Both the position numbers and the translations under genes were made by a program. 64,000 bases of DNA, taken from Corynebacterium urinipleomorphum (GTDB taxonomy: Bacteria; Actinomycetota; Actinomycetes; Mycobacteriales; Mycobacteriaceae). The stretch lies in contig NZ_LT706963.1 in assembly GCF_900155535.1 (NCBI RefSeq), forward strand, positions 189,929 to 253,928. The letters run 5' to 3'. The notes below the pieces were generated by a model, which was not told the origin of the DNA, made no database searches, and was given only the letters and a program-made list of their open reading frames with translations. Positions 1-64,000 of the stretch are shown piece after piece; the stretch's first letter is position 1; every line of letters starts with the position of its first letter.

Positions 1-2
1 CG

Positions 3-1238
3 CTCGGCCGCACCTGGGCGAATACCGTGCGCCGCGCCCCCGCGGTGGTCATGGCCGGTGTGGTCATTCTCCTCGGGGTGTGCTCGCTGCCGGTGCTGGA
101 CATGGAAATGTCCCTGCCCTCGGACTCCAACGGCGACAAAGACACCACGCAGCGCAAGTCCGCCGACCTCATGGCCGAGGGATTCGGCGAGGGCGTCAAT
201 GCGCCGTTCCTGCTCGTCGTCGACGCCGGCACCGTGAACCCGGACTCGGAGGCGCTCGCCCCCTACATGAGTCTCATCCCGGATGATGCGGTGGAAGGGG
301 GCGAAGGGGACGTCGATAAGCAGAAAGCCGCTTTGTCCTCCTTCCTGTACGCGATGGAGCGCGCGGGAAGTGTCTCCGGGATCAAGCACGCGCAGCTCGT
401 CGGCGTCAACGACGACATGACCGCCGCGCAGATCCTTGCCACCCCGGTGTCGGGGCCGGACAACCAGTACACAGTGGACACCGCGCACGCGCTGCGCGAA
501 ATGGACGCGGAGATCGAGGATGCCACCGGCAGCGACGTCGGTCTGACCGGCTTCACCGCGGTGCAAATGGACATCACGGAGGAATTGGCCAACGCCATGC
601 CGCTGTACCTCGGAATCGTGGTGGGGTTGGCGATCCTGCTGCTCATCATCGTTTTCCGGTCAATCCTCGTGCCGCTCGTCGCGGGTCTGGGCTTCCTGCT
701 CTCCGTCGGCGCCGCCTTCGGCATGACCGTCTTGGTCTTCCAGAAAGGCGTGACCGGCCTTGTGAACACCCCCGGACCGATCCTGTCGTTCCTGCCGATC
801 CTGCTCATCGGCGTCACCTTCGGCCTGGCCATGGACTACCAAGTCTTCCTGGTCACCCGCATGCGCGAGCAATACATGCGCATGCGCAATCCCGGCGACG
901 ACGCGGAAGCTGTCCTGGACGCCGTGCACGGATCCACCGTCGAAGGCTTCGTCCGCGGCGCGCGCGTGGTCACCGCCGCCGCCATCATCATGATTGCGGT
1001 CTTCGTCGCCTTCATCGACCAGCCCCTACCGTTCATCAAGATCTTCGGCTTCGCGCTCGGAGCAGCCGTGCTTTTCGACGCCTTCTTTATCCGCATGGCC
1101 CTCGTCCCCGCCACCATGTTCATCCTGGGCACTACCACCTGGTGGATGCCGAAATGGCTGGACCGAATCCTGCCCAACCTCGACATCGAAGGCGAAGAGT
1201 TGGAGCGCCAGTTTGAAAAGGAGCACGCCGCCGCATGA
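3..1238 (+). CDS. MmpL/RND-family envelope lipid transporter, C-terminal part
   Basis: The frame is open from the window edge, so the true start lies upstream; about 412 residues are visible, roughly half of a usual MmpL protein. They begin with one membrane helix (residues about 15-30), then a periplasmic porter domain (about 35-200), then a bundle of five hydrophobic helices (about 200-385) containing the family-typical stretch GVTFGLAMDYQVFLVTRMRE. Members export trehalose mycolates or related lipids using the proton gradient; the exact substrate here cannot be told. The last codons overlap the tgt start (ATGA), so the two may be co-transcribed. The peptide VDKQK near residue 105 is encoded by a copy of the 10-mer GTCGATAAGC. 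Confidence 0.9.
   Translation, partial: LGRTWANTVRRAPAVVMAGVVILLGVCSLPVLDMEMSLPSDSNGDKDTTQRKSADLMAEGFGEGVNAPFLLVVDAGTVNPDSEALAPYMSLIPDDAVEGGEGDVDKQKAALSSFLYAMERAGSVSGIKHAQLVGVNDDMTAAQILATPVSGPDNQYTVDTAHALREMDAEIEDATGSDVGLTGFTAVQMDITEELANAMPLYLGIVVGLAILLLIIVFRSILVPLVAGLGFLLSVGAAFGMTVLVFQKGVTGLVNTPGPILSFLPILLIGVTFGLAMDYQVFLVTRMREQYMRMRNPGDDAEAVLDAVHGSTVEGFVRGARVVTAAAIIMIAVFVAFIDQPLPFIKIFGFALGAAVLFDAFFIRMALVPATMFILGTTTWWMPKWLDRILPNLDIEGEELERQFEKEHAAA
312..321 (+). repeat. GTCGATAAGC element, copy 1
   Basis: Exact 10-mer inside mmpL, sense to the gene, read as V-D-K. It is preceded by the G-rich run GGAAGGGGGCGAAGGGGAC. Confidence 0.85.
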
Positions 1239-2500
1239 CTGACACAACCGCCGCCACGGACCTCACGTTTGAGGTGGGCACCCGCCTCGAGGAGGCGCCG
1301 GGCCGACACGGCCGAACCGGCGTGATTCACACGCCGCACGGCGACATTGCCACGCCCGCGTTCATTCCGGTGGCCACGAAAGCGACTGTGAAGACTCTGA
1401 CCCCGGAGCAGATCCGGCAGACCGGTGCGCAGGCCATCCTGTCCAACGCCTACCACCTCTACCTTCAGCCTGGCGCCGACATCGTCGACGAAGCCGGGGG
1501 AGTGAGTGCGTTCGAGAACTGGCACGGCCCCACATTCACCGACTCCGGCGGCTTCCAGGTGATGAGCCTCGGCGTGGGCTTCAAGAAAATCCTCGCCATG
1601 GACATCGCCGGGCTCACCGATGAGGACATCCGCGCCGCCAACAAGGACCGCATGGCGCGTGTCGACGACGACGGGGTCGACTTCAAATCCGTCATCGACG
1701 GCTCCTCCCACCGGTTCACCCCTGAGGTGTCCATGCAGATCCAGCACCAGCTGGGCGCCGACATCATGTTCGCCTTCGATGAGCTGACCACACTCGTGGA
1801 CACCCGCGCCTACCAGGACCATTCCGTCGAACGCACCCGCCTGTGGGCCCGCCGCTGCCTGCTCGAACACGAGCGCCTTACCCAGGCCCGCCCCGACAAG
1901 CCGCTCCAGTCCCTGTGGGGTGTGGTACAGGGCGCGCAGTACGAGGACCTGCGCCGCCACGCCACCCGCGGCCTTCTCGGCCTGGACGAGGAAGCCCGCG
2001 CGGAGGGCCGGCGCGGTTTCGGCGGCTTCGGCATCGGCGGGGCACTGGAGAAAGAGAACCTGGGCGCCATCGTCGGCTGGGTCACCGACGAACTGCCCGA
2101 GGACAAGCCCCGCCACCTCCTGGGCATTTCCGAACCAGACGACCTGTTCACCTCCATCGAGGCCGGTGCGGACACCTTCGATTGCGTTGCCCCCACACGC
2201 CTCGGCCGCCGCGGTGGCGTGTACACCCTCGACGGCCGCATGAACCTCATGGCCGCCCGCTTCAAACGCGACTTCTCCGGCATCGACGAAGAATTCGGCG
2301 GATACGTCTCCGAGAACTACTCCCGCGCCTACATCCACCACCTGCTGCGCGCGAAGGAGTACCTCGCTGGGACCTTGTGCACCATGCACAACCTCGAATT
2401 CATGGTGCGCCTGGTGGACAACATTCGCGCGGCTATCGACGCCGGCGACTACGAGGCCTACCGCGACGAGTTCCTCGGACGGTATTACGCGGGGCGGTGA
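1235..2500 (+). CDS. tgt: queuine tRNA-guanine transglycosylase
   Basis: A 421-residue Tgt that would exchange guanine 34 of GUN-anticodon tRNAs for queuine or a precursor. The substrate-pocket motif DSGGFQVMSL and the nucleophile Asp316 in TFDCVAPTR are present, as is the family motif NYSRAYIHHL. The C-terminal zinc site looks lost: where the family has a C-x-C-x2-C group just before NYSRAY, this protein has Phe354, Gly356 and Ser359, while the fourth ligand position His385 remains. The start ATG overlaps the mmpL stop. A queuosine precursor transporter and GluQ lie just downstream, which supports a salvage role. A paralogue with altered activity is possible, but the catalytic residues argue for a working enzyme. 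Confidence 0.93.
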   Translation: MTDTTAATDLTFEVGTRLEEAPGRHGRTGVIHTPHGDIATPAFIPVATKATVKTLTPEQIRQTGAQAILSNAYHLYLQPGADIVDEAGGVSAFENWHGPTFTDSGGFQVMSLGVGFKKILAMDIAGLTDEDIRAANKDRMARVDDDGVDFKSVIDGSSHRFTPEVSMQIQHQLGADIMFAFDELTTLVDTRAYQDHSVERTRLWARRCLLEHERLTQARPDKPLQSLWGVVQGAQYEDLRRHATRGLLGLDEEARAEGRRGFGGFGIGGALEKENLGAIVGWVTDELPEDKPRHLLGISEPDDLFTSIEAGADTFDCVAPTRLGRRGGVYTLDGRMNLMAARFKRDFSGIDEEFGGYVSENYSRAYIHHLLRAKEYLAGTLCTMHNLEFMVRLVDNIRAAIDAGDYEAYRDEFLGRYYAGR

Positions 2501-2513
2501 ACAGCGCTAGGGT

Positions 2514-2529
2514 GTAGGTACGTACCTAC
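2514..2529 (+). promoter_or_regulatory. perfect 16-bp palindrome, candidate toxin-antitoxin operator
   Basis: GTAGGTACGTACCTAC reads the same on both strands. It lies between the tgt stop and the Phd-type antitoxin start, 9 nt before the ATG and just upstream of the ribosome site GGGAGGTGA. Phd-family antitoxins usually repress their own operon by binding such palindromes, so this is the natural operator. Confidence 0.7.
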
Positions 2530-2538
2530 GGGAGGTGA

Positions 2539-2781
2539 ATGATGACTACCCTGAGCGCTCGCGAGTTCAACCGGGATGTAAGCGCCGCCAAGCGCGCTGC
2601 CTTAGAAGGGCCGGTCGTCATTACGGACCGTGGCCGAGCTTCCCACGTGCTGCTATCAGCAGAACGGTACCAGGAGCTGGTGGGGGACACGGCCACGTGG
2701 GCTAGCAAACTTCACATGGACGAGGACATCGAATTCGATCCGCCGCGGTTGGATTTTGAACCCCGGGTGCCTGAGCTATGA
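2539..2781 (+). CDS. Phd/YefM-type antitoxin
   Basis: An 80-residue protein. Its N-terminal half (TLSAREFNRDVSAAK, then GPVVITDRGRASHVLL) is the Phd/YefM DNA-binding fold, and the acidic C-terminus (DEDIEFDPPRLDFEP) is the part that would wrap the toxin. The start has a good Shine-Dalgarno sequence (GGAGG), and a second ATG codon follows at once. The stop overlaps the toxin start by 4 nt, as in most type II modules. The partner is a PIN-domain protein, so this is a Phd antitoxin with a VapC-type toxin. Expression is probably autoregulated at the palindrome just upstream. Confidence 0.88.
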   Translation: MMTTLSAREFNRDVSAAKRAALEGPVVITDRGRASHVLLSAERYQELVGDTATWASKLHMDEDIEFDPPRLDFEPRVPEL

Positions 2782-3209
2782 GCTTCCTTCTAGACACGAA
2801 TGTGGTGAGCGAACTGCGCAGGCCCGCCACCAAGGCTGATCCAGGGGTATTGGCGTGGTCGGTGAAGCACACGCTCGCGGAGCAGTTTCTCTCCGCTGTC
2901 ACTGTGTTTGAACTGGAATTAGGAGTTTCGCTCAAGGAGCGGAAGGATCCAGGGCAGGGCGCGAAGCTGCGTAGTTGGTTAGAGGATCAGGTGAAGCCGG
3001 CGTTCGAAGGGAGAATTCTGGCCTTTGATGGCGCTGTGGCCGCGTTTGCGGCTTCGCTGCATGTGGAGAATCCCCGGCCGTTGGCTGATTCCTTCATTGC
3101 GGCCACAGCGCAGATGCATGGCCTCACCGTGGTGACGAGGAACCAACGCGATTTCTCCTCTTTCGGCGTGCCCTGCATCAACCCTTGGGCTAAGCAGTCG
3201 TCGAGCTGA
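2778..3209 (+). CDS. PIN-domain (VapC-like) ribonuclease toxin
   Basis: A 143-residue PIN protein. The acidic residues of the metal site are visible: Asp7 in FLLDTNVVSE, the Glu of FELELGV, the Asp of PLADSFIAATA, and the C-terminal TRNQRDF motif. VapC toxins cut specific tRNAs or rRNA when freed from the antitoxin; the target here is unknown. The gene overlaps the antitoxin by 4 nt and its 3' end overlaps the convergent yhhQ-like gene by 20 nt. The pair sits inside the queuosine salvage set, so tRNA modification genes and a possible tRNA-cutting toxin are neighbours. Confidence 0.9.
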   Translation: MSFLLDTNVVSELRRPATKADPGVLAWSVKHTLAEQFLSAVTVFELELGVSLKERKDPGQGAKLRSWLEDQVKPAFEGRILAFDGAVAAFAASLHVENPRPLADSFIAATAQMHGLTVVTRNQRDFSSFGVPCINPWAKQSSS

Positions 3210-3864
3210 CGCGCTCCTCGGCGCGGCGCACAGCGGCGATGGTCGGGTAGGTGATCGGCAGCAGGACGATCTCCATGACGGTTTTCCACAGGAAGCCGAC
3301 GATGACGTAGTTGATGAACGCCCCGGCGGAATCAATGCCGATGACACCGGCGGCGATGGAGCAGAACAGCAGAGTGTCCGCGAATTCGCCGACGACGGTG
3401 GAGCCGATCAGGCGCGCCCACAGGCGGTCGGTGCCGAAGCGGTCCTTCATCTTCTGCAGGACCCACGCGTTGAGCAGCTGGCCCACGACGTAACCGGACA
3501 GGGACGCGAGAATGATGCGCGGCAACAGGCCCAGGACGGCGGAGAAGGTGTCCTGCATGTCGTAGAACTCGGCGGCGGGCAGCCAGATTGCGATGTAGAA
3601 GGACAGCACCGCGATGACGGCGACGCCGAAGCCGGTGAACACGGCGCGGCGCGCTGCTTTGAATCCGTAGACCTCGGCGATCACGTCACCGATGACGTAG
3701 GAGACCGGGAAGAGGAAGAAGGCGCCGTCGGTGATCAGCGGGCCGAGCTCAACGCCCTTTTGCGCGGTGATGTTGGAGATGAGGAAGACCGCGCAGAACA
3801 CCGCGAGCAGGTACGGGTACGGCGAGCGGGAGACGGGGTGTGGGTGGGAAACTGGGTGCGACAT
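3190..3864 (-). CDS. queuosine precursor transporter (YhhQ/VUT family)
   Basis: A 224-residue integral membrane protein with about six helices. The family signatures [35 protein letters not shown] and [13 protein letters not shown] are present. YhhQ/VUT proteins import queuine or preQ bases. I chose the ATG at 3864 (MSHPVSHPH) over the one 21 nt upstream, because a -10-like sequence ends a few bases before it and the longer form would overlap the gluQ promoter. It is divergent from gluQ with only 19 bp between starts. With tgt and gluQ present and no preQ0 synthesis genes in view, the role is probably base salvage. Confidence 0.85.
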
Positions 3865-3883
3865 GCGCAATATCATTGCATAC
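3865..3883. promoter_or_regulatory. divergent leaderless promoter, yhhQ-like / gluQ
   Basis: Only 19 bp separate the two start codons. TATCAT (3871-3876) lies 7 nt before the gluQ ATG, and an AT-rich TGATAT on the other strand lies close to the opposite ATG. Both genes are probably transcribed without a leader, from overlapping -10 boxes, so they should share control. Confidence 0.55.
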
Positions 3884-4810
3884 ATGCCTGATTTTGCAGA
3901 CCATGCTGGCCGTTATGCACCGAGTCCGAGCGGGGACCTTCACTTCGGCAATCTGCGCACGGCGGTTCTCGCGTGGCTGTTCGCGCGCCAGTCGGGCCGC
4001 AAGTTCTACATGCGGGTGGAGGACATCGATTCGGAGCGTTCGAGCATGGAGTCGGCGCAGCGCCAGCTCGAGGACCTCGCGGCGATCGGCATCGAGTGGG
4101 ACGAGCCGGTTGTCTACCAGCATGACCGCGGGGAGGCGTACGCGTCGGCGCTGGCCAAGCTGGATACATATGAATGTTATTGCTCCCGCCGCGACATCCG
4201 CGAGGCCGCGTCCGCACCCCATGCTCAGCCAGGCATGTACCCAGGGACGTGCCGCGACCTCACCGAAGAACAGCGCGCTTATCGACGTTCCCAGCTCTCC
4301 CAATCCGGCCGCCTCCCCGCCATCCGCTTGAGAGCGCACGCGGAGCGGTGGACTGTGAACGACGTCTACAAAGGTGAGTTCACAGGCCCCGTCGACGACG
4401 TGATTCTCAAGCGCGGCGGCAACGCGAATCAGGCTCAGGTGGGGGACTGGGCTTACAACCTCGCTGTGGTGGTCGACGACGGATACCAGAGCATCGACCA
4501 GGTCGTCCGCGGCGATGATCTACTCGGTTCTGCCCCCGCCCAGGCCTATTTGGCGCACGAGCTGGGCTTCCCAGATCCCGAGTACGTGCACGTGCCACTC
4601 GTGGTCACCGCGGACGGGCGCAGATTGGCTAAACGCGACGGTGCGGTGACTTTGCGGCAGATGGCTGAAGACGGCGGCGTGCAACGCGTGGTGGAGCAGA
4701 TCGCCTCTTCGCTTGGTCATCCTGATGTGTCGTCCATGGGGGAACTGCTCGACCGATTCGATCCGTTGGGCCTTTCCCGGGAACCGTGGGTGTGGGGCAT
4801 CAGCGAGTAA
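3884..4810 (+). CDS. gluQ: glutamyl-Q tRNA(Asp) synthetase
   Basis: A 308-residue GluRS-like catalytic domain with no anticodon-binding domain, the hallmark of GluQ, which attaches glutamate to queuosine 34 of tRNA-Asp. The HIGH-type motif is PSGDLHFGN, the KMSKS-type motif is RLAKRDG, and zinc ligands appear as CYCSRRD and a later YPGTCRD. The ATG at 3884 is preceded at 7 nt by TATCAT, so the mRNA is probably leaderless. Since this enzyme acts on queuosine, its presence implies that the upstream Tgt is functional. A bidirectional terminator follows. Confidence 0.93.
4277..4286 (-). repeat. GTCGATAAGC element, copy 2
   Basis: Exact 10-mer inside gluQ, antisense to the gene, read as A-Y-R. 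On the motif strand the upstream side is purine/G-rich. Confidence 0.85.
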
Positions 4811-4846
4811 GTGCGTCAAAGCTGGCCTGGCCTTGGCATGAAAAGG

Positions 4847-4887
4847 TTGTGCCCCGCGTCCTCATTCGGAGCGGGGCACAATATTTT
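4847..4887. terminator. bidirectional terminator between gluQ and tRNA-Ser
   Basis: A perfect 11-bp stem, TTGTGCCCCGC pairing with GCGGGGCACAA, followed by TATTTT on the + strand and preceded by AAAAGG, which gives a T tail on the other strand. It can end both gluQ (+) and tRNA-Ser (-). Confidence 0.85.
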
Positions 4888-4975
4888 GGCGGAGGATGTG
4901 GGATTTGAACCCACGAGGGTCGTGAAACCCGCACGCGTTCCAGGCGTGTGACATAGGCCGCTAGTCGAATCCTCC
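4887..4975 (-). tRNA. tRNA-Ser (GGA anticodon), CCA encoded
   Basis: The reverse strand starts GGAGGATTCGACTAG and ends with ATCCTCCGCCA, so the acceptor stem closes perfectly. The anticodon arm is CACGC-CTGGAAC-GCGTG, giving GGA. A long variable arm follows, as expected for a class II serine tRNA, and the T loop GGTTCAAATCC is canonical. The CCA end is genomically encoded. Confidence 0.95.
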
Positions 4976-5076
4976 AGCGACGCATTCAAGTGTTCCGCAG
5001 GCGTACCAGCGGAACGCGTCGAGCCATCACTTTAGCGGATACTGGGGTGGGGACAAAATTGGTGGTGGGGTGGGGC

Positions 5077-5086
5077 GTCGATAAGC
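5077..5086 (+). repeat. GTCGATAAGC element, copy 3 (intergenic)
   Basis: Exact 10-mer in the roughly 160-bp spacer between tRNA-Ser and the SRP RNA. It is preceded by a strongly G-rich tract (TGGTGGTGGGGTGGGGC). No gene is disturbed here. Confidence 0.85.
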
Positions 5087-5136
5087 GGGATGCGTGCTTT
5101 TTGAACTGGTTGCCGCAAGCTACTAGGGTTGAGCGC

Positions 5137-5224
5137 AGGATCCCACGCGGTGCTTATCTTGTGAACTCCCCCAGGGCGGGAACGCAGCAAGGGTCAGCGA
5201 GCTCTGGCAGGTGCGTGGGGTCCC
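5137..5224 (+). ncRNA. ffs: 4.5S-type signal recognition particle RNA
   Basis: The conserved SRP core is present: TTGTGAACTCCCCCAGGGC, a GGAA tetraloop closed by G-C, then GCAGCAAGGGTCAGCGAGCT. The two ends pair (GGATCCCACGC with GCGTGGGGTCC), which gives the small bacterial form of about 88 nt. It scaffolds Ffh and targets membrane proteins. TTTATTTT directly after the stem would end transcription. Position just before aspT and near dnaX is usual for actinobacteria. Ends are accurate to a few bases. Confidence 0.92.
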
Positions 5225-5319
5225 TTTATTTTGCCCGCACGCGGTAGAGCCGCTGGTGCTGGGCGCATGTACTCTGGGCGGCGTAAATGAATCCACTCCT
5301 TAAAGGAAGTGATCCCACC

Positions 5320-6591
5320 ATGTCCCTGCTTGATCTGGACGCTGCCGCCCGCGAGGAACTCGCTGCCAAGGTGCGCGAGGAATACGAGACGCTCAAGGCC
5401 CGCAACCTCGACTTGGACCTGACGCGCGGAAAGCCGTCGTCGGAGCAGCTGGATCTGAGCAACGACCTCCTGGAGCTGCCCGGTAAGGGCAACTACGTGG
5501 ATGCATCCGGCACGGATGTGCGCAACTACGGCAACCTCAAGGGCATCAAGGACATCCGCGAGATCTGGGGCGACCTCATTGGCGTGCCGGTGGACAACCT
5601 GTATGCGGAGGATTCCTCGTCGTTGAACATCATGTTCGACCTGATCACGTGGTCGTACTTGTTCGGCAACAACGATTCCCAAGCGCCGTGGCGTGAAGAG
5701 GAGACCGTGAAGTGGATCTGCCCGGTGCCGGGGTACGACCGCCACTTCGCTATCACGGAGAAGCTCGGCTTCGAGATGATCACCGTGCCCATGCTTGACG
5801 ACGGCCCCGATGTGGACGCCATCACCGAGCTGGTCAAGGATCCGGCGGTGAAGGGTATGTGGGTCGTGCCGATGTTCGCTAACCCCACCGGCGTGACTGT
5901 GTCCGACGACGTCGTTCGCACACTCGCCTCCATGGAGACGGCGGCACCCGATTTCCGCATCGTGTGGGACAACGCGTACGCCGTACACGTCTTCACCGAA
6001 GACACTCCGCAGATCATCAACGTTCTTGATGTGGCCGAGGAGGCCGGCAACCCGAACCGTTTCTGGGTGATGAGCTCCACGTCCAAGATCACCCATGCCG
6101 GCTCTGGTGTGGCCTTCTTCGCGTCCTCGACTGAGAACCTGGACTGGTACGCCTCCATCGCCGGGATCCGCGGCATCGGCCCGAACAAGATCAACCAGCT
6201 GGCTCACGCGAAGTTCTTCGGCGACGCCGACGGCGTGCGCGCGCTGATGCAGAAGCACGCGCAGATCCTCACGCCGAAGTTCGAGGCCGTCCTGGAGATC
6301 TTGGAGAACCGCCTCGGCGAGTATGACGTGGCGCGCTGGACCACCCCGGCTGGCGGCTACTTCATCTCCCTCGACGTCGTCGACGGCACCGCCACCCGCG
6401 TGTGGGAGCTCGCCCGCGATGCCGGCATCACCCTGACCAAGGCCGGCTCCGCCTTCCCCAAGGGCGAAGACCCGAACGACCGCAACATTCGTCTCGCGCC
6501 GTCGCTTCCGCCTATCGACGAAGTGCGTACCGCCATGGACGGCGTAGCCACTTGCGTGCTTCTCGCCGCGTTGGAGAAGCTCGAAGGCTAG
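5320..6591 (+). CDS. aspT: aspartate aminotransferase, corynebacterial AspT type
   Basis: A 423-residue PLP-dependent aminotransferase that interconverts aspartate/oxaloacetate and glutamate/2-oxoglutarate, feeding the lysine and threonine pathway. Very close in sequence to the C. glutamicum AspT I remember: LDLTRGKPSSEQLD, ICPVPGYDRHF, VWDNAYAVH, the PLP lysine in STSKITHAGSG, and RLAPSLPP. I prefer the ATG at 5320 (MSLLDLD), preceded by AAAGGAAG, to the in-frame ATG at 5287. The stop overlaps the next GTG by 1 nt, so the following hypothetical gene is co-translated. Confidence 0.95.
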   Translation: MSLLDLDAAAREELAAKVREEYETLKARNLDLDLTRGKPSSEQLDLSNDLLELPGKGNYVDASGTDVRNYGNLKGIKDIREIWGDLIGVPVDNLYAEDSSSLNIMFDLITWSYLFGNNDSQAPWREEETVKWICPVPGYDRHFAITEKLGFEMITVPMLDDGPDVDAITELVKDPAVKGMWVVPMFANPTGVTVSDDVVRTLASMETAAPDFRIVWDNAYAVHVFTEDTPQIINVLDVAEEAGNPNRFWVMSSTSKITHAGSGVAFFASSTENLDWYASIAGIRGIGPNKINQLAHAKFFGDADGVRALMQKHAQILTPKFEAVLEILENRLGEYDVARWTTPAGGYFISLDVVDGTATRVWELARDAGITLTKAGSAFPKGEDPNDRNIRLAPSLPPIDEVRTAMDGVATCVLLAALEKLEG

Positions 6592-7154
6592 TGACTCCGC
6601 AGGAAACACACGCCTGGCTCACCGACGTCCTCGGTCCTATGGACCTTTTGGACGTCAACGGTATGACCATCGGCGTTGCTCCCGTGCTTCCGGCAGCGGT
6701 CAGCGTCGGGTTCAGCGAGATCGACAGCGGGCTGGTTGTTGATCCTTCCTCCGATCCCGACGCGGCTGGGCCGGTCGACGTGCGCTGCGAGATCATCTGC
6801 GCCGCCGACGGTGCCACCCCGCAGCAGCGTGTCATGGCAGTCGCGGGCGCGTGGAACACACTGGTCACTGCGGAGATTCCCGGACAGCCGGGAACGGCGT
6901 TGCCCGGGCTGGTGAACGACCCGGAAGTGTCGGTTCACCACGGCCTGCTGCGCGAGCCGCAGATTTTCGACCGCGGCACTCCTCTGGTCAACGAGCCCGC
7001 CACCGGCGAGGCGCCTGCGCGGATGACCCTGCTGCTGGAACTCGTCCTCCTCACCGACGACGAATACGATATCGCCGCTGAACAAGGCCTCGACGTCCTC
7101 GAGCGCCGGCTGCACCGCCGGCAGACGCATCTCGGTGACTGGACCCGAGACTAG
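6591..7154 (+). CDS. conserved hypothetical protein in an aspT operon
   Basis: A 187-residue soluble protein with no signal peptide, membrane segment or clear catalytic motif. It starts with GTG overlapping the aspT stop, so it is translated with aspT. The middle carries many Gly-Pro turns, and the C-terminus has a hydrophobic strand then helix (MTLLLELVLLTDDEYDIAAE). That end faintly resembles suppressor-of-fused-type domains, but I would not rely on it. I do not recognise a function. Coding quality (G/C third positions) is normal, so it is a real gene. Confidence 0.7.
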   Translation: MTPQETHAWLTDVLGPMDLLDVNGMTIGVAPVLPAAVSVGFSEIDSGLVVDPSSDPDAAGPVDVRCEIICAADGATPQQRVMAVAGAWNTLVTAEIPGQPGTALPGLVNDPEVSVHHGLLREPQIFDRGTPLVNEPATGEAPARMTLLLELVLLTDDEYDIAAEQGLDVLERRLHRRQTHLGDWTRD

Positions 7155-7191
7155 TCCTGCCAGATCTGCCGAAACGGACGAAATTGCGAAA

Positions 7192-7276
7192 GGTAACAAT
7201 CAAACGGTAACAATGCCCGCGAAGGCACTGTTATGTCGCAGACTGGCTACCTATCGGGTGGGGGTTACCGTTTACC
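7192..7276. repeat. GGTAAC direct and inverted repeats in an intergenic region
   Basis: The 185-bp gap between two convergent genes holds two direct copies of GGTAACAAT (7192-7200, 7206-7214; 14 bp apart) and, about 50 bp on, the inverted pair GTTACC (7264-7269) and GTTTACC (7270-7276). No gene is visible. The sites look like protein-binding repeats, although a position downstream of both neighbours is odd for an operator. Confidence 0.45.
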
Positions 7277-7339
7277 ATCTCTGGGGCTCATCAGGGCAGG
7301 TGCCGCCGGATACACGGGCTGGAAGTCGCGACAATAGCG

Positions 7340-7984
7340 CTAGCTGATCCCGCGCTCGGACAGGTACATCAGGATCGCGCGGACGCGGCGGTTCTCCTCG
7401 TCGGGCGTGAGCCCCAGCTTGGAGAAGATGCTGGACACGTGCTTGGCCACGGCAGCTCCGGAGAAATAGAGCTTCTCAGCGATTTCGGCATTGGACAGGC
7501 CCTCCGCCATGAGCTCGAGGACTTCGCTCTCCCGCGGGGTGAGGGTGGTCAGCCACTGTGAGCTCGCGGCCATGAGATCGCTGGCCACATCCGGGTCGAT
7601 GACCACACCGCCGCTGGCCACGGTCTCGCAGGCCTGGACGAAGTCTTTGACCTCGGCGACGCGGTCTTTGAGCAGGTAGCCGGTGCCGCCATCGCCACCG
7701 GAGAAGAGCTCGCGGGCGTAGGCGGGCGCGACATACTGCGAGAGCACGAGCACGTTCACACGGCCGTTCTCACGCAGCTTCAAGGCGGCCTGCAAGCCGT
7801 CGTCGCGCATGGTGGGAGGCATGCGCACATCAGTAATCACAAGGTCAGGGGCATGCTTGTCGACGGCCCCGGCAAGCGCATCCGCATCCCCCACCTGCGC
7901 GACAACCTCGTGGCCGCGCCGGGTGAGCAGACCGGCGACACCTTCGCGCAGCAGCGCGGAATCGTCGGCGATCACGATCTTCAT
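7340..7984 (-). CDS. NarL/LuxR-family response regulator
   Basis: A 214-residue regulator: receiver domain (residues 1-120) with acidic pocket Asp7-Asp8, phospho-acceptor Asp52 in VITDVRMPP and the conserved Lys of YLLKD, then a LuxR helix-turn-helix (about 148-192: LTPRESEVLELMAEGLSN, then AEIAEKLYFSGAAVAKHV). Its start overlaps the stop of the kinase gene (ATGA), so the pair is co-translated. A divergent FtsX-type ABC exporter lies next to it, the classic arrangement in which the system senses and induces resistance to a cell-wall antibiotic or peptide. Confidence 0.93.
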   Translation of the reverse strand: MKIVIADDSALLREGVAGLLTRRGHEVVAQVGDADALAGAVDKHAPDLVITDVRMPPTMRDDGLQAALKLRENGRVNVLVLSQYVAPAYARELFSGGDGGTGYLLKDRVAEVKDFVQACETVASGGVVIDPDVASDLMAASSQWLTTLTPRESEVLELMAEGLSNAEIAEKLYFSGAAVAKHVSSIFSKLGLTPDEENRRVRAILMYLSERGIS

Positions 7985-8658
7985 GGAGCTAACCCGCTTT
8001 CTCCCCGGTACAACAGCAACGGTATCCGCGCGGCGGTGGTCGTGGGGCCGCCGCGGGGTGAATTCAACTCGATCGACCCGCCGAATGCGGCGATGCGCTC
8101 GCGCATCCCGTCGAGTCCGCCGCCGGGCACAATACGTGCGCCACCTTCGCCGGAGTCGGTCACTGCGACATTCAGCGTGTGGTCGCAGGTGATCAGCACG
8201 CTGACGGGAGCGCCCGGCGCGTGCTTCGCGGCATTGGTCAGGGCTTCGGAGGTGAAGAAGTAGGCGGCGGCGAGAACGGAGTCGTCGATAAGCGGGAGCG
8301 GGTGAGGGGCGCGGACCGTGATGTGCGGGCCGTACTGCGCGGCGGCTGTCTCGACCGCTTCGACGAGACCGCGGTCGGTCAGCTCGCGCGGGTGGATGCC
8401 GCGCACAGTGCGGCGTAGGGCGTCGAGGCCGTTTTTGAGGTCGCGCGCGGCGGCGTCGAGAAGCGGTGAATCTGTTTCTAGCTGCGCTTCGCCGAGCTTC
8501 ATGGCGGCGGCGACGAAGTATTGCTGCGCGCCGTCGTGGAGGTCGCGCTCAATGCGCAGCCGCTCGACCTCGTACGCCTCGGCGATTCTGCGCCGCGAAG
8601 CCGTCAGCTCGTGGATCGCTTTTGCGGCCTCGGCTTCGTGGTTCTTCTTCCGCCACAT
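7981..8658 (-). CDS. cytosolic histidine kinase (HisKA_3 type) without sensor domain
   Basis: A 225-residue kinase with the phospho-acceptor His41 in RIERDLHDGAQQ, then an ATPase domain with an N-box (TSEALTNAAKHA) and a G-box (VTDSGEGG, GGGLDGMRERI). There is no transmembrane segment or input domain: the protein starts only about 40 residues before the histidine. The signal must come from a partner, possibly the adjacent ABC permease. The divergent spacing to the ABC genes is about 83 bp. Confidence 0.9.
   Translation of the reverse strand: MWRKKNHEAEAAKAIHELTASRRRIAEAYEVERLRIERDLHDGAQQYFVAAAMKLGEAQLETDSPLLDAAARDLKNGLDALRRTVRGIHPRELTDRGLVEAVETAAAQYGPHITVRAPHPLPLIDDSVLAAAYFFTSEALTNAAKHAPGAPVSVLITCDHTLNVAVTDSGEGGARIVPGGGLDGMRERIAAFGGSIELNSPRGGPTTTAARIPLLLYRGESGLAP
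8284..8293 (+). repeat. GTCGATAAGC element, copy 4
   Basis: Exact 10-mer inside the histidine kinase gene, antisense to it, read as L-I-D in PLIDDSV. The upstream side is G-rich (GGCGGCGGCGAGAACGG). Confidence 0.85.
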
Positions 8659-8741
8659 GAAAACGAGCGTAGCGGGGTAGTGCTGGCTCTACCCTTATTT
8701 GGGAGCCTGCACGATGGTGGACGCGCGCGGCGGGCTGTGAA

Positions 8742-9431
8742 ATGGGAACCATGCTTGAACTCAACGACATCACGAAATCATTCACCCAGCAGCGGGTGCT
8801 CGAAGGAATCAGTCTGAATATCGGCCCGGGCGAATCCGTCGCCATCATGGGCCCGTCCGGCTCCGGCAAATCGACCCTGCTCCACTGCATGTCGGGCGTG
8901 CTCGTGCCCGACCACGGCGAGGTCCGCTTCAACGGGCGCGACATCGCATCGCTTGACGACGCCACCCGCTCCCAACTCCGCCTCGACCACTTCGGCTTCA
9001 TCTTCCAGGACGGCCAGCTCATGCCTGAGTTGACCGCGAAGGAGAATGTGGCGCTGCCGCAGATCATGCGCGGTGAATCGCGCGCGAAGGCTCACGCGGA
9101 GGCGACAGATATGCTCACGCGTCTTGGTCTTGGCGCTTTCGTGGACCGCTTCCCGGGCCAGCTCTCCGGCGGGCAGGGCCAACGCGTCGCCATTGCGCGC
9201 GCCTTGGCGGGGCCGCCGGCGGTGGTGTTTGCCGACGAGCCGACCGCCGCGCTCGACCAGGCCACCGGGCACGAGGTGATGCAGCAGATCACCGCCGTGA
9301 CCAAGAAATTCGGGGTCACACTCGTACTGGTCACCCACGACCCGAAGATCGCGCGGTGGTGCGACCGCCGGATCGAGATCCGCGACGGCCTGATCCACTC
9401 CGAGGGTGCTTCGAAGGGGGTTCCGGCATGA
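8742..9431 (+). CDS. ABC transporter ATP-binding protein (MacB/BceA-like)
   Basis: A 229-residue ATPase with Walker A GPSGSGKST, a Q-loop, signature QLSGGQGQRVAIARAL, Walker B VVFADEPTAALD and the H-loop VTHD. The family powers FtsX-type permeases that remove antimicrobial peptides or release lipoproteins. The ATG at 8742 or the one at 8751 (MLELND) could be the start; neither has a strong ribosome site. The stop overlaps the permease start by 4 nt. It is divergent from a kinase/regulator pair that probably controls it. Confidence 0.92.
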   Translation: MGTMLELNDITKSFTQQRVLEGISLNIGPGESVAIMGPSGSGKSTLLHCMSGVLVPDHGEVRFNGRDIASLDDATRSQLRLDHFGFIFQDGQLMPELTAKENVALPQIMRGESRAKAHAEATDMLTRLGLGAFVDRFPGQLSGGQGQRVAIARALAGPPAVVFADEPTAALDQATGHEVMQQITAVTKKFGVTLVLVTHDPKIARWCDRRIEIRDGLIHSEGASKGVPA

Positions 9432-10819
9432 GCGCGATGACATTGATGGCTGCCGCGCAGTCCTCCTCGAGCGAAGGCCGCGCGCAGCGCCAGACCGGCG
9501 AACGCTGGGTGCGCGCCTTGTCGCTCGTGGCCTTCGCCGTGTCCACGTGGATTCTGTGCACGCTGGCCGCCGGCACGTGGATGTTCGCGCAGCGCCACTG
9601 GCACCCGCACGAACGTCTCGTCGAGGTGCAGGAGAGCGCGGGAGCACCGCTGTCCATGCCGTATATCTTCCTCGCTCTCTTCGCGTCGTTGCTGGTGGTG
9701 CCCACTCTGCTCGGCCTGCTCACGCAGGCCGCGCGAGCGAACCTCGGCGGCCGCGAAGAGCAGCTGGCGATCCTGCGCCTGATCGGCGCGACCTCCGGTC
9801 AGGTGCGCGGCATGATGATTCTCGACGCTCTGCGCCAGGGCCTCGTCGGCCTTGTCATCGGCACCGTGCTGTACCTGGTCAGTGTGCCCGCGTGGTCGCT
9901 GCTGACCTTCCAGGAAAAGAGCATCGGCACCTGGGAGATGTTCACCTGGTGGGTCGCACCCGTCGCCTGGGTGGTGGTGCTCGCCCTCGCCGCCGCGTCC
10001 GTGTGGCTGGCCCTGCGCCGCGTGGCCGTCACCCCGCTCGGCGTGACCAAGAAGGTGCCCCCGAAGGGACAAAGCGTGATCACTTTGGTCCTCTCGGTTG
10101 TGGCTGCTGTTGCCCTGTACCGCTACTTGAGCGCACTGACGATCGCCCCGGGGGCCGATGCCGCCGAATTCATCATGCTGCTCGTCGTCGTTGCGGGCGT
10201 GTTGACGGTCAACGCTCTCATCGCAGTCGGCGTGATCCAGCTGATCGCCCGATTCAGCTACCTGCTTCCCGGCTCTACCAACTACGTGGCCACCCGCCGC
10301 GTCGGACGTGGCGCAAGGACGACGTGGAAGCGTGTCGCAGCTCTGTACTTCCTTGCATTCACCGCTGGCGTTAGCAGCTGGATTTCCGCCGTCCCGGAAA
10401 TCGAGGATGACCCCGCCCTGAAGATGGTCACCTCCGACATTCCCGCCGGTGTGGCCATTACCGCGATCTTCGGTGCCGTCCTCCTAATCGCCTCCACGCT
10501 GCTCACCCAGGCGTTGGCTGTGGTGGAGCAAAAGCAGCTGACCAAGTCCCTCTACTTCATCGGTGCTCCCGCGAAGTTCCACACCTCCGTGGCTATCCGG
10601 GAGGTCGGCGTGCCGATGGTCCTGGTCACCCTTCTGGGCTTCGGCATGGGCAACTTGCTGGGCCGTCTAATAGTCGCCATTCCCGTCGAGGTACTACCCC
10701 AGCTCACCCTCTTCGCTGCCCTGATCGCGCTTGCGCTCGTCGGCTGTGTCACCGCCGTCGCCGCGACCGGCAAGCTCCGTGAGCGGGTGCTTTCCGAGAC
10801 CGGCCGGCTGAACGACTAA
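9428..10819 (+). CDS. FtsX-like ABC transporter permease
   Basis: A 463-residue membrane protein. One helix near the N-terminus (about 30-55) is followed by helices near 75-95, 130-155, 170-195, and a second set in the C-terminal half (about 215-235, 245-270, 345-370, 400-455), the duplicated FtsX arrangement. The sequence GREEQLAILRLIGATSGQV is the typical cytosolic signature of these permeases. The start ATG at 9428 overlaps the ATPase stop. Substrate unknown; an antibiotic or cell-wall-active peptide is the usual guess in this context. Confidence 0.88.
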   Translation: MSAMTLMAAAQSSSSEGRAQRQTGERWVRALSLVAFAVSTWILCTLAAGTWMFAQRHWHPHERLVEVQESAGAPLSMPYIFLALFASLLVVPTLLGLLTQAARANLGGREEQLAILRLIGATSGQVRGMMILDALRQGLVGLVIGTVLYLVSVPAWSLLTFQEKSIGTWEMFTWWVAPVAWVVVLALAAASVWLALRRVAVTPLGVTKKVPPKGQSVITLVLSVVAAVALYRYLSALTIAPGADAAEFIMLLVVVAGVLTVNALIAVGVIQLIARFSYLLPGSTNYVATRRVGRGARTTWKRVAALYFLAFTAGVSSWISAVPEIEDDPALKMVTSDIPAGVAITAIFGAVLLIASTLLTQALAVVEQKQLTKSLYFIGAPAKFHTSVAIREVGVPMVLVTLLGFGMGNLLGRLIVAIPVEVLPQLTLFAALIALALVGCVTAVAATGKLRERVLSETGRLND

Positions 10820-10839
10820 CGGCAAAGACCTGCCCGGCC

Positions 10840-11217
10840 CTAGCTCGCAGCGAGTGCCGCTGCGCGCTGGTAAGACACGCCCAACACCTGCCCCATTTCC
10901 CGGACAGTGAAGCCCTGATCCCGCATTGAACGGGCCAGGGCTCGCTTCGCTTCAGCAGCTTCTCGGGTGGCGGCTTCCGCTTTCCTGTTCGTCTGTTCCG
11001 CGTGAACCCGCAGCGTCTCGATCTCATCGGGCAGCACCGGAATCACCTTGATGTGAAAGTCGGACGGCGCGAGCCCAGACTGGTACGCCAGCGCTTCGAC
11101 CACTTCAGTTTCAGCTTGGTCCAGCCGTTTAGTCTGCGAGACGACACCGAGTTCCTTGCACTCCAACACCCACACACCACTGGCACCGCGCTCGGCCGTC
11201 ACTTCGTACGTGTTCAT
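10840..11217 (-). CDS. HicB-like antitoxin
   Basis: A 125-residue protein. The N-terminal half (MNTYEVTAERGASGVWVLECKE, with an LDQAETEVVEALAYQ helix) has the partial RNase-H-like fold of HicB. A charged helix follows (EQTNRKAEAATREAAEAKRA), then a C-terminal helix-turn-helix (FTVREMGQVLGVSYQRAAAL). The ATG at 11217 overlaps the upstream gene stop as ATGA, which is why I reject the longer start at 11226. Together with the 69-residue protein upstream it forms a HicAB-like toxin-antitoxin module. The DNA-binding tail suggests autoregulation. Confidence 0.75.
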   Translation of the reverse strand: MNTYEVTAERGASGVWVLECKELGVVSQTKRLDQAETEVVEALAYQSGLAPSDFHIKVIPVLPDEIETLRVHAEQTNRKAEAATREAAEAKRALARSMRDQGFTVREMGQVLGVSYQRAAALAAS

Positions 11218-11423
11218 CGCCACCATCCCTTTCCTAGCTCTGCTTCGAACTGGTCGAAAAACTTACGTGCAGTCAGGTCGTCGATCTCGCTGTGCCTGCC
11301 GAGGGTCCGCGTGATACTTCCGACCCTGTAAGCGTCGTGGCGGCGTAGCGGGATTTCTTCGAACTCGAGGCCGCGTCGCCGTGCTTCGAGTTTCAACTTC
11401 TTGATTACAGCACGTCGTTTCAA
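11214..11423 (-). CDS. HicA-like toxin
   Basis: A 69-residue basic protein: MKRRAVIKKLKLEARRRG, then IPLRRHDAYRVGSITRTLGR with a conserved-looking histidine, then an acidic tail and GKGWWR. Size, the histidine placed before a beta strand and the gene order toxin then HicB-like antitoxin fit HicA, a double-stranded-RNA-binding mRNA interferase. The similarity is by pattern, not by strong sequence identity, so a different small toxin family remains possible. The stop overlaps the antitoxin ATG. Confidence 0.68.
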   Translation of the reverse strand: MKRRAVIKKLKLEARRRGLEFEEIPLRRHDAYRVGSITRTLGRHSEIDDLTARKFFDQFEAELGKGWWR

Positions 11424-11766
11424 TATTCAATCCCCCCACGATTTGTTTTGTCTATGGCCTATTGACGAAAACGTAGAATCCTTCCTCTAGTTGGACCGTG
11501 AAGAATGCGTGGGGGTTCCCTCGTCGAAGATGGAGTCGGCGGTGTGGATTGAGCATGAACTGAACCGCAGGAACTCAACCTCATGAACTGAGTGAACCGT
11601 TGGCTGAGATAAAAGGAGCAGCCTGTCTACGTGGTTGATGCAGGTCAGTCCATGACGGAATGCGCACACCTCACGCCGCGGGGGTAGGCGTCAACGGCTA
11701 CACAACCACGGGCATGCAGGAAACAGCCCGCCACCGGCATCAACGGTCGGTGTCGCGGGCGACTAG
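11424..11766. other. intergenic region upstream of dnaX
   Basis: About 340 bp without a convincing gene. It holds AT-rich sequence suited to the HicA-like promoter. On the reverse strand there is an open stretch of about 40 codons (around 11460-11580, including LNPHRRLHLRRGN) with no start, possibly a gene remnant. A hairpin at about 11725-11762 (CCCGCCACCG against CGGTGTCGCGGG) lies just before the dnaX -10 box. The small reverse ORF 11487-11669 has no coding character. Confidence 0.5.
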
Positions 11767-11772
11767 TAGGGT
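11767..11772 (+). promoter_or_regulatory. -10 box of leaderless dnaX promoter
   Basis: TAGGGT lies 6 nt before the GTG start, so transcription should begin at or within a base or two of the start codon. The same TAGGGT plus 6-8 nt arrangement occurs before murT, the 50-residue gene at 42604, the MBL gene at 43330 and marP. Confidence 0.65.
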
Positions 11773-11778
11773 GAAACC

Positions 11779-14352
11779 GTGGCTTTGTACCGGAAGTATC
11801 GCCCAGCCTCGTTCGCCGAGATGATTGGGCAGGAGCAGGTGACGCGCCCGCTGTCCACGGCGCTGGATAACGAGCGGGTCAACCACGCTTATCTGTTCTC
11901 GGGGCCGAGGGGGACGGGTAAGACGTCGTCGGCACGCATTTTGGCGCGTTCGCTGAACTGCGTGGAGGGGCCGACATCGACGCCATGCGGCGTGTGCCCG
12001 TCGTGCGTGGCGCTCGCGCCGGGCGGCCCGGGCAATCTCGACGTGACGGAGATGGACGCGGCCTCGAACGGCGGCGTGGACGAGATGCGTGAGCTGCGTG
12101 AACGCGCGTATTTCGCGCCGGCGGAGTCGCGCTACCGCGTGTTCATCATCGACGAGGCGCACATGATCACGGGCGCGGGCGCGAATGCGCTACTGAAGAT
12201 CGTGGAGGAGCCGCCGGAGCACCTCGTGTTCATTTTCGCGACGACGGAGCCGGAGAAGATCATCGGCACGATCCGTTCGCGCACCCACCATTACCCGTTC
12301 CGCTTGCTCACGCCGCAGGCGATGCGCCAGTTGGTCGAGCGCACTGTTGCCGCGGAGGGCGTCACGGTCGACGAGAACGTCTACCCGTTAGTCATCCGTG
12401 CGGGCGGGGGTTCGCCACGCGATACTCTCTCCATTCTCGACCAGCTGCTCGCAGGCGCCGGCCCCGACGGGCTGACGTACGAACTCGCGTTGCCGCTTCT
12501 CGGGGTCACGGACCTCTCGCTTATCGACGCCACTGTGGACGCCCTCGCCGCCCGCGACGCTTCCGCCCTGTTCCAGGCCGTCGACGATGTCATTGAAGCC
12601 GGCCACGAGCCCCGCCGCTTCGCTATCGACCTGCTTGACCGCCTGCGTGACCTGATGATCATTCACGCGGTGCCCGATGCGTTCGGCCAGGGACTCGTCG
12701 ACGCGCCGACCGACCGCGCCGAGATTCTCGCCGCTGAGGCCGACAAATTCCCCGGCAATCAGCTCGCCGCGCTGGCCACCGAGGTCAATGAGCGGATCAC
12801 CTCCCTGCGCGGCGCGACGTCCCCGCGCCTGCTGCTGGAGATCATGATGGCGCACCTCCTCGGTGTGGCAACCGGCACCCAGGCACCCGCGGCCGTTGCC
12901 GGTCTCACCGAGATCCAGGACGCCGCCTCTGAGGCCACCGGTATGGGCGACCAGCCTCGCGGTGCGGCCGCAGCGCTCGCCGCAGCTGCCGCAGTCCAAG
13001 CGACCGCGAACGTGACCTCGCAATCCACTCCTGCTCCGCGCGAGGCGCCGAAAGCCGATCGCGAGCGTCAGCGTCCGCAGCCGGCAGCAGCGGTGCCTTC
13101 GCAACAGCAGCGGGATGTGCCGGAACCGAAGCAGGAGCCCGAGCAGACGGAGCGTCAAACGGAGCCGTCCCGGTCTGAGGCCGAGCCTCATGCGCAGGAG
13201 GGAACTCCGGTGCGGCAGGAGCAGACTGCACCACTGGACAACGAGCTGCGGGAGAAACCGGGCGGAACATCCGAGCCGGTACAGCCCGGTCCGGCAGAGC
13301 GCGAGACACAGCCTGGGAGGACTGAACCTGCGGAATCCGCGGTAGGAGGAGACCCTGAAACTGCTAGTTCGACCCGAACTGACGAGGGTGCGCGAGACAG
13401 CGGTGCCATCGACACGACTGACCTCATGGATCGGATCCGCAAGGAATGGATCACCCTGCGGCAGTCGGTGGGCGAGCGCAACAAGGTCGCGGAAATCATG
13501 CTCACCGAGGCGCAGCCGCTGGGAATGGACGGCACGACATTGGTTGTCGGCCACAACACCGGTGCACTGGCTAACAGCATCAACTCCCAGCACAACAACG
13601 ACGACATTGTCGCGGTCCTGAGCGAGAAGCTCGGTACGGAGATCGCGGTGCGCTGTGTGGTGGGCACGGACCCAAAAGCCGCGGGCTTTGATGCCCCTGC
13701 CCGTGAGCCGCAGGCGTGGAGCCCTCCCCGCGCACAGCCGGAACCCGAACCTTCTCGCTCACCTTCCGCGCAGGAAACACCTCAACCCGTGGCGGATGAG
13801 GAGGCGCGACCAAGCAGGCAGTATCGCTCCGGAAACGCCGGTACTGACGAAAACACCAGCACCGACACAGGGGACGCGCCGTACGCCGCGGACGGCAACG
13901 AGCCGGATGAACCGACACCGACGAGTGATGGTTCAGTGTCGGCGGACAGTCAGGCTGTGACACCGGAGCCGGCTCCCGCGCCGGTGCAGTATGACCCGTG
14001 GGGCACTACTCCTGCGAAAGAGATCAACCGCGGCGAGGCTGCAGGCAGCGACGAAACAGCGGACTCCAAACACAATGCTGGCGCGGGCAGAGCGGCGGCA
14101 GGGGAGTCGCGGCCTGTGGTGGGGCCAGACACCGGCTTCGGTGAGAAATCCAGTTTCAGCAGCGGTGTTCCGCTCCCGCCGGAACCAGAGGAAGAACCGC
14201 CCGCCGAAGAGGAACCCGTGCCGTACACCCGCGAGGATGAAGAGCGGGACATGGTGGACCAGTCACAGGAAGAAGGCACTTTCGACCGACGCAACCCCAC
14301 TGAGATGGCGATGGATCTGCTTGCCGAAGAACTGGGCGCACGTCCGCTATAG
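11779..14352 (+). CDS. dnaX: DNA polymerase III subunits gamma and tau
   Basis: An 857-residue clamp-loader ATPase. The AAA+ domain has Walker A GPRGTGKTS, the zinc motif C-x8-CGVCPSC, Walker B VFIIDEAHM and the sensor FATTEPEKI, followed by domain III up to about residue 370. A long low-complexity linker rich in Pro, Glu, Gln and Arg (about 390-530) leads to a folded segment (RIRKEWITLRQSVGERNKVAEIM, residues about 550-620) and a second acidic Pro-rich tail. The GTG start is leaderless. The unusually long disordered linkers are typical of actinobacterial tau. I see no obvious frameshift signal that would make a separate gamma. Confidence 0.95.
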   Translation: MALYRKYRPASFAEMIGQEQVTRPLSTALDNERVNHAYLFSGPRGTGKTSSARILARSLNCVEGPTSTPCGVCPSCVALAPGGPGNLDVTEMDAASNGGVDEMRELRERAYFAPAESRYRVFIIDEAHMITGAGANALLKIVEEPPEHLVFIFATTEPEKIIGTIRSRTHHYPFRLLTPQAMRQLVERTVAAEGVTVDENVYPLVIRAGGGSPRDTLSILDQLLAGAGPDGLTYELALPLLGVTDLSLIDATVDALAARDASALFQAVDDVIEAGHEPRRFAIDLLDRLRDLMIIHAVPDAFGQGLVDAPTDRAEILAAEADKFPGNQLAALATEVNERITSLRGATSPRLLLEIMMAHLLGVATGTQAPAAVAGLTEIQDAASEATGMGDQPRGAAAALAAAAAVQATANVTSQSTPAPREAPKADRERQRPQPAAAVPSQQQRDVPEPKQEPEQTERQTEPSRSEAEPHAQEGTPVRQEQTAPLDNELREKPGGTSEPVQPGPAERETQPGRTEPAESAVGGDPETASSTRTDEGARDSGAIDTTDLMDRIRKEWITLRQSVGERNKVAEIMLTEAQPLGMDGTTLVVGHNTGALANSINSQHNNDDIVAVLSEKLGTEIAVRCVVGTDPKAAGFDAPAREPQAWSPPRAQPEPEPSRSPSAQETPQPVADEEARPSRQYRSGNAGTDENTSTDTGDAPYAADGNEPDEPTPTSDGSVSADSQAVTPEPAPAPVQYDPWGTTPAKEINRGEAAGSDETADSKHNAGAGRAAAGESRPVVGPDTGFGEKSSFSSGVPLPPEPEEEPPAEEEPVPYTREDEERDMVDQSQEEGTFDRRNPTEMAMDLLAEELGARPL
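12519..12528 (-). repeat. GTCGATAAGC element, copy 5
   Basis: Exact 10-mer inside dnaX, antisense, read as L-I-D in LSLIDATVD. The upstream side on the motif strand is GGCGGCGAGGGCGTCCACAG. Confidence 0.85.
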
Positions 14353-14442
14353 GGGACTCGGTACACTAGTTCACGGACGCGGCCGAAATAGTCGGCTGTG
14401 TGAAAAGACATCGTTTCAAGCGTTCAAGAAAGGTCCACGACC

Positions 14443-14802
14443 ATGACTCAGCCCGATCAGAACGGTATGCCCGACATGCAGGAACTCATCCGCCAGGCGG
14501 CTGAGGTCCAGGCGCAGATCCAGCGCGCACAGGAGGAGATCCTCGCTGCGTCCGTGCAGGGATCAGCAGGCGGCGGCCTGGTGAACGTCACCATGACCGG
14601 TGGCGCTGAGATCACCGACCTGACCATCAGCCCGGAGGCTGTGGACCCGGATGATGTTGAGACGCTGCAGGACCTCATCCTCGCCGCGTACCGCGACGCC
14701 CACACCAAGGCTGGCCAGCTGGCGCAGGAGAAGATCGGCCCGTTGACCCAGCAGGGCCCGGGTGAGGGCAACGACTTCACCCAGATGTTCGGCGGAAACT
14801 AA
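14443..14802 (+). CDS. YbaB/EbfC nucleoid-associated protein
   Basis: A 119-residue YbaB-family protein, a dimeric DNA-binding protein almost always encoded between dnaX and recR. The typical features are there: a helical N-terminus ([20 protein letters not shown]), the strand [18 protein letters not shown], and a C-terminal helix ([15 protein letters not shown]). An AAGAAAGG ribosome site precedes the ATG. A possible promoter box TACACT sits at 14362-14367, leaving a leader of about 70 nt, so ybaB-recR may be transcribed separately from dnaX as well as with it. Confidence 0.93.
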
Positions 14803-14810
14803 GTCGCTCT

Positions 14811-15437
14811 ATGTTTGAAGGCCCTCTACAGGACCTTATCGACGAGTTCTCCCGTCTCCCCGGCGTTGGACCCAAGAGCGCGCAGCGCATCGCTTTCCAC
14901 CTGTTGAAGACGGATCCGGATGACATTGACCGTCTCCGCAGCGCGCTCGGCGCTGTGCGGGACGGCGTCACTTTCTGCCGGATCTGCAACAACGTCTCAC
15001 GGGAGGAAATCTGCCGTGTCTGCGCGGATAGCGGACGCGATGCAGGACTCATCTGCGTTGTGGAGGACGCGAAGGATATCCAGGTCATTGAGCGCACTGG
15101 GGAGTACTCGGGGCGCTACCACGTGCTCGGCGGGGCACTCGACCCGCTGGCGAACGTGGGGCCGAAGGACTTGGCTATTTCCTCGCTTCTGCAACGGATC
15201 GGCGGTGTGCTGCCGGACCGGGATGGTGCGGATGTCCCCGATATCCACGAGGTCATCCTGGCCACCGACCCGGACACCGAGGGCGAGGCGACTGCCTCCT
15301 ACTTGGCGCGTCTGCTCAAGGACTTCCCGGATCTGACCATTTCGCGTCTGGCGTCCGGTATGCCGCTCGGCGGTGACTTGGAGTTCGTGGACGAACTGAC
15401 GCTTTCCCGTGCGTTGACGGGGCGCCTGCAGCTCTAG
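14811..15437 (+). CDS. recR: recombination protein RecR
   Basis: A 208-residue RecR of normal length: helix-hairpin-helix ([18 protein letters not shown]), a C4 zinc finger ([16 protein letters not shown]), then a Toprim domain ([32 protein letters not shown]) and a C-terminal Walker-like segment. It works with RecF and RecO to load RecA at gaps. It lies 8 nt after ybaB and has little Shine-Dalgarno sequence, so it is probably translationally coupled. Confidence 0.95.
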
Positions 15438-15484
15438 TGGCCGCGGGAGACCGCTTCCCGCTCGAGGACTAACTCCGGGCTGCG

Positions 15485-16231
15485 TTACCGCCCCATGCGC
15501 TCGAGGCGCAGGCGGTCCACCTCGGGAAGTTCCAGCGGCTCCAGATCGGCAAGGGAGACTCCCATGGCTTGGGCGAGAATCAGGTCCGCGAGCTCCGGGT
15601 TGCGGGCCAATGCTGGGCCGTGCATGTAGGTGGCGATGACGCTGCCCTGCACGGCTCCTTCGTAGCTCTGGCCGCTGCGGGCATCCGATCCCCCGGAACC
15701 GCCGTTGCCCTGTCCTGCGGTCACGGTGCCCAAAGGAGCCGCATCCGCACCGAGGACGGTGCCGCCTAGGTGGTTCTCAAAACCGGTGAGAGGCTGTGTC
15801 AACTGCTGCGTCACCCCGGTCTTGGTGGGGGTGGTGGCGACTTCGCCGATGGCGCGGGAGGGGAGGGGGGCAGTGGTGGCGTCGATAAGCGCAAGCCCCT
15901 GAACTTGTGTGCCATGCGCGCGGAAGCTCTCGCCGAGGACCTGGAGGCCCGCGCAGACAGCGAAGATCGGGCGTCCGTTCGCCGCGGCGCGGGTGAGACC
16001 CTTGTCCGCGATGAGGTGCTCTGCTGCGAGCACCTGCGCGCTGTCCTCGCCGCCGCCGAGCGTGTACGCCGCGAGGTCCTCAGGCACCGCTTCGCCGAGC
16101 TTAATGGGCAGGATCTCCGCGTCGATGCCGCGCATGCGGGCGCGGCCGCGCAGAACCAGCGCGTTGCCGTCGTCGCCGTACGTGCCCAGCACGTCGGGGA
16201 GAACTAGGCCGATTGTCAGCGTGTTAGCCAT
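15485..16231 (-). CDS. gatD: lipid II isoglutaminyl synthase, glutamine amidotransferase subunit GatD
   Basis: A 248-residue class I amidotransferase of the CobB/CobQ-like type. The nucleophile is the Cys of IFAVCAGLQVLGESF, and GGGEDSAQ and the C-terminal histidine region (YMHGPALARNPELAD) complete the site. GatD supplies ammonia to MurT, which amidates glutamate in the peptidoglycan stem peptide. The gene overlaps the murT end by 8 nt. The stretch ATTAPLPSRAIGEVATTPTK is a little longer than I expect and starts at a copy of the 10-mer element. Confidence 0.93.
   Translation of the reverse strand: MANTLTIGLVLPDVLGTYGDDGNALVLRGRARMRGIDAEILPIKLGEAVPEDLAAYTLGGGEDSAQVLAAEHLIADKGLTRAAANGRPIFAVCAGLQVLGESFRAHGTQVQGLALIDATTAPLPSRAIGEVATTPTKTGVTQQLTQPLTGFENHLGGTVLGADAAPLGTVTAGQGNGGSGGSDARSGQSYEGAVQGSVIATYMHGPALARNPELADLILAQAMGVSLADLEPLELPEVDRLRLERMGR
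15881..15890 (+). repeat. GTCGATAAGC element, copy 6
   Basis: Exact 10-mer inside gatD, antisense, read as L-I-D in GLALIDATTAP. Upstream is very G-rich (GGGAGGGGAGGGGGG). Confidence 0.85.
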
Positions 16232-17531
16232 GGGAGACCTCCTTCTCCAGCGCTTTCTTCAGATTCAGCAGAGCGGTGTAATTCGCCAGCACCTCCACGC
16301 GCCCCGGCGGGCAGGCGGCGATGGCCTCAAGCGGGTCGTGGATGAGCTCGTGCTCGATCTCCGCGTAGAGCAACCGGACGGCGAGATCGGTGCCGCGTTC
16401 GCCCGAAGCTTTGACGGCGATGCCCTCGAATTCCTCGAAGCGGACGTCCCACAGCCAGGACAGGTCGGCGCCGTCGCCTTCGTGCCCGTTTACAGCGATG
16501 ACTAGGCCGTCGGCATCGCGGTCCACCATCGACAGCGCCTCCTGCCACCCGGCCGGGTTCTTGGCCAGCAGCAGGTGCACCTCGCGGCCGTTCCAGGGGA
16601 TCGTGGTGTAGCGTCCGGCGACATCGTCGACGCGTTCAGCAGCCTCGATCGCAGCTTGCTTATCCGCGCCGAATGCCTCCACCGCCGCCGCGATCGCCTG
16701 CGCGGCGTTACCCCGGTTGGCGCGTCCCGGCAGCGCGAGATTCAGCGGTGAGGTCGTTCCGTCGGGATCTGTCAGCCCCTCGTCGGTCACTGTCCAGTCG
16801 GGGGTGGGGCGGCGGAACTCGCGGCCGTCGGCAAGCGGCTTCGTGGCATACCAGTCGTCGTCGGTACGCACGATGTGGCCGGCACCGCGAGGGTTGGACA
16901 CCGAGTCGCCGACCCAGCCCGGGCCAGCGGAGACCCACACGACGTTGGGTGCGTCGAACGCGACAGACGTGACCAGCACGTCGTCACAGTTCGCGATCAC
17001 GGTCATGTCCGGATGCGCTTCCACCGCGCCGCGCAACGCCCGCTCGATGGCGTTGATCTCGCCGACGCGGTCGAGCTGGTCGCGCGTGAGGTTGAGGAGG
17101 ACGAGCGCGGTCGGGTTCAGTTTGTCCGCCACGGCAGGGACGTGGAGCTCGTCGACCTCCAACACCACGTGTGACGCCTTCTCGCCGGCGAGAAGCGCTG
17201 AGATGATGCCGGCGTCCATGTTGTCGCCGCCCTCGTTGGTGGCCACGGTGTGCTGCGATCCGATCGCGCCTGCGAGCATGCGGGTCGTGGTGGACTTGCC
17301 GTTGGTTCCGGTGACGAGAACCGCGGGGCGGCCGCCGCCGAGCTGCTCTAAAATCCCTGGATCGATCGCTCCGGCGATGAGGCCGCCGATCATTCCTCCT
17401 GCGCCGCGGCCCGTAGCGCGCGAGGCCTTCGTGGCCAGCTTCGCTGCTGTCACCGCGGTTGTACTGCGCAGACGCTTGAGCACGCCCGCCTTGCCCGCCC
17501 GGTCCTGTGAACCGGTTGTGCTCGAATTCAT
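16224..17531 (-). CDS. murT: lipid II isoglutaminyl synthase, Mur-ligase-like subunit MurT
   Basis: A 435-residue MurT with the Mur-ligase ATP loop VTGTNGKSTTTRM, the central domain (LNLTRDQLDRVGE) and a C-terminal DUF1727-type domain. It phosphorylates the D-glutamate of lipid II for amidation by GatD. The family usually carries a four-cysteine zinc ribbon inserted in the central domain. Here the matching region (GDSVSNPRGAGHIVRTDDD, then WYATKPLADGREFRRP) has no cysteine, so the ribbon looks lost or replaced. The ATG at 17531 is preceded at 7 nt by TAGGGT, a leaderless promoter. Confidence 0.92.
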   Translation of the reverse strand: MNSSTTGSQDRAGKAGVLKRLRSTTAVTAAKLATKASRATGRGAGGMIGGLIAGAIDPGILEQLGGGRPAVLVTGTNGKSTTTRMLAGAIGSQHTVATNEGGDNMDAGIISALLAGEKASHVVLEVDELHVPAVADKLNPTALVLLNLTRDQLDRVGEINAIERALRGAVEAHPDMTVIANCDDVLVTSVAFDAPNVVWVSAGPGWVGDSVSNPRGAGHIVRTDDDWYATKPLADGREFRRPTPDWTVTDEGLTDPDGTTSPLNLALPGRANRGNAAQAIAAAVEAFGADKQAAIEAAERVDDVAGRYTTIPWNGREVHLLLAKNPAGWQEALSMVDRDADGLVIAVNGHEGDGADLSWLWDVRFEEFEGIAVKASGERGTDLAVRLLYAEIEHELIHDPLEAIAACPPGRVEVLANYTALLNLKKALEKEVSHG

Positions 17532-17538
17532 GGGCTAA

Positions 17539-17544
17539 ACCCTA
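17539..17544 (-). promoter_or_regulatory. -10 box of leaderless murT-gatD promoter
   Basis: On the reverse strand TAGGGT lies 7 nt before the murT ATG, the spacing expected when transcription starts on the A of the start codon. Confidence 0.6.
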
Positions 17545-17582
17545 GACCATCGACGGCCCTCGATGGATCAGGAACAACCCGT

Positions 17583-18707
17583 TTAAGCGCCGCGAGATTC
17601 GCGTGCTTCATTCACTGCGTCGAGGAATTGCTCGTCGGTGAGCAGCGGGATGCCCTTACGCTGGGCATGCATCGCCTTGCCGCGCAGGCTGTCCGGGTCC
17701 CCGGTGGCGTTGGTGACCACGAGGGAGGTCTCGCGGGTGAGCTTTTCGGTGTAGGTCATCTCTAAGTCGAGAATGGCCTGGATCAGATCGTCGTGGTCCG
17801 CGCGAATGTCGTCGGACACAACGACCTCCATGCCTGGACGCAACCCTGACTTGCCGGTGAACTGCCCGGGGTTACCGTGGAGTGCCGGTGCCTTTTCCGC
17901 ATCCACGCGCAGTTGGGAACGCTGCAAGCCGAAGCGATCGGGGGAGAGGTCGTCGGTGGTGCGGGTGGCCAGCGGCCCAGCTTCTGCCAGGGCGAGGTAC
18001 AAACCGACCAGCGCGAGGGTGCGCTCGCGCGATGTGTCCTCCTCACGCATTGCTGCGCGCTCCACAGAGGCCTCCGCGGGTGGAACCGCGACGCCGGAGA
18101 GGGCGGCGACGGCTTCGAGGCGTTCGTCGATAAGCACGGCCCCCTGTTTGCGGGCGGACACCAGGGTGTCCACGATCGCTTCTGGGCGCGGCACATGCCC
18201 GACGCGTTGCCTGCGGCGGCCTTGACGACGGTTCCGTGACCTGTTCGCCCGCGCCGCCGCGTTCATGGCGCGCCGCGCCTCCGAGACGATGAAGCCCCAC
18301 ACCAGCGGCGCGTCGTGGACCACAAGGGTGCGGTTGTCGATGAACTTGTCCAGCTTTTTCAAATGCCGGGAGAACTTCGCCGCACGCTCGAAGTCGTTCC
18401 GCCTCACACCGTGGGTGTGCATCGGGCCGGGATCGCCGCCGACGTTGAACACCGCGTGGAATTCCTCGCCGACCACACCGGACTCGTCGAATGCGACACC
18501 GTCGAGCGTGACTAGACGGCCGCTGCTGGGGTGGATATTGGTGGTCTGTGCGGTGAACGCGGCGAACGGGAACTGTTCCGTCAGGCTCGGCTCAGGCGGC
18601 GTCGCCGGCGAGGTATCCTGCCCAGACTTCTGTGCGGAACGTGCTGCCGGCCCCGGCCCGGGAACGGGGCCGGTTGCGCTGCGGGAAGAAGTGTCTTTGT
18701 TCACCAT
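17583..18707 (-). CDS. DnaQ-like exonuclease domain protein with BRCT, probably degenerate active site
   Basis: A 374-residue protein. The N-terminal domain has the DnaQ fold (IHPSSGRLVTLDGVAFDESG; later TLVVHDAPLVWGFIV), but the first acidic motif reads L-D-G-V rather than the D-x-E of active DEDD exonucleases, so catalysis is doubtful. The C-terminus (GLRPGMEVVVSDDIRADHDD through LVVTNATGDPDSLRGKAM) is a BRCT domain. The order next to leuA is the corynebacterial one, where the gene is called dnaQ; whether it proofreads is unclear. The ATG overlaps the upstream stop (ATGGTGA), so it is coupled to the membrane protein gene. Confidence 0.75.
   Translation of the reverse strand: MVNKDTSSRSATGPVPGPGPAARSAQKSGQDTSPATPPEPSLTEQFPFAAFTAQTTNIHPSSGRLVTLDGVAFDESGVVGEEFHAVFNVGGDPGPMHTHGVRRNDFERAAKFSRHLKKLDKFIDNRTLVVHDAPLVWGFIVSEARRAMNAAARANRSRNRRQGRRRQRVGHVPRPEAIVDTLVSARKQGAVLIDERLEAVAALSGVAVPPAEASVERAAMREEDTSRERTLALVGLYLALAEAGPLATRTTDDLSPDRFGLQRSQLRVDAEKAPALHGNPGQFTGKSGLRPGMEVVVSDDIRADHDDLIQAILDLEMTYTEKLTRETSLVVTNATGDPDSLRGKAMHAQRKGIPLLTDEQFLDAVNEARESRGA
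18126..18135 (+). repeat. GTCGATAAGC element, copy 7
   Basis: Exact 10-mer inside the DnaQ-like gene, antisense, read as L-I-D in AVLIDERLE. Upstream is moderately G-rich (GAGGGCGGCGACGG). Confidence 0.85.
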
Positions 18708-19756
18708 CGGAGCTCAAGAATCGGTTGGAGGGGAGGGACATCGTCAAAGGCGCCGCCTGCGTCTCCTGTGGGCGGGGGAGCAGGGGCTGGAATCGGAGCT
18801 TGGTTCGGGGCGGCTTCCGGAACTGGTGCCTGTTCTGGAGCAGGCTGTGCCGGGGCATGCGGCGCGGGCGCAGGCGCGGGACCGGGCGCTGGAGCTGGAG
18901 CGGGGGCGTTGGCGGCAGGGGCGTGCGGCGCGGGTGCAGGCTCGCCCGCGTGGCGGTGCGTGGATCCGGATGCCGCGTTGTCGTTTTCGGCGTTCGATGC
19001 CGTCGGCGCGGAGGGCGATGCCGGTTGCGATCCGGTCGCGCTATTCGTCGTCATCTGCGCACTGGTGGACGCGGGTGCGGCCGGAAAATGCTTGTTCGGG
19101 GTCGACTCACCTTTGGAATTCATGAACGCGGTCATCTCGCGTCCGTGTTCCTGGGCGCCGTAGTAATAGCCGATCAGGCCGACGACACCGATGACCAACG
19201 CCGAAGCGAGGACGGCGACAGCCTGCAGGTTCCGGTTCCGCGGGAAACGTCGTACTGCTGTGGAACCGCCAACCGTGGCTGCCTCAGCATCGGCAGCGAG
19301 GGCGGCAGCTTCCGCCTCCTCGTCCGCGGCGAACGTCTCGGTGGCGGGAAACGGGTCCGTTGTCGGGTGCGTGTGCTCTTCGAGCTCGGTGTCGGAGAGG
19401 GCAAGCGACGCACCCAACGGGTCCGCGTGCACCGTCACCGCCGGGCTGCCGTTCACGGTGGCGAAAACCCCGTGCGCCAGCGCGATGAGGCCACGACTTT
19501 CCAGCTGGCGCAGGGATGGACTGAGCTGCGCCGAGGACTCCCCGTCGAACTCGCCCAGGGTGTCACCGTCAATGCGGGCGACTACTTCACCGGCGGGGTC
19601 GAAGCCGACCTCCACCACCGTGGGGCCGCCGTCGGAGAAGTAGGGGGGAGCAGTGCCGTCGATAAGCACTATGCGCTGTGTGCCCGCGGGGAGCCACACA
19701 CTGCTGGTGTGCGGCGAAAGATCGGCGCGGCCGCTGGCGGCGTTGTGCTCACTCAT
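18701..19756 (-). CDS. single-pass membrane protein with Ala-Pro-rich extracytoplasmic tail
   Basis: A 351-residue protein in three parts: a soluble N-terminal region (1-165) ending in an acidic Ala-rich stretch, one membrane helix (about 172-195, AVAVLASALVIGVVGLIGYY), and a tail that becomes almost pure Ala-Pro repeats (PAPAPHAPAANAPAPAPAPG and similar) before ending ILELRW. With an acidic N-terminus inside, the tail should lie outside, perhaps crossing the cell wall. I do not recognise the N-terminal domain. The ribosome site GGAGGAGA precedes the ATG, and the stop overlaps the DnaQ-like gene. Confidence 0.75.
   Translation of the reverse strand: MSEHNAASGRADLSPHTSSVWLPAGTQRIVLIDGTAPPYFSDGGPTVVEVGFDPAGEVVARIDGDTLGEFDGESSAQLSPSLRQLESRGLIALAHGVFATVNGSPAVTVHADPLGASLALSDTELEEHTHPTTDPFPATETFAADEEAEAAALAADAEAATVGGSTAVRRFPRNRNLQAVAVLASALVIGVVGLIGYYYGAQEHGREMTAFMNSKGESTPNKHFPAAPASTSAQMTTNSATGSQPASPSAPTASNAENDNAASGSTHRHAGEPAPAPHAPAANAPAPAPAPGPAPAPAPHAPAQPAPEQAPVPEAAPNQAPIPAPAPPPTGDAGGAFDDVPPLQPILELRW
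19658..19667 (+). repeat. GTCGATAAGC element, copy 8
   Basis: Exact 10-mer inside the Ala-Pro membrane protein gene, antisense, read as L-I-D in RIVLIDGTAPP. Upstream GGAGAAGTAGGGGGGAGCAG. Confidence 0.85.
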
Positions 19757-19817
19757 GCCGATCTCCTCCGGTTAAACGCACTGTATCCCCAGAGAAGATT
19801 AGTACTGACCGGGGAAA

Positions 19818-21659
<1,842 letters not shown>

Positions 21660-21684
21660 CTAGGGGGTTTCGGTGTCGGAATCG

Positions 21685-21726
21685 CACGGCCGGCATGCTT
21701 AACTCCGCGACGGGGCGCCGGCCGTG
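21685..21726 (-). promoter_or_regulatory. leuA leader hairpin (candidate attenuator)
   Basis: A perfect 10-bp stem (CACGGCCGGC against GCCGGCCGTG) closes a 22-nt loop between the leader peptide stop and leuA. A competing pairing between the end of the leader ORF (CCGCGGCGGG) and CCCCGTCGCGG in the loop is possible. No U run follows the stem, so control may act by pausing, Rho or translation rather than simple intrinsic termination. Confidence 0.55.
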
Positions 21727-21736
21727 AATGTGTGGC

Positions 21737-21808
21737 CTAGAACCCGCCGCGGCGCAGAAGTAGGGCAGCTCCCGGAAGGGTGCGCATCGCCGTGGTAGCC
21801 AATGACAT
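21737..21808 (-). CDS. leuL: leucine-rich leader peptide of leuA
   Basis: A 23-residue ORF, MSLATTAMRTLPGAALLLRR then GGF and stop. It has five leucines, three of them consecutive and including a CTA codon, which is rare in this GC-rich genome. TAGGAT (21816-21821) lies 7 nt upstream of its ATG, so it is probably a leaderless transcript start. It ends just before the hairpin, the layout of a leucine attenuator. It is too short for standard gene finders. Confidence 0.75.
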   Translation of the reverse strand: MSLATTAMRTLPGAALLLRRGGF

Positions 21809-21877
21809 GGTTCACATCCTAACCACGGTGTGGCACAGTGCAACATCCGGGTGCGTGCGCCACTGCGACCAGCAGGG

Positions 21878-22735
21878 TCAGAGGGATTTGCGCGACAAGA
21901 AGAAGGTGGCCACGAACATCGCGGCCACAGCCAACGCCATCAGCATCCAACCGAGCACTGTCGTCACCGTGAACATCTCGCCCAGAAGGGTCATGCCCAG
22001 CGAGTACGCGAGCAGCGGCTCGAAGATCTTCATCGCGGGCAGCGATTGCGACAAATCGCCTGCGCTGAACGCGTACTGCTGCACAATCGTGCCCACCACA
22101 GCAGCTGCGAGCAGCGCATACAGTGGCCACGTGGTCACCAGCTCCACCACGCCGCCGCGCACGAACGCGTCCACCGCCGTCTTCGAGAACACAGCCAGGT
22201 AGCCGAAGATCGCGCCGCAAATCGCACCCAGCAAGAACGCCCGCATCGCGGATTCCTGCCGCTTCGCCGCACAACCCGTCACGGCCATCACAACGGTCCC
22301 CGCACCCAAGGCAATGAGCCATTCGCTTATCGACGCCTCCCGTGTCCCCGGCTCCGGCCTGCCCAGCACCACGAGCACGCCGACGGCAACGGTGAGGACT
22401 GTGGCCCAAAATGTCTCGTCGATGTCCATGCGCCGGTTCTCCACCCGAGCCGACAAGAGCAGTGTGAGCAGCAGGGACAGCACGAGCACCGGTTGAACGA
22501 CCAACAGGGTGCCGAATGCCAGGGCCACCGCCTGGAAGCCGTACGCCACCCACGCCAGAGACAGCGATAACCACCACGTTGGGCGTCTGATCGCACCGAT
22601 CGCCCCGCCCGCGGAGTTTTGCTCGGCGTTGTAGCGCAGCACAATCTGGTGGCGCCACACGGTGCCGATCGCGATCGTCAGTGCTGAGGCGAACGCGAAG
22701 AAGACGGCTAGGGCGTTATTGTGCACCCGGCTCAT
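21878..22735 (-). CDS. DMT-superfamily membrane transporter (EamA-like)
   Basis: A 285-residue protein with about nine or ten hydrophobic helices across its whole length and a short charged C-terminus (FFLSRKSL). Repeat structure and length are those of drug/metabolite transporters, which often export amino acids or metabolites. A homologous membrane gene sits at the same place between leuA and lysC in other corynebacteria as I recall. Substrate unknown; the amino-acid neighbours make an amino-acid-related role plausible but not shown. Confidence 0.8.
   Translation of the reverse strand: MSRVHNNALAVFFAFASALTIAIGTVWRHQIVLRYNAEQNSAGGAIGAIRRPTWWLSLSLAWVAYGFQAVALAFGTLLVVQPVLVLSLLLTLLLSARVENRRMDIDETFWATVLTVAVGVLVVLGRPEPGTREASISEWLIALGAGTVVMAVTGCAAKRQESAMRAFLLGAICGAIFGYLAVFSKTAVDAFVRGGVVELVTTWPLYALLAAAVVGTIVQQYAFSAGDLSQSLPAMKIFEPLLAYSLGMTLLGEMFTVTTVLGWMLMALAVAAMFVATFFLSRKSL
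22325..22334 (-). repeat. GTCGATAAGC element, copy 9
   Basis: Exact 10-mer inside the DMT transporter gene, here sense to the gene, read as S-I-S. Upstream GGAGCCGGGGACACGGGAGGC. The next exact copy is 16.9 kb away. Confidence 0.85.
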
Positions 22736-22813
22736 AGTAGTGGCTCGGCCGATGCAATTTAATGGCGGGAATTGCGGGTGTGTCCGGGTATCCTATTCCT
22801 CACAGATTGACCG

Positions 22814-22873
22814 CTGACACTGCTAGACACTGTTAGACAGTGCTAGACAGTGAGAGAAACTGTTTGACACCGA
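22814..22873 (+). repeat. six imperfect 10-bp tandem units upstream of lysC
   Basis: Consecutive decamers: CTGACACTGC, TAGACACTGT, TAGACAGTGC, TAGACAGTGA, GAGAAACTGT, TTGACACCGA. The array ends 13 nt before the lysC GTG, so it lies in the leader or promoter. A 10-bp period puts each unit on the same face of the helix. GACACTG/CAGTG units are also partly inverted with respect to each other, so RNA hairpins are possible. Confidence 0.8.
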
Positions 22874-22886
22874 AAGGCGGACCAAG

Positions 22887-24152
22887 GTGGCACTGATCGT
22901 CCAGAAATACGGCGGGTCCTCGCTCGAGAGCGCAGAACGGATTCGTGCCGTGGCGGAGCGGGTCGTGGCCACCCACAAGGCCGGCAACGATGTCGTGGTG
23001 GTCTGTTCCGCCATGGGCGACACCACTGACGAGCTGCTGGATTTAGCGGCCCAGGTCAACCCGACTCCGCCGCCGCGCGAGATGGACATGCTGCTCACCG
23101 CTGGCGAGCGCATCTCGAACTCCTTGGTCGCAATGGCTATTGCCGGTCTCGGCGCGCCGGTGCAGTCCTTCACCGGGTCCCAGGCAGGAGTGATCACCAC
23201 CGAGCGTCACGGCAACGCCCGCATCCTCGAGGTCACTCCGGGCCGTGTCAAGGAGGCCATTGACGCCGGCAAGATCGCCATCGTCGCCGGCTTCCAGGGC
23301 GTCAACCGGGACACCCGCGACGTGACCACTCTGGGCCGCGGCGGCTCCGACACCACTGCCGTGGCGTTGGCTGCGGCGTTGGAGGCCGACGAGTGCGAGA
23401 TCTACTCCGATGTCGACGGTATCTACAGCGCTGACCCGCGCATCGTCCCCGACGCGAAGAAGCTCGACCACCTCTGCTTCGAGGAGATGCTCGAGCTCGC
23501 GGCGTCCGGCTCGAAGATTCTGGTGCTGCGCAGCGTCGAGTACGCCCGCGCATTCAATGTTCCCATGCGAGTACGCTCGTCTTACAGCAACGATCCCGGC
23601 ACGCTCGTGTCCGGAGCGATGGAGGATATCCCCGTGGAAGAAGCAGTCCTGGTCGGTGTCGCCACCGACGATTCCGAAGCAAAGATCACCGTGTTCGGCA
23701 TTCCCGACGTGCCCGGCGAGGCCGCTAAGGTCTTCCGCGGCTTGGCAGACGCCGAGATCAACATCGACATGGTCCTGCAGAACACCTCCACGCAGCACGA
23801 CAACACCACCGACATCACCTTCACCCTCCCGATCGCGGACGGCCCGCGCGGCATGGAGCTGCTGAAGGCCCTGGTCAAAAGTGAGGGCTGGGAGGATGTC
23901 ACGTACAACGATGAGATCGCCAAAGTCTCGCTCGTCGGTGCCGGCATGAAGTCCCACCCGGGCGTCACCGCAGATTTCACCGAGGCTCTGCGCGACAAGG
24001 GCATCAACATCGGCATGATGAACACTTCCGAGATCCGTATTACCGCTGTGGTGAATCGCGGTGACATGGAGGAAGCCGCCCGTGTCATTCACGAGAAATT
24101 CGATCTCGGCGGCGACGAGCCCGCCGTTGTTTACGCGGGTACGGGACGCTAG
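22887..24152 (+). CDS. lysC: aspartate kinase (alpha subunit)
   Basis: A 421-residue aspartokinase, the entry enzyme of lysine, threonine and methionine synthesis. The kinase domain carries [29 protein letters not shown] and [19 protein letters not shown]. Two ACT domains follow (about 265-330 and 345-410: [36 protein letters not shown]), which in Corynebacterium bind lysine and threonine for concerted feedback. GTG start with GAAAGG upstream. It forms an operon with asd, 47 nt downstream. Confidence 0.97.
23619..24152 (+). other. internal start for aspartate kinase beta subunit
   Basis: An in-frame ATG ([18 protein letters not shown]) begins the regulatory ACT part, preceded by CCGGAG. In C. 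glutamicum the beta subunit starts at the equivalent methionine and forms an alpha2-beta2 enzyme; the residues match that start closely. Product 177 residues. Confidence 0.7.
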
Positions 24153-24184
24153 GCGCCACGCGGGCGTCGAAAAGCGAAATCTAG

Positions 24185-25818
<1,634 letters not shown>

Positions 25819-25968
25819 CCAGCAAAGCTGCCAGCACTCTGCTTAGGGGCTGGGGCGCAGGTCAAACTAAGGAATGAGTTAGGGCGAACTTGCTTGAAGC
25901 CCTAGTGGGGCGTGCGTAGTGTCGGACTCACCAGTGAATCAACCTGATTTATGGAGGAGGGCCATCTC

Positions 25969-27543
25969 ATGGCTGACAACAATCCCGCAGAAGAAATTGT
26001 GAAGAAGGGCGAGCGCGCCGCCGGTAACGGCAAGACCACCCGCCTGGGCGGCCAGCCGGTCGCTTCGGAGAACATCTCCGTTACCGCCGGCCCGCAGGGC
26101 CCGAACCTGCTCGACGATATTCACCTCGTCGAAAAGCTTGCTCACTTCAACCGTGAGAATGTCCCGGAGCGCATCCCGCACGCTAAGGGCCACGGAGCAT
26201 TCGGTGAGCTGCACATCACCGAGGATGTGTCCCAGTACACCAAGGCCAAGCTGTTCCAGAAGGGCACGGTCACCCCGATGGCGGCCCGCTTCTCCACCGT
26301 TGCTGGTGAGGCTGGCTCCCCGGACACCTGGCGCGATGTCCACGGCTTCGCGCTGCGTTTCTGGACCGAGGACGGCAACTACGACATCGTCGGCAACAAC
26401 ACCCCGACGTTCTTCCTGCGTGACGCGGTGAAATTCCCGGACTTCATCCACTCGCAGAAGCGCGATCCGCGCACCGGTCTCCGCTCCGACGAGATGCAGT
26501 GGGACTTCTGGACCCGCACCCCGGAGTCCGCTCACCAGGTGACCTACCTCCTCGGTGACCGCGGCACCCCGAAGACCTCCCGCCACCAGGACGGCTTCGG
26601 TTCCCACACCTTCCAGTGGGTCAACGAAGAGGGCGACGCAGTCTGGATCAAGTACCACTTCAAGACCCGTCAGGGCTGGGAGTGCTTCACCGACGAAGAA
26701 GCAGGCAAGATGGCCGGCGACAACGCCGACTACCACCGCCAGGACCTGTTCGAGGCCATCGAGCGCGGCGATTACCCGATCTGGGATGTCAAGGTCCAGA
26801 TCATGCCGTTCGAGGACGCCGAGAACTACCGCTTCAACCCGTTCGACCTCACCAAGACCTGGTCCCAGAAGGACTACCCGCTTGTCGACGTCGGCTACTT
26901 CGTGCTCAACCGCAACCCGAAGAACTTCCACGCTCAGATCGAGCAGCTGGCTCTCGACCCGTCCAACATCGTCCCGGGTGTCGGCCTGTCCCCGGACCGC
27001 ATGCTGCAGGGCCGCGTGTTCGCCTACGCCGACCAGCACCGCTACCGCATCGGACCGAACTACAAGGACCTGCCGGTCAACCAGCCGATCGCGCCGGTGA
27101 ACACCTACGCAGAGCGTGGCCCGATGCAGTACTTCTTCAACAACGAGGGTGAGCCGAACTACACCCCGAACAACACCGAGAAGGGTGCTGGCTACCTGGA
27201 CAACGGTGAGGACTCCTCCTCCAACCACACCACCTATGGCCAGGCACACGACCTGTACGTGAACCCGGACCCGCACGGCACCGACCTCGTCCGCGCTGCA
27301 TACGTCAAGCACGCCGAGGACGACGACTTCGGCCAGGCAGGTACCCTCTACCGCGAGGTCTTCGACGACGCTGAGCGCGAGCGCTTCATCGACAACGTCA
27401 CCAACAAGATGCTGCCGATCAAGGACAAGGACGTCGAGGAGCGCACCTTCGCCTACTGGGGCAAGGTCGACGCCGACCTCGAGCCGAAGCTCCGCGAGGT
27501 GCTGGCCAAGAAGCGCGAGGACGCTTCCAAGGATTCCGAGTAA
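25969..27543 (+). CDS. katA: catalase
   Basis: A 524-residue monofunctional haem catalase. The active-site histidine is in RIPHAKGHGAFGELHIT, the distal asparagine in VGNNTPTFFLRD, and the proximal haem tyrosine in GRVFAYADQHRYRIG. The start ATG at 25969 has GGAGGAGGG before it; an upstream in-frame ATG at 25951 contains this ribosome site and is rejected. Codon use is strongly biased to the preferred codons, as for a highly expressed gene. A strong terminator follows. Confidence 0.97.
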   Translation: MADNNPAEEIVKKGERAAGNGKTTRLGGQPVASENISVTAGPQGPNLLDDIHLVEKLAHFNRENVPERIPHAKGHGAFGELHITEDVSQYTKAKLFQKGTVTPMAARFSTVAGEAGSPDTWRDVHGFALRFWTEDGNYDIVGNNTPTFFLRDAVKFPDFIHSQKRDPRTGLRSDEMQWDFWTRTPESAHQVTYLLGDRGTPKTSRHQDGFGSHTFQWVNEEGDAVWIKYHFKTRQGWECFTDEEAGKMAGDNADYHRQDLFEAIERGDYPIWDVKVQIMPFEDAENYRFNPFDLTKTWSQKDYPLVDVGYFVLNRNPKNFHAQIEQLALDPSNIVPGVGLSPDRMLQGRVFAYADQHRYRIGPNYKDLPVNQPIAPVNTYAERGPMQYFFNNEGEPNYTPNNTEKGAGYLDNGEDSSSNHTTYGQAHDLYVNPDPHGTDLVRAAYVKHAEDDDFGQAGTLYREVFDDAERERFIDNVTNKMLPIKDKDVEERTFAYWGKVDADLEPKLREVLAKKREDASKDSE

Positions 27544-27597
27544 GACGACTCCTTCAACGGCTAAAGGATCACGCCGCTAACCGCGGACCCTCCGCCG

Positions 27598-27643
27598 AAA
27601 ACCCCGACCACGCTGCCGGATGTGCAGCGGTGGTCGGGGTTTC
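27598..27643 (+). terminator. intrinsic terminator of katA
   Basis: Stem CCCCGACCAC against GTGGTCGGGG, preceded by AAAA and followed by TTT, about 55 nt after the katA stop. Confidence 0.85.
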
Positions 27644-27693
27644 GTCATGGGGCAGCGGCCCGATAGTCACTGGAACCCCACCCGGGTCCGCAA

Positions 27694-27715
27694 ATGCAGC
27701 TACTAGCACGCAGCT
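27694..27715 (+). repeat. outer inverted repeat, left
   Basis: ATGCAGCTACTAGCACGCAG plus CT; exactly complementary to 29527-29548. Preceded by CAA. Confidence 0.9.
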
Positions 27716-27775
27716 AAAGCTTATTTTGGGAGCGCGGACAAAAGGTTGGAGTGTTCTGGGGTGGGAGGGGCCATA

Positions 27776-29464
27776 ATGGCCGCGAGGTTTCCTACCGATA
27801 TCCGTCAGGCCGCTGTGAAGCGGTTTCGGGACGGTTCTGCTGCCAAAGAGGTCTGCGATTGGGTTGAGCGGCAATGCGGCCGCCGCCCAAGCCCATTGAC
27901 GGTATGCAAATGGAATGACGACATCCGACGAGGCATCGTCATCGCCGAGGTGCCGCAGACTCATCCGCCTGAGACTGTCGCGCGTGCTGTGGCGTTGCGC
28001 ATGTCGTCTGAGTGGACATTGCGCGCTATCGAAGCAGAATGCAGCGTGCGTGCAGGGTCGATTCTCAAATGGGTTGATCGCTTCGGCCCGGATCCTGCTG
28101 ATGCTGCGTCTATGACCTTCGAGCAGGTTTATGAGGCGACAATGGATGCTGTGAGAAAACAGCGCAGAGCAAAACGCGACAAAGAAGCACAATGCTCAAG
28201 TGCTCCCAAGCCGGTTCCGCGTCCGGTGGGGCCTGTCGACGAGTGGATCCCAGGACCGGGCCCTGTGCCGGATAAGGATCATCTTCCCGATGACCCGGAA
28301 GCGTTGAAACGGCTCCTGCGGCAAGAGCTTGACCGCAACGAAGTCAAAAACGCCGTGATCCAAGCCTTGATGGACACCGGGGAGGCCAGCACGGCGGGAA
28401 AAGACCTCGTCCACGACGGTAAAACCGCAGCGGCGGTGCAAGCTGCCGCTGTTAATGCCCTCGTGGACGCTACTGGCATCAGCACCGCCAAAGCATGCAG
28501 GCAGGTCGGGATGCCGGAATCGACCTACTACTACCAGCGCCGACGAGCGGCATCGGCCACACAGCGCGCAGCACGCCGCGAGGAGTTGAAGGTTTTGATC
28601 ACTCAAGCGGTAGAAGAAACCGGTCGCAGCTACGGCTACCGCAGGATCCACCACTGGCTGGCCTGTGCCGGGCACACGGTGTCAGAAAAGATCGTGCGCG
28701 CATGCATGACAGAACTTGGGCTGCACCCGCCGGCAAGAACGTTTTCGAAGTACTCGTCCTACACCGGGGAAACAGCTCACCGGCCGGACAATCTCCTTCT
28801 CGTTACCGCCGACACAGCAGATAGGGCACGCCAGGTCGCTGTATCGGGTTATTTCACCAGCAATGCCGATCGGTTAGGGCTCACCCACGACTTCCACGCT
28901 GACGCCCCGTGGGAAAAGATCGGCACCGACGTGACAGAAATCGCCTGCGCCGACGGCAGGCTCTACGTCTCTGCCGCGATCGACTTCTACGACGGGATGC
29001 CCGTGGCAGTGACGATGTCGGATTCACCCAACCACGATCTTGTCGCCGAGATGATCAGCGTTATCGAAGCACAAAAACCTGCCGGTGCCCGGCCGATTAT
29101 CCATTCCGATCGCGGTGGGTTGTACCGCAGCACGAAATGGGTCGAGATGATCACAGACCCAGCACACGACACAAACGCATGCCCCCAGTGCACCCCAGAC
29201 GGGCGGTGCGCTCAATCTTGGCGGTATATCCCGTCGTTGTCGCGGCGAGGAAACAGCGGGGACAACGCCCGGGTCGAAGGCTTTTTCGGGACGATGAAAC
29301 AAGAACGACTCATCGGCCGGCCCCAAACCAAACAGATGACGAAGGCCGAAATGATCGATTACATTAACGACTACATCGACTTCTACATCCACAAACGGTT
29401 TAAGTCGACACTCGGTGCGGGCTACACGACAATCGCCCAACACCGACAACTACTAAGCGCGTAA
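27776..29464 (+). CDS. IS3-family-like DDE transposase, single fused ORF
   Basis: 562 residues from the ATG at 27776, which has GGGAGGGG before it. The N-terminus has two helix-turn-helix segments (FPTDIRQAAVKRFRDGSAAK; ALRMSSEWTLRAIEAECSV), as in OrfA. A linker leads to an OrfB part with HTH_21 (SYGYRRIHHWLACAGH) and an rve catalytic core: GTDVTEI, HSDRGGLY, NARVEGFFGTMKQE. OrfA and OrfB are joined without the usual frameshift. Between the second Asp and the Glu there are 55 residues rather than about 35, including CPQCTPDGRC, a zinc-knuckle-like insert. The gene looks intact and may be active. Confidence 0.85.
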   Translation: MAARFPTDIRQAAVKRFRDGSAAKEVCDWVERQCGRRPSPLTVCKWNDDIRRGIVIAEVPQTHPPETVARAVALRMSSEWTLRAIEAECSVRAGSILKWVDRFGPDPADAASMTFEQVYEATMDAVRKQRRAKRDKEAQCSSAPKPVPRPVGPVDEWIPGPGPVPDKDHLPDDPEALKRLLRQELDRNEVKNAVIQALMDTGEASTAGKDLVHDGKTAAAVQAAAVNALVDATGISTAKACRQVGMPESTYYYQRRRAASATQRAARREELKVLITQAVEETGRSYGYRRIHHWLACAGHTVSEKIVRACMTELGLHPPARTFSKYSSYTGETAHRPDNLLLVTADTADRARQVAVSGYFTSNADRLGLTHDFHADAPWEKIGTDVTEIACADGRLYVSAAIDFYDGMPVAVTMSDSPNHDLVAEMISVIEAQKPAGARPIIHSDRGGLYRSTKWVEMITDPAHDTNACPQCTPDGRCAQSWRYIPSLSRRGNSGDNARVEGFFGTMKQERLIGRPQTKQMTKAEMIDYINDYIDFYIHKRFKSTLGAGYTTIAQHRQLLSA

Positions 29465-29526
29465 CTACGAGAACAAAATCCTCGGAAACACTCCAACAAA
29501 ACGTCCGCATCCCCTTTCAGGTCTTG

Positions 29527-29548
29527 AGCTGCGTGCTAGTAGCTGCAT
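29527..29548 (-). repeat. outer inverted repeat, right
   Basis: Exact complement of 27694-27715; followed by CAA. The 60 bp inside it (29465-29526) hold the right inner repeat and no gene. Confidence 0.9.
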
Positions 29549-29571
29549 CAAGCTCGGAGTGACAGGGTCGG

Positions 29572-29958
29572 TTACAGCTGCGGCTGAGTCCCCTCGGCGC
29601 GGTCCTGACGGTGCTGGCTCGCCTGGTGTTCCCGTCGCTGCATAGCCGCCCAAGGGTCCACGACGGTCACACCGTGGATGGAGCGGCCCATGATGAACGA
29701 GCCCACGGAGCCGACGATCCAGACACCGAGGATGGCGATGACGGCGCGGATGAAGTCGCCAGCGACAAAGCCCTCCGTAGCCCAGTCAGCCGTGAGCTTG
29801 GCCAGGATGAGCGCTGGGAAGGCGATACACACGAGCGGGCCAATGAGGTTCACCCGGGTCAGTGCGTCCGGGGCGCGGAGCTGGAGGATGAGGGTGGCTA
29901 CCGTCATGAAGACGGCGAGGAACGCGAAAGCGAGAACGATGATCTGCCAGATAGCCAT
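29572..29958 (-). CDS. mrpG: Mrp antiporter subunit MrpG (MnhG/PhaG)
   Basis: A 128-residue membrane subunit with three helices (about 5-25, 38-58, 70-92) and a charged hydrophilic tail (MQRREHQASQHRQDRAEG). Motif LRAPDALTRVNLIGPLVCIAFP is typical of MnhG. The ATG at 29958 overlaps the mrpF stop, which is why the longer frame from 30090 is rejected. It is the last gene of the operon and ends only 24 bp from the IS3-like element. Confidence 0.9.
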   Translation of the reverse strand: MAIWQIIVLAFAFLAVFMTVATLILQLRAPDALTRVNLIGPLVCIAFPALILAKLTADWATEGFVAGDFIRAVIAILGVWIVGSVGSFIMGRSIHGVTVVDPWAAMQRREHQASQHRQDRAEGTQPQL

Positions 29959-30236
29959 TAGCGGCGCCCCCTCGAGATGATGCGGGACATGGACAGGGTC
30001 GGGATCGCGCCGCAGACCAGCGCGGCGAGGATGGCGATCTCGTACCCGATGAACGTGTCGTGGAACAACGTCCAGATGAAGTAGAGGCACACCATGCTGT
30101 AGAAGATGAAGTCTGCCAGCACGGCCCGGGTGAGCTCATCCTTGGTGCGCAGCATGGTCACAAGCCCGATGACCATGCACACGGCGATGATGCCGATGCA
30201 GACGGTGAGGATGGTGTTGAACGTCGATTCAAACAT
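29958..30236 (-). CDS. mrpF: Mrp antiporter subunit MrpF (MnhF)
   Basis: A 92-residue protein with three transmembrane helices; family stretch MLRTKDELTRAVLADFIFYS. MrpF is a small structural subunit of the multi-subunit cation/proton antiporter. It overlaps mrpG by 1 nt and lies 5 nt after mrpE. Confidence 0.9.
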   Translation of the reverse strand: MFESTFNTILTVCIGIIAVCMVIGLVTMLRTKDELTRAVLADFIFYSMVCLYFIWTLFHDTFIGYEIAILAALVCGAIPTLSMSRIISRGRR

Positions 30237-30241
30237 GGCGT

Positions 30242-30772
30242 TTAGTCCCTCTCTTTCGCGGGGCGCTCAGCCCGTTCGGCCGTGGCTCGCCTGGCACTGC
30301 GCTCACGGCGTTTACGTGCGCGTCGCTCGCGGCGGGCGCGGTCGGCGGCGTCGACGGGGTCAGCGGCATCGGGGTCAGTGCGGTCGCGCAGGTCCCTGTA
30401 CGGCTCCCATAGGACCTGAGACGGGTCGAGGGGAGTGTCCTTGACGCGCGGGGCCACGTGCTCCTCCATGTCGGCGAGGCCGGCGACGATGTCCTCCGGG
30501 TTGGAGCCGAACGCGGACTGGACCAGCATGACGCGGGGCTTGCCGGGGATGTTGTCGCGGAATCCCATGGCCAGGGTGGACGGGGTTGCGGTGACGGAGG
30601 TGGAGAACCAGAAGAGCTCCCATTCGCCGTCGATACGCAGCGGGTAGTAGATGACAATCGGTTCGATGCCTGAGTTCGGCCGGAAGGCGGCGAACGCGGT
30701 GGAGAAACCGGCGACGATGATCTCTTTGACTATCCAGAAGAAGTAGCCGATGGCGTGCAGGAATTTCTTCAT
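30242..30772 (-). CDS. mrpE: Mrp antiporter subunit MrpE (MnhE)
   Basis: A 176-residue protein. Hydrophobic N-terminus (FLHAIGYFFWIVKEIIVAGF), then the conserved core PIVIYYPLRIDGEWELFWFS and VTATPSTLAMGF, and a long basic C-terminal tail (RARRERRARKRRERSARRA) beyond the usual length of the family. The tail is probably cytosolic. Its ATG shares a base with the mrpD stop. Confidence 0.9.
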   Translation of the reverse strand: MKKFLHAIGYFFWIVKEIIVAGFSTAFAAFRPNSGIEPIVIYYPLRIDGEWELFWFSTSVTATPSTLAMGFRDNIPGKPRVMLVQSAFGSNPEDIVAGLADMEEHVAPRVKDTPLDPSQVLWEPYRDLRDRTDPDAADPVDAADRARRERRARKRRERSARRATAERAERPAKERD

Positions 30773-32301
30773 TACTGGCCCCCTTGCAGGCTAGCGGTGT
30801 CCGGCACGCCGATCGGGTCGGGGCCGAGGACGGCGGAGGAGTAGGAGGGGACGTCGAGAAGCGCGTCCACGGATTCCGTCGCGGCGCCCCACAGCGGGCC
30901 GGCTGCGAGGAACATGCCGAGCGAGACGAGCATCAAGCTTGCCGACGGCGCCAGCAACCACCAGCGCACCCTTAGGTTCTCCGGGAACCGCTGCATCGGG
31001 GCACCCCAGAACACTTCCTTCCACACCCGGAACATGGCCAACATGGCGCCGAAGGAGGCGATGATGATCGCTGCAATGACCACCCAGGAGCGGGCGTCGC
31101 CACCGCGGGCGGCGGCGAACACGATGGTCAGCTTGCCCCACAGGCCGGAGAAGGGCGGGAAGCCGACGACGGAGAATGCGCCGGCCGCGAAGGTTGCCGC
31201 GGTCCACTTGTCGCGGCTCATCAGGCCCGACAGCTTGCTCAGCGTGCCGGTGCCATAGGTCTCCTCGATGGCGCCGGCGTTGAGCGTGAGCGCACCGATG
31301 GTGATCATGTGGTGCAGCGTGTACATGAGGCCGGCGGCGAGCGCGTACCGCGGGTCGTCCTGCGTGAATGCGAGCATGACCAGGATGAACGGCATGCCGT
31401 TGACCATCTGGTAGCCGAGCACCTGGCGGATGGTCGATTCCGCGAGGCCCGCGTAGGCGCCGACGAGCATGGACACCACCATCACGCCGATGATCAGCCA
31501 ATTCCAGCGCGCGTCCATGTCGAAAATGACGACCCAGATGCGGAACAGCATGTACACCGCGACCTTGGTGTGCAGGCCGGAGAACAGCCCCATCACAGCA
31601 GCGCTTGTCGACGTATACGTGCGCGGCAACCACGTGTGCAGCGGGAACACAGCGGCCTTGGCGCAGATGGCGGCGACCACAATCGCCATGGCCACCGTGA
31701 CTGGTCCGTTGCCGGCCGCCGCGCCCTGGAGCGCGCCGATGTTCACTGCGCCGGTGACGGCGTAGACGTAGCCGACACCCATGACCAGGAAGGTCGATGC
31801 GGCGAGGTTGACCAGGACGAAGAGGCGCGCCGACTGCAGGCGGTGCCGGGTTCCGGTCATGGCGATCAAGCCGTAGGACGGCAGGAGCATGACCTCGATC
31901 ATGACGAAGAAGTTGAACAGGTCCGCCGTGAGCAACGCGCCGGAGACACCCGTGAGCAGCACTAGCGTGAGCGGCGTGTAGTAGCGCGCCTGGGTCTCAC
32001 CCGAGACGATGGCGAACCAGTTGGACACCAGTGCGACCAGCATCGTGGTGATCAGCATGATCGCCGAGAACTGGTCGCCGGCGAACGCGATGCCCGCGCC
32101 ACCCTGGTAGAGGCCGATGACGTGCGCGATCGTGCCGTGCTCGGCGGTGTAGGCGTACAGCCAGATACCGCCCGCGAGGTTGATCGCGGGGATGATCAGC
32201 CCCAGCGCGCTGTTCAGCGCGCGCGAAGGGGACAGTGCCGTTACCGCCGCAACGATGAGCGGCAGGGCGACGAAGACAGGGAGGATAGCGTCGGGAGCCA
32301 T
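30772..32301 (-). CDS. mrpD: Mrp antiporter subunit MrpD (NuoN/NuoM-like)
   Basis: A 509-residue polytopic protein with about 14 helices, homologous to the proton-pumping subunits of complex I. The segments VMIEVMLLPSYGLIAMTGT and FPLHTWLPRTYTSTSAAVMG carry the conserved Glu and Lys/His of the ion path, and KVAVYMLFRIWV follows. It is predicted to be one of the two translocating subunits. It overlaps mrpC and mrpE by single bases. Confidence 0.94.
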   Translation of the reverse strand: MAPDAILPVFVALPLIVAAVTALSPSRALNSALGLIIPAINLAGGIWLYAYTAEHGTIAHVIGLYQGGAGIAFAGDQFSAIMLITTMLVALVSNWFAIVSGETQARYYTPLTLVLLTGVSGALLTADLFNFFVMIEVMLLPSYGLIAMTGTRHRLQSARLFVLVNLAASTFLVMGVGYVYAVTGAVNIGALQGAAAGNGPVTVAMAIVVAAICAKAAVFPLHTWLPRTYTSTSAAVMGLFSGLHTKVAVYMLFRIWVVIFDMDARWNWLIIGVMVVSMLVGAYAGLAESTIRQVLGYQMVNGMPFILVMLAFTQDDPRYALAAGLMYTLHHMITIGALTLNAGAIEETYGTGTLSKLSGLMSRDKWTAATFAAGAFSVVGFPPFSGLWGKLTIVFAAARGGDARSWVVIAAIIIASFGAMLAMFRVWKEVFWGAPMQRFPENLRVRWWLLAPSASLMLVSLGMFLAAGPLWGAATESVDALLDVPSYSSAVLGPDPIGVPDTASLQGGQ

Positions 32302-32690
32302 TAGCCGCGCACCCCCTTGTGGGCTTTGCGGCCGGCGGTGGTGAGCGGGTCCGGGCCTAGCTTGGCGGCTTGCTCAGCATCGAGGATGTTGTCGATGGTG
32401 TCGTCATCGCGGCCGAGCGCCGCGAGCAGTAGCAGGATCGTCGTGGTGGCCATCGCGATCACGATGGCGGTGAGCACGAAGGCCTGCGGCAGTGGATCCG
32501 CCATGTCTTCCAGCGGGGTCTGCGACGGGAATGCTTCCCCGCGCCAGGCGCCGTTGCCCGACGCGAGAAGAGTCAGGTTGCTGGCGTGGCCCAGCAGCGA
32601 CATCCCCAGGACGATGCGCACCATGCCGCGCTGCATGATCAGGTACACCGCCCCAGCGATGAGGATGCCGATGGTGGCTGCGTAGATCAT
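32301..32690 (-). CDS. mrpC: Mrp antiporter subunit MrpC (NuoK-like)
   Basis: A 129-residue protein with three helices: MIYAATIGILIAGAVYLIMQ, the NuoK-type GMVRIVLGMSLLGHASNLTL, and ALPQAF-like DPLPQAFVLTAIVIAMATT. The C-terminus is hydrophilic. It overlaps mrpA by 4 nt (ATGA). Confidence 0.93.
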   Translation of the reverse strand: MIYAATIGILIAGAVYLIMQRGMVRIVLGMSLLGHASNLTLLASGNGAWRGEAFPSQTPLEDMADPLPQAFVLTAIVIAMATTTILLLLAALGRDDDTIDNILDAEQAAKLGPDPLTTAGRKAHKGVRG

Positions 32691-35680
32691 TGTGCGCCTC
32701 CGTTCTTCACCGAAGTAGCCGAAGAGTCATTGCTGAGTGTGCTGTCAGGTGTGCTCCCGCGCGAGGGCTTTCCGCGGGCACCGGAGATGACTGCACGCGC
32801 CAGATCCACCGGCTCGGACGCCGGATTGATCGGTTGTGGGCGCGGGTCCACCCCATACTCGCCGGTCGGGCCCACAGGAACATTCGGCAGCGGGTTCTCC
32901 GCACCGCGGTGGTAATCCAACTGCTCGCGGTCCGCACCGGGGCGCAGGTAGCCCCCCATGCCGTTGATAGCCATGGTGAGCATGCCCAGAACAGCGAGGT
33001 AAATACCGCCGTCGAAGATGAGCGACGTGGTCAGGTGCTCGCCGGCGATCTCGCCGTGGATGGCGTAGAGGAAGCCGCCCTCGATGAACCCGAGGAAGCC
33101 TGCGGAGATGGCCACGATGATGCCGATGCCGGTCAGGTAGATCGGGGTCTTCTCGCCCACAGCGTTCGCGTCGGAGCCCTGCGAGAGGTAGCTGAGCACG
33201 AACGCGGTAGCCAGGACCAGAGCGGCGATGAAGCCGCCGCCAGGTGCGGTGTGGCCGCGGAAGAAGATGAGGACGGACAGCACGATGAGCACCGGGACGA
33301 TCAACTTGGTCACCTTGCGCAGCGGCAGGGTGTTCAGGCGCGATTGGCCGAACGGTGCCGGGCGGGTGCCCTCCTGGAAGTCGTGGCGCGGCACCGAAGC
33401 GGTGACAGCGGCGATGACCACAGCGGCCATACCCAGCACGGAGAGCTCGCCGAGGGTATCGAAGCCACGGAACTCCACGATGATCACCGCCACGATATTG
33501 TCCGCGCCGGTGGCCAGACCGCCCTCCTCGAGATACCACATGGCCAGGTCGGAGCGTTCGCGGCGGCCCGTCAGGGCGTAGACACCTGCGAAGGCGACGA
33601 TGCCGGCGATGACCGCGAAGACAGCGGAGAGCACCTTGCGCCGCTGGGACACGTCCGGGAAGAGGCGCGGCTGGTAGCGCAGCACCATCATGATCACCAC
33701 GACAGTCAGCGCTTCCACGGTGAACTGCGTCAGAGCCACGTCCGGTGCGCCGAGCAGCAGCATCTGCAGGCTCACGCCCACGCCGACGGTGCCCAGCAGC
33801 ACAGCCGCGGTCATGCGCTTCGAGGTTGCCACCATGCCGATCACAGACACCGCGATGACGGCCAGCGGGATCAGGTCCCAGTAGTTGGTCGGGCCCTCGG
33901 TGCGCGGGGCGGGCATGACGCCGTCGACGCCGGTGGTGAGCAGGATCGTCGACAGGCCCAACAGCACCAGAACGCCGATCAGCCACTTGAGGTGGCGCGA
34001 CGGGTTGTAGGTGTCCGCCATCGCGCCAGCACCGCGGCCGATGCGTGTGGAACCGTCCACGATCATCCGCAGAATCTCGTTGCCGGTGTAGGGGAGAAGT
34101 TCCTTGTTCTCCAGCGCCGCGTAGACCGGCTTGCGCACGAAGATGAAGGCGATGCCTGCCACCAAGACCAGGGCAGACACGATGAACGGCCACGTCACGC
34201 CGTGCCAGAGGGCCAGGTGCGACTCGAAGGAGTTGTCCCCGGTGATGGAGTGGACGGCGCGGGAGACGGGGGCGTCGACAAGCGGGAGCGCGAAGACGAC
34301 CGGGACGGACATGAGGCCGGGGATCGCTGCCGGTAGCCACAGCGAGACCGGCGCTTCGTGGACGTCGCTCATGTCGCGCTCGCCGTCGATGAATGCGCCG
34401 AAGACGATCTTCGCCGAGTAGACAAATGTCAGGAATGCCGCGATACCAGCGAGAATGAGCAGGACAGCGCCGTACTGCGTGGAGTGGAACGCCTCCAGAA
34501 TGGATTCCTTGGACACGAAGCCGAACAGCGGCGGAACTGCCGCCATGGACGCAGCCGCGACGACGACCGACGCGAACGTGAACGGCATCTTGTCGTAGAT
34601 GCGGCCCAGGCGGCGGATGTCGCGGGTGCCTGTCTGGTGGTCGATAACGCCGATGAGCATGAACAACGACGACTTGAACAGAGCGTGCGCGAGCGTGTGC
34701 ACAAGGGCCGCGGCATAGGCAGCCGGGGTGCCCACACCGATCGCCGCGACGATCCAGCCCAGGTGGGAGACCGTCGAGTACGCGGTGAGGTGCTTCAAGT
34801 CGGTCTTAGTGATGGCGAACAGCGCCGACATCAGCGCCGTGCCCAGGCCGAACGTGACCAGGATAAGGTTCCACGTGGGGTTCGCGCCGAAGATCGTGGA
34901 GAAGCGCAGCAGCAGGTACACACCGGCCTTGACCACGGCCGCGGCGTGCAGGAACGCGGACACTGGCGTGGCGGCGGCCATTGCCTCGGGCAGCCAGAAG
35001 TGGAACGGGAACTGCGCGGCTTTGGTGAAGCCGGAGAACGCCAGCAGCACAGCGACGGTAGTGGTCAGCTGCGGGTTGTCCACCCACACGTCGGAGGACA
35101 GGATTCCGTCGAGCTGCGTGGTGCCCGTGTTCACCGCCGCGATCGCCAGCGACGCCAGCAGTGTCAGGCCGCCGAAGAACGTGAGCGCGAGCGTGCGGAA
35201 CGAGCCCGCCTCGCCAGACGAGCCCGAGCGAGCAATGAGCAGGAACGACGCGATGGACACGAGCTCCCAGCCGATGAAGAGCACCACGACGTCGCTCGCC
35301 GTCACCAGCAACAGCACCGATAGCGAGAACGCCGTCATGATGGTGTAGAAGCTCGTGTTGCCGTCGTTTTCATGCAGGTACGCGGCGGAATACAGCATCA
35401 CCACGCCGCCGATGACCAGCGCGAGCAAGACGAAGAACAGGCTCAGCCCGTCCGCGCGCATTCCGAGCTCGACGACGCTGCCCGGCCCGAGCAGATCGTT
35501 CGCCCATGTGATTGAGAACGCTGGCACCGCACCGTCCCGCGCCGCGTTGGCCAGGATGACGGCCGCGGCGAGATACACCGGCCCGATCACCCACCCCGCC
35601 CGGCGGTCGACTGCGCGCACCAACACGGGGGATAGCACCACAGTCGCGGCGACTAGCCCGAAGACCAAGAGAAGAGCCAT
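32687..35680 (-). CDS. mrpA: Mrp antiporter subunit MrpA fused with MrpB
   Basis: About 997 residues from the ATG at 35680 (MALLLVFGLVAATVVL); the in-frame ATG 51 nt upstream adds an odd non-hydrophobic leader. The first 500 residues are the NuoL-like pump (VLFIGWELVSIASFLLI, QFPFHFWLPEAMAAATPVSA, YLLLRFSTIF), followed by MrpA-specific helices and a C-terminal MnhB domain (VTKLIVPVLIVLSVLIFFRG, TAPGGGFIAALVLATAF). No separate mrpB exists in the operon. Together MrpA-G exchange Na+ or other cations for protons and protect at high pH and salt. Confidence 0.94.
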   Translation of the reverse strand: MALLLVFGLVAATVVLSPVLVRAVDRRAGWVIGPVYLAAAVILANAARDGAVPAFSITWANDLLGPGSVVELGMRADGLSLFFVLLALVIGGVVMLYSAAYLHENDGNTSFYTIMTAFSLSVLLLVTASDVVVLFIGWELVSIASFLLIARSGSSGEAGSFRTLALTFFGGLTLLASLAIAAVNTGTTQLDGILSSDVWVDNPQLTTTVAVLLAFSGFTKAAQFPFHFWLPEAMAAATPVSAFLHAAAVVKAGVYLLLRFSTIFGANPTWNLILVTFGLGTALMSALFAITKTDLKHLTAYSTVSHLGWIVAAIGVGTPAAYAAALVHTLAHALFKSSLFMLIGVIDHQTGTRDIRRLGRIYDKMPFTFASVVVAAASMAAVPPLFGFVSKESILEAFHSTQYGAVLLILAGIAAFLTFVYSAKIVFGAFIDGERDMSDVHEAPVSLWLPAAIPGLMSVPVVFALPLVDAPVSRAVHSITGDNSFESHLALWHGVTWPFIVSALVLVAGIAFIFVRKPVYAALENKELLPYTGNEILRMIVDGSTRIGRGAGAMADTYNPSRHLKWLIGVLVLLGLSTILLTTGVDGVMPAPRTEGPTNYWDLIPLAVIAVSVIGMVATSKRMTAAVLLGTVGVGVSLQMLLLGAPDVALTQFTVEALTVVVIMMVLRYQPRLFPDVSQRRKVLSAVFAVIAGIVAFAGVYALTGRRERSDLAMWYLEEGGLATGADNIVAVIIVEFRGFDTLGELSVLGMAAVVIAAVTASVPRHDFQEGTRPAPFGQSRLNTLPLRKVTKLIVPVLIVLSVLIFFRGHTAPGGGFIAALVLATAFVLSYLSQGSDANAVGEKTPIYLTGIGIIVAISAGFLGFIEGGFLYAIHGEIAGEHLTTSLIFDGGIYLAVLGMLTMAINGMGGYLRPGADREQLDYHRGAENPLPNVPVGPTGEYGVDPRPQPINPASEPVDLARAVISGARGKPSRGSTPDSTLSNDSSATSVKNGGAQ

Positions 35681-35787
35681 ATGTGCTCCAGCCTGTGTAG
35701 TGGTTGGCAAACACGTTAAGGGTAACAGCAAATCCGCATTGAGCTCGGCCTGCGGTGTGTCTCATCCACAACATGCGCCACACTCAT

Positions 35788-35793
35788 TACATT
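35788..35793 (+). promoter_or_regulatory. -10 box of leaderless promoter
   Basis: TACATT lies 7 nt before the ATG at 35801. This supports that ATG rather than the TTG 9 nt upstream. The same spacer also holds the divergent mrpA promoter. Confidence 0.55.
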
Positions 35794-35800
35794 GCACGGT

Positions 35801-37333
35801 ATGAAATGGAACGTCCTGATCGCCATGGCCGTCCTCGTCGCCGCAGCATTCGCACCCATGAATCCCGCCGCGACGTGGGTGCCGCGCAACGCGGAGAACA
35901 CGTCCGGCGCGCCCGCCGTGTATTCCGGGGCCGACAACCTCGGTGACGCCCGACGCGCCGCCGCCGACGCCAGCGCGCAAGCCGGCTTTCTCACCCAGGG
36001 CACCGCCAAGCTCAAAGAAGGCACAGAGCAGCTTCGCGACGGCTCCGGCGAACTCATCGACGGCATCGCCTCCGCCAAAGCCGGCGCGGACCAGCTCTCC
36101 CAGGGCATGGTCGAACTTCAGGCTGGCACCGGGCAGCTTGCCGACGGCGCCACCCGCCTCGCCGACAACGTCGGCGGCGCCGTCGACCAAGTCATCGGCT
36201 TCGATGTCGTGCGCGGTCAGGTTCTCGCCGCCATCGACGACACATTGAACAGCACCCGCGGCAGCAACGACCCCCAGGTCAAGGATCTGCGTGTCCAACT
36301 GGAGGGCCTGCGCCGCCAGGTAGACACCGCGGAGCTGCCCGCCGACTGGACCGCCCAGCTCACGGAGCTCAAAGACGGATCCCGCGAGCTGGCCAACCAG
36401 CTAGCCACACCCGGCTACGCCTACCACGACGGCATCTACACCGCGACCAACGGCGCCGCAGAGCTGGCCGGGGGACTCGGCGAAATGAACAACCGCGTCG
36501 GGGAGGCACAAGACGGCATCAACCAGCTTGTCGACGGCGCCGCCAAGATCGACGAGATGTCCACCACCACCAAAGAACGCATTAACGGTGTCCAGCGTGC
36601 TCTCCCAGCTGCAGCTCCGGTGACGGGGACTGCAGGGGCGGGTGCTGGTGAGGCGTCGCAAAGCGGTGCTCCTACGTCGTCCCTCCCGCCGCTCGCCGCG
36701 ATGCTCGTGAGCGCTCTCGCTGTACTCGGCGGTGTCGCCGCTGCTCTCGCCGCCTACGGCGCGGTTCGCTCGCGGTGGAGCATCATCGGGCTGGGCACGC
36801 TGCTCGCGGCTGGCGCGGGCACGATCCTCGTGACCATTCTCGGGACTGGTCTGACCCCTGTTGCTATCGGGATCACCGGACTCGCGCTCGCGCTTGGAAC
36901 CCTCGCCTCGGCGGGAGTCACCTGGATTCTCCGCGACGCTTTCGGTGAGCTCGGTGGTACCGCCCTTGCCGGCATTTTCGCCCTGGCGCAAACCGGTGTT
37001 GTCGGCTGGGTGTGGTCCCGAGCCGCCACCGGCGACGTCGACGGCGTAGTCCGCGCGCTGTCGTCCGCGATGCCGATGCACTGGAGCACCTCTGCTGTCT
37101 CCGCCGCCGGCAACAACGGTTCCGTGGTGGCGATGTGGACTGGCATCGGACTGTCCGCGCTACTCGCCCTGATCGGGTTGGTGGGAGCGCTGCGTAACCG
37201 GCCCGCCACGTCTTCGGTCTCCTCCCGTGCCTCCTCCGGCTCCACCCCCGCCACCGCTACCGCTCGCGACGATTCCTTCTACGACGAGACCGCTGTTCTA
37301 GAAGCCGACGACGAAATCGAACACGTGCGCTAG
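35801..37333 (+). CDS. YhgE/Pip-like envelope membrane protein
   Basis: A 510-residue protein with an N-terminal signal/anchor (MKWNVLIAMAVLVAAAFAP). An extracytoplasmic region (about 30-270) contains heptad-like repeats of the form AGADQLSQGMVELQAGTGQL and GTEQLRDGSGELIDGI, typical of the YhgE/Pip family. A C-terminal membrane domain of about six helices (290-460) and a short acidic tail follow. Relatives include phage-receptor and type VII-linked proteins; the role here is unknown. It is divergent from mrpA with about 120 bp between starts. Confidence 0.75.
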   Translation: MKWNVLIAMAVLVAAAFAPMNPAATWVPRNAENTSGAPAVYSGADNLGDARRAAADASAQAGFLTQGTAKLKEGTEQLRDGSGELIDGIASAKAGADQLSQGMVELQAGTGQLADGATRLADNVGGAVDQVIGFDVVRGQVLAAIDDTLNSTRGSNDPQVKDLRVQLEGLRRQVDTAELPADWTAQLTELKDGSRELANQLATPGYAYHDGIYTATNGAAELAGGLGEMNNRVGEAQDGINQLVDGAAKIDEMSTTTKERINGVQRALPAAAPVTGTAGAGAGEASQSGAPTSSLPPLAAMLVSALAVLGGVAAALAAYGAVRSRWSIIGLGTLLAAGAGTILVTILGTGLTPVAIGITGLALALGTLASAGVTWILRDAFGELGGTALAGIFALAQTGVVGWVWSRAATGDVDGVVRALSSAMPMHWSTSAVSAAGNNGSVVAMWTGIGLSALLALIGLVGALRNRPATSSVSSRASSGSTPATATARDDSFYDETAVLEADDEIEHVR

Positions 37334-37451
37334 ATCCCGCTCGTTTCCGGCGACCACGGTTCATGCCGTGTTGTAGGCTCCTGCGCTGTTCCCCGAAAGC
37401 TGTTCCATGAAAACGGTGGAGCGCCCACAACTGAACAAAGGAGCAACGCCT

Positions 37452-37676
37452 ATGAACGCACTCAACGCCCGACTCATCCTTGCGCGTGAAGGTCGCCCGT
37501 TCACCGCCGACGTGCTCGGGCCTGTCAACGGCTACCGGCACTCGCCGAACTCCGTGCGCCGCTGCTCGAAGTGCTACGACGAGATCATCCTCCACGGCCG
37601 GCTGGGGTGGCTGCACTGCGAGTCCCTGGAGCACGACTGCCTGGACGCGGAGAACGTGGCCACCTGCGCGCGCTAG
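37452..37676 (+). CDS. small zinc-ribbon-like hypothetical protein
   Basis: A 74-residue protein with four cysteines in its C-terminal half (RRCSKCYDEIILHGRLGWLH, then CESLEHDCLDAE), a possible zinc site. The ATG at 37452 has AAAGGAG at the right distance; the in-frame ATG at 37407 is less likely. It stands alone between the YhgE-like gene and tRNA-Pro, with a strong terminator right after. I do not recognise a function. Confidence 0.7.
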   Translation: MNALNARLILAREGRPFTADVLGPVNGYRHSPNSVRRCSKCYDEIILHGRLGWLHCESLEHDCLDAENVATCAR

Positions 37677-37690
37677 GACAGGAATGAAAA

Positions 37691-37729
37691 ATGGGGCCGC
37701 CCTCGCTGGAGGGCGGCCCCATATCTATT
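37691..37729. terminator. strong bidirectional terminator
   Basis: A perfect 14-bp stem, ATGGGGCCGCCCTC against GAGGGCGGCCCCAT, with a GCTG loop, GAAAA before it and ATCTATTT after it. It serves the small gene on the + strand and tRNA-Pro on the - strand. Confidence 0.88.
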
Positions 37730-37808
<79 letters not shown>

Positions 37809-37929
37809 TTATGCCGATCAATCACTTGATCAGTACCCGGGATACTTTAGTCCACCACTCGGTTAGCGCCAAAACGCCTGTTCGGCGGGGCTGCGTCCAG
37901 ATGATTTCAGTGGCTCATTGGTCGCGCGG

Positions 37930-38850
37930 TCAGGGCCGTGCGGTGAGGGTGAGCAGCGCCGCGGAGGGGCGGCAGAAGATCCGGACCGGCGCGAATTTCG
38001 AGGTGCCCAGGCCGTTGGACACTTCGAGCCACATGTCGCCGTAGCGGTGCAAGCCGGAGGCGCGCTCGCGGTCGATGTCGGCGTTGGTGACGATGGCCCG
38101 CTCACCAGGCAGGCAGATCTGCCCGCCGTGGGTGTGGCCGGCCAAAGTCAGGGCGTAACCGTCGGCTTCAAAGCGGTCGAGGACGCGCCGGTAAGGGGCG
38201 TGGGTGACACCGATAGCAAGGTCGGCATCTGGGTTAGGGGCGCCGGCGACGGCGTCGTAATCGTCGAGGTCGTGGTGCGGGTCGTCGGTGCCGGTCACAG
38301 CCAGCTTCAGCCCGCCCGCTTTGAACTCGAGCCGCTGGTGGGTGGCATCGCGCCAGCCGCGTTCGATGAAGGCTGCGCGCATGCCTTTCCACGGCAGATC
38401 GACGTAGCTGGGTTCGCGTTTCTGGTCGAGCAGGTACTTCACTGGGTTGACCATTCGCGGTGCCCAGTAGTCGTTGGTGCCGAAGACAAACACGCCCGGA
38501 CGGTTCAGCAGCGGCCCCAGTGCAGCCAAGACATCGGGAACGGCGCGCTCGTCGGAGAGGTTGTCGCCGGTGTTGACCACGAGGTCGGGGTTCAAGGCGT
38601 CGAGAGCTGAGACCCACGCGATTTTGGTGTCTTGCCCGGGGATCATGTGCAGGTCGGAGACGTGCAGGATGCTGAATGGGTCGGACCCGGCTGGCAGGAT
38701 TGGTAGGTCGTAGCTCTTAAGCCGGAACTTGTTCAGCTCGCTGACGCCGTGCGCGAACGTCGCAGCCCCGAGTGCCGCACCGGCCGCGGCAGTAACACCG
38801 GCGCGCCGCAGGATTCGCGATCCGCGGGTCAAGTCTCGTTGTGTCGTCAT
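37930..38850 (-). CDS. metallophosphoesterase (YkuE-like)
   Basis: A 306-residue protein with an N-terminal hydrophobic segment after a twin-Arg-like stretch (RILRRAGVTAAAGAALGA), then the calcineurin-like metal motifs in order: LHVSDLHM, VVNTGDNLSD, FGTNDYWAP, GVTHAP and LAGHTHGGQICLPG. The substrate is unknown; relatives act on lipid A-like or nucleotide phosphates. I chose the ATG at 38850: TACCCT lies 7 nt upstream (leaderless), and the frame beyond it only mirrors yqeY. It is divergent from yqeY. Confidence 0.87.
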   Translation of the reverse strand: MTTQRDLTRGSRILRRAGVTAAAGAALGAATFAHGVSELNKFRLKSYDLPILPAGSDPFSILHVSDLHMIPGQDTKIAWVSALDALNPDLVVNTGDNLSDERAVPDVLAALGPLLNRPGVFVFGTNDYWAPRMVNPVKYLLDQKREPSYVDLPWKGMRAAFIERGWRDATHQRLEFKAGGLKLAVTGTDDPHHDLDDYDAVAGAPNPDADLAIGVTHAPYRRVLDRFEADGYALTLAGHTHGGQICLPGERAIVTNADIDRERASGLHRYGDMWLEVSNGLGTSKFAPVRIFCRPSAALLTLTARP

Positions 38851-38889
38851 TTCTCCGAGGGTACCGCCACCCGCGCTACGCTCGTTGCC

Positions 38890-39342
38890 ATGAGTGATGT
38901 GAAGAATCAGATCCGCGCCGACCTGAAAGAGGCGATGAAGGCGAAGGAGAAGGAGCGCACCGGTGCGATCCGTATGCTGCTCGCGGCGATCCAGACAGAG
39001 GAGACCGAGGGCACGAAGCACGAGTTGACGGACGAGGAGGTGCTGAAGGTCGTCGCCCGCGAGATCAAGAAGCGCCGCGAGTCCGCCGAGGTTTACGCGG
39101 AGAACGGCCGCCAGGAGCTCGCCGACGCGGAGCTCGCCGAAGTGGCCGTCCTCGAGGCATACCAGCCGAAACAGCTTGATGACGCCGAACTTGCCCAGCT
39201 TATCGACGCCACCATCTCCCAAACCGGCGCCACCTCCATGAAAGACATGGGACAGGTGATGAAGGCCGCCACCGAGAAGGCTGCCGGTCGTGCCGACGGC
39301 AAGCGTTTGTCCGCTGCTGTCAGGGAGCGCCTCGGCCAGTAA
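38890..39342 (+). CDS. YqeY/GatB-like domain protein
   Basis: A 150-residue all-helical protein: KNQIRADLKEAMKAKEKERT, GAIRMLLAAIQ, then EAYQPKQLDDAELAQLID and KDMGQVMKAATEKAAGRADG. It matches the YqeY family, which shares the tail domain of GatB and is thought to act in tRNA-dependent amidation or as a tRNA-binding protein. TACGCT lies 7 nt before the ATG (leaderless). Its last codons and stop are part of a 17-bp tandem duplication. Confidence 0.9.
   Translation: MSDVKNQIRADLKEAMKAKEKERTGAIRMLLAAIQTEETEGTKHELTDEEVLKVVAREIKKRRESAEVYAENGRQELADAELAEVAVLEAYQPKQLDDAELAQLIDATISQTGATSMKDMGQVMKAATEKAAGRADGKRLSAAVRERLGQ
39198..39207 (-). repeat. GTCGATAAGC element, copy 10
   Basis: Exact 10-mer inside yqeY, antisense, read as L-I-D in AQLIDATISQ. 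The motif-strand upstream side is GGAGATGGTGGC. Confidence 0.85.
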
Positions 39343-39373
39343 TGCGCTTCGGCCAGTAATGCGCTTCGGTCAG
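39332..39373 (+). repeat. 17-bp tandem duplication over the yqeY stop codon
   Basis: TCGGCCAGTAATGCGCT occurs at 39332-39348 and again at 39349-39365, with a degraded third start TCGGTCAG. The first copy encodes the last residues G-Q and the stop. It looks like a recent slippage event. Confidence 0.85.
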
Positions 39374-39485
39374 CAGTCAGCTGGACGAGTAGAGCTGGCG
39401 GCTGACCGCACTGCAATACCCCGCGACGCCTCCCATCATGTCGCCCTGAGGCGCCGCACCGCGCCGGGGCACACCGTCCTAACTC

Positions 39486-39534
39486 GTCGCGGTGCGGTGC
39501 CTAGCTTGTGGTGGCTAGTTCACCGCACCGCGAC
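39486..39534. repeat. long inverted repeat between convergent yqeY and ponA
   Basis: GTCGCGGTGCGGTG pairs perfectly with CACCGCACCGCGAC across 21 bp, and the loop itself has CTAGC against GCTAG, giving a long two-part hairpin. A further copy of the GCCGCACCGCG word lies about 40 bp upstream. The position suggests termination for one or both genes, but no T run follows. Confidence 0.65.
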
Positions 39535-39544
39535 TGATGAGGCG

Positions 39545-41935
39545 TCAGCGGAACAGGTTCGCCAGTTCGTCGGCGAGCTGCCCCAGATCGCGCTCGGCGG
39601 TGGAGGGTTCTTCCGGTACGTACTCTTGGCGGGAGGGGGAGGGGGAAGGGGTTGTGGGGCGCGTCGATAAGCGTGCGTCCGAGCCGTCGGAAACGACGAT
39701 CGTGATCGTGGAATCGGGACCGGCGTCCTCCGCGTAACGGGTGTCCACGACCTCGTCCTTCGGTGCGCCCTTTCCGGAGCTCAATGACTCGCGGACCCGG
39801 AAACCGGCTTCTTCGAGCGTCGCGCGCGCGTCGTCTTTGTCCATGCCTACGACGCGTTTAAGCAGCTCGTCGCGCGCCTTCGGGTCGAACAAAGCACTTG
39901 GCGCAGGAAGTCCGGCGTCCGCGGCGCCCGGCATCCTCGACGCCATGCGGAACCACGACTCCGCCGCCTCTTGCCCGCCGAAGAGCGACCCCTCCGCGCA
40001 CTGGCGTACCGGACCCGTGCACAGCGGGGAAGTCTGCGTGCCGTCGTTATAAATGTATGTCGCCGCTGCGAATTTCCTGTTGAAGCCGAGGAACGCGGAG
40101 GACTGGTGCGATTCCGTCGTGCCTGTCTTCGCGGCAACAGCTCCGTTCCACCCCGCGGATTTCGCCGCCTTCTTCGCGGTGCCCGAAACTGCATCCTCCG
40201 CCATTCCGCCCGCGAGACCGGCGGCGAGTTCCGGTTCGACAGCTTGCTCGCACTCCGGGCGGTCGAGAGCGACCTCGTCGCCGTAGCGGTCGACGATGCT
40301 CTTGATCGGGTTCGGCTCGCACCACATGCCGTCGGAAGCGAGCGTCGCGGCGACGTTGGACAGCTCCAGCGGGTTCACCGCTGTCGGGCCGAGCGTGAAC
40401 GAGCCCAGGTTGTGCTGGCGGAAGTAGTCGGCGACGGAATTATTCTCGTCGAACGTGCCCTGGTCCTCGTAGGACCGCAGGCCTAACCGCACAGCCATAT
40501 CGACGGTCTGTTCCACGCCGACATTCTCGATCAGCTTCACAAACGGCGTGTTCGGCGACTTGGCCAACGCGTCCCGCAGCGTCATCTCGCCGGAGAACTT
40601 GCCTGCGTTTTCCACGCAGTACGCCCCGGGCGGGCAGCCCTTCGCGCCGCCTTCGCCCATTCCGTAGACAACTGCTCGGTCCGGCACTTGGAGTTTCGAC
40701 TCCAAGTTGTAGCCGTTCTCGAGAGCTGCCGCCGCCGTGAAGATCTTGAACACCGACCCCGCACCGTTGCCCACCATCGACGAAGCCTGCGGTAGGACCG
40801 TCTGACTTTCATCCTGGTCGAGGCCGTAATCGCGCGAGGAAGTCATGGCCAAAATGTCGTGGCTGTCCTTCCCCGGCTCGATCACGTTGATTACCTCTGC
40901 GACACCTGGCTGCCCCTTGTTGACTGCACTCGTCGCCGCGTCGTGGGCGATGGCTTGCACCTCGGGGTCCAGCGTTGTCGTGATGGTGTAGCCGCCGCGC
41001 TCCACCTCTTCGGTGCTCAAGCCTTTGTCTGCGAGGTATTTCAGGGCGTAGTCGCAGAGAAAACCCGAATTGCCCGCGGTGATGCAGCCACGGGGAAGCA
41101 GTGAGGGCTCGTCGAGGACACCCAGCGGCTGCCCCGCGTAACGGTCGGCATCTGCCTGGCTGAGATATCCCGATGACACCATCGCTTGGAGCACCATGTT
41201 GCGGCGCTCTTTCGCTCCATCCGGGTTGGTGTACGGGTTCAGGAATTCCGATGATTGCAGCATTCCGACGAGCAGCGCCGACTGGGGGACCGTCAACTTT
41301 GAAGCTGATGTGTCGAAATAGGTGCGGGCAGCCGCTTCGATTCCGTACGCGTGGTTGCCGAAGGAGACGAGGTTCAAATACCGCGCCAGGATCTCCTCCT
41401 TGGACAGCTGCTTGTCCAGGTCGGAGGCCATGCGCATCTCGCGCAGTTTGCGAGGGATCGACTGCTCGACGGCCGCCGACTGTTCCTCAGTCGTATCAGC
41501 GTTGACCAAGAGCAGGTAATTCTTCACGTACTGCTGGTCGATCGTCGATGCGCCTTCTTCCACGCCGCCAGCAAGAATGTTGGTCACCATTGCGCGCGCG
41601 AAGCCTTGCATATCGACGCCGTCGTGCTCGTAGAACCTCCGGTCCTCGATTGCCACCAGAGCGTCCTTGGCGGACTGGGCAATCTCGTCCGCTGGGACTT
41701 CGTACCGCCGCTGCGCGTAAATCCAGGCCATCGGGTCGCCGTTGGTGTCGGTGATCGTGGTGACACCGGGGGCGGCCCCGTCAGTCAGGTCTGCCAGGTT
41801 GGACTGCATCGTGTTATCCACGCGAGTCACCGCAGCCCCGCCGATGCCCGCTGCGGGCGCGAGGCACACAGCCATGCCGACACCCGCCGCCACCAGGCCG
41901 GCGAGCAGTTTTCCTAGGGAATTTAGCGCAGACAC
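39545..41935 (-). CDS. ponA: class A penicillin-binding protein
   Basis: A 796-residue bifunctional peptidoglycan synthase. N-terminal anchor (about 8-35). Transglycosylase domain with the catalytic Glu in AIEDRRFYEHDGVD and GASTIDQQYVKN. Transpeptidase domain with SxxK in GSVFKIFTAAA, SxN in AKSPNTPF and KTG in AAKTGTTE. A C-terminal PASTA domain follows (DKDDARATLEEAGFRVRE). The very end (PTTPSPSPSRQEYVPEEPST) is a Pro-Ser-rich tail. It is divergent from whcA, as in other corynebacteria. Confidence 0.95.
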   Translation of the reverse strand: MSALNSLGKLLAGLVAAGVGMAVCLAPAAGIGGAAVTRVDNTMQSNLADLTDGAAPGVTTITDTNGDPMAWIYAQRRYEVPADEIAQSAKDALVAIEDRRFYEHDGVDMQGFARAMVTNILAGGVEEGASTIDQQYVKNYLLLVNADTTEEQSAAVEQSIPRKLREMRMASDLDKQLSKEEILARYLNLVSFGNHAYGIEAAARTYFDTSASKLTVPQSALLVGMLQSSEFLNPYTNPDGAKERRNMVLQAMVSSGYLSQADADRYAGQPLGVLDEPSLLPRGCITAGNSGFLCDYALKYLADKGLSTEEVERGGYTITTTLDPEVQAIAHDAATSAVNKGQPGVAEVINVIEPGKDSHDILAMTSSRDYGLDQDESQTVLPQASSMVGNGAGSVFKIFTAAAALENGYNLESKLQVPDRAVVYGMGEGGAKGCPPGAYCVENAGKFSGEMTLRDALAKSPNTPFVKLIENVGVEQTVDMAVRLGLRSYEDQGTFDENNSVADYFRQHNLGSFTLGPTAVNPLELSNVAATLASDGMWCEPNPIKSIVDRYGDEVALDRPECEQAVEPELAAGLAGGMAEDAVSGTAKKAAKSAGWNGAVAAKTGTTESHQSSAFLGFNRKFAAATYIYNDGTQTSPLCTGPVRQCAEGSLFGGQEAAESWFRMASRMPGAADAGLPAPSALFDPKARDELLKRVVGMDKDDARATLEEAGFRVRESLSSGKGAPKDEVVDTRYAEDAGPDSTITIVVSDGSDARLSTRPTTPSPSPSRQEYVPEEPSTAERDLGQLADELANLFR
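39663..39672 (+). repeat. GTCGATAAGC element, copy 11
   Basis: Exact 10-mer inside the ponA tail, antisense, read as L-S-T. It has one of the clearest G-rich upstream tracts (GGGAGGGGGAGGGGGAAGGG). In the protein this tract encodes the Pro-Ser tail. Confidence 0.88.
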
Positions 41936-42103
41936 CTCTCTTACACTACGGGCTAAGTTCCGTCAGCGGAATCAGCACCTACCCCCACGCGTGTGATCTA
42001 TTCGACAATCTCGCTTGTGCGTGAATACACTTACATAGCGACGGCTCGGTGAAGAAGATCCAGCCTCGATGCCTTAGTGAAATCGCCCCGGAAGGAGACT
42101 GTG

Positions 42104-42490
42104 GTGACCGCTACTATCAGCAACCGCGCACTGGAAAACGTCAACCAAGCCCTACGGACGGGGCAGCCGGTACGACAGCGCGGCACCGCAGACTGCAGTA
42201 ACTCCGCTCGATCCTTCGAGCGCGGCGAATGGGTCACCATGGCTGTGTGCCGCTCCGGCGACCCTGACGCGCTGTTCGTCCGGGGTGCCGAACAGCGCAA
42301 AGCCGCGGCCATCTGCCGCAGTTGCCCAGTTCAAATGGAATGCCGTGCCGATGCCTTGGACAACAAGGTCGAATTCGGTGTCTGGGGCGGGTTGACCGAG
42401 CGGCAGCGCCGCGCAGTCCTGCGCAAGAACCCGAACGTGACTGACTGGGCCGCGCACCTGGCTGCCGGCAAAGAAATCGTCGGCCTGTAA
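42104..42490 (+). CDS. whcA: WhiB-family iron-sulfur regulator WhcA
   Basis: A 128-residue WhiB protein. Cysteines for a 4Fe-4S cluster appear in MAVCRSGD and ICRSCPVQMEC, followed by the G-V-W-G-G turn and a basic DNA-binding end (LTERQRRAVLRK). Location next to ponA matches C. glutamicum whcA, a negative regulator of oxidative-stress genes. AAGGAG lies 6 nt before the second of two GTG codons, which decides the start at 42104. Confidence 0.88.
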   Translation: MTATISNRALENVNQALRTGQPVRQRGTADCSNSARSFERGEWVTMAVCRSGDPDALFVRGAEQRKAAAICRSCPVQMECRADALDNKVEFGVWGGLTERQRRAVLRKNPNVTDWAAHLAAGKEIVGL

Positions 42491-42591
42491 CTGCCACTGC
42501 CTTTGACCGCCCCGGCCTCCAGCTGGTGTTGCCGTCGGTGTCGGTAGTGGCTCGGCGTGCGGAGCGGGACCGTCACCACCCGCACGACCTG

Positions 42592-42597
42592 TAGGGT
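42592..42597 (+). promoter_or_regulatory. -10 box of leaderless promoter
   Basis: TAGGGT, 6 nt before the ATG at 42604; same layout as dnaX. Confidence 0.6.
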
Positions 42598-42603
42598 GGT
42601 GCC

Positions 42604-42756
42604 ATGAAGAAATGGGAATACGCCACCGTTCCGCTGCTAACGCACGCCACGAAGCAAATTCTGGATACCTGGGGTGAAGACGGCTGGGAGCTCGTCGCTG
42701 TGACCCCGGGCCCGAACCCGGAGAACGTCGTCGCCTACATGAAGCGGGAACTCTAA
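42604..42756 (+). CDS. small DUF4177-like protein
   Basis: A 50-residue ORF below the usual gene-finder limit: KKWEYATVPLLTHATKQILD, then TWGEDGWELVAVTPGP, then a short end. The pattern (strand, helix, G-W-E-L-V strand) is that of DUF4177 proteins. Its stop TAA overlaps the next ATG, so it is coupled to the RidA gene. A small gene at this place is conserved in corynebacteria as I recall. Confidence 0.8.
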   Translation: MKKWEYATVPLLTHATKQILDTWGEDGWELVAVTPGPNPENVVAYMKREL

Positions 42757-43271
42757 TGGCCGGCGACAGCAGCACCGCAGCCAACGCCAGCATCAACGCA
42801 TCGGGCGCCGCTATCAAAGCGCGGCTCACTGAACTTGGGATCGAGTTGCCGCAGGTTGCAGCTCCCGTCGCTGCGTACGTCCCAGCAGCTCGGGTGGGAA
42901 ATCAGGTGTGGACGTCAGGGCAGCTCCCCTTCGTCGACGGTGAACTACCCGCGACGGGCAAGGTCGGTGCGGAGGTCTCCGCTGAGGACGCGTACGGATA
43001 CGCCCGCACCGCAGTCCTGAATGCGCTGGCTGCCGTGGATTCGGTCGTGGACCTCGATAGGGTCACGCGAGTGGTCAAAGTCGTGGGCTATGTCGCGTCG
43101 GCCGGGGATTTCACGGGTCAACCGGGCGTCGTCAATGGCGCTTCTGAACTCGTCGGCGAAATCTTCGGTGAGGCGGGCGCCCACGTCCGCAGTGCTGTTG
43201 GTGTCGCGGTCCTCCCGCTCGACGCCCCGGTAGAGGTCGAGCTCATCGTCGAAGTTTCCGACGCGAGCTAG
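42756..43271 (+). CDS. RidA/YjgF-family protein
   Basis: A 171-residue protein of the Rid family, which hydrolyse reactive enamines and imines from PLP enzymes. Core segments: VGNQVWTSGQLPF, TAVLNALAAVDSVVDLDR, and GAHVRSAVGVAVLPLDAPVE with the conserved arginine. An N-terminal extension of about 35 residues, as in the longer actinobacterial members. Translationally coupled to the upstream 50-residue gene. Confidence 0.88.
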   Translation: MAGDSSTAANASINASGAAIKARLTELGIELPQVAAPVAAYVPAARVGNQVWTSGQLPFVDGELPATGKVGAEVSAEDAYGYARTAVLNALAAVDSVVDLDRVTRVVKVVGYVASAGDFTGQPGVVNGASELVGEIFGEAGAHVRSAVGVAVLPLDAPVEVELIVEVSDAS

Positions 43272-43329
43272 CCCACACCAACCTTCAAGAAATGGCTGTA
43301 AGGCGATCAATGACGGTAGGGTTGGGGGC

Positions 43330-44142
43330 ATGCAGCATCCTGCCTACAGCCAACTGCGTCCTGTAACCCCCTCCGCCGCCGTCGTTCTGGCGCCGAACCC
43401 GAGCTATGCCGCGCTGGAGGGTACGAACTCCTGGGTGATCCGCGACCCGGAGGACGAATTCAGCATCGTCATCGACCCGGGCCCGGAGGATGAAGGCCAC
43501 CTCAACGTTCTGCAATCCTCCGCGAACAAGGTCGCGCTCGTGCTGTTGACGCACCGCCACCACGACCACGCCGACGGCGCGCAGCGTTTCCGCCAGCTCA
43601 CTGGTGCGCCGGTGCGCGCGTTCGACGAGCGTTACTGCATTGGTGGCGAGCCGCTTGAGGACGGCGAGATCATCAGCATCGACGGCGTGACTCCCCGCAT
43701 CAAGGTCGTGCACACCCCAGGCCACACCGGCGACTCCGTGTGCTTCTACATTTACCCGGGTGACCCGGAGTCGACGGAGCTTGAGGGCATCGCCACCGGC
43801 GACACGATCGCAGGTCGCCACACCACCATGATTTCCGAGACGGACGGCGACCTCGGCGCGTACCTCGAATCCCTGGCCAAGCTCGAGGAAGAGGGTGCAG
43901 GCATCACGTTGCTTCCCGGCCACGGCCCGGAGGGCGACGACCTCGCGGAATTCGCCCGCAAGTACATTGACCGCCGCAACTACCGCCTCGACCAGATTCG
44001 CAAGGTGCGCGAGGAGCACGGCACGGACCTGAGCATCAACGAGCTCGTGGACGCGATGTACGACGACGTCGATCCCGTCCTCCGCGGCGCCGCCGAGCAG
44101 TCCACCCGCGTCGCGCTGCGGTACCTCGACAGCAAGAACTAA
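43330..44142 (+). CDS. metallo-beta-lactamase fold hydrolase
   Basis: A 270-residue MBL protein with the metal motif LLTHRHHDHADGA, downstream ligands HTPGHTGDS, ATGDTIAGRH and LLPGHGP, and a C-terminal winged-helix-like part (SINELVDAMYDD). It resembles the LACTB2/RNase-like branch, so it may be a nuclease or thioesterase; the substrate is unknown. TAGGGT lies 7 nt before the ATG (leaderless). Confidence 0.88.
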   Translation: MQHPAYSQLRPVTPSAAVVLAPNPSYAALEGTNSWVIRDPEDEFSIVIDPGPEDEGHLNVLQSSANKVALVLLTHRHHDHADGAQRFRQLTGAPVRAFDERYCIGGEPLEDGEIISIDGVTPRIKVVHTPGHTGDSVCFYIYPGDPESTELEGIATGDTIAGRHTTMISETDGDLGAYLESLAKLEEEGAGITLLPGHGPEGDDLAEFARKYIDRRNYRLDQIRKVREEHGTDLSINELVDAMYDDVDPVLRGAAEQSTRVALRYLDSKN

Positions 44143-44443
44143 GCGCACCCCGCTTATCGACGTTCCCCCTGCCCCATGTGCAGGGGCCCTCGCCGCCTGC
44201 ATCGAGGTACTCCCTTCTCGGCTGCGCCTTTTGTCGTTTACCCCTCTTTTCTGCTCACTTGAGGGTCGGGTGTTGTCTAGTCGGTTCTTCCGGGCACACT
44301 GAACCGGCCGTGGGGCGTGTTTCGCCCCCGGCTGGTCCAGTTGTTAGCGTTTTCCCGCTCCGTCTCCTCGACCCAATAGTTTCGGCTGGTCCCCGCCCCT
44401 TAGTTCAGCTGGCCCACTGGTCGCTGGTCTTTGTGGCCCGGCG
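44143..44443. other. intergenic region with a hairpin
   Basis: About 300 bp between the MBL gene and the HNH gene fragment. No gene seen. Besides the 10-mer copy it contains a pyrimidine-rich stretch (44210-44270) and an imperfect hairpin at 44304-44336 (GGGGCG/CGCCCC extended by CCGGCC/GGCTGG), which may terminate the HNH fragment transcript. Confidence 0.5.
44152..44161 (-). repeat. GTCGATAAGC element, copy 12 (intergenic)
   Basis: Exact 10-mer 10 nt after the MBL gene stop. The motif-strand upstream side is CATGGGGCAGGGGGAAC. Confidence 0.85.
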
Positions 44444-45231
44444 TTATTCCCGTTGTTTTCCGAACAACAGGTGCATCGCGCCGTATTGGTGGGTGGTGTT
44501 CGCCGCCGGTCTTCCCCTGGGGGATACCCATACCGGGGTCCCTGCTCTGATCTCGATGCGTCCCCGGTGGTGGCGGGTGGGGTCATCATCGTTGGTGCGG
44601 TTGTGGTACCTGCACACCACCGCCAGGTTGTTCATGTTGGTCTGTCCGCCGCGTGACCACGCGGTGACATGATGCACCTCGCAGTTATCCGCGGCATGCC
44701 GGCACCCCGGCACCGGGCATGTTGTGAGTGTCGCTCTCGCCAGATCACGCTGCTTGGTGTTGGCGAAACGTTTCGTGTCGTACAGGTTCACCGCACCCGC
44801 CTGCGGATGGAAGATCGCCACTTCCAGATCCTCACCATGGAACCGGGCCAAATACTCCGCACCTGTCATGGTGGTGCCGTCAGATAGTCCCAGGATGGTG
44901 TCGTTGCCCTCACCCCGCAGGATCTTGGTGTGCTCCTCAAGCAGGACCACCACAAGCGGGCGGGGCACAGCATCAGCCACACCACCCTCACCACGCAGAA
45001 TGTCGGTCAGTGCTTCATACATTTGCGGGCCCGCAGGACGACCCGGATCCAGATTCCGGCGCAAGGCGTACTCCAAGGCGGCGATGAAACTATCGTCACC
45101 CGTGGCGGTAAAGGAACGTTTCCCCTTCTTCGATGTACTGAACCGGACCGTGGACTCCGGGGCGGGTGTGTCAGCACCCGGATCGGGGATGAGGTTGCGT
45201 CCCTTAGTGTGGTGTAACGCTTGCTGATGGT
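44444..45231 (-). pseudogene. HNH endonuclease (DUF222-type), C-terminal fragment
   Basis: About 262 residues ending in a normal stop. It holds the second half of a DUF222/13E12-like protein and an HNH nuclease domain (TTCPVPGCRHAADN, EVHHVTAWSRGG, NLAVVCRYHN). The frame runs out of the IS256 end at 45232, and its own start is lost. The N-terminal fragment lies on the far side of the element (46617-46961), so the gene was split. Relatives are common multi-copy genes in corynebacteria with unclear function. Confidence 0.85.
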
Positions 45232-46616
45232 GGGCCCTTGAAAATAGTGGGGCGGCCACCGTCAGTAACCTTTCGACTCAACTACCACATCTCACCGAAA
45301 GGCACATGACGATGACCGCTGCTCCGCATTCTATCGACCCGACAACCTATCTGGACGATCTGCTCGCCCAAGCGTCGCCAGATCTAATGCGGCAGATGCT
45401 GCAAGGGTTTATCAACCAGATCCTCTCCGCCCAGGCCGACACCGTCTGCGGCGCCGAGTACGGTGTTGCTTCCACCGAGCGGGTCAACCACCGCAACGGG
45501 TACCGCCACCGCGATCTGGACACCCGCGTCGGCACGATCGATGTGGCAGTGCCGAAGCTACGCCACGGCGCTTTCTTCCCAGACTGGCTGCTCGAGCGAC
45601 GCTCACGGGCCGAACGGGCCTTATCGACCGTGATCGCGACGTGCTATCTCAAAGGGGTCTCCACCCGCAGAATGAACGATCTGGTGGCAACACTTGGCAT
45701 TTCCAACATGTCGAAATCGCAAGTCTCACGGATGTCGGAAGAACTCGACGAGATGGTCGCCGATTTCAAAAACCGTCCACTCGATCCCGGTGGGTACGCC
45801 TACCTGTCGTGCGATGCGCTGACGATCAAGGTGCGTGAAGGCGGCCGGGTGGTCAAATGCTGCGTGCTGTTGGCCACCGGGGTCAACGCCGACGGCTACC
45901 GCGAAATGCTCGGCATGCACGTCGCCACCGCGGAATCCAACGCATCGTGGAAAGGCTTCTTCCAAGACTTAAAAGCCCGCGGACTTCGCGGTGTCTTCCT
46001 GATCACCAGTGACGCTCACGAAGGCATCCAGCACGCCATTGCTGAGGTGCTGCCTGATGCGTCGTGGCAGCGGTGCCGCACCCATTTCGCTAAGAACCTC
46101 TACGAGCAGGTCCCGAAAACACAGTGGCCGATGGTCTCAGCGATGTTCCAGACGATCTTCCAGCAACCTGACGCGGCATCCACCTGGGGGCAAGCCCATG
46201 AGGTCGTTGATCTGTTGGAACCGAAGTTCCCCCAGGTAGCAACGTACTTAGAGGAATCACTCGATGAGGTGTTGGCGTTTACCGCCGCCCCGAAACCAGT
46301 TTGGACGAAGGTGTGGTCGAACAATCCCACAGAACGGTTAAACCGGGAGATCCGCCGGCGCACCGATGTTGTGGGTATCTTCCCGAATCGTGAATCCATC
46401 ATCCGGCTTGTTGGTGCGGTACTTGCAGAGCAACACGACGATTGGATCCAGCAGAAACGCTACATGTCACTATCCGCACTCGAACAGACCAAACACCTCA
46501 TGCACCGCACAGGAGACGATCATGGTGAGCAGCACCAGCTAACCGCCTAACCAAACCCCGAACTTCATACCGAGCCGAAAGCACGAACGGCTACACCACT
46601 ACACGGGACTTGACCC
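45232..46616 (+). mobile_element. IS256-family insertion sequence
   Basis: About 1.39 kb with one transposase gene. The right end read inward is GGGTCAAGTCCCGTGTAGTG; the left end is GGGCCCTTGAAAATAGTGG, sharing GGG, TTG/GT and TAGTGG. It splits an HNH endonuclease gene. I find no 8-bp target duplication (left flank CTGATGGT, right flank GGGGATGA), so a deletion or recombination probably followed insertion. Confidence 0.85.
45306..46550 (+). CDS. IS256-family transposase
   Basis: A 414-residue transposase of the Mutator type. Markers: VNHRNGYRHRDLDTRVGTID, AVPKLRHGAFFPDWLLERR, the catalytic Asp of YLSCDALTIKV, LITSDAHEGIQHAI with the second Asp, the CxxH signature WQRCRTHFAKN, and the C-terminal Glu region WSNNPTERLNREIRRRT. 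Full length and uninterrupted, so probably functional. A second ATG 6 nt downstream could also serve as start. Confidence 0.95.
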   Translation: MTMTAAPHSIDPTTYLDDLLAQASPDLMRQMLQGFINQILSAQADTVCGAEYGVASTERVNHRNGYRHRDLDTRVGTIDVAVPKLRHGAFFPDWLLERRSRAERALSTVIATCYLKGVSTRRMNDLVATLGISNMSKSQVSRMSEELDEMVADFKNRPLDPGGYAYLSCDALTIKVREGGRVVKCCVLLATGVNADGYREMLGMHVATAESNASWKGFFQDLKARGLRGVFLITSDAHEGIQHAIAEVLPDASWQRCRTHFAKNLYEQVPKTQWPMVSAMFQTIFQQPDAASTWGQAHEVVDLLEPKFPQVATYLEESLDEVLAFTAAPKPVWTKVWSNNPTERLNREIRRRTDVVGIFPNRESIIRLVGAVLAEQHDDWIQQKRYMSLSALEQTKHLMHRTGDDHGEQHQLTA

Positions 46617-46961
46617 GGGGATGATCGTCTTTGCGCGACGGCGCAGAGTGTTGTAGTCCCCACGCACCGACAGCAGGGCGAGGCGGAGCCGCCACGTCTC
46701 ACTTGCCGTCTTTATGGGCTTCAATTGGTTCTCGATGAATACCAACTGATCCAGAGACTTCCCCGTCTCCCGGGCGATCCGGATGGCGTGGGCTTGCTTC
46801 CGGGTGAACCGGGTTGTGCCGTAGTAGACGGTGTGGACACGCTCCCACTCATCAACAGTGGTGGGTTTGACGCCAGCATCACGAGCAGCCTGACGGTCAA
46901 AACCAGCCAGGATGTCCAAAGGACTCGCAACAGAAGCGAGAAACGCGTCAAACGTGTTCAT
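46617..46961 (-). pseudogene. HNH endonuclease (DUF222-type), N-terminal fragment
   Basis: Starts at ATG 46961 (MNTFDAFLASVASPLDILAG) and runs about 115 residues (YYGTTRFTRKQAHAIRIARE; ENQLKPIKTASETWRLRLAL) into the IS256 end, where the frame stops after a few element-encoded residues. It belongs with the C-terminal fragment at 44444-45231. The two together are somewhat shorter than typical family members, so a central piece may be missing. Confidence 0.85.
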
Positions 46962-47014
46962 GCCCCACACGCTAAAACCCGCCAACCACGAAGAAAAGGG
47001 CACGACCCGGAACC

Positions 47015-47050
47015 TGTGGATAACCGTCGACGCCGCCGAAGTTATCCACA
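47015..47050. promoter_or_regulatory. inverted pair of DnaA boxes
   Basis: TGTGGATAA (47015-47023) and TTATCCACA (47042-47050) are perfect consensus DnaA boxes facing each other, 18 bp apart, in the promoter region of the split HNH gene and behind glxR. Confidence 0.5.
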
Positions 47051-47074
47051 ACCCCCGGTTCCATCAAACAGCGA

Positions 47075-47106
47075 AACCGCCCCTTGACGTGCGCAAAAGG
47101 GCGGTT
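47075..47106 (-). terminator. probable terminator of glxR
   Basis: AACCGCCC pairs with GGGCGGTT about 20 nt after the glxR stop on the reverse strand. The T tail is weak (TCGCTGTTTG). Confidence 0.55.
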
Positions 47107-47126
47107 CCATCCATCGCGAAGAAAAA

Positions 47127-47810
47127 CTAGCGGGCGCGACGGGCGAGGTGCTCGGTGTCGACGATGACGACCGATTTGCCCTCGAGGCGGATCCAACCAC
47201 GCTGGGCGAAGGTGGCCAGTGCCTTATTCACGGTCTCGCGGGAGGCGCCGACGAGCTGTGCGATTTCTTCCTGGGTCAGGTCGTGGTTGACGCGCAAACC
47301 GGAGCCCTCTTGGGTACCGAAGCGGTTAGCCAGCTGGAGCAAGGTTTTGGCTACGCGGCCGGGAACGTCGGTGAAGATGAGGTCCGCAAGGGACGCGTTG
47401 GTGCGGCGCAGACGACGGGCGAGAACGCGCAGCAGTTGCTGGGAGATCTCGGGGTGGTCGTTGATCCACGTGCGGAGCATCTCGGAGTCCATGGTGGCGG
47501 CTTCGACTTCGGTGACGCACACGGCGGAGGAGGTGCGGGGGCCGGGGTCGAAGATGGAGAGCTCGCCGAACATGTCGGAGGGGCCCATGACGGAGAGGAG
47601 GTTCTCGCGTCCGTCGGGGGCGTGACGGGCGAGTTTCACTTTGCCTTCGATGATGATGTAAAGGGTGTCACCGGGTTCACCTTCGTCGAAGATGGTGGTG
47701 CCTCGGGAGAATGACTCCGTCTGCATTTGTGAGATCAGGTTGACCACTGCATCGGGGTCTACGCCTTGGAAGATCCCGGCGCGGGCCAGTGTTTCCTGCA
47801 CGCTTTGCAT
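47127..47810 (-). CDS. glxR: global cAMP-responsive regulator GlxR
   Basis: A 227-residue Crp/Fnr protein nearly identical to C. glutamicum GlxR as I recall it. cAMP-binding domain with [20 protein letters not shown] and [21 protein letters not shown]-terminal winged helix with [20 protein letters not shown] as recognition region. It controls carbon, energy and many other genes through TGTGA-N6-TCACA sites. I see only a half-site (TGTGACAT) in its own upstream region. A terminator-like hairpin follows the gene. Confidence 0.97.
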
Positions 47811-47968
47811 CGAAGCTCCTTGTCGTCGTGGGCCGTGTGGAGTTGGTCACCGGAGTGGCAGCTCGCGGGCCATGTCACATTTCCCAACCCTATCATCTCG
47901 GCTTGGTGCGCCGATCAATTGTTTGCGGCGGAGATGCGATGCGGGTGGTCTCGCGGTCTAGCTGGCGT

Positions 47969-48076
47969 TCACTGTGGAGATTCGGTGTGGACGACGGCGA
48001 TTTCGAGGCGTTCCATGCTGACGAGGAAGACGGCCAAAAGCACAGGTGCTAGTAGCGCGAGGAGAATGCTCACCAT
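47969..48076 (-). CDS. 35-residue membrane protein
   Basis: A short [23 protein letters not shown] then [15 protein letters not shown]: one membrane helix and a short acidic tail. TATACT lies 8 nt before its ATG, on the reverse strand of the nth promoter. The -10 boxes of the two genes overlap in the palindromic AGTATAGT, so the pair is divergently and perhaps jointly expressed. The promoter and a clean hydrophobic profile support a real gene. Function unknown. Confidence 0.6.
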
Positions 48077-48084
48077 ATCGGCCC

Positions 48085-48092
48085 AGTATAGT
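48085..48092. promoter_or_regulatory. overlapping divergent -10 boxes (small membrane gene / nth)
   Basis: AGTATAGT gives TATAGT on the + strand, 7 nt before the nth ATG (48100), and TATACT on the - strand, 8 nt before the 35-residue gene. Both transcripts should be leaderless. Confidence 0.6.
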
Positions 48093-48099
48093 GGACGGC

Positions 48100-48900
48100 A
48101 TGTCTGATTCTGCTTCGACGACTCCGCGGCGGTTTCGTCGCCCGGGTTCGCATCCGGCGGCGAAGGGGACGGAGACGGAGTTGGGGCGGACCCGCCGCGC
48201 GCGGCGGGTCAATAGGACGCTGGCGGTGATGTTTCCGGATGCGCATGCGGAGTTGGATTTCACGTCGCCGCTTGAGTTGTTGATGGCCACGATGTTGAGT
48301 GCGCAGACGACGGATGTGCGGGTCAATCAGGTCACGCCGACGCTTTTTGCGCGCTTTTCGACGGCTGCGGCCTACGCCGCAGCTGACCCCGCCGAGCTGG
48401 AGGAGATCATCAAACCGGTCGGGTTCTACCGCGCGAAGGCGGGGCATTTGAAGGGGATCGGGGAGAAGCTCGTGGCTGATTTCGGTGGCGAGGTCCCAGT
48501 GGCTGTGGAGGATTTGGTGACTCTGCCGGGGGTGGGCAGGAAGACTGCGCATGTGGTGCGGGGGAATGCGTTCGGGTTGCCGGGGTTGACTGTGGACACG
48601 CATTTCCAGCGTCTTGTTCACCGGCTGGGACTGACGGAGGAGAAGGACCCGGTGGCGATCGAGCGTGCTGTGGGGGAGTTGATAGAGAAGCGTGAGTGGA
48701 CGATGTTCTCCCACCGGATCATTTTTTGCGGTCGCCGTGTGTGCCATGCGCGGAAAGCAGCGTGCGGGGCGTGTCCTCTGGCGTACGATTGCCCGTCGTT
48801 CGGCACGGTCGGTCCCATCGAGTGGGAGGATGCGGAGAAGTTGGTGACAGGTCCGGAGCGCGAGCACATCCTCGCGATGTTCGGGGACGGTGAGAAGTGA
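48100..48900 (+). CDS. nth: endonuclease III
   Basis: A 266-residue DNA glycosylase/AP lyase for oxidised pyrimidines. The helix-hairpin-helix is [18 protein letters not shown] with the catalytic Lys, the catalytic Asp is in [14 protein letters not shown], and the 4Fe-4S cluster cysteines are in [18 protein letters not shown]. An N-terminal extension of about 35 basic residues is typical of actinobacteria. The ATG at 48100 is chosen because TATAGT precedes it by 7 nt. The stop overlaps the GTG of the next gene. Confidence 0.95.
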
Positions 48901-49490
48901 GGAAGCAGGTTTGGGGGAGTGTCGCGGCGCTAGCGGCCGTGACGGTGCTCGTCGTGGTGGCGGCGGTGGGGTTGCTGCGACCCGCGGATCCTGCGGATCC
49001 TGGAGGCCCGGCAAATTCCGCCGGCCAAGCGACCGGGAATTCTGAGACAACGCACCAGGAAGCACAGATGCAGGAGCGTCCGGATTGCCCGGGTCCGGGT
49101 GTCGGTGGAGTGGACCTGCCGTGTCTCGGGGGAGAGGACAGCGGGCAAAACCCCCAGGACATCACTGTGGTCAACGTGTGGGCATGGTGGTGCGAGCCGT
49201 GCCGGGAGGAGCTGCCGGCGTTCGACGAATTCGCGCGCACGCACCCCGACTACACGGTGGTCGGTGTGCACGCCGACACGAACGCGGCGAATGGAGCGGC
49301 TCTGCTGAACGAGCTCGGCATTCAAATGCCCAGCTATCAGGACAGCGAGAATGTTTTTGCCGGAGCGCACGGGTTGCCGGGGGTCGTTCCTGTCACTGTG
49401 GTCTTCCGCGGGGAGGAGAAGGTGGGGGTAATGGGGAAGGGTTTTTCGTCGTCAAGCGAAATAGCTCGGGCTGTTGAGGAGGTGCTGTAG
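48897..49490 (+). CDS. TlpA-like membrane-anchored thioredoxin
   Basis: A 197-residue protein: basic start and one N-terminal helix (about 6-28), a Pro-Gly-rich linker with an extra cysteine pair (RPDCPGP, DLPCLGG), then a thioredoxin fold with the active site [13 protein letters not shown] and the cis-proline in GVVPVTVVF. It probably acts in extracytoplasmic disulfide reduction. It starts with GTG overlapping the nth stop and is followed at once by the nudix gene, so nth-tlpA-nudix form one unit. Confidence 0.88.
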
Positions 49491-50177
49491 GTGGCGAAGT
49501 GGCTGGAGAGCTTGGCGGGCGTGCTGTCGGCGCCAGGCAACGCGGCACTGGTGCATTCGATGCAGGGGCACATGCGGCTGGCGTCGCGAAAATCGCGCAG
49601 GTCGGCGGTGCTGATGTGCTTCACGGGCGACGCCGATGCGCAGGAGCTGCCTGATGACGCCCAGATTCTGCTCACCCACCGCGCGCCCACGCTGCGGAAC
49701 CACTCGGGCCAAATGGCGTTTCCGGGCGGGCGGCTCGAACCGGACGACGCGGGACCTGTCGATGCCGCCCTGCGCGAAGCCAACGAGGAAACGGGGCTGG
49801 AACCGGACCGTGTGGAGACGCTGGCTGTCCTCGAGCCGATCGCCGTGGGCCCGTCCGGTCACCCGGTGAATCCCGTGCTCGCGTACGCGCAAGATCCCGG
49901 TGAAGTGTGGTGTGCGAGCCCAGCGGAGAATGACGATGTCTTCTTCGTCGACCTCGCGCATCTCATCGACCCTGCGAACCGCTTCCGCGTCGCGCGGTTG
50001 GGGTGGACGGGCCCTGCCTTCGATGTGAACGGCTACCTGGTGTGGGGTTTCACTGCGTCGCTCCTCGCAGTGATGATCCGTGAAGCTGGGTGGGAAAAGC
50101 CGTGGGAGCACAAGGAATCAGTGGATCTGAGGAAGGCGCTGCGCGCGTCGCGTAACGGCGAGGGACACGGGTTTTAG
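49491..50177 (+). CDS. Nudix hydrolase, CoA pyrophosphatase type
   Basis: A 228-residue protein. Signature ILLTHRAPTLRNHSGQMAFP followed by GGRLEPDDAGPVDAALREAN and EETGLE is the CoAse-specific region merged with the Nudix box. It would cleave CoA to 4'-phosphopantetheine and 3',5'-ADP. The GTG start directly follows the upstream stop codon. Confidence 0.9.
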   Translation: MAKWLESLAGVLSAPGNAALVHSMQGHMRLASRKSRRSAVLMCFTGDADAQELPDDAQILLTHRAPTLRNHSGQMAFPGGRLEPDDAGPVDAALREANEETGLEPDRVETLAVLEPIAVGPSGHPVNPVLAYAQDPGEVWCASPAENDDVFFVDLAHLIDPANRFRVARLGWTGPAFDVNGYLVWGFTASLLAVMIREAGWEKPWEHKESVDLRKALRASRNGEGHGF

Positions 50178-50204
50178 CCGCTGCGGCGCGTAGGGTGGCC
50201 TTCC

Positions 50205-51389
50205 GTGACTGCTCTCATCGTCGACCTCGCGCTTGTGCTGCTGTTCGTGGCGGCGCTCGCGGGCGGTTGGCGCCAGGGTGCTTTCTCCTCGGGTTTCGCG
50301 GCGGTGGGTGTCGCTGCGGGGCTCGTCGTGGGGCTCGGCGCGGCGGGGTTGTTGGTGCGCGTGACCGACAGCACCAGCCTGCGCGTGCTGCTTCTGCTGG
50401 CCACGGTGGTGCTCTTCGTGGGGGCGGGCAATATCGTCGGCGCGACGGTCGGCTCCGCGCTGCGTGAGAGGCTGCGCACCAAGTCCACTCAGCGCTGGGA
50501 TTCGGCTGTGGGGTCGCTGCTTCAGCTGCTCATGGCGGTCGTTGTGGTGTGGCTCGTGGCGGTGCCTGTCGCGGCGAATGTCGGAGGCCCGCTCGGTAGC
50601 GCGATCCGTGGCTCGCGCGTGTTGGGCGCAATTGACAGGGCTGTTCCCGAGTGGGGCAACAAAGTCCCCGAGCACATTGCACGGCTTATCGACGTCACCG
50701 GCCTTCCCCCCTTAGTCTCCCCCTTCCAGGGCGGCGGCGCCGAGGTGGAGGAACCGGACCCGGCGATCGTCGACCAGGCAGTAGTGGATGCGGTGCGCCC
50801 TAGCGTCGTGCACGTGCTGGGGGATGCGGAGAGCTGCCGGCGCCGTCTGTCGGGCTCTGGTTTCGTTTCTGCACCGGACTACGTGATCACGAATGCCCAC
50901 GTCGTGGCAGGAACCGACACGGTGGAATTGGACACGGTTCTGGGCGTGAAGCAAGCGACCGTTGTACTCTACGACCCAGAGGTGGATCTCGCGGTGCTTC
51001 ACGTCCTCAACTTGGGGCTTGAGCCGCTGAAGTCGGCTCCCGGGATCGCGAGAACCGGCGATAGCGCCATGGTGATGGGCTTTCCAGGCAACGGGCCGTT
51101 CACCGTCTCCCCGGTGCGGGTTCGCGAGCGCCTGAACATTTCTGGCCCGGATATCTACGCCACTGGGAGGACCGAGCGCGAGGCATTCACCTTGCGTGGC
51201 ACGATCCGTCAGGGCAATTCCGGCGGGCCGCTGCTGTCCACGTCGGGCGACGTTCTCGGCGTGGTTTTCGGTGCGGCTGTCGACGGAACTGACACCGGAT
51301 ACGCCCTGACAATCCGCCAGACGGAAGATGTCGTGGGGGATTACGTCGGATTGACGGAGCCCGTGGATACTCAAAGCTGCGTGGCTTAG
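50205..51389 (+). CDS. marP: MarP-like membrane serine protease
   Basis: A 394-residue protein: four N-terminal helices (CvpA-like, about 1-165), then a periplasmic trypsin-like protease with His in ITNAHVVAGTD, Asp in DPEVDLAVLHV and Ser in IRQGNSGGPLLS. The first cysteine (ESCRRRL) and the final one (QSCVA) may pair as in mycobacterial MarP, which protects against acid and oxidative stress. GTG start with TAGGGT 8 nt upstream. Confidence 0.9.
   Translation: MTALIVDLALVLLFVAALAGGWRQGAFSSGFAAVGVAAGLVVGLGAAGLLVRVTDSTSLRVLLLLATVVLFVGAGNIVGATVGSALRERLRTKSTQRWDSAVGSLLQLLMAVVVVWLVAVPVAANVGGPLGSAIRGSRVLGAIDRAVPEWGNKVPEHIARLIDVTGLPPLVSPFQGGGAEVEEPDPAIVDQAVVDAVRPSVVHVLGDAESCRRRLSGSGFVSAPDYVITNAHVVAGTDTVELDTVLGVKQATVVLYDPEVDLAVLHVLNLGLEPLKSAPGIARTGDSAMVMGFPGNGPFTVSPVRVRERLNISGPDIYATGRTEREAFTLRGTIRQGNSGGPLLSTSGDVLGVVFGAAVDGTDTGYALTIRQTEDVVGDYVGLTEPVDTQSCVA
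50684..50693 (-). repeat. GTCGATAAGC element, copy 13
   Basis: Exact 10-mer inside marP, antisense, read as L-I-D in ARLIDVTGLP, between the membrane and protease domains. The upstream motif-strand tract is GGGGGAGACTAAGGGGGGAA. Confidence 0.87.
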
Positions 51390-52318
51390 GCAGGTCCAGG
51401 CTCCGTTCGGCCGGGTGCGGGGAGGAATTTCACGAGCTGCTCCACGAATAGTTCTGGGTCCTCGATGTGGGGTGCATTCTTTGTGCCGGGGATCGTCGCT
51501 ACGTCAAGGGGAGAGGTGAGGCGGCGGGAGGATGCTGCGCTGATTCTCGTCCAGACCGTTTGGGCGGGGTGGATGAGTAGTGCAGGTGCCTCGATGGGTG
51601 ATGCATTCTTCCGCGGCGAGGCGGTGAGTAAGCGGGTGTTGCGGACGATGCCGCGCAATGCGTTGTCGACTCGTGCAGCCCTGATACGCAGGGACAACGC
51701 TTCCTCGAATTCCGGTGTGCCTGCGAATCCGGGCGCAGTGTTGAGAGCTAGTTCCCGGCGCCACACACGCGGAATGAGGGGGGTGCAGAGCTGGTGGAGC
51801 CAAATCGGCAGTCTCCCGACAGCGACCCGCGCCAGCATGAAGACGAGTTCCCAGGGGCGGGTGCGCAGGTGCCGGCGGAGGTCCGTGGGGTGCGCGGCTG
51901 AGACCGCAACCATGCTTGCGACCCTGTCCGGGTACGTCGAGGCGAACACCCAGGCCAGCGCACCGCCGGTGTCGTGTCCGACGATGTGGGCGCGGTCGTG
52001 GTCCAGGGCAGAGATGACACCGTCGATGTCGCCCACAGCAATGAGCGTGGGGTCCCCTGCACGCGCCGGCGGCTTGTCCGACATGCCGTAGCCGCGCATG
52101 TCCACCGCTGCGACGTGGAAACCGCGCTCGGCCAGCGGCGCGATGATGCGCCGGTAATCCAGCCACGCGCCGAATGTGCCGTGGATGAGCAGAACCAGCG
52201 GATCCTTTGGGTCGCCGGCGACGGCCGCGTGCAGGCGGATGCCGCGGGTATGCAGCAAAACATGCTCGAATGGTCCATCAAGAGCGACGGTCTTTGGGGA
52301 AAGGGGTTGAGTGCTCAT
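51386..52318 (-). CDS. alpha/beta hydrolase, epoxide-hydrolase-like
   Basis: A 310-residue hydrolase: oxyanion motif LLIHGTFGAWLDYRR, nucleophile Asp in VGHDTGGALAWVFA, a lid domain (about 160-230) and the C-terminal histidine in NAPHIEDPELF. An Asp rather than Ser nucleophile points to an epoxide hydrolase or dehalogenase. It converges with marP (4-nt overlap), the same neighbourhood as mycobacterial ephE/marP. Confidence 0.87.
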   Translation of the reverse strand: MSTQPLSPKTVALDGPFEHVLLHTRGIRLHAAVAGDPKDPLVLLIHGTFGAWLDYRRIIAPLAERGFHVAAVDMRGYGMSDKPPARAGDPTLIAVGDIDGVISALDHDRAHIVGHDTGGALAWVFASTYPDRVASMVAVSAAHPTDLRRHLRTRPWELVFMLARVAVGRLPIWLHQLCTPLIPRVWRRELALNTAPGFAGTPEFEEALSLRIRAARVDNALRGIVRNTRLLTASPRKNASPIEAPALLIHPAQTVWTRISAASSRRLTSPLDVATIPGTKNAPHIEDPELFVEQLVKFLPAPGRTEPGPA

Positions 52319-52326
52319 AACTGGAA

Positions 52327-52366
52327 AAGCGCCCAGGGTCGCAGTTACGCGTTGCCCTGGGCGCTT
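52327..52366 (-). terminator. terminator of the holin-X-like gene
   Basis: A 12-bp stem AAGCGCCCAGGG / CCCTGGGCGCTT; on the reverse strand it is followed by TTTTCC. It separates the 188-residue membrane gene from the hydrolase gene. Confidence 0.8.
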
Positions 52367-52393
52367 GTGTGCACCTGTGAACTGGGGCGGCCC

Positions 52394-52960
52394 TTAGTTC
52401 GCCTTGGTGGAGCCGCCAGCGGCGTAGCCGCCGGGGACCGTGGTGCCGGTGCCGTAGGAGGTGTAGAGCTCCGAAGAGTCCTTCTCCAGGTTCTTCTGAG
52501 CCTGGCCCGGGACGAGGTTCTTCAACTCGTTGACGGACTCGATGGTCTTTTCCGGCTTGCCCATGGCCTTGAAACGCTTGATGCCCACGAGGGCGAGAAT
52601 GCCCGCGGTGATGAGCATGAGCAGGAAGACGATGCCGAAGCCCCATGCGTCGTTGGTCCAGATGGCGATCAGCTTGGCCAGGAAGAAGAAAAAGAAGAAG
52701 GAGGAGAACGCCGCGACGACACCTGCGACACCGAGGAGGCCTCCGCCGACGGCAGCCTTCTTGGCTTCTCCGACGACCTCGGTCTTAGCCAGCTCGATTT
52801 CACTGCGGACCAGGCTGGACACCTGCTCGGTCGCGTTGGACACCAGGGTGCCCAGGGAGTCGCTGCCCGGCTGCGTCACGTCCGTGTCGCGGAGCGGGAT
52901 GGAGTCGACCTTTGCCTTGTAGCTGGTCGAGCCGCTGGTGTACAGACCCTTGTCGCTCAT
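52394..52960 (-). CDS. actinobacterial holin-X-like membrane protein
   Basis: A 188-residue protein: a hydrophilic N-terminus, an amphipathic helix (LVSNATEQVSSLVRSEIELA), two membrane helices (about 75-97 and 108-128, with an unusual run of six Phe codons), then a polar Gly-Ser-Thr-rich tail. This is the Phage_holin_3_6/Holin-X layout. The family is chromosomal and not a sign of prophage. GAGGAAGG precedes the ATG. Confidence 0.8.
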   Translation of the reverse strand: MSDKGLYTSGSTSYKAKVDSIPLRDTDVTQPGSDSLGTLVSNATEQVSSLVRSEIELAKTEVVGEAKKAAVGGGLLGVAGVVAAFSSFFFFFFLAKLIAIWTNDAWGFGIVFLLMLITAGILALVGIKRFKAMGKPEKTIESVNELKNLVPGQAQKNLEKDSSELYTSYGTGTTVPGGYAAGGSTKAN

Positions 52961-53037
52961 TAATCAACCTTCCTCGATGCGCACCGCTTGCGCTGGTGCC
53001 GTCAGTTATAACCGATCTTATAGTAACGCACAGCACA

Positions 53038-53859
53038 TTATGCGGTGGTTCTGCCGGTGCCAGTGCGGCCCCGCTGCGCCAACCAGACGCCGAAGGCGGT
53101 CAGTGCGGTCACGGTGACCACGACGCCTGCGCCGATGCCGATTTCTTTTGCGCCCGGCGGGTTGAACAGGGGCTCGGGGTTTTTGAAGCTGCGTGTTTCC
53201 CAACCATGCTCCGCGGCGTGCTTTTTTAGGCCGCGTTCAGGGTTGACGGCGACGGGGTGGCCGACGAGGGAGAGCATGGGGACGTCGGTAAGCGAATCTG
53301 AGTATGCGTAACTTGCGGCGAGATCGTAGCCCCGCTTTTCGACGAGCCCCCGCATCGCCTCCGCCTTCCCCTCCCCTTTGAGGTAGCGGGTGATGGCGCC
53401 GGTGAGCGCACCGTCGACGACTTCGACTTCGGTGGCGACGATGGTGTCGATGCCGAGCTCCTCCGCGATGGGTTCCACAAGAAGCGACGCGGAAGCGGAA
53501 AGGATCACGATGTCGTGGCCTTGGCCGCGGTGCCAGTCGATGAGTTCGCGGGCCTCACGGTAGATAGCGGGCGTGACCACGATGTTCATCGTTTCTGCGA
53601 CGACTCGGCGTACGTCGCTGACCGGCCATCCCGCAACCATGTCGGCGAGGCGGTCGCGGGTTGCGTCCATCTTCGAGCTCGACTGGCCGTTGAGCATGTA
53701 CGAGGTCTTGGTGAGGAACAGCTCGAGAGCTTCGCCGCGCGTGATCATGCCGCTGTCGAGGAACCCGCGGCCGAACGCGAAGGCCGACGAGGTGGCGATG
53801 ATCGTTTTATCCAGGTCAAAGAACGCCGCCACGCGGTTGTGGGCGTCCGTGTCTGTCAT
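53038..53859 (-). CDS. HAD-IB family hydrolase with C-terminal membrane helix
   Basis: A 273-residue phosphatase-like protein: motif I FFDLDKTII, motif II LSASAS, motif IV YSDSLTDVPML; SerB/CicA-like branch. A C-terminal helix (GIGAGVVVTVTALTAFGVWL) anchors it. I chose the ATG at 53859, preceded at 7 nt by TAAGCT (leaderless); the upstream frame has no coding character. In mycobacteria a similar protein also lies next to the tad-like cluster. Confidence 0.88.
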   Translation of the reverse strand: MTDTDAHNRVAAFFDLDKTIIATSSAFAFGRGFLDSGMITRGEALELFLTKTSYMLNGQSSSKMDATRDRLADMVAGWPVSDVRRVVAETMNIVVTPAIYREARELIDWHRGQGHDIVILSASASLLVEPIAEELGIDTIVATEVEVVDGALTGAITRYLKGEGKAEAMRGLVEKRGYDLAASYAYSDSLTDVPMLSLVGHPVAVNPERGLKKHAAEHGWETRSFKNPEPLFNPPGAKEIGIGAGVVVTVTALTAFGVWLAQRGRTGTGRTTA

Positions 53860-53872
53860 GCGCAATAGCTTA

Positions 53873-54201
53873 CGCTGGCCGTCAAGTGCGCAAGATCGAA
53901 GACACATTCGACAGATGCTGTGATTTAGTCGTGGTGTCATTGTGTTCTGTTGTGGCGGTATGCCATAATTACTCGCGCACGGCCCCGATATACAGTGCGG
54001 CCGGCCCCGGCCCAATCCCCCCCTGTGGCCGGGTTACGGCGGCCCGCGCACCCCCCGATAGCGCGGGCCGCCCCCTTTTGTCTTCCGGTCGCGCCTTGGT
54101 TATCCACAGATGTTTAGTGACGTGTCCGCGAAAACCGGGGTTATCCACAGGCTCGCGTCAGCCCCCTTGAGGCAGCCGCCGCGCTGGGCGATGGTGAAGC
54201 C
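53873..54201. promoter_or_regulatory. intergenic region with two DnaA boxes
   Basis: About 330 bp between the HAD gene and the tad cluster; no gene seen. Two perfect DnaA boxes TTATCCACA lie in the same direction at 54100-54108 and 54141-54149, 41 bp apart (about four helical turns). A GlxR-like half-site TGTGATTTAG occurs at 53919. A GC-rich hairpin-forming stretch lies around 54000-54070. Confidence 0.55.
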
Positions 54202-55305
54202 ATGACCAGCGAAACTGCACCTATTCTCATCGCCGTCGGGGACGCACTCTTGCACCCGGAGGCCACACATCTCGCCGCGGCGACGGGCCGACCAATCATC
54301 GACTCGCAGGGCCCGGACGACCTCGTCCGGCATTATTCACGCGCGTTCGCCGTGCTTATCGACATCGCCCGTGCCCCCGACCTCGATCCCTTACCCCGCC
54401 GTGACGGCGTGTTCCTTCTGAGTACTGAGACCAACGGCCTTCAGGAAGTGGACGGAACTGCGGATGCCTTCGTCCTTCCCGCGCAGGCCGCGGACTTGTT
54501 GAAAGCGCTGGGCAAGCTCGCCCTCAATGCGCCTCGAAGCGCGGGTTCGTCCCGTTTCGCGTCCTCAGCGGCGAGCGTCGCCGACAGCGGAAGCAGTGGC
54601 TTCGGGAGTGTCGGCACGGTTCTGGCTTTCGTCGGGGCCGCTGGTGGCGCGGGGACTTCGACGTTGGCTGCGGCGGTCGCGCGTGCGGCATCGCCTGACG
54701 CGCATCCGGTAATTGTGGATGCCCACCGCTATTCAGGTGGCCTAGATCTGCTCTTCGGCGTGGAGGAAGAAGTGGGAGCGCGGTGGGGCGACATCGACAT
54801 CGGGGAAGGCACTGTCGACCGGACGCAACTACGGCAGGCGCTTCCACAGACAGCGGACGGGATCGCGGTGCTCACCGGAGCCCGCACCACTGTCGCGGCT
54901 GCTGCGGGCCGCCCCGGCGGTCTGTCGGCGGAGGTGGACAGGGTGACCACAGTGCTGGGCGCGGGCGGTCTCACCGTGGTGGATGCCCCGCCCAACGCAC
55001 TTCCGAATAGGTGCGACCACGCCTTCGTTGTCGTTCCAGCGGAGGTAAGGGCAGCGGCGGCAGCTGCATTGATCAGTGCGGAGTGCCGTGCCGCGAACAC
55101 CCCGGTGTCGCTCGTTCTGCGCCGCCGCGGTTGGTCGGGGTTGAGCACCGAGGAAGTCGAGCGCGTCGCTGGTGCTGATGTCGTCACCGAGGTCAAGCAC
55201 CTGCCGCGGCTGGTGAAAGAGGCGGAGGTCTCCGGGCTGCCGAAACGCCTGCCCCGCCCGCTTGCGGCGGCAGCGGAAGCAGTGCTGGAGGTGGCCAATG
55301 GATAA
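54202..55305 (+). CDS. Ssd/TadZ-like deviant Walker ATPase
   Basis: A 367-residue MinD/ParA-like protein called septum-site-determining protein (Ssd) in mycobacteria and working like TadZ in pilus localisation. The P-loop is deviant, FVGAAGGAGTSTLAA, without the usual second lysine; VIVDAHRYSGGLDLLFG and LTVVDAPPN give the following motifs. The N-terminal 120 residues resemble a receiver-like domain (LIAVGDALLHPEATHLAA). It overlaps tadA by 8 nt and opens the tad operon. Confidence 0.85.
   Translation: MTSETAPILIAVGDALLHPEATHLAAATGRPIIDSQGPDDLVRHYSRAFAVLIDIARAPDLDPLPRRDGVFLLSTETNGLQEVDGTADAFVLPAQAADLLKALGKLALNAPRSAGSSRFASSAASVADSGSSGFGSVGTVLAFVGAAGGAGTSTLAAAVARAASPDAHPVIVDAHRYSGGLDLLFGVEEEVGARWGDIDIGEGTVDRTQLRQALPQTADGIAVLTGARTTVAAAAGRPGGLSAEVDRVTTVLGAGGLTVVDAPPNALPNRCDHAFVVVPAEVRAAAAAALISAECRAANTPVSLVLRRRGWSGLSTEEVERVAGADVVTEVKHLPRLVKEAEVSGLPKRLPRPLAAAAEAVLEVANG
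54354..54363 (-). repeat. GTCGATAAGC element, copy 14
   Basis: Exact 10-mer inside the Ssd-like gene, antisense, read as L-I-D in AVLIDIARA. The upstream motif-strand tract is GTCGGGGGCACGGGCGAT. Confidence 0.85.
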
Positions 55306-56440
55306 GGCAGTGATCATGGCGAAAGTGCAGCGGCGCCTCGCCGAGGACCCAGCGCGCAGCACCCCGGCGGAGCTCGCCGCGCTGATCCGGGAGGAAGCGG
55401 TGGTGATCAGTGACCTCGACGTACTGGAGATCATGCGGGCGCTGCGCGACGAGACGGTCGGCATCGGTGCACTCGAGCAACTTCTCGCCATCGACGGGGT
55501 CACCGACATCTGCGTCAACGGGCCCGACCATATCTTCTTCGACCGCGGACGCGGACTCGAGCGTGCCTCCTTCACACTCGGCGGTGAAGCCGAGGTGAGG
55601 CGGCTCGCCACACGCTTGGCAGGCAGTTGCGGGTGCCGCCTCGACGATGCGCGCCCCTACGCTGACGGGCACCTTTCGCGTGACGACGGCACCGTTCTCC
55701 GCTTCCACGCCATCCTTTCCCCGACTGCGAACTGCGGGACCTGCATGTCTCTGCGAGTGCTGCACAACAAGACAGCCACCTTGGAGCAGATCCAAGCCTC
55801 AGGAGGGGTGGACGGGGAAAGGGCGGGAGTGCTGAAGGGGATCGTCGATAAGCGGAAAGCCTTTCTTGTTGTCGGCGGAACCGGCACGGGCAAGACGACG
55901 CTGCTGGCGGCGATGCTGGCGGAGGTCGCCCCGCACGAGCGGATTGTGGCGATCGAGGACACTGTCGAGCTCACGCCCGCGCACCCGCACGTGGTGAACC
56001 TGACATCCCGCGGCGCGAATGCGGAAGGTGCGGGTGAGATCACCATTGCCGACCTGCTGCGGCAGGCCCTGCGCATGAGGCCCGACCGGATTGTGGTGGG
56101 GGAGATTCGCGGCGCGGAAGTCGTGGACCTGCTCGCCGCGCTGAACACCGGGCACGACGGCGGCGCGGGGACTGTGCACGCGAACTCGATTGAGGAGGTC
56201 CCTGCGCGCCTCGAGGCGCTCGCAGTGCTCGGTGGATTGAACCGGGAGGCCCTGCATTCGCAGCTCGCGGCGGCTGTCGATGTCGTCGTGGTCATGCGCC
56301 GCGGCCGCGACGGGACACGCCGCGTGCAGCAGATCGGCGTGCTGGAAGGAAACCCCGTCGTGCCGCGTGTGGTTTGGGATGCCGATGCGGGCCCGGCCGA
56401 CGGCTACGACGCGTTGCTGGATGAACTGGGGGTCCCATGA
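55298..56440 (+). CDS. tadA: TadA/CpaF pilus assembly ATPase
   Basis: A 380-residue secretion ATPase: N-terminal domain with ITDICVNGPDHIFFDRGRGL, Walker A VVGGTGTGKTTLLAAML, Asp box IVAIEDTVELT, Walker B RIVVGEIRGAEVVDLL and His box GTVHANSIEEVPARLEAL. It powers assembly of the Flp pilus. The ATG at 55298 overlaps the Ssd stop and is preferred to 55262. Its end overlaps tadB. Confidence 0.94.
   Translation: MDKAVIMAKVQRRLAEDPARSTPAELAALIREEAVVISDLDVLEIMRALRDETVGIGALEQLLAIDGVTDICVNGPDHIFFDRGRGLERASFTLGGEAEVRRLATRLAGSCGCRLDDARPYADGHLSRDDGTVLRFHAILSPTANCGTCMSLRVLHNKTATLEQIQASGGVDGERAGVLKGIVDKRKAFLVVGGTGTGKTTLLAAMLAEVAPHERIVAIEDTVELTPAHPHVVNLTSRGANAEGAGEITIADLLRQALRMRPDRIVVGEIRGAEVVDLLAALNTGHDGGAGTVHANSIEEVPARLEALAVLGGLNREALHSQLAAAVDVVVVMRRGRDGTRRVQQIGVLEGNPVVPRVVWDADAGPADGYDALLDELGVP
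55844..55853 (+). repeat. GTCGATAAGC element, copy 15
   Basis: Exact 10-mer inside tadA, sense, read as V-D-K-R just before Walker A. Upstream GGGCGGGAGTGCTGAAGGGG. It encodes residues (GIVDKRKAF) at a position where relatives vary. Confidence 0.87.
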
Positions 56441-57213
56441 TGGCGCTTGTTCCCCTCTTCGCTGCCGCGGCTCTCGCCGTTCCTCCGGCGCACCCTGCCC
56501 GGCGTGTGGGCGTGGCGGGCGAGCCCTTCAACCTCGCCGTGCTGCTCCCCGTCGTGTCTGCGGCCGCGGTGCCGTTCGTGCTGGCCACGGACCGTCTCTT
56601 CGTCGTGCTCGCCGCGTGTGCTGCCGGTGCGACAGCGGTGCACACGGTCGTGCGCTCGCGCCGGGCTAAAACGGCGACCGCGCGGCTGGAATCGACTGCC
56701 ACGTACCTCGGCCACCTCGTCGCCGCCTTGCGCGCCGGGTCCACCGTCGCTGACGCGTGCGCCCGTGCCGTGGACAAGCTCCCCGACGATGCTCCCGCCG
56801 ACCTCGTCCGCGAACTCGAACGCACCGCCGCCCACGCCCGCCGCGGCGGAAACGGGGCCGCCGTTCTGGCGGACTCGCCTTTCGACGAACTCCGCTCCGT
56901 CGCCTCCCTCTGGCTCCTATCCTCCCGCCTCGGCATTCCCATGGCAGACCTGCTGGACAGCGCCCGGTCGCGCATCGACAACGACCTGCGCCACCGTCAA
57001 GCCACCACCGCCGCGCTCGCCGGCCCGCGCGCCACCGCCGTTATTCTGTCTGTTCTTCCTCTCGCCGGAATTCTCATGGGGCAGGCAATGGGAGCGCGCC
57101 TCTTGGCGCTGCTCACCGGCGGCGGACTGGGAAGCCTCCTGCTGTTCGGCGGGACGCTGCTGGTGTGCGCAGGGTTCTACACCTCTCAACTCATCATCGG
57201 GAGGGCCGCCTAA
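56437..57213 (+). CDS. tadB: TadB-like pilus assembly membrane protein
   Basis: A 258-residue protein with two N-terminal helices, a cytosolic T2SSF domain (YLGHLVAALRAGSTVADACA; LLSSRLGIPMADLLDSAR) and two C-terminal helices (VILSVLPLAGILMGQAMGA; LLLFGGTLLVCAGFYTS). It forms the inner-membrane platform with TadC. Overlaps tadA by 4 nt and tadC by 1 nt. Confidence 0.9.
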   Translation: MMALVPLFAAAALAVPPAHPARRVGVAGEPFNLAVLLPVVSAAAVPFVLATDRLFVVLAACAAGATAVHTVVRSRRAKTATARLESTATYLGHLVAALRAGSTVADACARAVDKLPDDAPADLVRELERTAAHARRGGNGAAVLADSPFDELRSVASLWLLSSRLGIPMADLLDSARSRIDNDLRHRQATTAALAGPRATAVILSVLPLAGILMGQAMGARLLALLTGGGLGSLLLFGGTLLVCAGFYTSQLIIGRAA

Positions 57214-57812
57214 TGCTCACTCTTCCCGTCGCACTGTTCCTCGGCGCCGCACTGGCACTGCCCGTCGCGCCGCCGCGCACCCGCCTGACCCCGGAGCCAG
57301 CCACACGTGAATCCACCTCGAAGACCCCGCGCGACGGCCCGCCCGACCGGCACCGGATCGCCAGCGACATCGAACTGTTCGCCGCGTGCTTCCGCGCTGG
57401 GTTGCCTGTTTCCGCCGCCGCGGGGGCGGTGGCCGACAGCTACGCCTTGAGCACCGGCGAAGGGGAGGTGCTGCCGCCGCTCGCCCAGAAATGGCGGCGT
57501 GTGGTGGCCTTTCACGAACTCGGGGTCGAGCCGGAGCGGGCCTGGTCCGCGATGGACGGGGTCCCCGGGTGCGAGGAACTCGCCTCGCTCGTCGCCCTGT
57601 CGCACGCGTCCGGTTCAGCTGTCGCCGAGGGGTGCGACCGCATCGTGGCCAAGCTCCGCGAAGACGCCGCCGACGATGCGACCGCCGCCGCCGAACGCGC
57701 AGGGGTCCTGATCAGTATTCCGCTCGCCGCATTCTTTCTCCCGGCCTTCTTCGTCCTCGGGCTCGCACCCGTGGTCATCGGCTTGGGATCGGAGATGTTC
57801 GGCGGGCAGTAA
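57213..57812 (+). CDS. tadC: TadC-like pilus assembly membrane protein
   Basis: A 199-residue T2SSF protein, shorter than classical TadC. One N-terminal helix, the domain IELFAACFRAGLPVSAAAGA with ELASLVALSHASGSAVAEGC, and a C-terminal helix pair (ISIPLAAFFLPAFFVLGLAP). Start ATG shares its A with the tadB stop TAA. Confidence 0.88.
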   Translation: MLTLPVALFLGAALALPVAPPRTRLTPEPATRESTSKTPRDGPPDRHRIASDIELFAACFRAGLPVSAAAGAVADSYALSTGEGEVLPPLAQKWRRVVAFHELGVEPERAWSAMDGVPGCEELASLVALSHASGSAVAEGCDRIVAKLREDAADDATAAAERAGVLISIPLAAFFLPAFFVLGLAPVVIGLGSEMFGGQ

Positions 57813-57906
57813 GGGGGGAACACACAGCAATGACCAGCTACTAGACCTTCACCACCTTCACCCACAACCGACTCTCAACCGCACCAGAAAACTAAGGAGA
57901 ACAATC

Positions 57907-58152
57907 ATGACCGCAGCAATCAATACACCGATCAATTCCGTGAACGAATTTCTCACCCGTGTCTACATCGAAGCCGCCGCGCGAGCGGCCGCTCTGCGCA
58001 GGGATGACGGCATGTCGACGATCGAATACGCAATGGGGAGTCTCGCCGCCGCAGCACTCGCCGCGGTGCTCTACATGGTGATCAACGGCAACGGCGTTGT
58101 GGACGCGATCGAGGGAATCATCACCGACGCGCTGTCTAACCGCCCAGCGTAA
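57907..58152 (+). CDS. flp: Flp-type pilin (DUF4244)
   Basis: An 81-residue pilin precursor. The prepilin site is RDDGMSTIEYAMG: cleavage after Gly, Glu at +5, then a hydrophobic stretch (SLAAAALAAVLYMVIN) and a short tail. The leader of about 35 residues is long for Flp but normal for the actinobacterial DUF4244 form. It has its own strong ribosome site AAGGAGA and a 94-bp spacer from tadC, so it may be expressed more strongly. No prepilin peptidase is in this window. Confidence 0.88.
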   Translation: MTAAINTPINSVNEFLTRVYIEAAARAAALRRDDGMSTIEYAMGSLAAAALAAVLYMVINGNGVVDAIEGIITDALSNRPA

Positions 58153-58161
58153 AGGTCCAGC

Positions 58162-58476
58162 ATGTCACGGCGCATTCCGCTTATCGACGACCACGGTTCC
58201 GTCACCATCGAAGCCGCCCTCTCCCTGTCCGTCCTGGTCACAGTGGCGGCGGCGATTGTGGCGGGGATTGCCACCCTGGGGTCCTACATCGCCGCGGTGG
58301 ACATCGCCGGCGCTGCAGCCCGGTCGCACGCGATCGGGGTGCCGTACGAACCACCCCGCGACGGTGTGACCGTGACCGTCACTGAGCAGGCCGGAGTCGT
58401 GCGGGTGACCGCGAAGGTGCCAGCTCCGGTCCGCTCGATGAGCGCCTCCGCGGCATTCCCGGTGGAGGCGCCGTGA
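58162..58476 (+). CDS. tadE: TadE-like pseudopilin
   Basis: A 104-residue protein with the TadE pattern: short basic leader, DDHGSVTIEAALSLSVLV with Glu at +5 after the glycine, one helix (about 18-45), then a beta-rich domain. It would be processed like Flp and help pilus assembly. The stop overlaps the GTG of the next gene. Confidence 0.85.
   Translation: MSRRIPLIDDHGSVTIEAALSLSVLVTVAAAIVAGIATLGSYIAAVDIAGAAARSHAIGVPYEPPRDGVTVTVTEQAGVVRVTAKVPAPVRSMSASAAFPVEAP
58179..58188 (-). repeat. GTCGATAAGC element, copy 16
   Basis: Exact 10-mer at the very start of tadE, antisense, read as L-I-D in RIPLIDDHGS. This copy has the weakest G-rich flank (GGAACCGTGGTC). Confidence 0.82.
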
Positions 58477-58910
58477 CGCCGGCTATCTTCTCCGTTCTGC
58501 CGCCGGAGGCTGCCGGGCCAGCCTGGCTTCCTCTTCCCGCGAGGTCTTTCCAGCGTGCCCTTCCGGCCCTTCCGGCGTGGCCCGCCCGGCCTGACCCATT
58601 CCGCGACGACCGCGGTTACGCCACCGTTTTGTCTGCCGGCATTATCGCCGCGGTGGTGGCGTTAGCTCTGGTAGTCGCGGCAGTGGTGGGCAGGTTAGCA
58701 GACTCTCACCGAGCCCAGGTCGCCGCTGACTTAGCGGCGGTCGCCGGGGCGACCGCACTGCACACAGGCGGGGACGCATGCACCGCTGCTCACGAGACTG
58801 CGCAGCTCAACCGGGCAGAAGTCGCCGACTGCCGGATCACGGGCAGTGATGTCACTGTCATTGCGACCGCTGGACGCGGGGAGGCAGCAGCGAAGGCGGG
58901 ACCGATTTAG
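58473..58910 (+). CDS. TadE/TadG-like secretion-neighbourhood protein (Rv3654c type)
   Basis: A 145-residue protein: Pro-rich N-terminus, then DDRGYATVLSAGIIAAVVAL, a pseudopilin-like processing site and helix, and a small domain with two cysteines (GGDACTAAHE; VADCRITGSD). It corresponds to the Rv3654c-type protein that closes the tad-like cluster in mycobacteria. GTG start in overlap with tadE. Confidence 0.82.
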   Translation: MTPAIFSVLPPEAAGPAWLPLPARSFQRALPALPAWPARPDPFRDDRGYATVLSAGIIAAVVALALVVAAVVGRLADSHRAQVAADLAAVAGATALHTGGDACTAAHETAQLNRAEVADCRITGSDVTVIATAGRGEAAAKAGPI

Positions 58911-58998
58911 AACACCAGTTCATGCCCATCCAGGGTGTCGGTGGGCGAAGCGCAGGAAAGACGCGCAATCGCCCAAAGAAAGACGCGCAACCGCGCCG

Positions 58999-61365
58999 TC
59001 ACACAGCCATGTCGGCGGTCATCGCGCTCAGGGCCCCCAACAGCTTCAGTGCACCTGCTTTGTCCAGGGGCTGGTTGCCGTTGCCGCACTTCGGGGACTG
59101 AACGCAGGAGGGGCAGCCGGCTGCGCAACCGCAGGACTTCACGGCCTCGTAAGTGGCGGAGATCCACTGGTGGAAGCGGGCGTAGCCTTCGTCGGCGAAG
59201 CCGGCGCCGCCGGGGTGGCCGTCGTAGACGAACACGGTGGGCAGCATGGTGTCGGAGTGCAGGGCGGTGGACACGCCGCCGATGTCCCATCGGTCGCAGG
59301 TGGCTAAAAGGGGGAGGATGCCGATCGCGGCGTGCTCGGCGGCGTGCAGGGTGCCGGGGATGTCGCCGGCGGCGATCCCCATTTTCTCCAGGGCGAGCGG
59401 GTCGATGGTGTAGGCCACAGCCCGGGTGAGCAGCTTTTGCTCGGGGAGGTCGAGGGGGATGTGTTCGGAGGTGGTGCCGTCGGCAAGCTTGACTACGTAG
59501 CCGGTGACGCGGTCGGTGACTTCGACGTCGACGCTGGCCACCCACAGCCCCGGCGAGGGGTTGCTCCGCGCATGAGCGTCGCCGATGACACGGATGTCGG
59601 TCGTGGAGCGCGCCATTGTGCTGTAGTCGGGCACTTCGGGGTGGGCGAGCGCGACGTAGTTGTCCAGGTCGAGTTCGTCGATGATGAAGTATTCGCCCTG
59701 GTGGATGTATACGGCGCCGTCGTGAACCTGCGAGGCGGCGCGCGCGGAGTCGACGGTGCCCAGCAGCCGTCCGTCGGTGGCGTCGACGATCATGACCTCC
59801 TCGCCGGCCCCGCCGCGCAACGACACAGAGCTGTGCGCGGTTTCCGGCGTGATGTCGCCTGTGAGCTGGGGGACCGCGAACCACCCGCGCGCACGCTTGC
59901 GCAGGAGCCCTTCGGCTTCAAGCTTATCGACGACACCCCGCGCCCCCATCCCCTCCACCTCCGCCTCGGTGAGCGGTTTTTCCACTGCGGCGCAATAGAT
60001 GTGCCCGCGGAGAATGAACGGGTTCGACGGGTTGAACACGCTATTTTCCACCGGCTTGTCCAGCAGGGCTTCGGGGTGGTGGACGAGGTAGGTGTCCATG
60101 GGCTCGTCGCGTGCGACCATGACCACCAGGGACGACTGCCCGCGGCGCCCCGCGCGGCCGGCTTGCTGCCGGAAGGACGCCACGGTGCCGGGGAAGCCCG
60201 CCATGACCACGGCATCGAGTCCGCCGACGTCGATGCCTAGCTCAAGGGCGTTCGTGGTGGCCATGCCAAGTAAGTCGCCGTTGTCCAGGGCGCGTTCGAG
60301 AGCCCGGCGGTCCTCAGCGAGGTAACCGGCGCGGTAGGAGGCGATGCGGCGGGCGAAATCGGCGCGGCCGGCTGCGACAAGGTCTTCGGCGGCGCGCATG
60401 GCCACGGTCTCGCTCGCCCGGCGCGACCGCACGAAGGTGAGTGTGCGTGCGCCCGCGGCGACGAGGTCCGCCATCATGGCTCCCGCCTCGGTGGTGGCGG
60501 CGCGGCGGACGGGGGCACCGTTCTCGCCCTCAGCACCTTCGATGAATCCGGGTTCCCACAGCGCGTAGGTGCGTTCGCCGGTGGGTGCACCATCCTCGGT
60601 CACGGCGGCGACGTCGCGGCCGCACAAACGCTCGGCGTGCGCGGCCGGATCCGCGGCTGTCGCCGAGGCGAAGATGAAGGTCGGTGACGCACCGTAGGCG
60701 CGGGCGATCCGGTCCAGACGCCGCAGCACCAGCGCCACGTTCGCCCCGAACACGCCGCGGTAGGTGTGGCATTCGTCGACCACGACATATTTCAGGTGGC
60801 GCAAGAACCGCGCCCACCGCACGTGCGAGGACAGGATGCCCGCGTGCAGCATGTCCGGGTTGGTGAAGGCGAAGCGGGTGGTCTCCCGGATCGTCGCCCG
60901 TGCTTCGGTGGGGGTGTCTCCGTCGTAGGGGGCGGGGTTCACGCCTTTGGGGCCGGTCAGCAGCGGGTGCCCTTTGATGAGGGAGCTCACAGCCAGCAGC
61001 TGGTCCGAACCCAACGCCTTTGTCGGGGTGATGTACACCGCGCAGGCGGTGGGGTCGGTGGCCAAGGTGCTCAGGACCGGCAGCTGGTAGCCGAGTGACT
61101 TGCCGGACGACGTGCCTGTGGCCACGACGACATCTCGTCCGGACCACGCTAGGTCAGCGCATTCGCGCTGGTGGATGAACAGGCGGGGGATGCCGGCGTC
61201 GATGAGCCTCTCCCGCAGGTCGGCGTCCACCCACTCGGGCCATTCGGCTGTTCGTGAGGGGCGGGCGGGCACCGTGCGCACGTGGGTGAGGGTGCCGGAG
61301 GGGAGGGCGCGGGTGAGGCCGTCGATAAGCTCGCCAGCGAAGCCGGGGGTTCCTCCGTGCGCCAT
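58999..61365 (-). CDS. DEAD/DEAH-box helicase (DECH type) with C-terminal DUF1998 zinc module
   Basis: A 788-residue helicase of the family encoded beside actinobacterial tad clusters. Motif I ATGTSSGKSLGYQLP, Ia VYITPTKALGSDQ, II VVVDECHTYRG, III ASATAA, helicase C domain with TTNALELGIDVGGLDAVVMA and QQAGRAGRRGQ. The C-terminal zinc cluster is CGCAAGCPSCVQSPKCGNGN. Members act in DNA repair (MrfA/Hrq-like). Convergent with the tad operon. Confidence 0.92.
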   Translation of the reverse strand: MAHGGTPGFAGELIDGLTRALPSGTLTHVRTVPARPSRTAEWPEWVDADLRERLIDAGIPRLFIHQRECADLAWSGRDVVVATGTSSGKSLGYQLPVLSTLATDPTACAVYITPTKALGSDQLLAVSSLIKGHPLLTGPKGVNPAPYDGDTPTEARATIRETTRFAFTNPDMLHAGILSSHVRWARFLRHLKYVVVDECHTYRGVFGANVALVLRRLDRIARAYGASPTFIFASATAADPAAHAERLCGRDVAAVTEDGAPTGERTYALWEPGFIEGAEGENGAPVRRAATTEAGAMMADLVAAGARTLTFVRSRRASETVAMRAAEDLVAAGRADFARRIASYRAGYLAEDRRALERALDNGDLLGMATTNALELGIDVGGLDAVVMAGFPGTVASFRQQAGRAGRRGQSSLVVMVARDEPMDTYLVHHPEALLDKPVENSVFNPSNPFILRGHIYCAAVEKPLTEAEVEGMGARGVVDKLEAEGLLRKRARGWFAVPQLTGDITPETAHSSVSLRGGAGEEVMIVDATDGRLLGTVDSARAASQVHDGAVYIHQGEYFIIDELDLDNYVALAHPEVPDYSTMARSTTDIRVIGDAHARSNPSPGLWVASVDVEVTDRVTGYVVKLADGTTSEHIPLDLPEQKLLTRAVAYTIDPLALEKMGIAAGDIPGTLHAAEHAAIGILPLLATCDRWDIGGVSTALHSDTMLPTVFVYDGHPGGAGFADEGYARFHQWISATYEAVKSCGCAAGCPSCVQSPKCGNGNQPLDKAGALKLLGALSAMTADMAV
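59922..59931 (-). repeat. GTCGATAAGC element, copy 17
   Basis: Exact 10-mer inside the helicase gene, sense to it, read as V-D-K in GVVDKLEAEG. The upstream tract is GGTGGAGGGGATGGGGGCG. Confidence 0.87.
61321..61330 (+). repeat. GTCGATAAGC element, copy 18
   Basis: Exact 10-mer near the start of the helicase gene, antisense, read as L-I-D in GELIDGLTRA. Upstream GGAGGGGAGGGCGCGGGTGA. Confidence 0.87.
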
Positions 61366-61532
61366 GCGATCTCCTTCCCGCGGAATCCAGGTCCGACGTA
61401 AAAGGATAAATCATGGCAAGATAATCAGTGGTCGCAGATTTTGTGTGCGCCTTTCACGGGGTGCTCGCGAGTTTTGCCAGCACGACCGGAAAGACCGGCA
61501 CCCGCCGGAAAATACGAAAGGTTTTAATCGCA

Positions 61533-61736
61533 ATGGCTACTGGAACAGTGAAGTGGTTCAACGCCGAGAAGGGCTTCGGCTTCATCGCCCCGGACGACGG
61601 CTCCGCCGACGTTTTCGTCCACTACTCGGAGATTCAGGGCAGCGGCTTCCGCACCCTCGAGGAGAATCAGCAGGTTGAATTCGAGATCGGTGAAGGCAGC
61701 AAGGGCCCGCAGGCGCAGCAGGTCCGCGCACTCTAA
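61533..61736 (+). CDS. cold-shock domain protein
   Basis: A 67-residue CspA-like RNA chaperone: [17 protein letters not shown] contains RNP-1, VFVHYSEI contains RNP-2. ATG at 61533, with GAAAGG upstream. The spacer to the divergent helicase gene (about 165 bp) leaves a long untranslated leader, typical for cold-shock genes, though no specific fold is evident. A terminator follows directly. Confidence 0.94.
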
Positions 61737-61750
61737 TTCCTAAACGCACT

Positions 61751-61787
61751 GAACCCCGGTTTCTCCGACGTGGAGGAGCCGGGGTTC
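61751..61787 (+). terminator. terminator after the cold-shock gene
   Basis: GAACCCCGG pairs with CCGGGGTTC, with an inner CTCC/GGAG pairing; a weak T tail (TCTCAATT) follows. It may also serve the convergent dedA gene. Confidence 0.7.
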
Positions 61788-61818
61788 TCAATTGGCAGAA
61801 GCGCCGCGCGAGATCCCT

Positions 61819-62454
61819 TTAGACGGCGGACACTCCGCGCCGCACGTCGTTCCACTCCGCCATGTTCTGCTGCAGTTTCTGGATGCCCAGGCCGACCAGG
61901 GATCCGAGGATCACGCCGACGACCATGGCCAGGAGGGGGTAGTCGGACATGATCGCGCCGCCGATGTACCCCACGCCCACACCGATGGTGACCCAGAGCA
62001 GAACGCCGATGGTGTCGTAGAGGAAGAAAAGGAACCAGTTGTAACGGACGGACCCGAGCACGATGGTGGCCACCCACCGGGCCCAGGGCAAGAAGCGGGC
62101 CACAATGATGGTCACGCCGGCGCGCTTGTTCATGTTGGAGCGCACCCACTCGATGGTCTTTCCGGCCCGGGAATCTGGGTCGAGTTGGTTGACCACCCGG
62201 ATGAGGCGGCCGCCCAGCATGAAGCACAGGTTGTCGCCGATGAGCGCACCGATCGCGGCGGCGGCGAAGATCCAGCGGATATCAGGTACCCCCTGGGAGC
62301 CGGAGAACGCGCCGGAGAGGTTCAACACAGTCTCGGACGGCACGAGGGGGCAGAGCGCGTCGAGGGTGATGAGCAGGCTCAACAACGGGTAGAACACCGG
62401 CGTGGTCATGAGCTGCTCCAAGAACCCGACCAGCGAGTCCACTACTTCTGTCAC
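61819..62454 (-). CDS. DedA-family membrane protein
   Basis: A 211-residue DedA/SNARE-associated protein. Hydrophobic helices frame the motifs LCPLVPSETVLNLSGAFSGS and ARFLPWARWVATIVLGSVRY (the F-x-R-x3-P-x3-R-type core). The family flips undecaprenyl phosphate or phospholipids and supports envelope and pH stress tolerance. The GTG at 62454, with GGAAGGA upstream, is preferred to the ATG at 62496, whose first residues are hydrophilic. Confidence 0.87.
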   Translation of the reverse strand: MTEVVDSLVGFLEQLMTTPVFYPLLSLLITLDALCPLVPSETVLNLSGAFSGSQGVPDIRWIFAAAAIGALIGDNLCFMLGGRLIRVVNQLDPDSRAGKTIEWVRSNMNKRAGVTIIVARFLPWARWVATIVLGSVRYNWFLFFLYDTIGVLLWVTIGVGVGYIGGAIMSDYPLLAMVVGVILGSLVGLGIQKLQQNMAEWNDVRRGVSAV

Positions 62455-62561
62455 AGCTGCCGTCCTTCCCGTGTCGCGCCAGTGAGTCCGGCACACACCA
62501 GACTCGACCTCTTGCGGAAAGTGTAGTGGGGCGGGAGGGGGTGGGGGAGGGCAGTGTTAAC

Positions 62562-62571
62562 GTCGATAAGC
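62562..62571 (+). repeat. GTCGATAAGC element, copy 19 (intergenic)
   Basis: Exact 10-mer in the 211-bp spacer between dedA and topA. It follows the tract GGGAGGGGGTGGGGGAGGG, among the clearest composite elements in the window. Nothing else is recognised in this spacer apart from the topA ribosome site. Confidence 0.88.
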
Positions 62572-62665
62572 GAAAAAGCGCTACCCCTCGTTTACGCGGC
62601 CGTGAAATTAGTGGTAGTTGTCTTTGAGAGAATCGTTGACGCGAATATTTAAGGAGTCACCCGGC

Positions 62666-64000
62666 GTGGCTGAGCAGAACGGACAGGGCAAGACCCTGGT
62701 CATTGTGGAGTCGCAGACGAAGGCGAAGAAGATCCAGAAGTACCTGGGCGACGACTACTTCGTCGAGGCGTCTGTGGGCCACATCCGCGATCTTCCCGGC
62801 CGCGCCGCGGACATTCCCGCGAAGTACAAGAAGGAACCGTGGGCGAAGCTCGGCGTGAACCCGGAGGCGGAGTTCCAGCCGATTTACGTAGTTAGCACCG
62901 ACAAGAAGAAGAAGGTCGCCGACCTCAAAGACAAGCTGAAGAAGAGCGACAAGCTGCTGCTCGCCACAGACCCGGACCGCGAGGGCGAAGCGATTGCGTG
63001 GCACTTGCTCGAGGTGCTCAAGCCGAAGGTGCCGGTGGAGCGCATGGTGTTCAACGAGATCACTGAGTCCGCGATCAAGGAAGCCGCGGAGAATACGCGC
63101 GAGCTGGACATGGACCTCGTGGACGCGCAGGAAACGCGCCGCATCCTCGACCGCTTGTACGGCTACGAGGTGTCCCCCGTGCTGTGGAAGAAGGTCATGC
63201 CGCGCTTGTCCGCGGGCCGTGTCCAGTCCGTGGCCACCCGCGTCATCGTGGAGCGCGAACGCGAGCGCATGGCGTTCATCTCCGCGGAGTACTGGGACCT
63301 CACCGCTAAGCTCGCCCGCGACGCCGAGACATTCGACGCAAAGCTCACGCTTATCGACGGCTCCCGCATCGCCCAGGGCAAAGACTTCGACGACCGCGGA
63401 AAGCTCAAAAACGACGAGCTCGTGGTGGTCGACGAGCAGGATGCCCGCGCGCTGGCCGATGCCCTGACCGGCCAGGACCTGACGGTGACCAATGTGGTGT
63501 CTAAGCCGTACACCCGCCGGCCGTACCCGCCGTTCATGACGTCGACGCTGCAGCAGGCAGCCGGCGCGAAGCTGCACTTCACCTCGGCACGCACCATGCG
63601 TATCGCGCAGCGCCTGTACGAGAACGGCCACATCACCTATATGCGTACGGACTCGACCTCGCTGTCCAAGCAGGGACTCGACGCCGCCCGCAACGCAGCG
63701 CGCGAGCTCTACGGTGCGAACTACGTCACCGACTCCCCGCGCCGCTACGACCGCAAGGTGAAGAACTCCCAGGAGGCGCACGAGGCGATCCGCCCCGCAG
63801 GCGAGCGGTTCGCCACCCCCGGTGAGCTGGCCCGCGCCCTCGACGCCGAGGAATTCAAGCTCTACGAACTGATCTGGCAGCGCACCGTGGCCTCCCAGAT
63901 GGAAGATGCCCGCGGCACCTCCGTCACCGCCACCATCGCAGGTCAGGCGACCAGCGGCGAGAACGTCGAACTGTCTGCCTCCGGCCGCACCGTCACGTTC
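62666..64000 (+). CDS. topA: DNA topoisomerase I, N-terminal part
   Basis: Runs off the window end (445 residues visible of roughly 950-1000 expected). Toprim domain with KTLVIVESQTKAKKIQKYLG and LLATDPDREGEAIAWHL, then LSAGRVQSVATRVIVERE and the catalytic tyrosine in HITYMRTDSTSLSKQGLDAA. It relaxes negative supercoils. GTG start at 62666 with AAGGAG 9 nt upstream. No terminator or stop is seen before the edge. Confidence 0.96.
   Translation, partial: MAEQNGQGKTLVIVESQTKAKKIQKYLGDDYFVEASVGHIRDLPGRAADIPAKYKKEPWAKLGVNPEAEFQPIYVVSTDKKKKVADLKDKLKKSDKLLLATDPDREGEAIAWHLLEVLKPKVPVERMVFNEITESAIKEAAENTRELDMDLVDAQETRRILDRLYGYEVSPVLWKKVMPRLSAGRVQSVATRVIVERERERMAFISAEYWDLTAKLARDAETFDAKLTLIDGSRIAQGKDFDDRGKLKNDELVVVDEQDARALADALTGQDLTVTNVVSKPYTRRPYPPFMTSTLQQAAGAKLHFTSARTMRIAQRLYENGHITYMRTDSTSLSKQGLDAARNAARELYGANYVTDSPRRYDRKVKNSQEAHEAIRPAGERFATPGELARALDAEEFKLYELIWQRTVASQMEDARGTSVTATIAGQATSGENVELSASGRTVTF
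63349..63358 (-). repeat. GTCGATAAGC element, copy 20
   Basis: Exact 10-mer inside topA, antisense, read as L-I-D in KLTLIDGSRI. The upstream motif-strand side is GGGCGATGCGGGAGCC. Confidence 0.85.

Follow-up and report, generated by a model that had tools for sequence, protein, structure and literature searches.

An IS3-like insertion sequence located at the symmetry axes of terminator-like palindromes in Corynebacterium

The closest described relative in behaviour of the element reported here is ISPsy8, an IS3 family insertion sequence of Pseudomonas syringae. All five of its five copies are located at one point of REP sequences, which coincides with the axis of the predicted hairpin; insertion is accompanied by a 3-bp duplication, and joining the flanks restores the REP (Tobes and Pareja 2006, PMC1525189, as far as the accessible part of that paper goes). 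According to the same partial text, IS1397 of E. coli and ISKpn1 of Klebsiella, also of the IS3 family, insert into palindromic units, with their transposases reported to be responsible for the target, and ISRm22 of Sinorhizobium has a repeat as its target, in which it inserts on the axis of palindromy (PMC1525189). Since ISPsy8, IS1397 and ISKpn1 have been described, insertion of IS3 family elements into palindromic repeats is an already known mode (PMC1525189, in the part available).

The element studied here is similar to ISPsy8 in being of IS3 type, in its 3-bp duplication and in its insertion at a hairpin axis. It differs from ISPsy8 in that the latter encodes separate OrfA and OrfB, whereas here there is one fused frame, and in that the REPs targeted by ISPsy8 follow one consensus, whereas here identical copies are found in two palindrome types (PMC1525189, same extract). 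IS1397 and ISKpn1, whose targets are enterobacterial REPs/PUs, can be likened to it by description only, while ISRm22 shares insertion at the axis but generates 6-bp duplications (PMC1525189, same extract). What is new here is an actinobacterial case, a fused transposase with changed spacing of catalytic residues, terminator-like targets and the presence of identical copies in two palindrome types. Neither the element nor the palindrome family is reported in the literature that we searched, which included the accessible parts of PMC2267715 and PMC5217627 and few subscription papers.

The window analyzed in this work is a 64,000-nucleotide stretch of the Corynebacterium urinipleomorphum genome. 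The insertion sequence, 1787 bp long, occupies positions 27,728–29,514 of the window on the forward strand; its limits are defined by four complete copies from the same genome, which have exactly the same termini and differ in the DNA outside. The termini are GGGAGCGCGGAC on the left and GTCCGCATCCCC on the right, and similar termini are present in 11 relatives. Terminal inverted repeats revealed by comparison of copies are located at 27,728–27,755 (forward strand) and 29,487–29,514 (reverse strand). They include the nested, imperfect inverted repeat noticed in the original prediction (27,734–27,755 and 29,487–29,508, 77%), the true ends being 6 bp outward of it on both sides. The element is bordered by a TTT target site duplication (27,725–27,727 and 29,515–29,517), so that the terminal inverted repeats and short target duplication sought in an IS3 element are both present. 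The target duplication in the IS3 family is ca. 3–5 bp. A 3-bp duplication is also seen beside a copy in another genome (L079) when it is compared with an empty sister palindrome.

The transposase is encoded by a single frame of 562 amino acids (27,776–29,464, forward strand). It matches HTH_21, rve and rve_2, the latter two above their cut-offs, and scores 204 bits with the NCBIfam equivalog NF033516 transpos_IS3 (cut-off 160), in agreement with the IS3-like identity proposed originally. Residues D385, D445 and E501 of the rve core are invariant in all six transposases aligned, and by the family pattern we take them to be the catalytic residues. D445 and E501 are separated by 55 residues, with a Cys-rich insertion (residues 469–478; C469, C472 and C478) between them, in place of the DD(35)E spacing of the IS3 family (PMC1525189, in the part available). 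Because the transposase is close to the family by profile and departs from it in its DD(55)E arrangement, the element is referred to as “IS3-like”. The fused frame is a further departure from the two open reading frames that are usual, though not obligatory, in the IS3 family (PMC1525189, same extract). More distant relatives (39–43% amino acid identity) are present in four genomes (G009, G106, G114 and G115); the three inspected (L073, L074 and L076) share the Cys-rich insertion and the DD(55)E spacing but have two reading frames. Structure prediction of the transposase by AlphaFold gave a mean pLDDT of 56.9 and a pTM of 0.29; over most of the catalytic half, pLDDT was under 50.

A perfect 22-bp inverted repeat (27,694–27,715 and 29,527–29,548), with CAA directly outside of it on both sides (27,691–27,693 and 29,549–29,551), encloses the element, as had been predicted. 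When extended, its arms are 26 nt long (27,694–27,719 and 29,523–29,548) and 96% complementary; they belong to the two halves of a split palindrome, 27,692–27,727 and 29,515–29,551. Being perfect, inverted and flanked by CAA, the outer repeats had been considered possible true ends of the element, with the inner repeats then serving as sub-terminal transposase sites. This is almost certainly wrong. C13:67526, a complete copy from this genome with 99.3% identity, has no outer repeats; among copies the inner ends are constant while the outer sequence varies; the TTT duplication directly abuts the inner ends; and intact palindromes that lack the element exist, including at the orthologous locus. 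Comparison with other copies and with empty sites thus sets the boundaries at the inner ends, the outer repeats not being shared exactly. It supports the view that the outer 22-bp repeats are arms of a target palindrome of about 68 nt, split at its symmetry axis. The CAA pair was also considered as a target duplication and ruled out, since CAA is not present on both sides of the two other complete palindrome copies of this genome, at C9 and C13:361k (at the latter, it is found on the left side only).

The C. urinipleomorphum genome (2.26 Mb, 13 contigs) contains six copies of the element, of which four are complete and 99.3–99.7% identical, one is truncated (C13:341k) and one ends at a contig end (C13:756k). 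Palindrome arms of the TGCAGCT type are found on both sides of three complete copies, and on the one remaining side of each of the two incomplete ones, which were left out of all symmetry scores. In all, five of the six copies are in such palindromes, with a different internal sequence at each. Arms of this family are absent from the flanks of C13:67526, the fourth complete copy. At C13:361k (L012) the left end of the element is repeated around a single N; this junction probably arose where sequence of a multicopy element was joined during assembly, and the outer left flank was used for the symmetry and axis scores of this copy.

In the window, the split palindrome is located between the convergent genes of a catalase (25,966–27,543, forward strand) and an MnhG-like antiporter subunit (29,572–29,958, reverse strand; 26 bits, cut-off 23.4). 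The catalase gene is followed by a terminator-like hairpin (27,596–27,644, forward strand) separate from the target palindrome, and a separate hairpin in the same place, between the catalase gene and the palindrome, can be seen by eye in genome G068. An intact palindrome without the element is present elsewhere in the C. urinipleomorphum genome (C13:61618–61685); the paralogous empty palindromes are L015 and the sister palindrome beside L079. A search of 242 genomes of the genus with the joined flanks of the window element produced matches in 82, mostly to one gene end. Seven loci were inspected with a covariance model at E ≤ 0.1: an intact palindrome is present beside the catalase gene in five (L183, L184, L185, L187 and L188), and none was found there in L186 and L189. 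In L183, L184, L185 and L188 the intact palindrome is flanked by catalase and by mnhG-like DNA, and these four are therefore orthologous empty sites, the finding that the original prediction had named as refuting outer ends.

A protein search of the same 242 genomes revealed a transposase match at E ≤ 1e-60 in 10. Complete close relatives (57–60% amino acid identity) are present in G130 (at least five), C. haemomassiliense (G140, at least four), C. mucifaciens ATCC 700355 (G162, at least one) and Corynebacterium sp. MSK008 (G217, at least one); numbers such as that for G130 are lower bounds because at most the best five candidates per genome were scored. All 11 of 11 complete close relatives are located in palindromes of the CCGGCTAC or CCAGCTAC type. 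Scoring of target structure was confined to copies other than the fragments L072 of G238 and L162 of C. gottingense. A protein search of 396 genomes of the phylum at the same threshold of E ≤ 1e-60 returned the C. urinipleomorphum genome only. In a contig collection, no relative was found with a single-protein query, and a profile scan with alignment A2 retrieved seven loci; a DNA search of plasmids with the element found nothing.

In 14 of the 15 complete copies from five genomes (4 from C. urinipleomorphum and 11 from the others), no more than 1 nt separates the centre of the target duplication from the symmetry axis. The value of 100% of copies at the same repeat position, looked for in palindrome- and REP-targeting elements (the type 1 association of PMC1525189), is not reached in the C. 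urinipleomorphum genome because one of its copies, C13:67526, is elsewhere, 2.5 nt off its best axis. Flank symmetry was compared with that at random positions by two scores: the value of the window site was reached by none of 40,008 with the first and by none of 13,195 with the second; for the 14 axis copies together, no more than 53 of 40,008 and 19 of 13,195 random positions scored as high. In the case of C13:67526, 4557 and 451 random positions, respectively, did so, and this weakly symmetric site is therefore not clearly a hairpin target. The proposal that the element had inserted between two arms of a palindrome already present thus stands at the level of position; hairpin-loop targeting, put forward along with it, likewise holds for position, while recognition of the site as an extruded hairpin goes beyond this positional evidence. 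Two copies of the distant relative in G009 (L073 and L091) are also on the axes of palindromes, of other sequence, with symmetry reached by none of 13,195 random positions. The other 9 of 11 distant-relative copies were not axis-placed by the score used, for which 871 of 13,195 random positions equalled the best of them.

Duplications of 3–4 bp are present in 13 of the 15 copies; a fourteenth, AAAA at C13:361k, was identified by eye using the outer left flank. A matching duplication is absent from L084, possibly due to recombination between copies. Eleven of the 15 copies have AAA or TTT as the duplicated trinucleotide. When joined with one copy of the duplication removed, the family sites form long hairpins in which the insertion point is in or beside the apical loop. 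Thirteen of them fold at −32 to −68 kcal/mol; C13:67k was excluded, as was C13:361k, whose fold represents an artefactual join and was disregarded.

The palindromes belong to a dispersed family of Corynebacterium (L107–L155), 68 nt long and located near gene 3′ ends, each arm of which carries two CNGCT-like boxes spaced by 14 nt. A covariance model was built from 16 sites; L084, lacking a matching duplication at its junction, was for that reason excluded from the underlying alignment (A1) and was still counted in the duplication, symmetry and axis scores. The paired percentage is by itself uninformative, since the alignment is made of palindromes. In the 16 sequences, both sides changed in 16 of 27 pairs, and the covariation score was 0.419, whereas shuffles averaged 0.167 and slid partners did not exceed 0.104. 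Of the five covariation measures, one (further pair types) was within shuffles, with 127 of 500 reaching the observed value.

The model matched 27 of the 242 genus genomes at E ≤ 0.01 and 21 at E ≤ 1e-6 (C. urinipleomorphum included; best 21 candidates per genome scored, with stricter filters). All five genomes with complete element copies are among the 21; in the six whose best match is above 1e-6, at least one match (L133) looks by eye like an ordinary terminator. When the best 150 candidates per genome were scored, eight genomes had 4 to 59 two-strand matches, which after halving corresponds to approximately 5 to 30 copies in each of the seven besides C. urinipleomorphum. These numbers are below the more than 100 copies given for REP elements in the accessible part of PMC2817692; the palindromes are dispersed and, in the sample, extragenic. 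Among 298 genomes of the order, which included at least four other members of the genus, the model at E ≤ 1e-6 (best 17 candidates per genome, stricter filters) matched C. urinipleomorphum only. Six sample palindrome loci produced no Rfam match at the gathering score; matches at E ≤ 1 were to microRNA hairpin models only, below gathering, and were taken as chance because the palindromes are near-perfect hairpins. A search with a 7-nt instead of an 8-nt spacer in the palindrome pattern found nothing. L128 (33 nt), L132 (36 nt) and L149 (40 nt), palindromes that are shorter and have a single box in each arm, were also matched by the model; they may be half-size members of the family or else ordinary terminators.

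For analysis of gene context, 32 palindromes were chosen by hand from the best matches among the 49 loci, leaving out opposite-strand duplicates (L134, L141, L146, L147 and L153), short loci (L124 and L138) and weaker or shorter matches (L125–L133 and L149). All 32 are located 12–104 nt past a gene end, which, with the strong folds of the joined sites given above, is as expected of terminators; 23 are between convergent genes, 9 between tandem and none between divergent ones, these loci not all being independent because L118/L119 and L111/L136 look orthologous. Two of the loci left out, L126 and L127, are between divergent genes, and a wider set of 44 that includes them and some duplicates is composed of 28 convergent, 12 tandem, 2 divergent and 2 undetermined cases. 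The corresponding numbers for the 15 insertion sites are 6, 7, 1 and 1, and the 29 intergenic gaps of at least 60 nt in the window comprise 5 convergent, 13 tandem and 11 divergent ones. Genes were called by a GC3 heuristic, with overlapping calls at a few sites. Many palindrome copies end in merely two or three T. With their location immediately beyond gene ends in the chosen sample, in many cases between two genes that converge, the palindromes look like bidirectional terminators; given the two divergent members and the mixed orientations at insertion sites, such a function is likely and no more than that.

We consider it very probable that the IS3-like element inserted at the axis of a palindrome of about 68 nt that was already present between the catalase gene and the mnhG-like gene, which converge. 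Insertion would have duplicated 3 bp (TTT) and parted the palindrome arms by 1.8 kb. IS3 family elements move by copy-out/paste-in, and during paste-in the element ends would be joined across 3–4 bp at the palindrome tip. The transposase may select the palindrome itself, either as a hairpin or cruciform tip or as two symmetric duplex half-sites with CNGCT-like boxes. Since the palindromes appear to be bidirectional terminator-like structures, aiming at them would let the element avoid genes. Several observations do not fit easily: C13:67526 is located outside any family palindrome, L084 lacks a matching duplication, just 2 of 11 distant-relative copies, both from G009, are clearly on an axis, and one covariation measure does not exceed shuffles. 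The explanation, moreover, is derived from comparison of sequences rather than from observed transposition.

Four copies in G130 bear on target choice. They are 100% identical in DNA and therefore were presumably placed by one transposase, yet L079 and L085 are in CCGGCTAC-type and L089 and L093 in CCAGCTAC-type palindromes, which in this genome are 55–59% alike and have in common four CNGCT-like boxes and the pairing. One may ask whether palindromes are chosen at all, or whether insertions that harm genes are lost and harmless ones in terminators survive. The palindromes of the chosen sample are indeed just past gene ends, where insertion is cheap. However, the window alone has about 6.1 kb of intergenic DNA (by rough gene calls), the known full-length palindromes of the C. 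urinipleomorphum genome, one intact and five split, make up far less than its intergenic DNA, and survival alone leaves the 14 copies within 1 nt of an axis unexplained; we regard this alternative as very unlikely. It is extremely unlikely that palindrome and element move as one unit, the insertion sequence having been captured in a palindromic miniature element. Both are multicopy, and the palindrome occurs in each of the five genomes with complete copies, but palindrome sequences differ between copies, even around identical ones, palindromes are present (E ≤ 1e-6) in 21 of 242 genomes versus 5 with complete close copies, and orthologous palindromes without the element exist.

How a palindrome would be selected is a more evenly balanced matter. 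A transposase multimer could bind symmetric half-sites in duplex DNA, the hairpin never being formed; the letters of the outer CNGCT and inner CNGYT boxes, kept in all 16 aligned targets, and the preference for AAA or TTT as duplicated trinucleotide are consistent with this, and we put its chances only slightly below even. Such binding is harder to reconcile with the acceptance by identical copies of palindromes that are 55–59% alike, with the two G009 copies on axes of palindromes without these boxes, and with C13:67526, where such boxes are absent up to 30 nt from the junction. Alternatively, and this we propose tentatively, as somewhat under an even chance, the transposase may recognize the tip of an extruded cruciform or hairpin by its shape and not by its sequence, with host terminator palindromes serving as landing pads. 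If shape is recognized, targets that share little sequence would be tolerated, and palindrome-axis targeting would be a general trait of this branch, with palindrome families differing by relative.

Insertion at the axes of pre-existing palindromes illustrates how such insertion sequences can find landing spots between genes, and its study has led to the description of a dispersed, covarying, terminator-like palindrome family of Corynebacterium. Identical copies on the axes of palindromes 55–59% alike in one genome, together with empty sites, constitute a natural experiment on target choice and make it testable whether an IS3-type DDE transposase recognizes structure or sequence.

The distant relatives present some further features. 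In G009, the palindromes at L073 and L091 are long and contain CAGAAA motifs; two of the four copies of this two-frame relative are on an axis there. In G106, a recurring GTTCAC-containing motif can be seen by eye in the flanks of L076, L082, L087 and L092, and at L082 an off-centre GTTCACC/GGTGAAC hairpin is visible.
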